Below are positions 1 through 35,401 of a stretch of 35,401 nucleotides of DNA, one piece after another (position 1 is the stretch's first letter; each line of letters opens with the position of its first letter). Origin of the DNA: Desulfurobacteriaceae bacterium. GTDB lineage: Bacteria > Aquificota > Aquificia > Desulfurobacteriales > Desulfurobacteriaceae. A model generated the notes under the pieces. That model did no database searches, was not told the origin of the DNA, and worked only from the letters and a program-made list of their open reading frames with translations. The DNA is taken from positions 1 through 35,401 of the forward strand of contig JAMOTD010000016.1 in assembly GCA_027068415.1 (NCBI GenBank), read 5' to 3'. The position numbers were made by a program, and so were the translations under genes.

Positions 1-126
1 TGCCGAGCCTGTGGAGCTCCCCCCCATCATCGCAACTCCGCCCTCACTCTGACCGGGCTGGATTATAATTACGAGAATAAGTAGAATCGCCAAAATCGCG
101 TGGATTATCAAAAGCGCCGTAAACAT
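1..126 (-). CDS. secG: SecG, protein-export membrane subunit (N-terminal part)
   Basis: Partial gene cut by the left edge; about 42 residues are visible from an ATG at 126. The peptide begins MFTALLIIHAILAILLILV, a single hydrophobic segment of about 20 residues, followed by IIIQPGQSEGG and a Gly/Met/Ser-rich stretch (VAMMGGSS). That layout, with TM1, then a Q-P-G turn and a glycine-rich cytoplasmic loop, is the SecG signature; SecG assists the SecYE channel in the inner membrane. A strong AGGAGG site lies 6 bases before the ATG, inside the end of galE, and the ATG directly follows the galE stop, so it is the fourth visible gene of the clpX-tpiA-galE operon. The tpiA-secG neighbourhood is common in bacteria. 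The second membrane segment is outside the window. Confidence 0.85.
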   Translation of the reverse strand, partial: MFTALLIIHAILAILLILVIIIQPGQSEGGVAMMGGSSTGSA

Positions 127-1101
127 CTAAAACCTCCTGTTAAGTTCCCAGTTCCAGGCCGTTCTAATTATAAACTCTAAGTCTTCATACTTCGGTTTCC
201 AGTTAAGTTTTTCTTTTAGCTCTGTTGAGTCGGCTACTAATATAGGAGGGTCTCCTTCTCTCCTTTCGGTCTCATCCACTTTAAAGTCTTTTCCCGTGAC
301 TTTTTTTGCAGTTGTGATTACCTCTTTAACCGAGAAGCCTTTACCGTATCCGCAGTTAAAAACTCCGCTCTCTCCGCTTTCTAACAAGTACTCAAGAGCT
401 AAGAGGTGAGCGTCTGCCAAGTCACATACATGGATAAAGTCCCTTATACAAGTTCCATCCGGGGTAGGGTAGTCTGTTCCGAATATCTTTATTGATTCTC
501 TTTCTCCCTTTGCCGCTTTTAAAATCAATGGAATAAGGTGAGTTTCCGGGTTGTGGCTCTCCCCAATTCTGCCTTTAGGGTCGGCTCCGGCAGCGTTGAA
601 GTATCTGAGTGAGATGTAATTTAAACCGTAGGATTTATTGAAGTCTTCCAGAATTTTTTCTATGAAAAGCTTTGATTTACCGTACGGGTTTATGGGATTT
701 GTGGGGTGCGTTTCCGGAATTGGTACTTTGATTGGGTTTCCGTAAACTGCTGCAGTTGAAGAGAAAATAAAGTTATTTACCTTTGTTTCAACCATTGCTT
801 CAAGTAGTCTTAAAGTATTCACTGTATTGTTTTCAAAAAATTTAGCCGGGTCTTTTACCGATTCTCCAACTTCAATTGAGGCTGCAAAGTGGATTACAGC
901 GTCTGGTTTAAAGGATGATAAGAGTTCTTTCATTTTCTCTTTGTTGCCCGTATCTGCTACAACCAGTTTTCCGTAAAGAACTGCCTCCTTATGACCTTTG
1001 GATAAGTTGTCAATTACCATTATGTCGTGACCGAGCTTTCCGAATAACTCTACCGTATGACTTCCTATATAACCGGCTCCTCCTGTTATGAGGATTTTCA
1101 T
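127..1101 (-). CDS. galE: UDP-glucose 4-epimerase
   Basis: 324 residues, a normal length for GalE. It interconverts UDP-glucose and UDP-galactose (possibly also the N-acetyl forms) in the cytoplasm. Visible: the N-terminal NAD-binding motif GGAGYIGSH (residues 7-15), the catalytic SDR pair of Ser/Thr in FSSTAAVYG and Tyr-x3-Lys in NPYGKSK, and the family motif RYFNAAGADP. The start is ATG at 1101 behind a GGGAGGGGG site. It sits 20 bases after tpiA and abuts secG. Its codon use is somewhat AT-richer than that of clpX and tpiA and it lacks the GGAGCTCC octamer, so it may have joined this housekeeping operon later. Its product could feed the surface polysaccharide made by the genes at 13540-22110. 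Confidence 0.93.
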   Translation of the reverse strand: MKILITGGAGYIGSHTVELFGKLGHDIMVIDNLSKGHKEAVLYGKLVVADTGNKEKMKELLSSFKPDAVIHFAASIEVGESVKDPAKFFENNTVNTLRLLEAMVETKVNNFIFSSTAAVYGNPIKVPIPETHPTNPINPYGKSKLFIEKILEDFNKSYGLNYISLRYFNAAGADPKGRIGESHNPETHLIPLILKAAKGERESIKIFGTDYPTPDGTCIRDFIHVCDLADAHLLALEYLLESGESGVFNCGYGKGFSVKEVITTAKKVTGKDFKVDETERREGDPPILVADSTELKEKLNWKPKYEDLEFIIRTAWNWELNRRF

Positions 1102-1121
1102 TCCCCCTCCCTTGAGGTGTT

Positions 1122-1871
1122 TTATAAGGTTGTTTTAACTATTGCCGAAAAGCTCTCGGCTTTGAGGCTTGCCCCTCCAACGAGAGCTCCGTCAATGTCG
1201 GGCATCTCAAGGAGTCCTTTTGCGTTTTCGGGTTTTACGCTTCCGCCGTAGAGGATTCTGACCCCTTCGGCCTTCTCCTTCTCAAAGAGCTCGGTAAGAA
1301 CATCCCTGATGAAGGTGTGGACTTCCTGAGCCATCTCGGGGGTTGCACTTCTGCCCGTTCCGATTGCCCAGACCGGCTCGTAGGCTATTACAAACTCATC
1401 TTCGGGCTTTAGACCTTTCAGGCCTTCCCTTACCTGCCTCTCTACAACCTGCCGGGTTTCTCCCTTCTCTCTCTCCTCCAGAGTTTCTCCAATACAGAGA
1501 ATAGGGATTAGGTTGTGGTTAACGGCGGAAATTACCTTTCTGTTAATGAGTTCGTCACTCTCTCCGAAGATGTGCCTCCTCTCAGAGTGGCCGAGGATTA
1601 CGTAGGAGCACCCGACGTCTTTCAGCATAACCGGTGATATTTCCCCGGTAAAGGCTCCTTTTTCCTCGTAGAACATGTTCTGGGCGCCCATGAGTATGGA
1701 GCTCCCCTCCAGCTCCCTGCCCACCGGGTAGAGGGCCGTAAACGGCGGGCAGACGAGGATGTCCCTGTCCTCAACTCCCTTTAACCTCTCCTTGAGCTCC
1801 CTAACCAACTCAATGGCTTCGGGAACGGTCTTGTTCATCTTCCAGTTTCCGGCAATCAGAAGCCTTCTCAA
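1122..1871 (-). CDS. tpiA: Triosephosphate isomerase
   Basis: 249 residues, a normal TIM-barrel length. It interconverts dihydroxyacetone phosphate and glyceraldehyde 3-phosphate in glycolysis and gluconeogenesis. Visible: the substrate-binding Lys in AGNWKMN (residues 7-13), the catalytic His in VILGHSERR (near residue 95), the catalytic Glu in AYEPVWAIGTG (near residue 163, followed by the flexible loop 6) and the phosphate-binding YGGSVKPEN near the C-terminus. The start is TTG at 1871; an AAGGGGG site lies 5 bases upstream, and the protein start MRRLLIAGNWKMN matches the usual family start, so no earlier codon is needed. It begins 10 bases after clpX and is clearly cotranscribed with it. 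Confidence 0.95.
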   Translation of the reverse strand: MRRLLIAGNWKMNKTVPEAIELVRELKERLKGVEDRDILVCPPFTALYPVGRELEGSSILMGAQNMFYEEKGAFTGEISPVMLKDVGCSYVILGHSERRHIFGESDELINRKVISAVNHNLIPILCIGETLEEREKGETRQVVERQVREGLKGLKPEDEFVIAYEPVWAIGTGRSATPEMAQEVHTFIRDVLTELFEKEKAEGVRILYGGSVKPENAKGLLEMPDIDGALVGGASLKAESFSAIVKTTL

Positions 1872-1881
1872 CCTATCCCCC

Positions 1882-3114
1882 TTATGAGGCTTTTGTTAAC
1901 TCGTACTTGGGCTTACCGGTTCTTACCGCTTCGGCGTCAATTATAACCTTTTTGACGTCCTTCCTCGTGGGGACTTCAAACATCACGTCTGTCATTAGCT
2001 TCTCCATTATTGCTCTGAGGCCTCTTGCTCCGGTCTTCCTCCTTATCGCCTCCCTTGCAATCTCCCTTAAAGCCTCCTCGGTAAACTCAAGCTCAACCCC
2101 TTCAAGCTCAAGCATTTTCTTGTACTGCTTTACGAGGGCGTTTTTGGGCTCGGTTAAGACCCTTACTAAGTCATCCTCTCCCAGCTCTTTGAGTGTCGCA
2201 ATTACCGGGAGCCTTCCGATTAGCTCGGGAATAAGGCCGAACTTGACAAGGTCGTCGGGCTCAACATGTTTGAGGAGCTCGTCCCTTTCCATCTTCTTCT
2301 TATCAACGTCGGCGGTAAAGCCGAGAGCTCCCTTCCCTATCCTCTTTGCAATTATGTCCTCAAGGCCGACGAAGGCTCCGCCGCAGATAAAGAGTATGTT
2401 TGAGGTATCTATCTGAATGTACTGCTGGTGGGGATGCTTCCTTCCTCCCTGCGGTGGAACGTTTGCAATCGTCCCCTCAAGGATTTTAAGGAGTGCCTGC
2501 TGAACACCCTCTCCCGAAACGTCCCTCGTAATTGAGGGATTCTCGCTCTTCCTTGCAATTTTGTCTATCTCGTCAATGTAGATTATTCCCCTCTGGGCCT
2601 TCTCTATGTCGTAGTCGGCCGCCTGAATCAGCCTTAAGAGAATGTTCTCAACGTCTTCACCGACGTAGCCGGCCTCTGTAAGGGTGGTCGCGTCTGCTAT
2701 TGCAAAGGGAACGTCAAGGAGCTTTGCAAGGGAGCGGGCAAGGAGGGTCTTACCCGAACCGGTCGGTCCAATCAGGAGAATGTTGCTCTTCTCAAGCTCA
2801 ACGTCGTCAATTGCTCCGCCTGACATAATCCTCTTGTAGTGGTTGTAAACTGCAACCGAAAGAACTTTCTTTGCCTCCTCCTGGCCGATTACGTACTGGT
2901 CAAGGAATTCCTTTATCTCCTTGGGGGTGGGGAGCTTGTCAACTTTGACGGGAGCTCCCTTCTTCTCCTCCCCCTCGTGTATCATCTTGTAGCAATCGTC
3001 TATACAGAAGTTGCAGATTGCCACTCCTCCCGGCCCAGTTATCAGGGCTTCTACCTCGTTCTGAGGGCGGTTACAGAATGAGCACCTTCTCATCGGAACT
3101 TTTGTTTCAAACAT
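1882..3114 (-). CDS. clpX: ClpX, ATPase subunit of the ClpXP protease
   Basis: 410 residues, full length. This AAA+ unfoldase recognises tagged proteins and threads them into ClpP. The N-terminal zinc-binding domain has Cys 11, 14, 34 and 37 (CSFC and CNFC). The Walker A motif GPTGSGKT is at residues 116-123, the Walker B motif is [12 protein letters not shown], the pore loop GYVGEDVEN follows, and the sensor-2 motif [12 protein letters not shown] lies near the C-terminus. The start is ATG at 3114 behind a modest GAGGGAAG site; a second Met at residue 8 is an alternative. It leads the minus-strand operon and diverges from trpF across 85 bases. clpP is not in the window. Confidence 0.96.
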
Positions 3115-3199
3115 TCTTCCCTCTCTCTTTAGTTTTGCTAACTGGGAAATATATGCCTTCGGTGATAAAATCGGCGGAAAAAGAGGTAAGGAGAGGAAG

Positions 3200-3832
3200 A
3201 TGGTAAGGGTAAAGGTGTGCGGAATAACAAATCTGAAAGACGCCCTTCTCTCAATTGAGGCCGGGGCAGATGCTTTGGGCTTTATAATCTACCCGGGAAG
3301 CAAGCGCTTCATAAAGGCCAAGGAGGTCAGGAAGATTACCTCAAACCTCCCTCCTTTCGTCTCAAAGGTAGGGGTATTTGTTAACGAAGACCCCAGAGAC
3401 GTCCTTGAGATTTTAAGCTACGCCCACCTTGACCTTGCCCAGCTCCACGGAGAGGAGAGTCCCGAGGACTGTGAGTACGTTGGGGCCCACAGGGTTATTA
3501 AGGTCTTTCGCTTAAGGAGTGAGGAAGAGGTTGAGAAAATAGAGCCTTACGTACGGAAGGTTAGGGCTATCCTCCTTGATACTTACGACACCAAAGTTTA
3601 CGGGGGAACCGGAAAGCCCTTTGACTGGAAAATTGCCCTTAAGGTTAAGGAGAGGTTCCCCGAGCTCCCCCTAATTCTCTCCGGCGGCCTCAACCCCGAG
3701 AATATCTCCGATGCGGTTAAGACGGTTTCTCCCTTTGCCGTTGACGTCTGCAGCGGCGTTGAGAGGGAGCCCGGAGTGAAGGAGCCCGAAAAGGTTGTGG
3801 AGTTTGTAAAGAGGGCAAAGTGTCCCTTTTAG
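3200..3832 (+). CDS. trpF: Phosphoribosylanthranilate isomerase
   Basis: 210 residues, a normal TrpF length. It catalyses the Amadori rearrangement of N-(5-phosphoribosyl)anthranilate in tryptophan synthesis. Visible: the N-terminal VKVCGITN with the catalytic Cys (residue 7), [15 protein letters not shown], the catalytic Asp in ILLDTYD with the following [20 protein letters not shown] and the C-terminal phosphate-binding VDVCSGVE. The start is ATG at 3200 behind GAGAGGAAG. It stands alone, divergent from clpX, with no other trp gene beside it. A TAAAAT -10 candidate lies at 3166-3171, without a convincing -35. Confidence 0.95.
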
Positions 3833-3843
3833 TTGTAAATTTT

Positions 3844-3872
3844 TTGCAACAACACTAACTTAAGGGTAATAT
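3844..3872 (+). promoter_or_regulatory. Probable sigma-70 promoter of the ferritin-like gene
   Basis: TTGCAA at 3844-3849 and TAATAT at 3867-3872 are separated by 17 bases, close to the housekeeping consensus. They lie just after the trpF stop and 20 bases before the GTG start at 3893, which is behind AAGGAGG (3881-3887). This implies the ferritin-like gene is expressed independently of trpF. No operator-like palindrome is obvious. Confidence 0.55.
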
Positions 3873-3892
3873 CGTTTGATAAGGAGGGTACC

Positions 3893-4390
3893 GTGGGAAC
3901 GAAAGCAAGGGAGCTTGTTGGGGAGCACGCAGATAGGATTGTGGAGTTCCTAAATAGAGCTCTGGCAGACGAATGGCTCGCCTACTACCAGTACTGGATT
4001 GGCTCCAAAGTTGTTAAAGGCCCGATGAAGAGTGCGGTTGAGGCCGAGCTTGTTCAACACGCTGCCGATGAGCTCCGCCACGCCGATATGCTCGTTATGA
4101 GGATTTTGGAGCTGGGAGGAACGCCGATTTTAACACCTAAGAGGTGGTTTGAGCTTACGAACTGCGGCTACGGCGAGCCGGAAAACCCCTTTGTGAAGAG
4201 AATCCTTGAGCAGAACATTAAGGGAGAGCGCTGTGCAATAGACGTTTACAACCAGATTACTTCTTACACCCGCGACATTGACCCCGTAACCTACAACCTG
4301 GCCGTTCAGATTATGACCGACGAGATGGAGCACGAGGAGGATTTACAGTCCCTCCTTGAGGATTTGGAGAACATGAAGTTCCTTAAATAA
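3893..4390 (+). CDS. Dps-like/thioferritin-type diiron protein
   Basis: 165 residues of mostly helical sequence with a ferritin-type diiron site. Candidate ligands are Glu27 (ADEWLAYYQYW), Glu60 and His63 (ADELRHAD), Glu112 (GERC) and Glu144 with His147 (TDEMEHEED): four Glu and two ExxH motifs, as in bacterioferritin. Two cysteines, Cys91 (LTNCGYG) and Cys114 (GERCAID), are 23 residues apart, resembling the Cys pair near the metal site that defines archaeal and bacterial DPS-like (thioferritin) proteins. Known members form dodecamers that oxidise iron with peroxide, so a role in oxidative-stress and iron detoxification is likely. No haem-ligand Met is evident at the usual bacterioferritin place. 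The start is GTG behind AAGGAGG. It probably has its own promoter. An alternative name is bacterioferritin. Confidence 0.82.
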   Translation: MGTKARELVGEHADRIVEFLNRALADEWLAYYQYWIGSKVVKGPMKSAVEAELVQHAADELRHADMLVMRILELGGTPILTPKRWFELTNCGYGEPENPFVKRILEQNIKGERCAIDVYNQITSYTRDIDPVTYNLAVQIMTDEMEHEEDLQSLLEDLENMKFLK

Positions 4391-4395
4391 GGTTT

Positions 4396-5172
4396 GTGTT
4401 ATTAAATTACCCCGCAAATTTCCTGCGGGGAGTCGCTCAAGTTGAAAGAGGAATAGACCTTTATGAAATCTGGCTTACTCTTAAAAAGAGGTGGCGGGCA
4501 GTTGCCCTCTCCCTCCTTCTCTTTACCTTTGTAGCCCTTCTTTACGCTTTTTTATCCCCTCCCGTTTATCAGGATAAACACTACTTTTCCGAGCCGCTTT
4601 CACCTTCCGTCCCTACCTGAGGGACGGCGATTACGGTAAGCTCTCGGCCCTCCTTGGCCTTGATAAGGAGAAGCTGGAAAAGATTGTCTCCGTGGAAGTT
4701 CCGAAAATAAAGAACTCAAATGCCGTCTTCACTTTAATAGAGGGGGGAAAGAACCTTGGTGTTCTGAAGGAGTTTGATTCAAAGCCTACCTCTCCTCTCT
4801 GCCCTCAATAAGCCAGCAGGTGGAGGAGAAGAGAAGAACTATAAAGGCTCACTTGAAGACTTTTCTGAGAGAATAGGTGATGTGGAGAGACTTGCCTTCA
4901 CCCTTAAAGGGCAGATTGAGAGGGGAAGCTTTAAGGTTGTGGGCTTTAACCCCATAGAGTTTGATACTGCTATAGCAAAGTATAGGGCCGAAATTGAGAG
5001 GCTAAGAATCTCCCCTTTTAAAGGGGTGAGTTTTTACTCCTCAGATGAACCGGTTAAACCGAAGAGGGGATTAATAGTGGCCGTCGGGGCTATTTCCGGT
5101 CTCTTCTTTGGAGTTTTCCTTGCTTTCTTCTTTGAGTGGCTTGAGGGAGTTAAGAGGAGGGAAGAGGCCTAA
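4396..5172 (+). pseudogene. Decayed Wzz-type polysaccharide chain-length determinant
   Basis: Three reading frames must be joined to recover one protein. The first (to about 4580) gives IDLYEIWLTLKKRWRAVALS and a membrane segment ending in LLYAFLSPPVYQ, the typical Wzz N-terminus. A second frame (about 4600-4770) reads RPYLRDGDYGKLSALLGLDK and on to GGKNLGVLKEF. A third (about 4775-5172) gives coiled-coil sequence, then VKPKRGLIVAVGAISGLFFG and a second membrane helix, the Wzz C-terminus. At about 240 residues in total it is also shorter than usual, so there are at least two frameshifts and probably deletions. No ribosome-binding site precedes any in-frame start; GTG at 4396 is only nominal. 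Wzz proteins set chain length of Wzy-made polymers in the inner membrane. The tail overlaps the end of aspS by 4 bases. Confidence 0.75.
4410..4430. other. Seven-base-pair GC hairpin after the ferritin-like gene
   Basis: CCCCGCA (4410-4416) and TGCGGGG (4424-4430) form a perfect stem around a 7-base loop. It lies 20 bases after the ferritin stop, but neither strand continues into a T run, so a standard intrinsic terminator is not supported. It sits exactly where the Wzz remnant should have its start and ribosome-binding site. It could be a weak terminator or an RNA processing or 5' leader structure. Confidence 0.5.
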
Positions 5173-6962
5173 GCCTCCTCCTCGCCCTCCTTTACCTCTA
5201 TGTGGAGCTCCTCAAGCTGCTCTTTCCTCACCGTGTCGGGAGCTCCCGTAAGTAGACACTGTCCCCTCTGGGTCTTGGGGAAGGCTATAACGTCTCTGAT
5301 TGACTCCTCTCCCCTCATAATCGCACAGAGCCTGTCAAGTCCGAAGGCCATTCCGCCGTGGGGGGGAGCTCCGTACTTTAAGGCCTCAAGCAGGAAGCCG
5401 AACCTCTCCTTTGCCTCCTCGTCGGAGAGGCCGATTACCTTAAACACTTTCTCCTGAACGTCCTCCCTGTGGATACGGATACTTCCTCCGCCTATTTCAA
5501 CCCCGTTTAAGACCATATCGTAGGCCCTTGCTCTTACCTCTCCGGGGGCCTCAAGGAGCTTATCAACGTCCTCTTCCCTCGGGCTTGTAAAGGGGTGGTG
5601 GAGGGCCTCCCACCTCTCCTCCTCCTCGTTCCACTCAAACATGGGGAAGTCAACAACCCACAGGACGTTAACCTTGCCCTCGTCTATGAGGCCGGCCATC
5701 TTTCCGAGCCTCAGCCTCAGGTTTGAGAGGGCGGCGTTTACAACGTCGGGCTTATCTGCAACGAAGAAGAGAATGTCTCCCGGCTTTGCGTTGAGCCTTC
5801 TTAAAATCTCGTTTATCTCCTCTTCGGTAAAGAACTTAACTATCGGAGACTGGAGCTTCCCTTCGGGCAGAACCTTAATCCATGCAAGGCCTTTTGCCCC
5901 GTAGATTCCTACAAACTTGGTAAGCTCGTCAATCTCTTTCCTTGAGAGCTCCGCTCCCCCCTCAAAGTTTATCGCCTTAACTATTCCTCCCTTCTCTGCA
6001 ACGCTCCTGAAAACCTTAAAGTTGCACTTTTGAGCTATATCGGTGATGTTTTTCAGCTCAAGGCCGAAGCGGGTGTCGGGCCTGTCTGTTCCGAACCTCT
6101 CCATTGCCTCGTCGTAGGAGATTACCGGGATTTCCCCTATTTCAATCCCCAAGAGCTCCCTGTAGAGGGCCCTTAAAACCTTCTCGGCCACCTCCATTAC
6201 GTCCCTTTCCCTTACAAAGGACATCTCAAAGTCTATCTGGGTGAACTCGGGCTGTCTGTCGGCTCTTAGGTCTTCGTCCCTAAAGCACCTTGCAATTTGG
6301 TAGTACTTATCAAATCCCGAAACCATGAGGATTTGTTTAAAGAGCTGCGGAGACTGGGGAAGGGCGTAGAACTTGCCCGGGTAAATCCTGCTGGGAACGA
6401 GGAAGTCCCTTGCCCCTTCGGGAGTACTCTTTGTCAGGTAAGGGGTTTCTATCTCTATGAAGCCCTCCCTGTTAAAGACCTCCCTGACAACCTGATACAT
6501 TCTGTGGCGGAAGATTATGTTCTGGGCCATTTTGGGCCTTCTCAGGTCAAGGAAGCGGTACTTGAGGCGGACCTCTTCGCTTACCTTAACCTCGTCCTCA
6601 ACCGGGAAAGGCAGGGGTAGTGAGCGGTTTAAAATCTGGAGCTCCCTTGCGTATATCTCAAACTCCCCTGTTTTGAGCTTTGGGTTTTCTGTTCCCGGGG
6701 GCCTTCTCCTGACCTCTCCCTTAACGGCTATTACAAACTCGTGCCTTAGCTTTTTTGCCTTCTCAACAAGCTCCTCAGAAATCTCGGGGGAGAAGACAAT
6801 CTGTACTTTTCCCGTTCTGTCCCTTAGGTCTGTAAATACAACTCCTCCGTGGTCTCTTGTAGTATCAACCCAGCCGGCTACTCTTACTTCTTTACCTACG
6901 TCCTTCTCAGAAATCTCACCGCAGTAGTGGGTTCTCTCAAAAGAGCCAAGGTGCTCAAGCAT
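5169..6962 (-). CDS. aspS: Aspartyl-tRNA synthetase, bacterial type
   Basis: 597 residues, the length of bacterial AspRS with the GAD insertion. It charges tRNA with aspartate. In order: an N-terminal OB-fold anticodon domain (VRVAGWVDTTRDHGGVVFTDLRD), class II motif 1 (GFIEIETPYLTKSTPEGARDF), motif 2 (YQIARCFRDEDLRADRQPEFTQ), the GAD insertion in the middle, and motif 3 (GMAFGLDRLCAIMRG) near the C-terminus. The end of the active site reads FPKTQRGQCLLTGAP. Organisms without AsnRS or asparagine synthetase use a relaxed AspRS that also charges tRNA-Asn; this could be one, but the sequence alone does not decide. The start is ATG at 6962 behind AGAGGAGAAGG. It converges on the Wzz remnant. Confidence 0.96.
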   Translation of the reverse strand: MLEHLGSFERTHYCGEISEKDVGKEVRVAGWVDTTRDHGGVVFTDLRDRTGKVQIVFSPEISEELVEKAKKLRHEFVIAVKGEVRRRPPGTENPKLKTGEFEIYARELQILNRSLPLPFPVEDEVKVSEEVRLKYRFLDLRRPKMAQNIIFRHRMYQVVREVFNREGFIEIETPYLTKSTPEGARDFLVPSRIYPGKFYALPQSPQLFKQILMVSGFDKYYQIARCFRDEDLRADRQPEFTQIDFEMSFVRERDVMEVAEKVLRALYRELLGIEIGEIPVISYDEAMERFGTDRPDTRFGLELKNITDIAQKCNFKVFRSVAEKGGIVKAINFEGGAELSRKEIDELTKFVGIYGAKGLAWIKVLPEGKLQSPIVKFFTEEEINEILRRLNAKPGDILFFVADKPDVVNAALSNLRLRLGKMAGLIDEGKVNVLWVVDFPMFEWNEEEERWEALHHPFTSPREEDVDKLLEAPGEVRARAYDMVLNGVEIGGGSIRIHREDVQEKVFKVIGLSDEEAKERFGFLLEALKYGAPPHGGMAFGLDRLCAIMRGEESIRDVIAFPKTQRGQCLLTGAPDTVRKEQLEELHIEVKEGEEEA

Positions 6963-6994
6963 CTTCCTTCTCCTCTTTCAAATTTGCTGGGGGA

Positions 6995-7024
6995 ATTTTA
7001 CTCCAAATTTTTAAGTCCTTTCAG
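6995..7024 (-). promoter_or_regulatory. Candidate aspS promoter
   Basis: On the minus strand CTGAAA (7024-7019) and TAAAAT (7000-6995) are 18 bases apart, and the -10 overlaps the stop codon of the HEPN pseudogene. This would let aspS be transcribed even if the upstream toxin-antitoxin pair is silent. Consensus agreement is only moderate. Confidence 0.35.
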
Positions 7025-7405
7025 GGTTGCTTCAAAGGCCTCTTTAAAGAGGAGCTCCATAATTTTCCCGTAAATCTCCTCCGCCTGCTCCTGACCGTAA
7101 ATATGGACGAGAGTGTCTTTCAGTTCTACCATTTTGTATAAAATTCCCTCATACGAAAAAGGAACTATTCCTTCCTTTAGGAGCTCTCTGAAACAGCTTC
7201 ACGGAGAGTTACACTCAATTCCCCTCTCCCTTAGGGCCTCTTTAACGGCCTTCCACATATCCTCGTATGTATACTCAAACCTTTTACTTAGGACTTCTAC
7301 TGCTATTCCTCTCGGAATTTTCAGTTCCTCTTCAAGGGTTAATCCTTCTTTAAACTTTGTAAACGCTTTTTCAAACCTGTTAAGAGCTCTTCTGAACTTT
7401 TCCAA
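6998..7405 (-). pseudogene. HepT-type HEPN toxin gene broken by an in-frame TGA
   Basis: The reading frame starts with ATG at 7405 (MEKFRRALNRFEKAFTKF, typical of HEPN partners of minimal nucleotidyltransferases) and runs 68 codons to TGA at 7201-7199. The same frame then continues without interruption for 66 more codons to TAA at 7000-6998: SCFRELLKEGIVPFSYEGIL, then VELKDTLVHIYGQEQAEEIY. Without the TGA the protein would be 135 residues, the normal family length. The family usually has Arg near NSP-R at this point, so a CGA to TGA transition is the simplest explanation. The RNase/AMPylation motif RX4HXY is seen as KDTLVHIY (K96, H101, Y103), beyond the stop, so a terminated product would lack the active site. 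It overlaps the upstream nucleotidyltransferase by 67 bases. Readthrough cannot be excluded. Confidence 0.8.
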
Positions 7406-7704
7406 ACCCTGCCCTCCTTCAGCACTCTTTCAAGGAAATCGCCGTTTTTTACCTTTGCCAAATCAAAGAAGTCTACCTCTCTCAGAATGGAAACTTTCTC
7501 TATTTCATCAAGGGCTTTTACGTACTCTTTGGGGGAGAGCTCCCTTCCGCAGAAGACCCCGACCTCAATATCCGAAGTCCTTGAAAACCTGTCTGTCAAT
7601 ACCGAGCCGAAGAAGATTATCAAACACCTATCGCCGAGAGCTCTCTCAATTGCCCTTTCTACCAGCTCAATGTACTCCTCTTTTGTGTAAGCCCTTACCT
7701 TCAA
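7339..7704 (-). CDS. MntA-like minimal nucleotidyltransferase (antitoxin)
   Basis: 121 residues. Small pol-beta-fold nucleotidyltransferases of this kind pair with HEPN proteins; in the characterised MntA-HepT system the enzyme AMPylates a tyrosine of the HEPN RNase and silences it. The core is FFGSVLTDRFSRTSDIEVGVF: Gly-Ser, ten residues, then D-I-E, matching the GSX10DXD motif except that the second Asp is Glu. A later acidic residue follows in REVDFFDLA. The start is ATG at 7704, inside the last codons of comEC (38-base overlap), and the end overlaps the HEPN gene by 67 bases, so the three were translated as one unit. With its partner broken, this gene may be a relic, or a bystander still able to act on another HEPN protein. 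Confidence 0.8.
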   Translation of the reverse strand: MKVRAYTKEEYIELVERAIERALGDRCLIIFFGSVLTDRFSRTSDIEVGVFCGRELSPKEYVKALDEIEKVSILREVDFFDLAKVKNGDFLERVLKEGRVWKSSEELLTGLKKRLQSLKKD

Positions 7705-9142
7705 GTCTTAATAACCTCTTATCTATCAGTCGGTTCCTGAATAGTAGCTTCCTCGTTGCCGGCATTACGTACGTGCCGTAGATTTTACAGTCCCTGTACC
7801 TCTGTCCTTCGGTTGAGATAAACCGGAATGAGTTTAATTTCCAGCCCTTAAGGTGGAGCTCCTTCCCCGTAATTACCGTCTGGTTGAAAATCGCGTAAGC
7901 CAGCAGAAGCGCCGGCGGAATCAGTATAAACCTTACCCTGCTCCACAGGTAGAGGACCAAACAGGCAATATAAGTAATTCCGGCCAGAAGTAGGGAAATC
8001 TCGCTGTGGATTACGGCCCACTTCGTATAGTGGAATGAGAGCTGGGTGGCTTTGATGAAGAGCTCCCCAAGAAGCTCAACCGCTCTGTTAATAATCTCTA
8101 CCTTGTAGAGGGTTATCTCCATCAGGAAAACGCTTATGAGAAAAGGGGTGAAGATAAAACCTACCAGAATTGTTGTGAGCCAAGACATCACATTGACTGT
8201 TCCGAAAACGTGAAGGACAATCGGCAGAGTAAAGAGCATGGGAGCGACCGCGACTTTAAAGCTCTTCTCTGCCTTACTTCCTTCTCCCTCAACGCTCAAG
8301 AGTATTCCTCCTACTGCCGCAAAAGAGAGTGCCGCCGAGAGGTTAAACTTACCGAAGAGAACGGTTAAGAGGAAGACAACTCCCAGTAGGTAAAGGGGAG
8401 TAATCTTTCTGAACTCTTCAATTCCCAAAGCTATGAGGAACATAAAGAGGTAAGCCCTCAGCGCAGACGGAGGTAGCCCTGTCAGGGGCATCAGGGGGAG
8501 CATTATTAGAGAAGCGGCAGTTAAAGGTCTGGGAAGCCTGAGGAGTTTTAGGATGCCGGCGAGAGCTCCTATAACAATTCCCACGTGAAGCCCCGAAATC
8601 GCAAGGAAGTGGTAAAGCCCCGAGAGGGAAAAGTACCCCTTGAGAGAGGGGAGAAGCTCAAACCTTATTCCGAAAGTACACGCCCCCGCAACCGCCGATA
8701 TCGGGTAGTCAACTGCCCCTTCAAGCTCCCTGTATAGCCTATACCTCAACCTCTCAAGAGCAACCCTGAGCCCGCTCCCTTTAAGTAAAACTCGTCCATC
8801 TTCATTTATTATGTCTCCTACTTCCACATTCTCTCCTTCCTTAATCCTAATCCACTTCCACCCCTCAACTACAGCAACTTTATAGGTTTCACTGTACTCC
8901 TTTATCCAGATTACTCGGGGTAGTGTTTCTGTGTGTAGAACCAAGGATTGCAAAAGCAAGATAATTCCTACAGGAATTGCCCCTGAGAGTAAATCCTTCC
9001 AGTTGAACCTTATTTTGTAGCTAATTAATGTTATAATGGTAGCGCTCAGCAGGAGTATAAAATAAGGGGTTCCGATTAACTTTAAGGTTAACGCTAAGAA
9101 GCACAGAAAAAAGATGAAAATTATGTGTCTTCTGGGAGGCAA
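7667..9142 (-). CDS. comEC: ComEC/Rec2-family DNA uptake channel, short form
   Basis: 491 residues, a polytopic membrane protein. ComEC moves single-stranded DNA across the inner membrane during transformation. The N-terminus has two or three hydrophobic segments (FIFFLCFLALTLKLIG and following), then a soluble OB-like region (about residues 90-140, VEVGDIINEDGRVLLKGSG), then the Competence domain with the hallmark YHFLAISGLHVGIVIGAL and about eight membrane helices. The C-terminal metallo-beta-lactamase domain of long ComEC proteins is absent; only about 70 polar residues follow the last helix. The start is TTG at 9142 with a GAGGTG site 4 bases upstream. It diverges from cysQ across 56 bases and overlaps mntA downstream. 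Confidence 0.85.
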   Translation of the reverse strand: MPPRRHIIFIFFLCFLALTLKLIGTPYFILLLSATIITLISYKIRFNWKDLLSGAIPVGIILLLQSLVLHTETLPRVIWIKEYSETYKVAVVEGWKWIRIKEGENVEVGDIINEDGRVLLKGSGLRVALERLRYRLYRELEGAVDYPISAVAGACTFGIRFELLPSLKGYFSLSGLYHFLAISGLHVGIVIGALAGILKLLRLPRPLTAASLIMLPLMPLTGLPPSALRAYLFMFLIALGIEEFRKITPLYLLGVVFLLTVLFGKFNLSAALSFAAVGGILLSVEGEGSKAEKSFKVAVAPMLFTLPIVLHVFGTVNVMSWLTTILVGFIFTPFLISVFLMEITLYKVEIINRAVELLGELFIKATQLSFHYTKWAVIHSEISLLLAGITYIACLVLYLWSRVRFILIPPALLLAYAIFNQTVITGKELHLKGWKLNSFRFISTEGQRYRDCKIYGTYVMPATRKLLFRNRLIDKRLLRLEGKGLHKRGVH

Positions 9143-9174
9143 CTTTCACCTCGTAAATTTTGAAGTTTTAGCGT

Positions 9175-9180
9175 TATATT
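9175..9180 (+). promoter_or_regulatory. Candidate -10 element of the cysQ-led operon
   Basis: TATATT (9175-9180, part of GTTATATTAAAA) lies 19 bases before the TTG start of cysQ in the 56-base gap to the divergent comEC. No good -35 is found at 16-18 bases, so any promoter here may be activator-dependent. It is the only clear promoter-like site before the long cysQ-to-manC run. Confidence 0.35.
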
Positions 9181-9198
9181 AAAACACGGGAGGGTATT

Positions 9199-10002
9199 TT
9201 GAAGGAAGAGTTGAGGTTTGTTATTGAAGTTGCTCTGAAGGCAGGAAGGGAAATTATAGAAGTTTACGCAAGTGGGAATTTGGTTTTCTGGAATAAGGAT
9301 GATAAATCTCCTTTGACAGAAGCTGACATGCGTGCTAACTCCTTGATAGTTAAGGAGCTCTCGGATTTTGGCTACCCTGTTCTTTCTGAGGAAGGTAAAA
9401 AAATCTCTTTTCAAGAAAGGAAAAATTGGAGAAGGTTTTGGCTAATAGACCCTCTTGATGGGACTAAAGAGTTTTTAAAAAGGAATGGAGAATTTACGGT
9501 AAATATAGCTCTAGTAGAGGATAGAAAGCCCGTAATGGGGGTGGTTTATGCTCCGGCTCTTGGGCTTCTTTATTTCTCAACTCCGAACGAGGCTTATAAA
9601 GTTGATGGGGTCTTGTCTGAGCTTTCCGTTGAAGAGATTTTCGGAAAAGCGAGAGTTCTTCCTTGCGTTTCTCCCGAAGAAAGAAAAATCCGAGTGGTCG
9701 CTTCTCGCTCTCATCTCTCCAAGGAGACAGAAGAGTTTGTTGAAAAGTTAAGGAAGAAAGGAAGAGTTGACTTTCTTTCTGTTGGGAGCTCTTTAAAACT
9801 TTGCTATGTTGCTGAGGGTAAAGCTGACGTTTATCCCCGTTACGCCCCGACTATGGAGTGGGACACGGCTGCGGGTCAGGCGATAGTTGAGGCCTCCGGA
9901 GGGAAAGTTCTTGAAGCAGAAACTATGGAACCGCTGGTCTATAACAAGGAAAATCTTCTTAATCCTTATTTTATTGCTTTAAGAAGAGGTTATGAGTTAT
10001 AG
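9199..10002 (+). CDS. cysQ: CysQ, 3'(2'),5'-bisphosphate nucleotidase
   Basis: 267 residues of the lithium-sensitive FIG/IMPase superfamily. CysQ dephosphorylates PAP (and PAPS) to AMP, removing the inhibitory by-product of sulfotransferases. Metal-binding motifs are visible: KSPLTEAD (near residue 40), VLSEEG (residues 61-66), IDPLDGTKEF (residues 83-92, the two-Asp signature) and MEWDTAAG near residue 217. CysQ is favoured over inositol monophosphatase by the TKEF continuation and by its neighbours cysC and sat. The start is TTG at 9199 behind GGGAGGG; the sequence after it, KEELRFVIEVALKAG, begins like other family members. It opens the sulfate-activation part of the operon and overlaps the transporter gene by 11 bases. 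Confidence 0.92.
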   Translation: MKEELRFVIEVALKAGREIIEVYASGNLVFWNKDDKSPLTEADMRANSLIVKELSDFGYPVLSEEGKKISFQERKNWRRFWLIDPLDGTKEFLKRNGEFTVNIALVEDRKPVMGVVYAPALGLLYFSTPNEAYKVDGVLSELSVEEIFGKARVLPCVSPEERKIRVVASRSHLSKETEEFVEKLRKKGRVDFLSVGSSLKLCYVAEGKADVYPRYAPTMEWDTAAGQAIVEASGGKVLEAETMEPLVYNKENLLNPYFIALRRGYEL

Positions 10003-11755
10003 TGCGTTAGTTCTTCTTGTTTTGCTCGGACTTTTAATTTACTTACTTTACACGGAAAAGCTTCACCCTGTCGTTTCCTTTTTTCTCGTAGTTGCAACCC
10101 TCGTTGTTCTGGGAATTCTTACCCCTGAAGAGGCCTTAACGGGTTTTTCAAACGAGCAGATTGTAGTAATAGCCCTTCTCCTTGTAATAAGCTCAATAAT
10201 TAAAAAATTTGAGATAACCGGTTTGATATTCTCTAAGCTTCTTGGAAAAGAAGAACGCTACCCGTTTTTTTTGGCAAAGATGATGGGAGTTGTATCTTTT
10301 CTCTCTGCCTTTTTAAATAATACGCCAGTAGTTGCAACATTTATGCCTTACGTTTACCAGTGGGGGAGAAACAAAGGTATATCTCCTTCAAAGCTTTTAA
10401 TCCCCCTTTCTTATGCGGCCATTTTGGGCGGAACTACTACCCTTATAGGTACCTCAACCAACCTTATAGTGAATGCTCTTGCAGTTGAATCCGGCCTAAA
10501 ACCTTTAGGACTTTTTGACTTTCTCTATGCAGGTCTTCCTGCCGTTCTTGTGGGAACCATTTATATGGTTCTTTTTGGTCACCGCCTCCTTCCGGAGAGG
10601 GAAGACATACTCTCTTCTTTTCTGAAGGGTAAGAGGGAGTACCTTATTGAGACAGTTGTCCCCAGATTCTCTCCAATTATTGGAAAAACGGTCTTGGATG
10701 CCGGCCTCAGGAACTTGAAGGGGCTTTTTCTGGTGGAAATCGTCAGGGAAGAAGAGAGAATTGCTCCCGTTTCGCCTAAGGACATTATAAGAGAGGGAGA
10801 TGCTTTAATCTTTGCCGGTGACCCCGACAGTATAGTTGAGCTTATAAAGGAGAAAAGAGCTCTTACTCTTCCTTCAGATTGTCACTTTGCCCTTAGCCAG
10901 AAAATAGAGGTAGTTGAAGCTTTAATTCCTGTAAACTCTTCTCTGGTGGGAAAAAAGGTTAGGGAGACTGGTTTCAGAGCAAAGTTTGACGCAGCGATAA
11001 TTGCAATCCACAGGGACGGAGAAAGGTTAAGAGGAAAGATTGGGGAGATGGTTTTAAAACCCGGAGACCTTTTGCTACTATTGGCAGGAGAGGATTTCTG
11101 GAGCAGAGTCAAGGATAGCGACGATATGTTTGTAGTAAACAAGGTAAACGAAACCCTTACTGTAGACAGTAAAAAAGCTCTGATTTTCCTCTTTCTATTT
11201 TTGCTTGTGATTGCCCTTTCTGCTTTTGGCCTTTTCCCTCTTTTTAAGTCCCTTTTGGTTCTCCTTGCCGTTATTGTCCTTTTTAAGATGGCCACCTACG
11301 GAGAGATAAAGAGAAGCATAGACCTTAACATGGTTATGATGGCAGCCTTCTCTTTTGCCATTGGTATTGCAATAGCGAAAACCGGTCTTGCCGATTTTAT
11401 TGCCCATAAAGTGGTTGCAGTTGCCGGTGAACTGGGAGTTGTCGGAGCTCTTCTTTCTATCTACATAATTACAAATCTTTTGACTGAGTTTGTTACAAAC
11501 GTTGCTGCGGCTACTATGGTTTTCCCGGTTGCCCTTTCTGTTTCAAAGTTTTACTCCTCTTCTCCGCCGGAACTCTTTATACTTACTGTGGCCTACGCGG
11601 CCTCGGCCAGTTTTATGACTCCTATTGGCTATCAAACTAACCTTATGGTTTACGGTCCCGGTAACTACCGTTTTAAAGACTTTTTGAGGGTGGGAGTTCC
11701 TCTTTCCTTTTTATTTATGTCTGTTATAATTCTGCTACTTTCTTTAAGAACATAA
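9992..11755 (+). CDS. SLC13/SAC1-family anion transporter, probable sulfate importer
   Basis: 587 residues in the layout of the SLC13 divalent anion/sodium symporter family with soluble TrkA-C (RCK-C) domains inserted between two membrane halves. Membrane half one covers about residues 1-195 and contains [14 protein letters not shown] and [16 protein letters not shown], the S-N-T anion-site motif. Two TrkA-C domains follow at about 215-290 and 300-380 (each with a GDLLLLLAG- or GDALIFAGD-like end). Half two (about 400-587) ends with the matching [18 protein letters not shown]. Substrate cannot be read from sequence, but its place between cysQ and cysC makes sulfate the likely cargo. The start is ATG at 9992, inside the end of cysQ. 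Confidence 0.88.
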
Positions 11756-11765
11756 GGGGGCGGAA

Positions 11766-12368
11766 GTGGAGAAAAAAATTCTGGTTTCTTATAAAGGGAG
11801 AATTACCCGGAGAGACAGGGAAAGGCTTAATGGCCATAAGTCTTTTATTTTGTGGTTTACTGGCTTTTCTGGCTCGGGTAAGTCAACTCTTTCCCATAAA
11901 GTGGAAGAGAAACTTTACGAGATGGGCGTTCACACCTATGTCCTTGACGGCGACAACATAAGACAGGGTCTTAACAAAGACCTCGGTTTTTCCAAAGGAG
12001 ATAGAGAAGAAAACATCAGAAGAATAGGGGAGGTCGCCAAACTCTTTGTAGATGCTGGTATTGCCGTTTTAACCGCCTTTATTTCTCCCTACAGGAGAGA
12101 TAGAGAGTTTGTTAGAAACTTGGTTGACGAGGGAGACTTTATAGAGGTTTACGTTAAGTGCCCCCTTGAAGTTTGTGAGCAGAGGGACCCTAAAGGTCTT
12201 TACAAGAAGGCCAGGGCAGGAGAGATAAAGAACTTTACGGGAATAGATGACCCCTACGAGGAGCCCGAAAACCCGGAGATTGTTGTTGAGACCGATAAGA
12301 TGAGCGTAGAGCAGTGTGTGGATAGGATAATTGACTACCTTGTTAAGAACAATTACATAAAAGCTTAG
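11766..12368 (+). CDS. cysC: Adenylylsulfate (APS) kinase
   Basis: 200 residues, the single-domain form. It phosphorylates APS to PAPS using ATP. Visible: the P-loop GFSGSGKST (near residues 35-43), the APS-binding [26 protein letters not shown], the [10 protein letters not shown] segment with the conserved Ser, and the lid region [23 protein letters not shown]. The start is GTG at 11766, ten bases after the transporter stop, behind AAGGGGG. It is 13 bases upstream of sat. No cysH or cysN is nearby, so PAPS is more likely to serve sulfation than reduction. Confidence 0.95.
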
Positions 12369-12381
12369 GAAGGAGGTAATT

Positions 12382-13536
12382 GTGATTAAGCCCCACGGCG
12401 GAAAGCTTGTAAACAGACTTGCCACTTCTGAGGAGAGAGAAGAGCTCATAAAGAAGATGGAAACTCTCCCGAAGATTTTTGCCGGAGATAGGTATGTTGG
12501 CCACTGTGAGATGATAGCTATAGGAGGCTACTCTCCCCTTAAGGGATTTATGACCAAGGAAGAAGCAGAAGCTGTTATAAAAGACGTTCATCTGCCCTCA
12601 GGGCTTCTCTGGTCAATTCCTATAGTTCTTCCGGTTAAGGAGGAACTCTGGAAGAGCTTGAAAATTGGCGATGAGGTTGCTATTTACGATAAGCACAACC
12701 GTCCGATTGCAGTAATTGTTGTTGAGGACAAGTATACCCTTGACCTTGACTTCTACTGTGAGAACGTCTTTAAGACTACAGATGAAAACCATCCCGGAGT
12801 GGCCTTCGTTAAGAGCGCCGGGAACCACTTTATTGGCGGGGAGCTCCTTCGCCTCGTTAACCGTCCTATAAGAGATGGAATAGACGAGTCCTACTATCAA
12901 GACCCCGTTCAGGTGAGGAAAGTAATAGAGGAAAAGGGCTGGAAAAGAATCGTTGCTTTCCAGACCAGGAACCCCATTCACAGGGCTCACGAGTATATAA
13001 TAAAGTGTGCCCTTGAGACAATGGACGGAGCTCTAATCCACCCACTCGTTGGGGAAACAAAGAAAGACGACATACCTGCTCCTGTAAGGATGAAGTGTTA
13101 TGAAGCTTTAATAAATAACTACTTCAACAAAAACCGCGTTCACCTTAGTGTTCTTCCGGCTCCGATGCACTACGCAGGCCCAAGGGAAGCAGTTCATCAC
13201 ATGCTCATGCGCAAAAACTACGGTTGCACCCACATGATAATCGGCCGCGACCACGCAGGGGTTGGCGACTACTACGGAACCTACGAAGCCCAGGAATTTG
13301 TAGACCAGTTTGTTGACGAGCTTGAAATTCAGCCTCTCAAGTTTGAGCACGCATTCTACTGCACAATTTGCGAGAACATGGCAACCTCAAAAACCTGTCC
13401 TCACCCTAAGGATGCTCACATCCACCTCAGCGGGACCAAAGTCCGCGCGATGCTCAGAGAAGGCAAAAAACCACCTAAGGAGTTCTCTCGTCCAGAAGTT
13501 GCGAATATTTTAATCGCTTGGATACAAAGTGAATAA
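12382..13536 (+). CDS. sat: ATP sulfurylase
   Basis: 384 residues, the single-chain Sat type (not CysND). It adenylylates sulfate to APS. Visible: the ATP-binding QTRNPIHRAHEYI with its HxxH-like pair, HPLVGETKKDDIP, GRDHAGVGDYYG, and the C-terminal LSGTKVRAMLREGKKPPKEFSRPEV. A Cys cluster in FYCTICENMATSKTCPHP resembles the zinc site of thermophile ATP sulfurylases such as that of Thermus. Sat enzymes can also run in reverse in dissimilatory sulfur metabolism, but the neighbours cysC and cysQ and the sulfotransferase downstream point to synthesis. The start is GTG at 12382 behind a perfect AGGAGG. It is the last gene before the AT-rich segment and carries one GGAGCTCC octamer. Confidence 0.95.
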   Translation: MIKPHGGKLVNRLATSEEREELIKKMETLPKIFAGDRYVGHCEMIAIGGYSPLKGFMTKEEAEAVIKDVHLPSGLLWSIPIVLPVKEELWKSLKIGDEVAIYDKHNRPIAVIVVEDKYTLDLDFYCENVFKTTDENHPGVAFVKSAGNHFIGGELLRLVNRPIRDGIDESYYQDPVQVRKVIEEKGWKRIVAFQTRNPIHRAHEYIIKCALETMDGALIHPLVGETKKDDIPAPVRMKCYEALINNYFNKNRVHLSVLPAPMHYAGPREAVHHMLMRKNYGCTHMIIGRDHAGVGDYYGTYEAQEFVDQFVDELEIQPLKFEHAFYCTICENMATSKTCPHPKDAHIHLSGTKVRAMLREGKKPPKEFSRPEVANILIAWIQSE

Positions 13537-13539
13537 AGT

Positions 13540-14838
13540 ATGGAAGGGCTGAGCCAAGTTTTATCTAAGTCAAGCCTTGTCTTACTTTTAAGGCTCCTTG
13601 GAATTTTAGGGGGTTATTTATTTATGCTTGTGGTTTCTCGAAATTTTGGATCTAAGGTTTGGGGTGATTTTTCAATATTTTTAGTAATACTACAGTTATT
13701 GGGCTCAGTAGCAAAGTTTGGTTTGGATACTACTTTCTTGAAGTTGGCTTCGGAAACTTGGGTTAAGAAAAAGTATTCTCTGTTAAGTAGATTGTATGTG
13801 TCTTCTTTGACTTTACTTATCTTATTTTCTTTAATTATTTCCTTGATTACTTATTTTTCGGCTAACTATATGGCTATTTATGTTTTTCATAAACCTTATT
13901 TGGGGATTTACTTTCGTTTTATCTCGTTTCTTATTCCTTTTTTTGCTCTTCTAGGATTACACTCTGAAGGTTTGAGGGCTATAAGTAAGATTTTACTACA
14001 TATGCTCTCGCAACAAGCTGGTTTATTTTTGTGTGCGTTTTTAAGCTTAGGTTTACTTTATCATGTTAAATATGATTTAGGTGGTTTATTGCCTTTTATT
14101 TCATATGCTATAGCAGTGTTGTTTTGTTTAATTATAGCAGTATCGTCTTGGCTAGTTTTTTCTAGAACTAGAGTTAAATTATTTATATTTAGTGATTTAA
14201 CTTTGGAGCTGTATAGGTATATTTTAAGACTTTCACTGCCATTATTTATATCGGGTATTGCAAGTATGTTAATGACATGGACAGATATAATTATGTTAGG
14301 TATTTTTTTACCATCGAGCGATGTAGGCATTTACAGTGTAGCTTTAAGAATATCCACGTTAGTAAGTATTGTATTAATAGCTGTGAACACAGTTGCCGCG
14401 CCTAAGTTTGCGGGATTTTGGGCTCTAGGAAAAGCTGATGAGTTGATCTTTTTTGCTAAGAAGGTTACCCAATTTATTAGTGTAATTTCTATTATTTTAT
14501 TTTCTGTAGTAATTTTTTTTGGAAAAGAAGTGTTGATGTTTTTTGGTAATGAGTATGTAAACGGTTTATCGTCTTTAATTGTCTTATCCTTTGGTCAACT
14601 TATAAATGCTATGGCTGGTAGTGTGGGTTATATTCTAATAATGACTCAATATCAAACTTTTCATAGAAATGTTATACTGTTAGGAGCACTACTTAATGTA
14701 ACTTTGAACTTTGTTTTAATACCATACTTGGGTATATTAGGAGCGGCCTTTTCCACTACATTAACTTTGGTATTTTGGAATGTTATTTTCTCTTGGAAAG
14801 TTAAGCAAATTTTTGGAAAATGGATTTTTGGATTTTAG
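13540..14838 (+). CDS. Wzx-type polysaccharide flippase
   Basis: 432 residues, almost entirely hydrophobic with about 12 to 14 membrane segments, in the MOP/polysaccharide-export style. Such proteins flip undecaprenyl-linked repeat units across the inner membrane. The N-terminus (LVLLLRLLGILGGYLFMLVVSRNFGSKVWG) has the typical R-x-x-G after the first helix, and the centre has MLTWTDIIMLGIFLPSSDVGIYSVALR, a common flippase motif region. The start is ATG at 13540, only 3 bases after the sat stop, with no clear ribosome-binding site, so translation probably depends on coupling with sat. Base composition drops sharply in GC here and stays low to about 22110, suggesting lateral origin. Confidence 0.85.
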   Translation: MEGLSQVLSKSSLVLLLRLLGILGGYLFMLVVSRNFGSKVWGDFSIFLVILQLLGSVAKFGLDTTFLKLASETWVKKKYSLLSRLYVSSLTLLILFSLIISLITYFSANYMAIYVFHKPYLGIYFRFISFLIPFFALLGLHSEGLRAISKILLHMLSQQAGLFLCAFLSLGLLYHVKYDLGGLLPFISYAIAVLFCLIIAVSSWLVFSRTRVKLFIFSDLTLELYRYILRLSLPLFISGIASMLMTWTDIIMLGIFLPSSDVGIYSVALRISTLVSIVLIAVNTVAAPKFAGFWALGKADELIFFAKKVTQFISVISIILFSVVIFFGKEVLMFFGNEYVNGLSSLIVLSFGQLINAMAGSVGYILIMTQYQTFHRNVILLGALLNVTLNFVLIPYLGILGAAFSTTLTLVFWNVIFSWKVKQIFGKWIFGF

Positions 14839-14851
14839 AAGGAGGTAGTAG

Positions 14852-15682
14852 GTGAAACTGCCAAATTTTCTTATAGTAGGAGTTCCTAAGGCTGGAACAA
14901 CGTCTGTTTATTATTGGTTAAATCAACACCCGCAGGTTTATATGAGTCCGATTAAGGAACCGCATTACTTTTCTCAAATAGGGAATGAAGACCATATAAA
15001 TAGTTGGGATAATTACGTTAAACTTTTTTCTGGTGCAAGTACTAAGCACCTATCTGTTGGGGAGGCTAGTACGTCTTACTTTTACTTTTATAAAGAAGCT
15101 ATTCCTCTTATAAAGAAGCGTTTAGACAATCCAAAAATAATAGTTATTCTAAGAAATCCTGTTGATAGAGCATGGTCCCATTATATGATGCAAAAAAAAT
15201 ATGGTTGGATTAAACAGGAGGATTTTTTTTCTAAGGACTTGGCATATCTAAAGTCTTCCTGGGGGATTAAAAGACCACATATAGAGCTTGGCTTTTATTC
15301 TGATGCTTTAAGAGCTTATTTAAATTCATTTGCTAAGGTTAAAGTTATGTTTTATGATGATTTGAAACATCGACCACATGATTTTGTTAAGGAACTTTAT
15401 GAATTCCTTGGTGTAGATAGTAGTTTTATACCTAATTTCGAAGTTAGAAATGTCTCTGGTGAACCCAGGAATAGGCTGATAGGTTTTCTTCTATCCAACT
15501 CTTTGTCACAGAAACTGATTCCTCACATTCCATATGTTATTAAAGCACCGTTCAGGAAAATCCTTCTAAAGAAGGAGGTTATACCCAGTGAAGTTAAAAA
15601 GAGATTACTAGACATTTACTTAGAAGATATTGAGAAAGTAGAAAAATTGCTTGGAGTTAATTTAGAACGCTGGAAATCTTGA
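14852..15682 (+). CDS. PAPS-dependent sulfotransferase
   Basis: 276 residues of the Sulfotransfer_1 family. The N-terminal FLIVGVPKAGTTSVYYWLNQ contains the 5'-phosphosulfate-binding loop PKAGTTS (residues 12-18) with its catalytic-type Lys13; the 3'-phosphate-binding motif is VILRNPVDRAWSHYMM (residues 98-113, Arg101 and Ser109). A substrate-side segment KEPHYFS (residues 35-41) is shared with heparan-sulfate-type enzymes. The likely acceptor is a sugar of the polymer built by the neighbouring genes. The PAPS donor can come from sat and cysC just upstream, and cysQ would clear PAP. The start is GTG at 14852 behind AAGGAGG. No signal peptide, so sulfation would happen in the cytoplasm on lipid-linked intermediates. 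Confidence 0.92.
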   Translation: MKLPNFLIVGVPKAGTTSVYYWLNQHPQVYMSPIKEPHYFSQIGNEDHINSWDNYVKLFSGASTKHLSVGEASTSYFYFYKEAIPLIKKRLDNPKIIVILRNPVDRAWSHYMMQKKYGWIKQEDFFSKDLAYLKSSWGIKRPHIELGFYSDALRAYLNSFAKVKVMFYDDLKHRPHDFVKELYEFLGVDSSFIPNFEVRNVSGEPRNRLIGFLLSNSLSQKLIPHIPYVIKAPFRKILLKKEVIPSEVKKRLLDIYLEDIEKVEKLLGVNLERWKS

Positions 15683-15694
15683 TAAGGAGGGGAC

Positions 15695-16567
15695 TTGAAG
15701 AAAACTTTTTCTTTGGTTATTCCTACTCTTGGAAGGGTTCAGGAACTAGATAGGTTGTTGGAAAGTATAAGATATCAAACTATGCCTATTGATGCTTTAG
15801 AAGTGATTATTGTGGATCAAAATGAGGATTCAAGGCTTAATGCAATAGTTTCTAAATATAGTAAGCAATTTTTTATAAAACATTTAAAAGTTAATTTTAA
15901 AGGTGCTGCAAGGGCTAGGAACTATGGACTTAAATTCGCTACGGGAAGGTATATAAACTTTCCTGACGATGATTCTTTTTTATCTAAAGATACTTTAAAG
16001 AAAGTGTTAGCTTTTTTTAGTGTGAATCAAAGTTATGATGCTTTGGCTGTTAAGGTTTTAGATCCTATTAAAAAGAAACCAGCTTTGTTGAATTTCCCTA
16101 ATATGTCGGGAGAAATTAGTTGTTTTAACTTCTATAGAAGAACTATAGAGTTTAATATTTTTTGGAAAAGGGATATCCTACTTCGTTTAGGGGGATTTGA
16201 CGAGAATTTGGGTGTTGGTACTTTTTTTGCTTCAGAAGAAAGTGGTGATTTAGTTTTAAGAGCTTTATCAAACAGTTATAAGCTTTTTTATAATGCTGAT
16301 ATTATTCTTTATCATCCTGATAAGAGAAATCCAAGTCTTGATAAAGTTTATTCTTATGCTCTTGGTTTCGGGGCTTTGCTTAATAAACATATAAAATCTA
16401 GGAATTTATGTATATTACCTTATGCTATTAACTATCTGGGTAGAGCCATTATTGGTATGCTACTATATATGGTACTATACAACGGTTATAAATTTAAAAA
16501 GTACTATTTAAGACTTAAAGGATCTATTCAAGGATTTAAGTATGCAGGGAAGACCTTGGAATATTGA
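15695..16567 (+). CDS. Glycosyltransferase family 2
   Basis: 290 residues with a GT-A fold N-terminus: FSLVIPTLGRVQELDRLLES, then VIIVDQNEDSRL, GAARARNYGL (residues 70-79) and the metal/nucleotide-binding triplet PDDDSFL with Asp91-93. A GGFDENLGVGTFFASEESGD segment matches the acceptor-loop region of GT2 enzymes. The C-terminus has one or two hydrophobic stretches (LGRAIIGMLLYMVLY), suggesting membrane attachment. The sugar and linkage cannot be read from sequence. The start is TTG at 15695, decided by AAGGAGG 8 bases upstream. It overlaps the following polymerase gene by 26 bases. Confidence 0.88.
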   Translation: MKKTFSLVIPTLGRVQELDRLLESIRYQTMPIDALEVIIVDQNEDSRLNAIVSKYSKQFFIKHLKVNFKGAARARNYGLKFATGRYINFPDDDSFLSKDTLKKVLAFFSVNQSYDALAVKVLDPIKKKPALLNFPNMSGEISCFNFYRRTIEFNIFWKRDILLRLGGFDENLGVGTFFASEESGDLVLRALSNSYKLFYNADIILYHPDKRNPSLDKVYSYALGFGALLNKHIKSRNLCILPYAINYLGRAIIGMLLYMVLYNGYKFKKYYLRLKGSIQGFKYAGKTLEY

Positions 16568-17801
16568 AATTCATGTGGACTATAGAAGTTTGAAGTTACT
16601 GTTGCTACTAACAAATCCTGCTTTTCAAGTTTTTATTTGGAATTTTTTGGCTTTAATACTTTTTATTATTGTGCCTGATAAGTTAGTTCAGGTTTTTGCA
16701 TCTGAATCTAAAATTCTTTCTCTTAAAGGATTATTTTGGTATTTAATTTTGACACTTTCTTTTATTGTAGGAGTTTTTATACCACCTAGATTTTTATTAT
16801 CATCTCCAGTTGATAAGGTTATGTTAGTAATAAAACGCGAATGGATAGTTTTATCTTATTTATCATTGCTTTTATGTATACTTGGATATTTAGTTTGGTT
16901 TAGAGATTTTCTAATAAACTTTTCAGAGGTTTTGCAACTATTTGTCACCTTTGGAGCATATAAAACTCGTGAACTCTTGAAGGGAAGTATGATAACTGGA
17001 GTAACAACTTTGACTCAATTTGGCATAGCCTCTTCTATTTTGTTTATGATTTTATATCTTTTCTTGGAGAAAAGAAGATACCTATTTTTTTCTCTTTTGC
17101 CGTTAATTTTGGCTATCCCTCGAGTAGTTTTTTTTGGTGAGAGACTGGCATTTATAGAAGTTTTTATTCCAATAATTTTTGTATATTTGAGATATAGGCC
17201 ATATAAATTTAAGTATTTTCTAATAATAGCTATTCTTTTGTTTTCGATTCTTTGGGCAACTGAGTTATTTAGGTCATATTTATCACCAGCATATAATTCT
17301 AGCTATACTCCTTTGGAATTTTTGCTTTATAGATTTATTATGTACTTTGTTACTACGGTTAATAATGGTTTTCTTATTTTCGATAAGTTCATGCCTTTAA
17401 TGGATTTGTTTCCTCATTCGTTGTTGTTTGTATATAAGATTCTTCATGCTCAAGTTCAATCATCTGTTGAATATGATAATTTACTTAGGAATTTTGCTAA
17501 TCCTGAGTATAATAATAAATCTGCCTGGGGTGTTTTGTATTATGATTGGGGAGAATTTAGTGTAATTATAGCTTTTGTTTTAGGTTGGTTATCTAAACTT
17601 GTATACTATTCCTATAAAAAGGGTACATTTCTGGGAATTGTTTTCTATCCAGTTTTCTTAGTTTTCTTGTTTCAATCTTATAGGGTATTATACATTCTCT
17701 CTTCGCGTGTATATTATACTTATGTACTATTAGTATTTTTGTATTTAATTTATGAGGTGAAAGTATCTATTGCAAAGGTCAATAATGAATATAGCAGTTA
17801 A
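16542..17801 (+). CDS. Wzy-like polysaccharide polymerase (probable)
   Basis: 419 residues with about ten to twelve predicted membrane helices and a larger outward loop around residues 290-335 (FMPLMDLFPHSLLFVYKILH through NKSAWGVLYYDWGEF). This topology and the position between a flippase and glycosyltransferases fit an O-antigen/exopolysaccharide polymerase (Wzy or the related EpsG/oligosaccharide repeat-unit polymerase type). These proteins share little sequence, so the call rests mainly on topology and context. The start is ATG at 16542, overlapping the GT2 gene; a later start would still keep all helices. It would join flipped repeat units on the periplasmic face. Confidence 0.7.
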   Translation: MQGRPWNIEIHVDYRSLKLLLLLTNPAFQVFIWNFLALILFIIVPDKLVQVFASESKILSLKGLFWYLILTLSFIVGVFIPPRFLLSSPVDKVMLVIKREWIVLSYLSLLLCILGYLVWFRDFLINFSEVLQLFVTFGAYKTRELLKGSMITGVTTLTQFGIASSILFMILYLFLEKRRYLFFSLLPLILAIPRVVFFGERLAFIEVFIPIIFVYLRYRPYKFKYFLIIAILLFSILWATELFRSYLSPAYNSSYTPLEFLLYRFIMYFVTTVNNGFLIFDKFMPLMDLFPHSLLFVYKILHAQVQSSVEYDNLLRNFANPEYNNKSAWGVLYYDWGEFSVIIAFVLGWLSKLVYYSYKKGTFLGIVFYPVFLVFLFQSYRVLYILSSRVYYTYVLLVFLYLIYEVKVSIAKVNNEYSS

Positions 17802-18831
17802 CGGCAGATTTTTAACTCAACGTCTAACAGGCGTTCAAAGGTTCGCTTTTGAACTTTCTAAACGTTTGGTTGTGAAAAATCAAAGTATAAAATTATTTGT
17901 TCCAAACTCGCCTTTAAATGTATCTTATGTAGGATTGAAAGCGGGTTATATAGTTAAAAAGGGATTCCTAAAGGGACAATTTTGGGAGCAATTAGACCTA
18001 CCTTTAGCTTCGCGTGGTAAACTCCTTCTTAATTTAGCTAATACAGCACCTTTATTAAAAAAATATCAAATTGTTACTATCCACGATTTAGCATTTTTGC
18101 GCTATCCTGAATGTTTTAGTACTTCTTTTGTGAAGTGGTATAGTTTTCTTATACCAAGAGTAGTTGAAAACTCTGTTAAGATATTAACCGTCAGTTATTT
18201 CTCTAAAAAGGAGATTATCAGGTTTTTAGGTATACCTCCTAAAAAGATAGTAGTTATTTATAATGCTGTTTCAGAGAAATTTTTCTATGATCCGGCTGTG
18301 AAGAAGGAAAACATTATTTTGGCCGTAGGTTCCTTAGATCCTAGAAAAAATCTGGTTAGGTTGGTAACTGCTTTTAAACAGCTTAACTTACGTGATTATA
18401 CCCTTTTTATAGTAGGGCAACAGAATAAAATATTTCGTAACTACGAACTTAAATCTTTGATAAAAAGTCTTCCTAACGTTAAATTAACGGGCTATTTAAC
18501 GGATAATGAGTTAGTCAAACTATATCAGAAAGCTAAATTATTTGTTTATCCTTCCATATATGAGGGTTTTGGCTTGCCACCTCTTGAAGCTATGGCTTGT
18601 GGCACACCTGTAGTAGTATCTAATGTTGCAAGTTTACCAGAAGTTTGTGGAGATGCTGCTTATTATATTAACCCTTATGATATTGAAAGTATAGCTAATG
18701 GGATATATACTGTCATACAAGATGAGCTTTTACAGAAAGAGCTCATAAGGATGGGAATTAAAAGAGTTAAAGTTTTTGATTGGGATAGATCTGTTGAAAG
18801 ACTTATGAAAGTGATAGAGGAACAATTGTAG
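17785..18831 (+). CDS. Glycosyltransferase family 4 (mannosyltransferase-like)
   Basis: 348 residues from ATG at 17785 ([23 protein letters not shown], the usual GT4 start with the G-V-Q-R acceptor motif). An upstream TTG at 17770 is possible but adds five unconserved residues. The C-terminal GT-B domain shows [39 protein letters not shown] and the donor-binding EX7E motif [21 protein letters not shown]. Family members of this build often transfer mannose, which fits manC in the same operon, but the sugar is an inference. The start lies inside the end of the polymerase gene (17-base overlap). Confidence 0.88.
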
Positions 18832-18914
18832 TTGGGACAGAAAGTTATTTAAAGGAATTGCAAAGATAATGAAAAATTACTTAATTTATTATGGGGAGAA
18901 AAGAAGGATTAGTT

Positions 18915-20024
18915 ATGAAAAACATAGCTTTAGTGCATGATTGGCTTGTTACTTTGGCGGGAGCAGAAAAAGTTTTAGAAGCTTTTTACGAGCTCTATAA
19001 GGCTCCAATTTATACTTTGGTTGTAGATAAAGATAAGTTAAAGAACTCAGTCTTTAAAGATGCTGATATACATACGTCTTTTATACAATCTTTCCCAATG
19101 GGAAAGAAAAAGTATCGGTTATATCTACCTTTTTTTCCTTTGGCAATAGAACAGTTTGATTTATCTGATTATGATGTAATTATTTCTTCATCTCATGCTG
19201 TGGCTAAGGGTGTGTTAACAAGGCCAGGACAGGTTCATATTTGTTATTGTCATACTCCTGTCAGGTATGCTTGGGACTTGTATTTTTCTTATATGAAAGA
19301 AAGTGGTCTTGAGTCTGGGCTGAAGGGTATAATAGCAAAATTTATACTACATTACATAAGAATTTGGGATGTTAGTACAGTTAACAGAGTAGATTACTTT
19401 ATAGCTAATTCTAACTACGTAAAAAGGAGAATTTGGAAGATTTATAGACGGGACGCTGAGGTAATTTACCCACCTGTTGATGTTGATAGGTTCTCCGTGA
19501 TTTCTAAAAAAGAAGATTTTTACCTTACTGCTTCGCGTTTGGTTCCTTATAAAAAGATAGATGTTATAGTAAAAGCATTTTCTTTGCCTTCCTTGAGGGA
19601 TAGAAAACTCATTGTTATAGGTGATGGTCCAGATATGAAAAAAATAAAAAAGATAGCTTCGCCTAATGTGGAAATTTTAGGTTATCAACCTTTTGAGAGA
19701 TTAAGAGATTATTTGGAGAAAGCAAAGGCTTTTATTTTTGCTGCTGAGGAAGATTTTGGAATTTTACCAGTAGAAGCACAGGCATGTGGTACTCCAGTTA
19801 TTGCTTATGGGAGAGGGGGGGCTCTTGAAACAGTGGTTGATGGTAGGACAGGGTTATATTTTTATCGTCAAACACCTGAAGATGTTATGGAGGCTATTGT
19901 TAAGTTTGAAAGTATGCAGAATTCTTTTGATCCGTTAGAAATAAGAAGGCATGCTGAAACTTTTTCAAAAGATAAATTTAAAAAACGTTTTGAGAGTTTT
20001 ATTTCTAAAATAGTTAATGTGTAG
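18915..20024 (+). CDS. Glycosyltransferase family 4 (WbaZ-like)
   Basis: 369 residues from ATG at 18915, chosen because AAGGA lies just upstream and MKNIALVHDWLVTLAGAEKVLEAF is the family start; an upstream ATG at 18891 would add eight unconserved residues. Visible: ISSSHAVAKGVL and HICYCHTPVRYAWDLYFSY (the acceptor side typical of WbaZ-type mannosyl- or rhamnosyltransferases), YLTASRLVPYKKIDVIVKAF, LIVIGDGPDMKKIKK, and the EX7E site AAEEDFGILPVEAQACGTPVIAYG. It is preceded by an 83-base gap without a gene or clear promoter and followed 8 bases later by the initiating transferase. Confidence 0.9.
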   Translation: MKNIALVHDWLVTLAGAEKVLEAFYELYKAPIYTLVVDKDKLKNSVFKDADIHTSFIQSFPMGKKKYRLYLPFFPLAIEQFDLSDYDVIISSSHAVAKGVLTRPGQVHICYCHTPVRYAWDLYFSYMKESGLESGLKGIIAKFILHYIRIWDVSTVNRVDYFIANSNYVKRRIWKIYRRDAEVIYPPVDVDRFSVISKKEDFYLTASRLVPYKKIDVIVKAFSLPSLRDRKLIVIGDGPDMKKIKKIASPNVEILGYQPFERLRDYLEKAKAFIFAAEEDFGILPVEAQACGTPVIAYGRGGALETVVDGRTGLYFYRQTPEDVMEAIVKFESMQNSFDPLEIRRHAETFSKDKFKKRFESFISKIVNV

Positions 20025-20032
20025 GGGGAAAG

Positions 20033-20659
20033 ATGTCTAAATGTGGTTCTTTGCAGAAAAGGATTTTTGATTTTATTTTTTCGTCATTTGTGATTTTACT
20101 TCTTTTACCTGTATATCTCATTATTGCTATAATAATAAAACTTACAGATAAAGGACCTGTTTTTTATAAACAACGTCGGGTCGGTTGTGGGGGTAAAGAG
20201 TTTGAGATAATAAAGTTCAGAAGTATGTATCCGGATGCTGAAAGAAGACTGAAAGAAATTTTAGACAATGACCCTAAAGCCAGAAGAGAGTGGGAAACAA
20301 CATTCAAACTTAAGAATGATCCGAGAGTTACTCCTATTGGGAGATTTCTTAGAAAGACAAGTTTAGATGAGCTTCCTCAGTTTTTTAATGTTTTAAAAGG
20401 TGATATGAGTGTTGTAGGGCCTAGGCCTGTGGTTAGAGAGGAACTTAAGAAGTTTTACAAAGATAAAGCAAAGTATTATTTGTCTGTAAGACCCGGAGTA
20501 ACTGGGTATTGGCAAGTAGAAGGAAGGAGCGATATTAAGGATTATGGGAAGCGTGTAGATATGGATGTGTGGTATGTAAAAAATCAATCTTTTTTACTTG
20601 ACTTGAAAATTATATTAAAGACACTTTGGATAATGATTACCGGAAAAGGAGCTTATTGA
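20033..20659 (+). CDS. Undecaprenyl-phosphate sugar-1-phosphate transferase
   Basis: 208 residues, the short form of the polyprenyl-phosphate hexose-1-phosphate transferase family (catalytic domain of WbaP/WcaJ). It starts assembly by moving a sugar phosphate from a nucleotide sugar to the lipid carrier. One N-terminal membrane or re-entrant helix (about residues 10-35, FIFSSFVILLLLPVYLIIAI), then FYKQRRVGCGGKEFEIIKFRSM, the catalytic Asp-Glu in RKTSLDELPQFFNVLKGDMSVVGPRPV, and the C-terminal VRPGVTGYWQVEGRSDI. All hallmark blocks are present; the N-terminal multi-helix part of WcaJ is naturally absent. The start is ATG at 20033 behind AGGGGGAAAG. The sugar is not decided by sequence. Confidence 0.92.
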   Translation: MSKCGSLQKRIFDFIFSSFVILLLLPVYLIIAIIIKLTDKGPVFYKQRRVGCGGKEFEIIKFRSMYPDAERRLKEILDNDPKARREWETTFKLKNDPRVTPIGRFLRKTSLDELPQFFNVLKGDMSVVGPRPVVREELKKFYKDKAKYYLSVRPGVTGYWQVEGRSDIKDYGKRVDMDVWYVKNQSFLLDLKIILKTLWIMITGKGAY

Positions 20660-20685
20660 AGTACTAATTCCTAAGGAGGGTGAAT

Positions 20686-22110
20686 ATGAAAGCTTTTGTC
20701 TTGGTAGGGGGGAGTGGAACAAGATTATTCCCATTATCTAGGAATAAGTTTCCGAAGCAGTTTCTCTCTTTTGAAACCGATGAATGTAGTTTACTTCAAA
20801 AAACATTTTTAAGATTGAAAAGCTTTTTTAGAGATACTTCTGATGTATATCTTATAACAAATGCAGATTATAAGTTCCTTTTGTATGGACAGTTAAGGGA
20901 GTTATTAGATTTAGAAGAATTGAAGAGGTTAAATTTCTTGTTTGAACCGTGTAGAAGGAATACTGCATCCGCTATTGCTTTGGGAGTTAAATATCTGTTA
21001 GATGTGGAAGAAATAAAAGATGAAGTGATATTTGTTGTTCCGTCTGACCACATAGTTTTTCCTGAGGAAAAATTATTAAATACTTTTAAGCTTGCTGAAA
21101 CTTATGCAAGAAAAGGTTGGATAATAACGTTTGGGGTTGTACCGAGCCGTCCAGAAACGGGGTATGGTTATATTGAGGCTGGAGAAAGGATAGGAAAGGG
21201 ATTTAAAGTCAGTAAATTTCATGAAAAACCTGATTTGGATACAGCTAAATTGTATTTAGAATTGGGGAATTTCTATTGGAATAGTGGAATGTTTGCTTTC
21301 TCGTTAAGGACAATTCTTGAAGAGTTTAGGAAACATGCGCCAGAAATATATGACTTTATTACATCAACCAAAAATTATGCAGATTTTGTTAGCAAATTTT
21401 CAGAGATGCCGGATATCTCTATAGATTATGCAGTTATGGAGAAAACTGATAAAGCTGTAGTTCTTCCTTTAAACGTTAATTGGTCTGATGTCGGTTCTTG
21501 GGATAGTGTTTATGAAGTTCTTGATAAGGATGAAGATGGAAATGTAAAGAGAGGGAAAGTAGTATCCTTAGATACTAAAGATTCCTTAATTTTTAGCTCC
21601 AAAAGATTGGTTTCTACTATTGGGGTTGATGATTTATTGATTGTGGAAACTGATGATGTTGTTTTAATAACGAAGAAAGGTAGAAGCCAAGATGTTAAAA
21701 AATTGGTGTCAGAGTTAAAGAAAAACCCTGATTATGCGAATTTAGTGGAGTTTCATACTACTGTTTTTCGTCCTTGGGGGAGCTATACTGAGTTAGAGAG
21801 AGGGGAGAGATATAGAATTAAAAGAATAACTGTGAAACCTGGAGAGGCTTTGAGTCTTCAGCGTCATTATCACAGAAGTGAACACTGGATTGTTGTGAAA
21901 GGCACTGCTAAAGTTATTCTTGAAGATGGGAATGGTAATCTTCAAGAGTTTTTTGTAAAGGAAAATGAAAGTATTTTCGTGCCTAAAACGAGAAAGCATA
22001 GGCTTATTAATCCGGGAAAAATAGATTTGGAGATAATAGAAGTTCAAGTTGGGGAGTACGTTGAAGAGGATGACATAGAAAGATTTGAGGATAGGTATAG
22101 CAGAAGCTAA
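20686..22110 (+). CDS. manC: Mannose-1-phosphate guanylyltransferase / mannose-6-phosphate isomerase
   Basis: 474 residues, the bifunctional type II enzyme that makes GDP-mannose. The N-terminal pyrophosphorylase domain (1-350) has FVLVGGSGTRLFPLSRNKFPKQF, FVVPSDHIV, and FHEKPDLDTAK; the C-terminal cupin isomerase domain has FRPWGSYTELERGERYRIKRI, then SLQRHYHRSEHWIVVKGTA with the metal-binding His residues. The start is ATG at 20686 behind AAGGAGG; the GTG six bases earlier lies within the ribosome-binding region and is unlikely. It is the last gene of the AT-rich polysaccharide segment. It implies a mannose or mannose-derived sugar in the polymer. No manB is seen nearby. Confidence 0.93.
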   Translation: MKAFVLVGGSGTRLFPLSRNKFPKQFLSFETDECSLLQKTFLRLKSFFRDTSDVYLITNADYKFLLYGQLRELLDLEELKRLNFLFEPCRRNTASAIALGVKYLLDVEEIKDEVIFVVPSDHIVFPEEKLLNTFKLAETYARKGWIITFGVVPSRPETGYGYIEAGERIGKGFKVSKFHEKPDLDTAKLYLELGNFYWNSGMFAFSLRTILEEFRKHAPEIYDFITSTKNYADFVSKFSEMPDISIDYAVMEKTDKAVVLPLNVNWSDVGSWDSVYEVLDKDEDGNVKRGKVVSLDTKDSLIFSSKRLVSTIGVDDLLIVETDDVVLITKKGRSQDVKKLVSELKKNPDYANLVEFHTTVFRPWGSYTELERGERYRIKRITVKPGEALSLQRHYHRSEHWIVVKGTAKVILEDGNGNLQEFFVKENESIFVPKTRKHRLINPGKIDLEIIEVQVGEYVEEDDIERFEDRYSRS

Positions 22111-22116
22111 TGTAGA

Positions 22117-22145
22117 TTGTTTTTACTTAGGCTTAGGTATATACT
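22117..22145 (+). promoter_or_regulatory. Probable promoter of speD
   Basis: TTGTTT (22117-22122) and TATACT (22140-22145) are 17 bases apart, a good housekeeping-type pair, in the 71-base gap between manC and speD. The speD ATG is 36 bases further on. With the terminator at 22597-22629 this makes speD a single-gene transcript. Confidence 0.5.
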
Positions 22146-22181
22146 ATCTCCTGCTAAATTCAGTTTTGGGAGGATGGAGAA

Positions 22182-22571
22182 ATGGCAAAGACCCTCGGCG
22201 TCCACATTGTGGCAGACCTTTACGGGTGCGACCCAGAGATTTTGAAGTCTGCCCAGAAAATGGCGGAGGTCTTTGAGGGTGCGGTGAAGCACGCCAACCT
22301 CAACAAGCTCTCAGCCTACTACCACCAGTTTGAGCCCTTTGGGGCGACGGGGGTTGTTGTAATTTCTGAATCTCACCTTTCATTCCACACCTGGCCTGAG
22401 CACGGTTATGTTGCAATAGACGTTTACACCTGCGGTGAGCACGAGAATGCCTTTAAGGCTTTTGACTATATCGTTGAGAAGCTTAAGCCAGAAAGGGTTG
22501 AGAAGGACGTCCACTTTAGGGGCGTTGTTAACGAGGAGGAAGAGGTAACCTTCTGCGCCAGCGTGGGCTGA
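22182..22571 (+). CDS. speD: S-adenosylmethionine decarboxylase proenzyme
   Basis: 129 residues, the class 1B bacterial/archaeal form. It supplies decarboxylated SAM for spermidine and, in thermophiles, longer polyamines. The self-cleavage site is in ISESHLSFHTWPEHGY: cleavage between Glu63 and Ser64 would create the pyruvoyl group. The conserved Cys of VYTCGEH (near residue 84), the proton-donor in this family, is present. The start is ATG at 22182 behind GGAGG. Base composition returns to the high-GC style here, marking the right end of the AT-rich segment. Confidence 0.95.
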   Translation: MAKTLGVHIVADLYGCDPEILKSAQKMAEVFEGAVKHANLNKLSAYYHQFEPFGATGVVVISESHLSFHTWPEHGYVAIDVYTCGEHENAFKAFDYIVEKLKPERVEKDVHFRGVVNEEEEVTFCASVG

Positions 22572-22596
22572 GTCGGTAGTAGGCTGAGAGTAAGGG

Positions 22597-22629
22597 AGCC
22601 CCCTCTTCCGAGGGGGCTTTTTATTTTTT
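22597..22629 (+). terminator. Intrinsic terminator of speD
   Basis: AGCCCCCTC (22597-22605) and GAGGGGGCT (22610-22618) make a perfect 9-base-pair stem around a TTCC tetraloop, followed by a run TTTTTATTTTTT to 22629. It begins 26 bases after the speD stop and is a textbook rho-independent terminator. Confidence 0.93.
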
Positions 22630-22640
22630 AAGTTAGTTTG

Positions 22641-22649
22641 TGTTATTAT
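22641..22649 (+). promoter_or_regulatory. Extended -10 promoter candidate of the spherulin-4-like gene
   Basis: TGTTATTAT has the TGn extension followed by TATTAT, 32 bases before the ATG at 22681. No good -35 is present, as is usual for extended -10 sites. The surrounding 12-mer TTTGTGTTATTA (22637-22648) also occurs at 4393-4404, before the Wzz remnant. Confidence 0.4.
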
Positions 22650-22680
22650 TTAATTGAAAATCAATAATCAGGAGGAAGTC

Positions 22681-23418
22681 ATGAAGAGGTTGTTTCTACC
22701 GTTCGTTCTTCTGCTTACTTTCTTTTTCGGAGCTCCCCAACAGGCTTTCTCTGCTCCTCACTTTAAAGGAACTGTCTTTCCGGTTTACTTTTACGACCCC
22801 GATGCCTGGAGCTCCCTCGCCGCCCTTAAAACTCGCGGCAAGTTCTATGCAATAGTTAACCCCGCAAGCGGCCCGGGTGAGTTCGTTGACGAGAACTACG
22901 TTAAGTTTATCAGAGAGCTCCGCCGTCACCGCAAAATCCCCATAGGCTACATTCATACAGAATGGGGTAAGAGGGATATTTCCGAGGTTAAGGAAGAGGT
23001 TGACAGGTGGCTGGAACTCTACCCCAAAATCAGGGGGTTCTTTATTGACGAGGTCGCAACTTCTAAGGAGGAACTCCCCTATTACTCGGAGCTTGTCTCT
23101 TACATAAAGAGCAAAAACCCGAGGTTTAAAGTCGTTTTCAATCCAGGAACAAAGCCCGACAGGGCTTACTTTAAGCTGGCGAACTTGGTTATCGTTTATG
23201 AGGACTCCCTTAATAACTTATCGGACATGGTAAAGGCGGGGCCTAAGAGGAAGAGCGGCTGTATAGTCTACGGCGTTGATAGAGATAACGTTAAAGTAGC
23301 TGTGCAAAAGGCTAAAAAGGTCTGTAAATATCTCTTTATTACTGACGGCTCGGGAGCCAACCCTTACGACCACATTCCTGACTACTTTGAGTGGTTCCTT
23401 AAAAGGTACGTTCGCTAA
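22681..23418 (+). CDS. Secreted spherulin-4-family protein, probable glycoside hydrolase
   Basis: 245 residues from ATG at 22681, decided by AGGAGG 9 bases upstream. Residues 1-25 are a signal peptide (MKRLFLPFVLLLTFFFG, cut after AFSA). The mature part is a TIM-barrel of the spherulin-4 type: VFPVYFYDPDAWSSL, FYAIVNPASGPGEFVDENYVKFI, IPIGYIHTEWGKRDISEVKEEV, then RGFFIDEVA with the Asp123-Glu124 pair expected at the catalytic centre, and FKVVFNPGTKPD. Characterised relatives (GH135 Sph3 and the hydrolase part of PelA) cut alpha-1,4-linked galactosamine-containing polymers. It is exported and lies close to a polysaccharide locus, so a role in trimming or releasing a surface polymer is plausible; substrate is an inference. 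Confidence 0.8.
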   Translation: MKRLFLPFVLLLTFFFGAPQQAFSAPHFKGTVFPVYFYDPDAWSSLAALKTRGKFYAIVNPASGPGEFVDENYVKFIRELRRHRKIPIGYIHTEWGKRDISEVKEEVDRWLELYPKIRGFFIDEVATSKEELPYYSELVSYIKSKNPRFKVVFNPGTKPDRAYFKLANLVIVYEDSLNNLSDMVKAGPKRKSGCIVYGVDRDNVKVAVQKAKKVCKYLFITDGSGANPYDHIPDYFEWFLKRYVR

Positions 23419-23440
23419 AAGGGGAGGATTACTCCTCCCC
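23417..23440 (-). terminator. Terminator at the end of the DksA-like gene
   Basis: GGGGAGGA (23421-23428) and TCCTCCCC (23433-23440) form an 8-base-pair stem with loop TTAC. On the minus strand it is followed by TTTT (23420-23417). The stem includes the last codons and the stop of the DksA-like gene. On the plus strand it follows the spherulin gene directly but lacks a T run. Confidence 0.65.
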
Positions 23441-23812
23441 GAACTTCCTCTCAAACTTCTCCTGCTCAAGCTTACACTTTATACACAGCTCTGCCACCGG
23501 CCTTAACTTTAACCTCTCGTACTTTATGCACGCTCCGCACTTTTCGCAGATTCCGTAGGTTCCCTCCTCTATTTTCCTGAGGGCTTTCTCTATCTTTTTG
23601 AGGTACTTGGCTTCTCTGTCCCTTATTCTCATTTCAAAAGTTCTCAGGATTTCGTCCGTTGACATGTCAACGAGGTCTCCTACCTCCCTTTCGGCGTGGG
23701 CATTTTCTTCAAGCCCCCTCTTTATGTCCTCAAGGACTTCTCTCCTCCTCTCCTCAAGGATTTTTTTAAGCTCCTGGATTTGCTCGGCGGTGAGGCACTT
23801 ATTTCCCTTCAT
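23429..23812 (-). CDS. DksA/TraR-family zinc-finger regulator
   Basis: 127 residues. The N-terminal half is a long charged coiled coil (LTAEQIQELKKILEERRREVLEDIKRG), with a DLVDMSTDE segment near its tip corresponding to the DxxDxA tip of DksA (here lacking the exact motif). The C-terminal zinc finger is canonical: CEKC, 17 residues, CIKC. DksA-type proteins insert into the secondary channel of RNA polymerase, usually with ppGpp; TraR- and YocK-like members also exist, so the exact role is uncertain. The start is ATG at 23812 behind GTAGGAGG. It is transcribed alone, diverging from the aminotransferase gene. Confidence 0.85.
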   Translation of the reverse strand: MKGNKCLTAEQIQELKKILEERRREVLEDIKRGLEENAHAEREVGDLVDMSTDEILRTFEMRIRDREAKYLKKIEKALRKIEEGTYGICEKCGACIKYERLKLRPVAELCIKCKLEQEKFERKFGEE

Positions 23813-23841
23813 TCTAAACCTCCTACCTTGTTGGTGGGAAA

Positions 23842-23868
23842 GGTATAGATAAGGGTGTAAAATGTCAA
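23842..23868 (-). promoter_or_regulatory. Candidate promoter of the DksA-like gene
   Basis: On the minus strand a perfect TTGACA (23868-23863) is followed 15 bases later by TATACC (23847-23842). The spacer is shorter than ideal. It lies in the 80-base divergent gap, with TTGACA also near the aminotransferase start on the other side. Confidence 0.45.
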
Positions 23869-23892
23869 CGACATATTTTAATGGAGGAAGCT

Positions 23893-25080
23893 ATGGAGCT
23901 CTCAAGAAGGGTTAAAAGAATGTCCCCCTCTCCTACAATGGCGATTACCAGCAAGGCCAAGGAGCTGAAGGCTAAGGGAATAGACGTTATAGGCTTCGGT
24001 GCCGGAGAGCCTGACTTTGATACCCCCTACCACATTAAAGAGGCGGCAAAAGAGGCCATAGATATGGGATTTACCAAGTACACCCCTCCTGCGGGGATTC
24101 CGGAGCTCCGCCGGGCGGTTGCAGATAAGCTTAAAAGTGAGAACGGAATTGACTGCGGGCCCGAGCAGGTTGTTATAACCGACGGGGCAAAGCAGGCTCT
24201 CTTTAACCTTATGCTGAGCGTTATAGACGAGGGAGACGAAGTCATAATTCCCTCTCCCTACTGGGTTACCTACCCCGAGCAGGTGAAGTTTGCAGGGGGA
24301 ACTCCGGTTTTTGTAGAAACAAAAGAGGTTAAGGGTTTTGCCCTTACACTTGAGGAGCTAAAGCCTGCAGTTACCTCCAGAACGAAGATGGTAATCCTCT
24401 GTACTCCCCACAACCCTACCGGGAGCGTTATTCCGAAAGAGGAACTCCAGAGGATTGGGGAGTTCTGCGCCGAAAGGGGAATTCTCATAGCCTCGGACGA
24501 GTGCTACGAGTACCTTACCTACGACGGTTTTAAGCACACCAGCATTGCCTCCCTCTCCCCTGAGATTAAACAGGTTACGATAACAATAAACGCCCTCTCA
24601 AAGGCTTTTTCAATGACGGGCTGGAGGGTCGGCTACGCGGCCGGGCCTAAGGAGATAATAGACGCGATGATTAAGATAAACTCCCAGTCAATCTCAAACG
24701 TTAATTCAATAGCTCAGAAGGCGGCCGTTGCGGCTTTAACAAAGCCCAAGGATTTCTTAAACGAGTGGCTTGAGGCCTTTGACCAGCGCCGCCGCTATAT
24801 GGTTGAGAAGTTAAACGAGATTCCAGGAATAAGCTGTTTAATGCCCAAGGGAGCCTTCTACGCCTTCCCCAACGTTAAGGAGCTCCTTAAACTCGGCGGC
24901 TTTAAAGACGACTGGGAGCTTGCAGATTACCTCCTTGAAAGGGCAAAGATTGCGGTCGTTCCCGGCTCTGCCTTCGGATATCCCGGCTACTTGAGGCTCT
25001 CCTACGCCACCTCTATGGAGAACATTGAAGAGGGCCTAAAAAGGTTTAAAGGGGCTGTAGAGGAGCGTTTAAATGGATAG
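23893..25080 (+). CDS. aspC: Class I aspartate aminotransferase
   Basis: 395 residues, PLP-dependent fold type I, subgroup I-gamma. It moves an amino group between aspartate and 2-oxoglutarate; relatives can also accept prephenate. Visible: SPSPTMAITSKAKELKAKG, VIGFGAGEPDFDTP, TPPAGIPELRRAVA, the CTPHNPTGS block, ASDECYEYLTY with the PLP-ring Asp and Tyr, the Schiff-base Lys in NALSKAFSMTGWRVGY and the C-terminal carboxylate-binding Arg in YLRLSYATS. The start is ATG at 23893: the earlier ATG at 23881 is itself part of the ATGGAGGAAGCT ribosome-binding stretch. It overlaps the following PH-domain gene by 8 bases. Confidence 0.93.
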   Translation: MELSRRVKRMSPSPTMAITSKAKELKAKGIDVIGFGAGEPDFDTPYHIKEAAKEAIDMGFTKYTPPAGIPELRRAVADKLKSENGIDCGPEQVVITDGAKQALFNLMLSVIDEGDEVIIPSPYWVTYPEQVKFAGGTPVFVETKEVKGFALTLEELKPAVTSRTKMVILCTPHNPTGSVIPKEELQRIGEFCAERGILIASDECYEYLTYDGFKHTSIASLSPEIKQVTITINALSKAFSMTGWRVGYAAGPKEIIDAMIKINSQSISNVNSIAQKAAVAALTKPKDFLNEWLEAFDQRRRYMVEKLNEIPGISCLMPKGAFYAFPNVKELLKLGGFKDDWELADYLLERAKIAVVPGSAFGYPGYLRLSYATSMENIEEGLKRFKGAVEERLNG

Positions 25081-25591
25081 AGAGGTAAAGGTCTATAGAA
25101 CTGACAAGCTCACTTTCTTAAGCTACGGGCTTTTAATAGTTGCCTACGCCCTCTTTCTGGGCCTTATCGTTATGAAGGCCGGGGAGGTTAACTCCTCATT
25201 TTTAATTCTTGCCCTCTTTGTCCTTCCTGTTGTTGCTTACTTTGTCTTCCTCATGAAGAAGCAGGTAAAAATTGACGATGAAGGTATTGAGGTTTTCGGC
25301 CTTACCGGGAGGAAGAGGATAAAGTGGAGTGAAGTCCGATCTATTTCAATGACCCCGGGGAGGAAGTATTTTATCTTCGTAGAGGGCGAAGGGGGTAAAC
25401 TGGCCGTTATAGACGACTCAACGGAGAATTTTGTTGAGGTTGCCAGGGAGCTCCGCAGAAGAGCTCCCGACAAAGTCTCCGAAAACTACGACGCCATCCT
25501 CTCCTCCTACAAACGCTCCTACATGTCCTTGGCTATCCTTCTCTTTGCCGCAGTTGCTCTGATTTTCGTTGCCGTTAAGTCTTTTCTTTAA
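25073..25591 (+). CDS. Membrane protein with a bacterial PH-like domain
   Basis: 172 residues. Two membrane helices at about 14-35 and 42-61 (LTFLSYGLLIVAYALFLGL and FLILALFVLPVVAYFVFLM), then a soluble part (about 65-130) with KKQVKIDDEGIEVFGLTGRKRIKWSEVRSISM, the strand-turn-strand typical of bacterial PH (YdbS/DUF-type) domains, and a last helix at 150-170. Its function is not known. The ATG at 25073 is inside the last codons of aspC (ATGGATAG), so it is translationally coupled to it. It converges on the lipoprotein gene with a 4-base overlap. Confidence 0.65.
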   Translation: MDREVKVYRTDKLTFLSYGLLIVAYALFLGLIVMKAGEVNSSFLILALFVLPVVAYFVFLMKKQVKIDDEGIEVFGLTGRKRIKWSEVRSISMTPGRKYFIFVEGEGGKLAVIDDSTENFVEVARELRRRAPDKVSENYDAILSSYKRSYMSLAILLFAAVALIFVAVKSFL

Positions 25592-26112
25592 TTCTTTGAT
25601 GGTTTTACCTTCTCTATTTTTACCGAGGGGATTCTGAGGGAGTTGAGCTTCTCTTCAAGGGCTCTTACCCTCTCCTCAAGTTCTGATATTTGCCCTTTAA
25701 GAGCAGAGCTCTCTCCCTTAACAGAGCTACAACACTCCTTGAGTGCGGCAATCTCCCCTTTTAGGCTCCCTATCTCCCTCTCAATCTCTTTTCTGCTCTT
25801 CTCAACCTTCAGCTCAACTCTTTTGTAGCTCCTCTTTGCCTCTGCCGAGAGCTCTCTCTTTAGGGGCTCTATCCTGCTCTTTAGCTCTTCAACCTTACCG
25901 CTGAGGTTTTCAAGGGAGACCCTTAACTTCGGAATTTCCTGCCTTAAAGAGGAGTTCTCCCTCTTTAACCTCCCTACCTCCCTCTCAAGCTCTTTGTTCT
26001 TTACCTCAAGTACCTGTACCCTTGCCGTTAGTTGGTTAATCTGAGGGTTCTCCTGAGTTGTTACGCAGGAGGTCAGGGCTAAGGCGGGTATCAGGAGAAG
26101 AGCTCTCTTCAC
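25588..26112 (-). CDS. Coiled-coil lipoprotein
   Basis: 174 residues. The N-terminus MKRALLLIPALALTSCVTT is a lipoprotein signal with lipobox LTSC and Cys16 as the lipidated residue. Residues 25-160 are a nearly continuous heptad-rich coiled coil full of Leu, Glu, Lys and Arg (for example LEVKNKELEREVGRLKREN), including one CC pair in ALKECCSSV. It resembles Lpp-like or cell-division-type envelope spacers in style, but no family is recognised. The start is GTG at 26112, read here as Met, behind AGAGGAA. It would be anchored in the outer or inner membrane facing the periplasm. Confidence 0.65.
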   Translation of the reverse strand: MKRALLLIPALALTSCVTTQENPQINQLTARVQVLEVKNKELEREVGRLKRENSSLRQEIPKLRVSLENLSGKVEELKSRIEPLKRELSAEAKRSYKRVELKVEKSRKEIEREIGSLKGEIAALKECCSSVKGESSALKGQISELEERVRALEEKLNSLRIPSVKIEKVKPSKN

Positions 26113-26159
26113 TTCCTCTGCCCCTTTAAGAATTTCTTTAAGGATACCACAACTTTCCC

Positions 26160-26188
26160 TTGAAGGGGGGAGCTCCCCCTGATAAATT
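26160..26188 (+). promoter_or_regulatory. Promoter of the tetR-activase operon, with a palindromic spacer
   Basis: TTGAAG (26160-26165) and TAAATT (26183-26188) are 17 bases apart. The spacer contains GGGGGAGCTCCCCC (26166-26179), a 14-base perfect palindrome. The TetR-type operator starts 3 bases after the -10, so both the spacer and the start site could be protein-bound. Confidence 0.5.
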
Positions 26189-26190
26189 AT

Positions 26191-26210
26191 TGAACTGACG
26201 TGTCAGTTCA
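26191..26210. promoter_or_regulatory. Probable TetR-family operator
   Basis: TGAACTGAC-GT-GTCAGTTCA is a perfect inverted repeat with 9-base arms and a 2-base centre. It covers the expected transcription start and ends right before the ribosome-binding site GGAGG (26211-26215) of the TetR gene. Autorepression of this operon is the natural reading. Confidence 0.8.
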
Positions 26211-26220
26211 GGAGGGAGAG

Positions 26221-26787
26221 TTGAAGAAGAGGGAAGAGGAGATTTTAAGCAGGGCTAAGGCTCTTTTCTCCAGTAAAGGATTTCACTCTTTAACGGTTTC
26301 GGATATCGTTAACTCCCTCGGAATCGCCCGGGGGACTTTCTACCTCTACTTCAAGAACAAAGACGACGTTTACAGAAGAGTCCTTGAAGAGACCGTTTCG
26401 GAAATCAGTAAGAGGCTAAAGCGTCTTCCCCTTGATAGGCCGTTGGAGCAGCTGCGGGAAAACCTCCTCTCAATACTGAAGCTGATTGAAAATGACAGGG
26501 AGACAGCCAGGCTCATCTTCTACCACCCTTACCGGCTAAACCCAGAGTTTGACTCTATCCTTGAGGACTTTTACGGCAAAGTCCTCAACCTGATTGAGAG
26601 GGCCCTTTTGAGGGGAATGGAGATGGGAATAGTGAGGGAGTGTAACGTTTCCGTTGTCTCAAGGGCCATTTTGGGAGCTTTTACTGAGGTCGGTAAGGGA
26701 ATTTTGGATGGAGAGATCGGGGGAGCGGAGGAGGCCGTTGACGAGCTGCTATCCTTCGGCCTTAGGGGGCTTCTGGAGGGAAGATGA
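26221..26787 (+). CDS. TetR/AcrR-family transcriptional regulator
   Basis: 188 residues from TTG at 26221, chosen because GGAGG lies 5 bases upstream; an in-frame GTG at 26200 lies within the operator and is unlikely. The N-terminal helix-turn-helix is classic: ILSRAKALFSSKGFHSLTVS, then IVNSLGIARGTFYLYFKNKDDV. The C-terminal ligand and dimer domain (about 60-188) resembles the fatty-acid/CoA-responsive group in length, but the ligand cannot be read. It overlaps the activase gene by 4 bases (ATGA), so it likely governs that gene and itself through the palindrome upstream. An acyl-CoA ligand is an inference from the neighbour. Confidence 0.92.
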   Translation: MKKREEEILSRAKALFSSKGFHSLTVSDIVNSLGIARGTFYLYFKNKDDVYRRVLEETVSEISKRLKRLPLDRPLEQLRENLLSILKLIENDRETARLIFYHPYRLNPEFDSILEDFYGKVLNLIERALLRGMEMGIVRECNVSVVSRAILGAFTEVGKGILDGEIGGAEEAVDELLSFGLRGLLEGR

Positions 26788-29700
26788 TTGCGGGAATTGA
26801 CGTAGGCTCTACTACCGTTAAAGGGGTTCTCGTTAACGAGAAGGGAGAGATTCTCTTTAAGAGTTATAAGCGCCATGAGGCCAGGCAGGCCGAGAGGGTT
26901 TTGGAGCTCCTCTCTCGGTTTGAAGAGATTGCCGGTAGGGATTTCCACCTCTTTATGACGGGAAGCGGAGGAGGGGATATAGCCAAAGCCCTCGGCGTAA
27001 AGTTCATTCAGGAGGTTAACGCCGTAAGCAGGGCTGTTGAGGAGCTCCACCCGGAGGTCAGCTCGGTCGTTGAGCTTGGCGGTCAGGACGCCAAGATGAT
27101 TTTCTTCTTTGAGGTAGGCGGGGTTAAGAGGAAGATTACAACTATGAACGACAAGTGTGCCGGCGGAACGGGGGCGACGATTGATAGGATAGTCTCAAAG
27201 CTGAAAATTCCCCCGGAAATTGCATCTTCCCTTGAGTTTGACCCCTCAAAAGTCCATCCGGTTGCCGCAAAGTGCGGTGTTTTTGCAGAGACCGACGTAA
27301 ACTCCCTCCAGAAGGCGGGGGTTCCGGAGGAGGAGCTCCTAATCTCCCTCTTTAACGCAATCGTAATTCAGAACCTCTCGGTTCTAACCAGAGGTTATAC
27401 CCTTCGTCCCGTCGTTCTCCTCTTAGGAGGGCCTAACACCTTCTTTCCGGCCTTGAGAGGGGCTTGGAGGTACCACCTTGAGAAGGTATGGAGGGAGAAG
27501 GGGATAGAGTTTAACGAGAGCTCAATTCTCCTTCCCGAAAATGCCCAGTTCTACGCAGCAATAGGCTCTGCGCTCTTCGGTTTTAGTGAGGAGAGCCCCT
27601 ACAGGGGAAAAGATGGGCTCTTTGAGTTTAAGGAGCGCTCCCTTGTATACCTGAAGAGGAAGACGGGGGAGGTAGGCCTTTTAAAGCCGGGGGAGAGCTT
27701 AGAGGAGTTCAAAGAGAAGTTCGGGGTTAAACCCTTTAAACCCAAGGAGTTTAAAAATGGAGAGGTAGTTAAGGCCTTTTTGGGAATAGACGGGGGCTCA
27801 ACCTCAACAAAGGCGGTTCTGATAGACGGCAACGGGGAGCTCCTTGCCACCGCCTACACCCTCTCCAAGGGAAATCCCCTTGAAGACCTGAAGGTGATAG
27901 TAAGGGAGCTGAAGGAGAAGGTTGAGCGTGGCGGAGCTACCCTTGAAATCCTTTCGGTAGGGGCAACCGGCTACGCAAAGGAGATGCTTAAGGAGACAAT
28001 CGGGGCGGACGTGTGCATAGTTGAGACCGTTGCCCACACGGTTTCGGCCCTTCATTTCTTTAGAGATGTTGACGTTATCGTTGACGTTGGAGGGCAGGAC
28101 ATAAAGGTAATGATATTGAGGAACGGGGAGGTAAAGGACTTTAAGCTCAATACCCAGTGCTCTGCCGGGAATGGCTACTTCCTCCAGTCAACTGCCGAGA
28201 AGTTCGGCTACAGGGTTGAGGAGTATGCAGATGTGGCCTTCAAAGCCCGGTACGCTCCCCGCTTCAACTTCGGCTGTGCCGTCTTCTTAGAGCAGGATAT
28301 AGTCAACTTCCAGAGGCTCGGCTGGGAGCCCCACGAGATAATGGCCGGCCTTGCAAAGGTTCTGCCTAAGAACATCTGGCTTTACGTTGTTAAAGAGCCC
28401 AACCTGAGGAAGTTGGGTAGGCGCTTCCTCCTTCAGGGAGGGACTCAGAGAAACCTTGCGGCGGTTAAAGCCCAGTATGACTTCATAAAGGAGAGAGTCC
28501 CCGACGCCGAGGTCTTCGTCCACCCGATTACCGGTGAGGCGGGAGCCTTCGGTGCCGCCCTTTTGGCCGCCAGGAATTACCGCGGTAGGAGCTCCTTTAT
28601 AGGAGTAGATGCCCTCCTCAACCTCTCCTTTACTGTAAGGAGCGACGAGACGACGAGGTGCAACTTCTGTACCAACCGCTGCCAGAGAACCTTTATTGAG
28701 CTCTCCCCTCCGGGGAGGGAGAAGAGGCTCTACGTAATCGCCCCGTGCGAGAAGGGTATGGTTCTTGAGGCTTCCGAGGTTAAGGAGGTTATTAAGAGAC
28801 TAAAGGAAATTGAAAAAGAGAACCCTAACCTTCAGGAAATCAGTGCTAAGAAGGTTTTTGAGAGCTATCCGGTTAACAAGGTTTACTCCGAAAAGCTCTT
28901 CGGAATTATCCCGAGAAGGGGGGTAATTGAGAGGAGGAGGAAGTTAAAAGCGGGGATTCCCCGGGTTCTCAACTTCTACTCCCTTGCCCCCTTCTTCAGG
29001 GGCTACCTTGAGTCTTTGGGAGTTGAGAACTTCGTTTTCTCCGACTACACCAGCGAGAAGTTGATTCAGGAGGAGATGAAGGGAGGGGCGATAGACCCTT
29101 GCTTCCCCAGTAAGGTAGCCCTCGCCCATATAAGGAACCTCCTGAAGAAGAAGCCCGACTTTATCCTCTTCCCCAAGGTTGCCGCGTTAAAGAGCATGTT
29201 TACCGATGCCGAGGGCTCCCACGCCTGCCCTACCGTAACGGCTACCCCGATAACCGTAAGGGCCGTTCTTACCCGTGAGGAGGACATCTTTGAGAAGTCG
29301 GGAGTTAAGTTTATAGACCCCCTCCTCCACTTTGACGATGAGGAGCTCCTTGAGGCCGAGCTCTTTGAGGCTTTCAGTGAGATTTTGGAGCTCCGAAAAG
29401 AGGAGAACAGAAGGGCGGTTAGGGAGGGCTTCAGAGCTCTTGAGGCCTACCTTAGGGAGATGAGGGAGCTGGGGGAGAAGGTTTTAAGGAAGATAGAGGC
29501 TGAGGGGAGGATGGGAATACTCGTTTTAGGAAGGCCCTACCACAACGACCCGGGAATTAACCACGGGATAGCCAAGGAGCTCCAGAAGAGGGGCTACCCG
29601 ATTTTGACGATTGAGAGTTTACCGCTGAAAGAGGAGTTCCTGAAGAAGGTCTTTAAGGGGAGGGAGCCCTTTAAAATCAGGGACGTCTGGAAGAAGGCCT

Positions 29701-29981
29701 ACAGTGAGAACAGCAGCAGGAAAGTCTGGGCAGCCCTCTACGGTGCCAACCACCCAAATCTTGCCCTCCTTGACCTCTCCTCCTTCAGGTGCGGCCACGA
29801 TGCCCCGATTTACTCCGTCATTGAGGAGATCGTTGAAAGGGCGGGAGCTCCCTACTTCACCTTCCACGAGATAGACGAAAACCGTCCTGCCGGCTCAATA
29901 AAAATCAGGGTTGAGACAATTGACTACTTTTTAAAAGAAAGATTGGAGAAGCTTGAGGAGAAGGGTAAAGAGGCCGTTTAA
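26784..29981 (+). CDS. Large BcrA/BadF/HgdC-type acyl-CoA dehydratase activase fusion
   Basis: 1065 residues. Two ASKHA ATPase domains in tandem: the first (1-270) has GIDVGSTTVKGVLV, VVELGGQDAKM and the [4Fe-4S]-ligand block NDKCAGGTGATIDR; the second (about 333-590) has GIDGGSTSTKAVLID, VDVGGQDIKVM, and NTQCSAGNGYFLQSTAEKFG. A DUF2229 and HgdB-like part (about 620-1065) follows, with RCNFCTNRCQRTF, APCEKG, DPCFPSKVALAHI, HACPTVTATP, VLGRPYHNDPGINHG and FRCGHDAPIYS, all with potential cluster-binding Cys. HgdC-type activases use ATP to push electrons to a partner at very low potential. Here activator and acceptor-like parts are fused. The physiological reaction is unknown. The start is ATG at 26784, overlapping tetR. 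Confidence 0.85.
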   Translation: MIAGIDVGSTTVKGVLVNEKGEILFKSYKRHEARQAERVLELLSRFEEIAGRDFHLFMTGSGGGDIAKALGVKFIQEVNAVSRAVEELHPEVSSVVELGGQDAKMIFFFEVGGVKRKITTMNDKCAGGTGATIDRIVSKLKIPPEIASSLEFDPSKVHPVAAKCGVFAETDVNSLQKAGVPEEELLISLFNAIVIQNLSVLTRGYTLRPVVLLLGGPNTFFPALRGAWRYHLEKVWREKGIEFNESSILLPENAQFYAAIGSALFGFSEESPYRGKDGLFEFKERSLVYLKRKTGEVGLLKPGESLEEFKEKFGVKPFKPKEFKNGEVVKAFLGIDGGSTSTKAVLIDGNGELLATAYTLSKGNPLEDLKVIVRELKEKVERGGATLEILSVGATGYAKEMLKETIGADVCIVETVAHTVSALHFFRDVDVIVDVGGQDIKVMILRNGEVKDFKLNTQCSAGNGYFLQSTAEKFGYRVEEYADVAFKARYAPRFNFGCAVFLEQDIVNFQRLGWEPHEIMAGLAKVLPKNIWLYVVKEPNLRKLGRRFLLQGGTQRNLAAVKAQYDFIKERVPDAEVFVHPITGEAGAFGAALLAARNYRGRSSFIGVDALLNLSFTVRSDETTRCNFCTNRCQRTFIELSPPGREKRLYVIAPCEKGMVLEASEVKEVIKRLKEIEKENPNLQEISAKKVFESYPVNKVYSEKLFGIIPRRGVIERRRKLKAGIPRVLNFYSLAPFFRGYLESLGVENFVFSDYTSEKLIQEEMKGGAIDPCFPSKVALAHIRNLLKKKPDFILFPKVAALKSMFTDAEGSHACPTVTATPITVRAVLTREEDIFEKSGVKFIDPLLHFDDEELLEAELFEAFSEILELRKEENRRAVREGFRALEAYLREMRELGEKVLRKIEAEGRMGILVLGRPYHNDPGINHGIAKELQKRGYPILTIESLPLKEEFLKKVFKGREPFKIRDVWKKAYSENSSRKVWAALYGANHPNLALLDLSSFRCGHDAPIYSVIEEIVERAGAPYFTFHEIDENRPAGSIKIRVETIDYFLKERLEKLEEKGKEAV

Positions 29982-29986
29982 AGGCA

Positions 29987-30003
29987 GGGAGTATAATACT
30001 CCC
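29987..30003. promoter_or_regulatory. Palindrome containing TATAAT upstream of cstA
   Basis: GGGAGTAT-A-ATACTCCC has 8-base perfect arms around one base. It contains a consensus -10, TATAAT (29992-29997), 26 bases before the cstA ATG, but no good -35. It could be a promoter covered by a dimeric regulator, or a weak hairpin after the activase gene. Confidence 0.45.
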
Positions 30004-30023
30004 GAATTAAGGAGGTTGGAGCT

Positions 30024-31694
30024 ATGGTGGTTTTTCTCTTCCTCTTTGCCGTCTTCGTCTTTCTGTTGGCTTACAGGCTCTACGGAGGTTTTTTAAAAGA
30101 GAAGGTCTTCGGCCTTTCCGAAAGGAATAAAACCCCGGCCCACACCATGAGGGACGGTGTTGACTACGTCCCCGCACCTGCTCCAGTTCTTTTAGGGCAC
30201 CACTTCTCCTCAATTGCCGGAGCCGGACCTATTGTCGGGCCTATAACTGCAGCCTCCTCGTGGGGCTGGTTGCCAGCTTACTTGTGGGTCTTAATCGGGA
30301 ACATCTTCATCGGCGGCGTTCACGATATGAGTGCCCTCGTGGCCTCAATAAGGAATAAAGCCCGCTCAATAGCCGAAATCGGCGGCAGGTACCTCTCAAA
30401 GAGGGCAGGCTTCCTCTTTAAACTCTTTATCTGGCTTGCCCTCCTCTACGTTGTTGCCGTCTTCATAAACGTTGCTCAGATAACCTTTAACGCCGTAGTT
30501 CCCGTTGTTGAGAACGGAGAGGTTATTAAACTTCCAATCGGCGGAGGAGTTGCAACGAGCGCCGTTATCTACATCTTCCTCGCTCTAACTTTCGGGCTTC
30601 TCGTTTACAACTTCAAGCTCTCACTCAAGTGGACGACGGCCCTCTTCGTTATCCTCGTTTACGGTGCCGTTTACGTCGGCCAGCTCTTTCCCATTAACCT
30701 CTCCCCTGCCGTCTGGAATGTTATTCTCCTGATTTACGTTGCCGTTGCGTCGGTTACTCCCGTCTGGCTTCTTTTGCAGCCGAGGGATTACCTTTCAAGT
30801 TTTCTTCTCTACGGAGCTCTCATAGGAGCTGGCTTGGGAATTCTCCTCTCCTTCGGAAATGTTGACCCAAACCTGCCTGCCTTCTTCGGTTTTAACAGCG
30901 ACATAGGTCCGATAATTCCCCTTCTCTTCGTCGTTATAGCCTGCGGTTCAATCTCCGGCTTCCACTCCCTCGTGGGCTCTGGAACGACCTCAAAACAGCT
31001 TGACAAAGAGCCAGACGCACTTCCCGTGGGCTACGGAGCGATGCTCCTTGAAGGGGTTGTAGCCGTTATGTCCATAATCTTCGTTATGACCCTAACCTCA
31101 ACCGAATTTGAGGTTTTAAAGAAGAACGTTGCGGCCATATACGGGGCAGGAATAGGTAAGTTTATGTCCTTCCTCGGGATTCCCCACTACATCGGGGTCG
31201 CCTTCGGAATGCTTGCCCTCTCCTCTTTCGTTCTGACGAGCACCGATACGGGAACGAGGCTTGCCCGCTACGTTTTTACCGAGCTTACCGGAATTAAGAA
31301 TAGGTTTGTGGCAACCGGAGTCTCCCTCGTAATTCCGGCCTTCCTCGTCTTTTTGAAGTACAAAGACCCCTCAACAGGTAAACTCCTTCCGGTTTGGAAA
31401 GCTCTCTGGCCGGTTTTCGGGGCAACAAACCAGCTCATTGCAGCCCTTGCCCTCTTCGTTGTTATGATTTGGCTGATTAAAACCGGTAAAGGTAAATACT
31501 GGTTCGTTCCCGGAATCCCCGCCCTCTTTATGGGAGTTATAACCCTGTGGGCTCTCGTTATGCTCTTTCTCAAGTGGAAGTTAACCGTTATCGGGATTGC
31601 GGCCCTCGTTCAGGTCTTTCTCGCCCTCTGGATATTCTACGAGGGTTTCTTAGCTTTAAAGAAGTTAAAAGAGGAGGAAAATGGCAGAGGCTAA
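30024..31694 (+). CDS. cstA: CstA-family carbon-starvation/pyruvate transporter
   Basis: 556 residues with about 15 membrane helices. CstA proteins import peptides or pyruvate under carbon limitation. Visible: the N-terminal YGGFLKEKVFG, the strongly conserved GHHFSSIAGAGPIVGP (residues 55-70), WLPAYLWVLIGNIFIGGVHDM, ARSIAEIGGRYLS, and ISGFHSLVGSGTTSKQL near the middle. It is shorter than the 700-residue E. coli protein, matching the compact form found in many anaerobes. The start is ATG at 30024 behind AAGGAGG. It may have its own promoter within the palindrome at 29987-30003. It overlaps the DUF3343 gene by 14 bases. Confidence 0.93.
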   Translation: MVVFLFLFAVFVFLLAYRLYGGFLKEKVFGLSERNKTPAHTMRDGVDYVPAPAPVLLGHHFSSIAGAGPIVGPITAASSWGWLPAYLWVLIGNIFIGGVHDMSALVASIRNKARSIAEIGGRYLSKRAGFLFKLFIWLALLYVVAVFINVAQITFNAVVPVVENGEVIKLPIGGGVATSAVIYIFLALTFGLLVYNFKLSLKWTTALFVILVYGAVYVGQLFPINLSPAVWNVILLIYVAVASVTPVWLLLQPRDYLSSFLLYGALIGAGLGILLSFGNVDPNLPAFFGFNSDIGPIIPLLFVVIACGSISGFHSLVGSGTTSKQLDKEPDALPVGYGAMLLEGVVAVMSIIFVMTLTSTEFEVLKKNVAAIYGAGIGKFMSFLGIPHYIGVAFGMLALSSFVLTSTDTGTRLARYVFTELTGIKNRFVATGVSLVIPAFLVFLKYKDPSTGKLLPVWKALWPVFGATNQLIAALALFVVMIWLIKTGKGKYWFVPGIPALFMGVITLWALVMLFLKWKLTVIGIAALVQVFLALWIFYEGFLALKKLKEEENGRG

Positions 31695-32034
31695 GAACTT
31701 AGGCGAGAAGATTTTCTTCATAGCTACCGGTGTAAGGCTCCACGCAAAGGAGTACTTCCTCAGGTTAACTGGCCTTTTCAAGAAGTACGACTACTGCATC
31801 TCTTTTCCCTCAATCCCCGAAGGTTTAAAGGCCGAGAAGGAGCTCAGGGGTTTTAAGGCGGTCTCAATCCCCATTCCCGACGAGATTTTTGAGGGGTGCG
31901 GGGTAGGGGTTCTCGTAAAAGGTGAAGAGGAGCTTGAAAGGTTGCTGAAACACCTGAGGGAAAAGGGAGTTCTCGTTTCAGGCGTTTTTAAGAGAGAGGG
32001 CGATAGGTTTGTTGAGGTAGGGAGGAAGAGTTGA
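31681..32034 (+). CDS. DUF3343-type (putative Se/S carrier-like) protein
   Basis: 117 residues, cytoplasmic. The middle carries YDYCISFPSIPEGL and the C-terminal half IFEGCGVGVLVKGEEELERLL, with the GCG motif seen in proteins annotated as putative selenium/sulfur carriers. Function in this family is not established. The start is ATG at 31681 behind GGAGGAAA, inside the last codons of cstA, and the end overlaps gpsA by 4 bases. The tight coupling to cstA suggests joint expression but not a proven shared role. The N-terminal GEKIFFIATGVRLHAKEYF is hydrophobic but too short for a membrane anchor. Confidence 0.65.
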   Translation: MAEAKNLGEKIFFIATGVRLHAKEYFLRLTGLFKKYDYCISFPSIPEGLKAEKELRGFKAVSIPIPDEIFEGCGVGVLVKGEEELERLLKHLREKGVLVSGVFKREGDRFVEVGRKS

Positions 32035-33011
32035 GGCTGGCCGTCTTAGGCTCCGGAAGCTGGGGCTCTGCACTGGCAGTTCACTTCGGAAGGCTCGGCT
32101 TTGAGGTTCTTCAGTGGTGCAGAGAAGAAGATGTTGCCTCTGAGATTAACCTCAAAAGGGAGAACACCCTTTTCCTTCCGGGGATTCCCTACCCCGAGTC
32201 GGTTAGAGCTACAACTTCTGTTGCCGAGGCTGCTGAAGGTGCAGACTTTGTTATCTCGATTATTCCTACCCAGTACACCCCTCCCTTCTGGAAGGAGAAG
32301 AGGGAGCTCCTTTCCGGCAAACCCTTAATCTGTGCAAGCAAGGGAATAGATGTTAAAACCCTTAAAACCCTCTCTGAAACCTACGCCGGGATTTTCGGCT
32401 CTAAGAGCGAGTACTTCGTCCTCTCCGGGCCCACTTTTGCCCTTGAGGTTGCTAAGGGGCTTCCTGCGGCCGCAGTTATTGCAAACCTTTCATCACAGAG
32501 GGCTTTAGAGGTTGCCGAAGTTTTGAGCTCTAAGAGCTTTAGGTTTTACGCGGGTAACGACGTTTTGGGCGTAGAGTTGGGAGGGGCTCTAAAAAACGTT
32601 ATTGCCATTGCTACCGGAATTGCCGACGGTATGGGGCTCGGGAACAACGCCCGGGCGGCCCTGATTACGAGGGGGCTTCACGAGATAAAGAGGCTGGGCT
32701 GTGCAATGGGAGCTCAGGAGAAAACCTTTTACGGCCTTTCAGGGCTGGGGGATTTGGTTTTGACCTGTACGGGGGAGCTCTCAAGGAACAGGCAGTTCGG
32801 CCTTGCCTTGGGAAGGGGAGAGGGCGGAGTAAACGGGAACTTTGTCGTAGAGGGGGTTCATACTGTAAAGGCGGCCGTTAAACTTGCAAAGGAGTACTCG
32901 GTTGAGATGCCCATAACCGAGGCCGTCTATAAGATAGTTCACAGGGGCTACTCTCCGGGGAAGGTTATGGAGGAGCTCCTATCAAGGCCGGTAAAAGAGG
33001 AGAGCCTATGA
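32031..33011 (+). CDS. gpsA: NAD(P)-dependent glycerol-3-phosphate dehydrogenase
   Basis: 326 residues. It reduces dihydroxyacetone phosphate to glycerol 3-phosphate for phospholipids. Visible: the dinucleotide-binding VLGSGSWGSALAVHF at the N-terminus, SIIPTQYTPPFW, the conserved VLSGPTFALEVAKGLPAA, the catalytic Lys in GGALKNVIAIATGIADG, the GLSGLGDLVLTCTG block and a C-terminal EYSVEMPITEAVYKI. The start is TTG at 32031, overlapping the stop of the previous gene, behind GGAGGAAG. It is one link in a chain of overlapping genes from cstA to the ABC permease. Confidence 0.95.
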   Translation: MRLAVLGSGSWGSALAVHFGRLGFEVLQWCREEDVASEINLKRENTLFLPGIPYPESVRATTSVAEAAEGADFVISIIPTQYTPPFWKEKRELLSGKPLICASKGIDVKTLKTLSETYAGIFGSKSEYFVLSGPTFALEVAKGLPAAAVIANLSSQRALEVAEVLSSKSFRFYAGNDVLGVELGGALKNVIAIATGIADGMGLGNNARAALITRGLHEIKRLGCAMGAQEKTFYGLSGLGDLVLTCTGELSRNRQFGLALGRGEGGVNGNFVVEGVHTVKAAVKLAKEYSVEMPITEAVYKIVHRGYSPGKVMEELLSRPVKEESL

Positions 33012-33460
33012 GCTGCTTTAACTTTGGAAGAGAGGACGAAGACTTTCCCTTTGAAGAGGAGGCCTTAAGGTTTTTTAAGGGGAAACTTCCCGGCTGGGAC
33101 AGTTTGGAGTTTAAAGTCCCTTCCTGGAAAGAGGAGGTAGGAAAGAGGCTTCACTCCTTTAAAAACGCCCTTTTGGGAAGTGATGAAGAGCCCCTTTTAG
33201 ACTACCTAATTGGCCTTCTGGAAAGGGAAGAGCTTGAGGGTGAAAGGCTAAAGGTCTGGCACCTCCTCTTTGAGGACTACCTCTTTCCCCTCTTAGAGAG
33301 GTTAATCTACTACAGGGCAAACGAGCCCTTGGGAGAGGAGGAGCTCTCCTTTAAAATAAAAGAGATAGCCTCCCTTCCGGGCTATCTGAGGGTTAAAACC
33401 CCTTACGATGCAATAAACAGAATAATATCTCTACTTCAGTGCGGAGGAGAAGATGATTGA
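33008..33460 (+). CDS. Unrecognised acidic protein
   Basis: 150 residues; I do not recognise a family. It is rich in Glu, Leu and Phe, with no signal peptide or membrane segment. The sequence appears mostly helical, with EEPLLDYLIGLLEREELEGE and LLFEDYLFPLLERLIYYR as amphipathic stretches. Three Cys are present, one at position 3 and one near the C-terminus (LLQCGG). The ATG overlaps the gpsA stop (ATGA) and the end overlaps phoU by 8 bases, so it is a genuine operon member rather than a spurious reading frame. Codon use matches its neighbours. A link to phoU is only positional. Confidence 0.7.
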   Translation: MSCFNFGREDEDFPFEEEALRFFKGKLPGWDSLEFKVPSWKEEVGKRLHSFKNALLGSDEEPLLDYLIGLLEREELEGERLKVWHLLFEDYLFPLLERLIYYRANEPLGEEELSFKIKEIASLPGYLRVKTPYDAINRIISLLQCGGEDD

Positions 33461-34154
33461 GCGCTACCTTGAAGACCTTGACGCTCTAAAGAAGAGCTTT
33501 ATTGAAATGGCCGACATGGCCAGGAAAATCATAAACGATGCAATGGAAGCCTTAATGGAGAGGGATAAGGAGAAGGCCAAGGCAACCTACGAGTTTGACA
33601 GGCTCATAGACCTCAAGGAGATTGAGATTGAGGAGAGGTGCATAAGAATCCTCGCCCTCTACTCCCCCGAGGCCACCGACTTAAGGTTTGTTGTTTCTAT
33701 CCTCAAGAGTATAGTTGACCTTGAGAGGGTAGGCGACCTTGCAAGGGATATCTGCGAGACGGCCCTCTACTTAGCGGAAGTTCCTCCCATTAAGCCCTAC
33801 GTTGACCTTCCCAGAATGCTCAAGATTGTTTCTGAGATGCTGAAGGACTCAATAATGGCCCTTTTAAGGGGCGATGTAGAGCTTGCAAAGGAGGTCATAG
33901 ACAAAGACGACATAGTTGACAGCTTCTACGACAGGCTCTTTAACGAGCTTATTGAGATGGCCAAAGAGAGCCCCGAAACCGCTGACGTTGCCGTCAGGCT
34001 GATTCTCGTTGTTAAGTCCCTTGAGAGGGTGGGCGACCACGCCACCAACGTTGCCGAGTACGCAATCTACTATAAAACCGGTGATGTCGTTAAGCACAAG
34101 AAGGCTCAGGAATACCTTAAGAAGCTGAAAGAGAAGACGGAGAAAGGGGAGTAG
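33453..34154 (+). CDS. phoU: PhoU-type phosphate-signalling regulator
   Basis: 233 residues made of two repeated three-helix PhoU domains. Each repeat carries the metal-site E/DxxxD type motif: LRFVVSILKSIVDLERVGDLARDI in the first and VRLILVVKSLERVGDHATNVAEY in the second. PhoU links the Pst transporter to the PhoR kinase and also acts in phosphate homeostasis generally. No pst or phoBR gene is next to it here. The start is ATG at 33453 behind GGAGGAGA. The next gene begins immediately after its stop. Confidence 0.93.
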   Translation: MIERYLEDLDALKKSFIEMADMARKIINDAMEALMERDKEKAKATYEFDRLIDLKEIEIEERCIRILALYSPEATDLRFVVSILKSIVDLERVGDLARDICETALYLAEVPPIKPYVDLPRMLKIVSEMLKDSIMALLRGDVELAKEVIDKDDIVDSFYDRLFNELIEMAKESPETADVAVRLILVVKSLERVGDHATNVAEYAIYYKTGDVVKHKKAQEYLKKLKEKTEKGE

Positions 34155-34958
34155 ATGCTCCACAACCCCTTCCTCTACCTCTCCTACGGCTTCGGCGTTA
34201 AGGCGTTAATCTCGGCAGTTTTAACGGGTTTAACCTGCTCGGCTGTTGGCTCTTACGTGGTTCTCAGGAAGATGAGCTTTGCCGGAGCAGGCCTTGCCCA
34301 CGTTGCCCTTGCAGGGGTTGCCTTTGGAATCTTCCTGGGGGTTAACCCTACTCTTACCGCTCTCTTTTTTACCCTTTTGGCTTCTCTCTTAATCTGGTTC
34401 TTCCAGCTCAGAAGGGGGCTTCACTTTGATGCAACTATGGGAGCTCTCTTTGCAACGAGCGTTGCTTTGGCCGTAGTATTCTTAAGCCTTTCGGGGGCTT
34501 ACGGCTCTTCTGCGCTTGCCTACCTCTTCGGCAGCCCTTTAAGTGCTACTAACACCGATATTATTCTTCTCGGGATTACTGCCGCCGTAGTCTTCCTCTT
34601 CTACCTCTTCTTCTGGAGGGAGATTTACCTGATTACATTCAGTCAGGAGATAGCGAAGGCTTCGGGCTACAAGGTTGAGGTTATTACATTTTTGATGAGC
34701 CTTCTTATCGCTTTGGTTATAACCTTTTCCCTAAAGGCGGTGGGAGCTCTCCTGGTCTTTTCCCTTCTGGTTATGCCCGCGGCCTCAGCCTTTCGCCTTG
34801 CAAAGGGCTACTTTAACTTCTTCGCCCTTACAGTCCTTTTCGGCTTCCTCTCAAGTTTTATCGGGATTCTCGTCTCCTTCGCCCTTGACGCTCCCTCGGG
34901 AGCAACGATTACTCTCGTCTCCTTCCTGATTTTTCTCCTTGCCGCTCTTCTTGACTGA
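34155..34958 (+). CDS. ABC-3 family metal-ion transporter permease (ZnuB-like)
   Basis: 267 residues with about eight or nine membrane helices. ABC-3 permeases carry zinc, manganese or iron across the inner membrane with an ATPase and a metal-binding protein. Visible: VLRKMSFAGAGLAHVALAGVAFG near the N-terminus, the conserved S-x-x-AxxHxxLxG block of ZnuB/MntB-type permeases, and KAVGALLVFSLLVMPAASAF, the coupling-loop region. The metal cannot be told from sequence. The ATP-binding and solute-binding genes are not in the window, so this is an incomplete set here. The ATG at 34155 directly follows the phoU stop; its last codons overlap the CRISPR-side promoter. Confidence 0.9.
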   Translation: MLHNPFLYLSYGFGVKALISAVLTGLTCSAVGSYVVLRKMSFAGAGLAHVALAGVAFGIFLGVNPTLTALFFTLLASLLIWFFQLRRGLHFDATMGALFATSVALAVVFLSLSGAYGSSALAYLFGSPLSATNTDIILLGITAAVVFLFYLFFWREIYLITFSQEIAKASGYKVEVITFLMSLLIALVITFSLKAVGALLVFSLLVMPAASAFRLAKGYFNFFALTVLFGFLSSFIGILVSFALDAPSGATITLVSFLIFLLAALLD

Positions 34959-34978
34959 TAGATTATTTTGGCTATAAT
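34951..34978 (+). promoter_or_regulatory. Strong promoter reading into the CRISPR leader
   Basis: TTGACT (34951-34956) and a perfect TATAAT (34973-34978) are 16 bases apart. The -35 overlaps the stop codon of the ABC permease gene. No reading frame follows on the plus strand before the array, so the array is the likely transcript. Confidence 0.65.
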
Positions 34979-35130
34979 TAATAGAAAGGTCTTTAACAGT
35001 AGAATAGGAAATTAGGCTATTCTAACAATTGTCTACCTCAGGGCTATTGCCCCACAAAGCTTTAAGCTGTTTATTACGATTTAGCCTAAAAGTAATACCC
35101 TTGATTTACAAGGGTTTCAGAAAAGGTGCG
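34979..35130 (+). other. CRISPR leader with three inverted repeats
   Basis: This 152-base noncoding stretch separates the promoter from the first CRISPR repeat. It holds TAGAATAG/CTATTCTA (35000-35007 and 35017-35024, 9-base loop), GGGC/GCCC (35041-35044 and 35049-35052, 4-base loop) and ACCCTTG/CAAGGGT (35097-35103 and 35109-35115, 5-base loop), the last ending 15 bases before the first repeat. AT-rich, leader-like. The inverted repeats may be protein-binding sites used in transcription or spacer acquisition. Confidence 0.55.
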
Positions 35131-35310
35131 GTTGAAATGCCCGAAAAAATGAGCGGGATTGCGACTCGCCCTGGAAGGGGCGGGATTGCCCGATAAAGAG
35201 TTTCTTGTTGAAATGCCCGAAAAAATGAGCGGGATTGCGACCTTTCTAACTTCTTCTTCATCATGCTACACCTCCTCTTGTTGAAATGCCCGAAAAAATG
35301 AGCGGGATTG
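35131..35310 (+). CRISPR. Three-repeat CRISPR array, two spacers
   Basis: Repeats lie at 35131-35165, 35207-35241 and 35280-35310. Each starts GTTGAAATGCCCG and contains ATGAGCGGGATTG; the first two are identical over 35 bases and end in ATTGCGAC, while the third keeps 31 bases and loses the final CGAC. The repeat can form a CCCG/CGGG stem. Spacers are 41 bases (35166-35206) and 38 bases (35242-35279). A degenerate last repeat and a promoter plus leader on the left both indicate plus-strand transcription. The final eight bases, ATTGCGAC, match the crRNA 5' handle of type III-associated Thermus repeats, so a type III (or I-B) system is likely; no cas gene is visible. Confidence 0.92.
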
Positions 35311-35339
35311 TGGTTTGGTGAAGGAGAGGTTTTATTCCT

Positions 35340-35401
35340 TTAGCTGAGGAGCTTTAGGAGCTCCCTCGCGTCTTCAAAGGCCTCGCCTAAGGTGTTGTTG
35401 A
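35340..35401 (-). CDS. C-terminal end of an unidentified gene
   Basis: On the minus strand the last 19 codons of an open frame are visible, ending in TAA at 35342-35340: NNTLGEAFEDARELLKLLS. It is a helical, charged tail with codon use like the host housekeeping genes and includes one GGAGCTCC octamer. Too short to identify. It points toward the CRISPR array, ending 30 bases from the last repeat. Confidence 0.55.
   Translation of the reverse strand, partial: NNTLGEAFEDARELLKLLS

Follow-up and report, generated by a model that had tools for sequence, protein, structure and literature searches.

Type III systems whose RT-Cas1 acquires spacers from RNA, as in Marinomonas and Fusicatenibacter, are expected to carry transcript-linked spacers. 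An antisense orientation of spacers is known type III biology. In the RT-free type III interference of Thermus, strand bias has been established to arise by selection of protective spacers (PMC7515739), and antisense bias is general across type III systems (PMC8482600). A term search of the text of PMC7515739 returned neither start codons nor ribosomes. Here we analyze a CRISPR array, probably of type III, in which one of the two spacers is antisense to what reads as a ribosome-binding site (RBS) and start codon. The array lies in a stretch of 35,401 nucleotides (the window), contig C16 of a 1.595-Mb genome of a Desulfurobacteriaceae bacterium. In a genome of the same genus (G002), a 76,561-base contig matches the Thermovibrio ammonificans HB-1 plasmid pTHEAM01 without a difference across the 9.5 kb that were compared, which places the host in the deep-sea vent genus Thermovibrio.

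Results

Structure and direction of the array

The array comprises three 35-nt repeats and two spacers and spans positions 35131-35314 of the window. It has the following features, given together with those to its left:

34951..34978, + strand: promoter-like site TTGACT-16-TATAAT at the left end of the leader (consensus scan, 11/12 matches; seven-leader alignment)
34985..35130, + strand: conserved CRISPR leader of about 145-150 nt (alignment of seven leaders, most columns invariant)
35131..35165, + strand: repeat 1, 35 nt, 3' end ATTGCGAC
35166..35206, + strand: spacer 1, 41 nt
35207..35241, + strand: repeat 2
35242..35279, + strand: spacer 2, 38 nt; its reverse complement holds AGGAGG-N6-ATG and then an open frame, M-M-K-K-K-L-E
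35280..35314, + strand: last repeat, with a degenerate 3' end (GTGGT) that marks the leader-distal end

The full reverse complement of spacer 2 (35242-35279) is AAGAGGAGGTGTAGCATGATGAAGAAGAAGTTAGAAAG. The RBS and start codon that the initial annotation had read in it are exact (AAG-AGGAGG-TGTAGC-ATGATGAAGAAGAAGTTAGAAAG), and the coordinates given there are correct too. The 35.4-kb window has AGGAGG-N6-ATG in this exact form at no more than four sites, spacer 2 included; of the other three, two coincide with or adjoin ORF starts in the list (20680, +; 23812, -), and the remaining one is directed off the contig end. A 10-mer, GCGGGATTGC, is common to spacer 1 (35166-35206) and the repeat.

The leader of about 150 nt, which lies on the left side of the array in the window, is common to seven arrays with the same repeat in the genome. 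Together with the promoter-like site and the degenerate right-hand repeat, it places the 5' end of the array at the left, in agreement with the left-to-right reading proposed initially, and the crRNA thus corresponds to the + strand. It follows that the crRNA would be antisense to an mRNA reading AGGAGG-TGTAGC-ATG, in the orientation ascribed to it, antisense to a translation start. The last 127 bases of the window (35275-35401) are shared with the end of contig C8, whose sequence further downstream has no repeats. This overlap, with the assembly break just past the array, indicates that the array is complete.

Effector and adaptation genes

The initial annotation had linked the antisense orientation to type III systems, and the genome does encode RT-free type III-A (Csm) loci. 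Type III RAMP proteins are found at three loci, on contigs C9, C17 and C18. Profile searches detected two Cas10/Csm1 proteins (TIGR02578; E-values 1.2e-176 on C17 and 3.3e-78 on C9), and Csm3, Csm4 and Csm5 (TIGR02582, TIGR01903, TIGR01899) as well as a Cas6 on C18 (TIGR01877) scored above cut-off. No Cas10 gene was seen in the ORF list of the C18 stretch that holds the Csm3/Csm5/Cas6 locus. The same repeat is found in arrays close to the C17 and C18 Csm loci and beside Cas1-Cas2 on C11, and its 3' end, ATTGCGAC, forms an 8-nt handle close to the ATTGAAAC given in PMC8482600. From the repeat, the neighbourhood and the strand we infer that the array is used by a Csm complex. A separate type I-B-like locus was recognized on C22 from reading the ORFs.

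The Cas1 adjoining the C11 array is a stand-alone protein of 301 aa. Acquisition from RNA through RT-Cas1 was rejected, since no match to the reverse transcriptase domain (RVT_1/PF00078) was found fused to or near Cas1 or elsewhere in the genome. Beside this Cas1 and the array, on the minus strand of C11 (3007-3624), lies a gene for a 205-aa protein with two tandem Cas2 domains, which looks like a single-chain Cas2 dimer.

The genome also encodes cyclic-oligoadenylate effectors, namely SAVED-Lon and two CARF proteins. On C17 (243-3093, minus strand), an array and a Csm locus are separated by the genes of a SAVED-Lon protease (termed CRISPR-Lon in PADLOC) and an Unk_02-family protein and by a sigma-factor-like ORF; this cassette resembles the CalpL-CalpT-CalpS signalling cassette, with profile matches for the first two genes only. 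On C18 (428-2390, minus strand), genes for a CARF-PDDEXK and a CARF-transmembrane effector adjoin the Csm3/Csm5/Cas6 locus.

Targets of spacer 2 and of sibling spacers

The initial annotation had considered either a mobile-element gene or a host gene as the target of spacer 2. The host gene was not borne out: the bacterium's own genome, 99.98% complete, holds no second copy of the spacer at up to 3 mismatches. Neither public phages and plasmids nor, with a degenerate pattern, the contigs of IMG/VR and GTDB yielded a protospacer. IMG/VR contigs carrying the 16-mer GAGGAGGTGTAGCATG were rejected, the leader being all that they share with spacer 2. A weak 20-nt match in G120, with no leader in common, was rejected too. 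The 22 family genomes contain the leader of spacer 2, AGGAGGTGTAGNATG, at just three sites, two of which are CRISPR spacers, each in a different genus; it is therefore not a usual host leader. The absence of a match, together with a leader nearly absent from these genomes, makes a not-yet-sequenced mobile element the most likely target, as judged from the sequences.

Sibling spacers from G004 have four solid protospacers in pTHEAM01 (82-90% identity, E-values 2e-8 to 1e-5 from local BLAST, valid for the fetched loci only), and all four are antisense to the gene matched. One reaches from 32 nt upstream of THEAM_RS09290 through the first 6 nt (2 codons) of the gene and includes AAGGAGGTGGAAG-ATG, an annotated RBS and start; the other three lie within gene bodies. 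Three of the four fall in one block of the plasmid, where most genes are preceded by a near-identical GGAGGTGGAANATG leader, present in 12 copies on pTHEAM01. A block at 67-76.5 kb of the plasmid (minus strand) includes ssb and a Rad52-like gene, and most of its genes carry the near-identical leader AGGAGGTGGAAGATG. Searches of IMG/VR for relatives of pTHEAM01 proteins returned nothing, or distant ATPases only, and G017 spacers had no protospacers in the 15 relatives searched.

Start-covering spacers across the repeat family

Looking at other arrays for the same start-site bias, as had been suggested with the original observation, revealed that the pattern is present. The sample, drawn from 18 genomes, consisted of about 65 arrays that belong to this repeat family and hold 344 unique spacers, including the window's two, and the motif scored was AGGAG-like followed by 3-9 nt and ATG, counts of which are proxies for gene starts. 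The motif is found antisense in 25 spacers (7.3%) and sense in 2 (binomial p 2.8e-6). Dinucleotide shuffles of the 344 spacers gave 3.4 +/- 1.9 with the motif (about 1%) and reversed spacer sequences gave 2, against the 25 observed, and a composition artefact was thus rejected. With G017 left out the excess is weaker, at 15 antisense and 2 sense in 265 spacers. At least one of the 25, spacer 2 of L112, is probably in-gene sequence.

Type I-B spacers from the same and related genomes served as a DNA-targeting control. With both orientations summed, the motif is present in 4 of 207, and in 3 of 195 after duplicate removal (Fisher p 0.002 against the type III family). This control set is limited in size and draws in part on other families of the class; its arrays may in some cases have been oriented wrongly, with no effect on the summed count. 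If mRNA strands were sampled evenly, with ORFs called mechanically, the motif would be expected at a rate of 1.0% in host loci and 2.3% in pTHEAM01; most parts of three phages would yield 1.4-3.3%, and two small gene blocks 4.3% and 5.7%. The observed 7.3% is about 2- to 5-fold over the whole-element values (p 5.6e-5 against 3%).

GGAGGTG-N4-6-ATG has a density of about 0.8/kb in spacers versus 0.02/kb in host loci. The Shine-Dalgarno positions are spread along the whole spacer and are not centred. Four G017 spacers span the start of genes that seem to form a single family (M-K-M-L-Y), and spacers recurrently overlap also in sequences without a visible start. A preference for terminators or hairpins was rejected: stems of at least 7 bp occur in 4.4% of the type III spacers and 3.4% of the type I spacers, too similar to claim a difference.

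Discussion

We favour, with a probability of roughly 60%, the reading that spacer 2 represents ordinary immunity by an RT-free type III-A system and that the start excess comes mainly from the architecture of the targets. As we infer its target gene, the use of the array by Csm and the interference, the spacer 2 crRNA would pair with a mobile-element mRNA across its RBS and start codon, and this pairing would activate Csm-Cas10, leading to cleavage of the target RNA, to Cas10 activities and to the action of cyclic-oligoadenylate effectors. The target elements would have short genes with near-identical GGAGGTG(N4-6)ATG leaders; if only those spacers persist that pair with mRNA, sampling of such start-rich elements would raise the share of spacers that cover starts. 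Antisense sampling of short-gene, stereotyped-leader elements probably accounts for part or all of the start positions, and the fact that the Shine-Dalgarno motif is evenly distributed within the spacers fits the sampling of start-rich blocks. Since the nulls from pTHEAM01 and most phage parts (1.4-3.3%) stay below the observed rate and 4-6% is reached in two small blocks only, architecture may not explain the whole excess.

We keep a true preference for gene starts as well, with target architecture the more likely of the two. Such a preference could act at acquisition, on single-stranded coding DNA exposed close to the promoter-proximal gene end, or at retention, the RBS being accessible and costly to mutate and guides on it protecting best. 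It is suggested by a rate above both the whole-element nulls and the type I-B control, by the four G017 spacers on the start of an apparent single gene family, and by the RT-free III-A system of S. thermophilus, whose spacers, according to a review (PMC9048733), are enriched about 10-50 bp past start codons. Yet the motif is not centred, as expected from even sampling of a start-rich block, small gene blocks alone reach 4-6%, and the recurrent overlaps extend to sequences without a visible start; we consider this preference rather unlikely. Coincidence at the level of the single spacer is possible, if not what we would bet on: about 1 in 14 family spacers covers a start (25/344), spacer 2 would be nothing special among them, and for this spacer alone such a view is compatible with the favoured one, but it leaves the family-wide excess unexplained. 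A fortuitous motif, with the true protospacer off gene starts or on the opposite strand, would agree with the absence of a spacer 2 protospacer from the databases searched and with the few motifs seen in the non-functional orientation (2/344) and in shuffles (3.4/344); the perfect AGGAGG, the 6-nt spacing, the open frame and the recurrence of the leader in a spacer of another genus make it improbable. Regulation of a host gene by a crRNA covering its start has in its favour the position over a start and nothing more, and is scarcely credible given a nearly complete genome without a second match and a leader nearly absent from the chromosomes of the family.

The start position of spacer 2 alone is no proof of a special mechanism. 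Spacer 2 itself is ordinary; the set of spacers to which it belongs provides a direct, testable start-site excess in RT-free type III, and pTHEAM01 is a sequenced example of this type of target. The set could help to separate three commonly confounded causes, namely acquisition preference, selection for effective guides and the architecture of target genes. It is unlikely, in our estimation, that type III-A arrays of Desulfurobacteriaceae prefer guides on the RBS and start codon; if they did, the shared leaders of one element would form a target class that is hard to escape, and one guide would both trigger Cas10 and block translation initiation.

Unlike the RT-Cas1 systems, the Thermovibrio genome has no RT domain found in it, and the Cas1 beside its array stands alone. 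The phage-selected spacers of Thermus thermophilus (PMC7515739) likewise belong to RT-free type III interference and those kept pair with transcripts; small early genes are the hot region there, and a strand and early-region bias through selection is reported. In S. thermophilus III-A, as reported in the review PMC9048733, spacers are enriched at the 5' ends of genes on the coding strand without an RT, as here, and were acquired from host genes at about 10-50 bp downstream of the start. In the Desulfurobacteriaceae arrays, in contrast, long-retained spacers span the RBS and the start codon itself.
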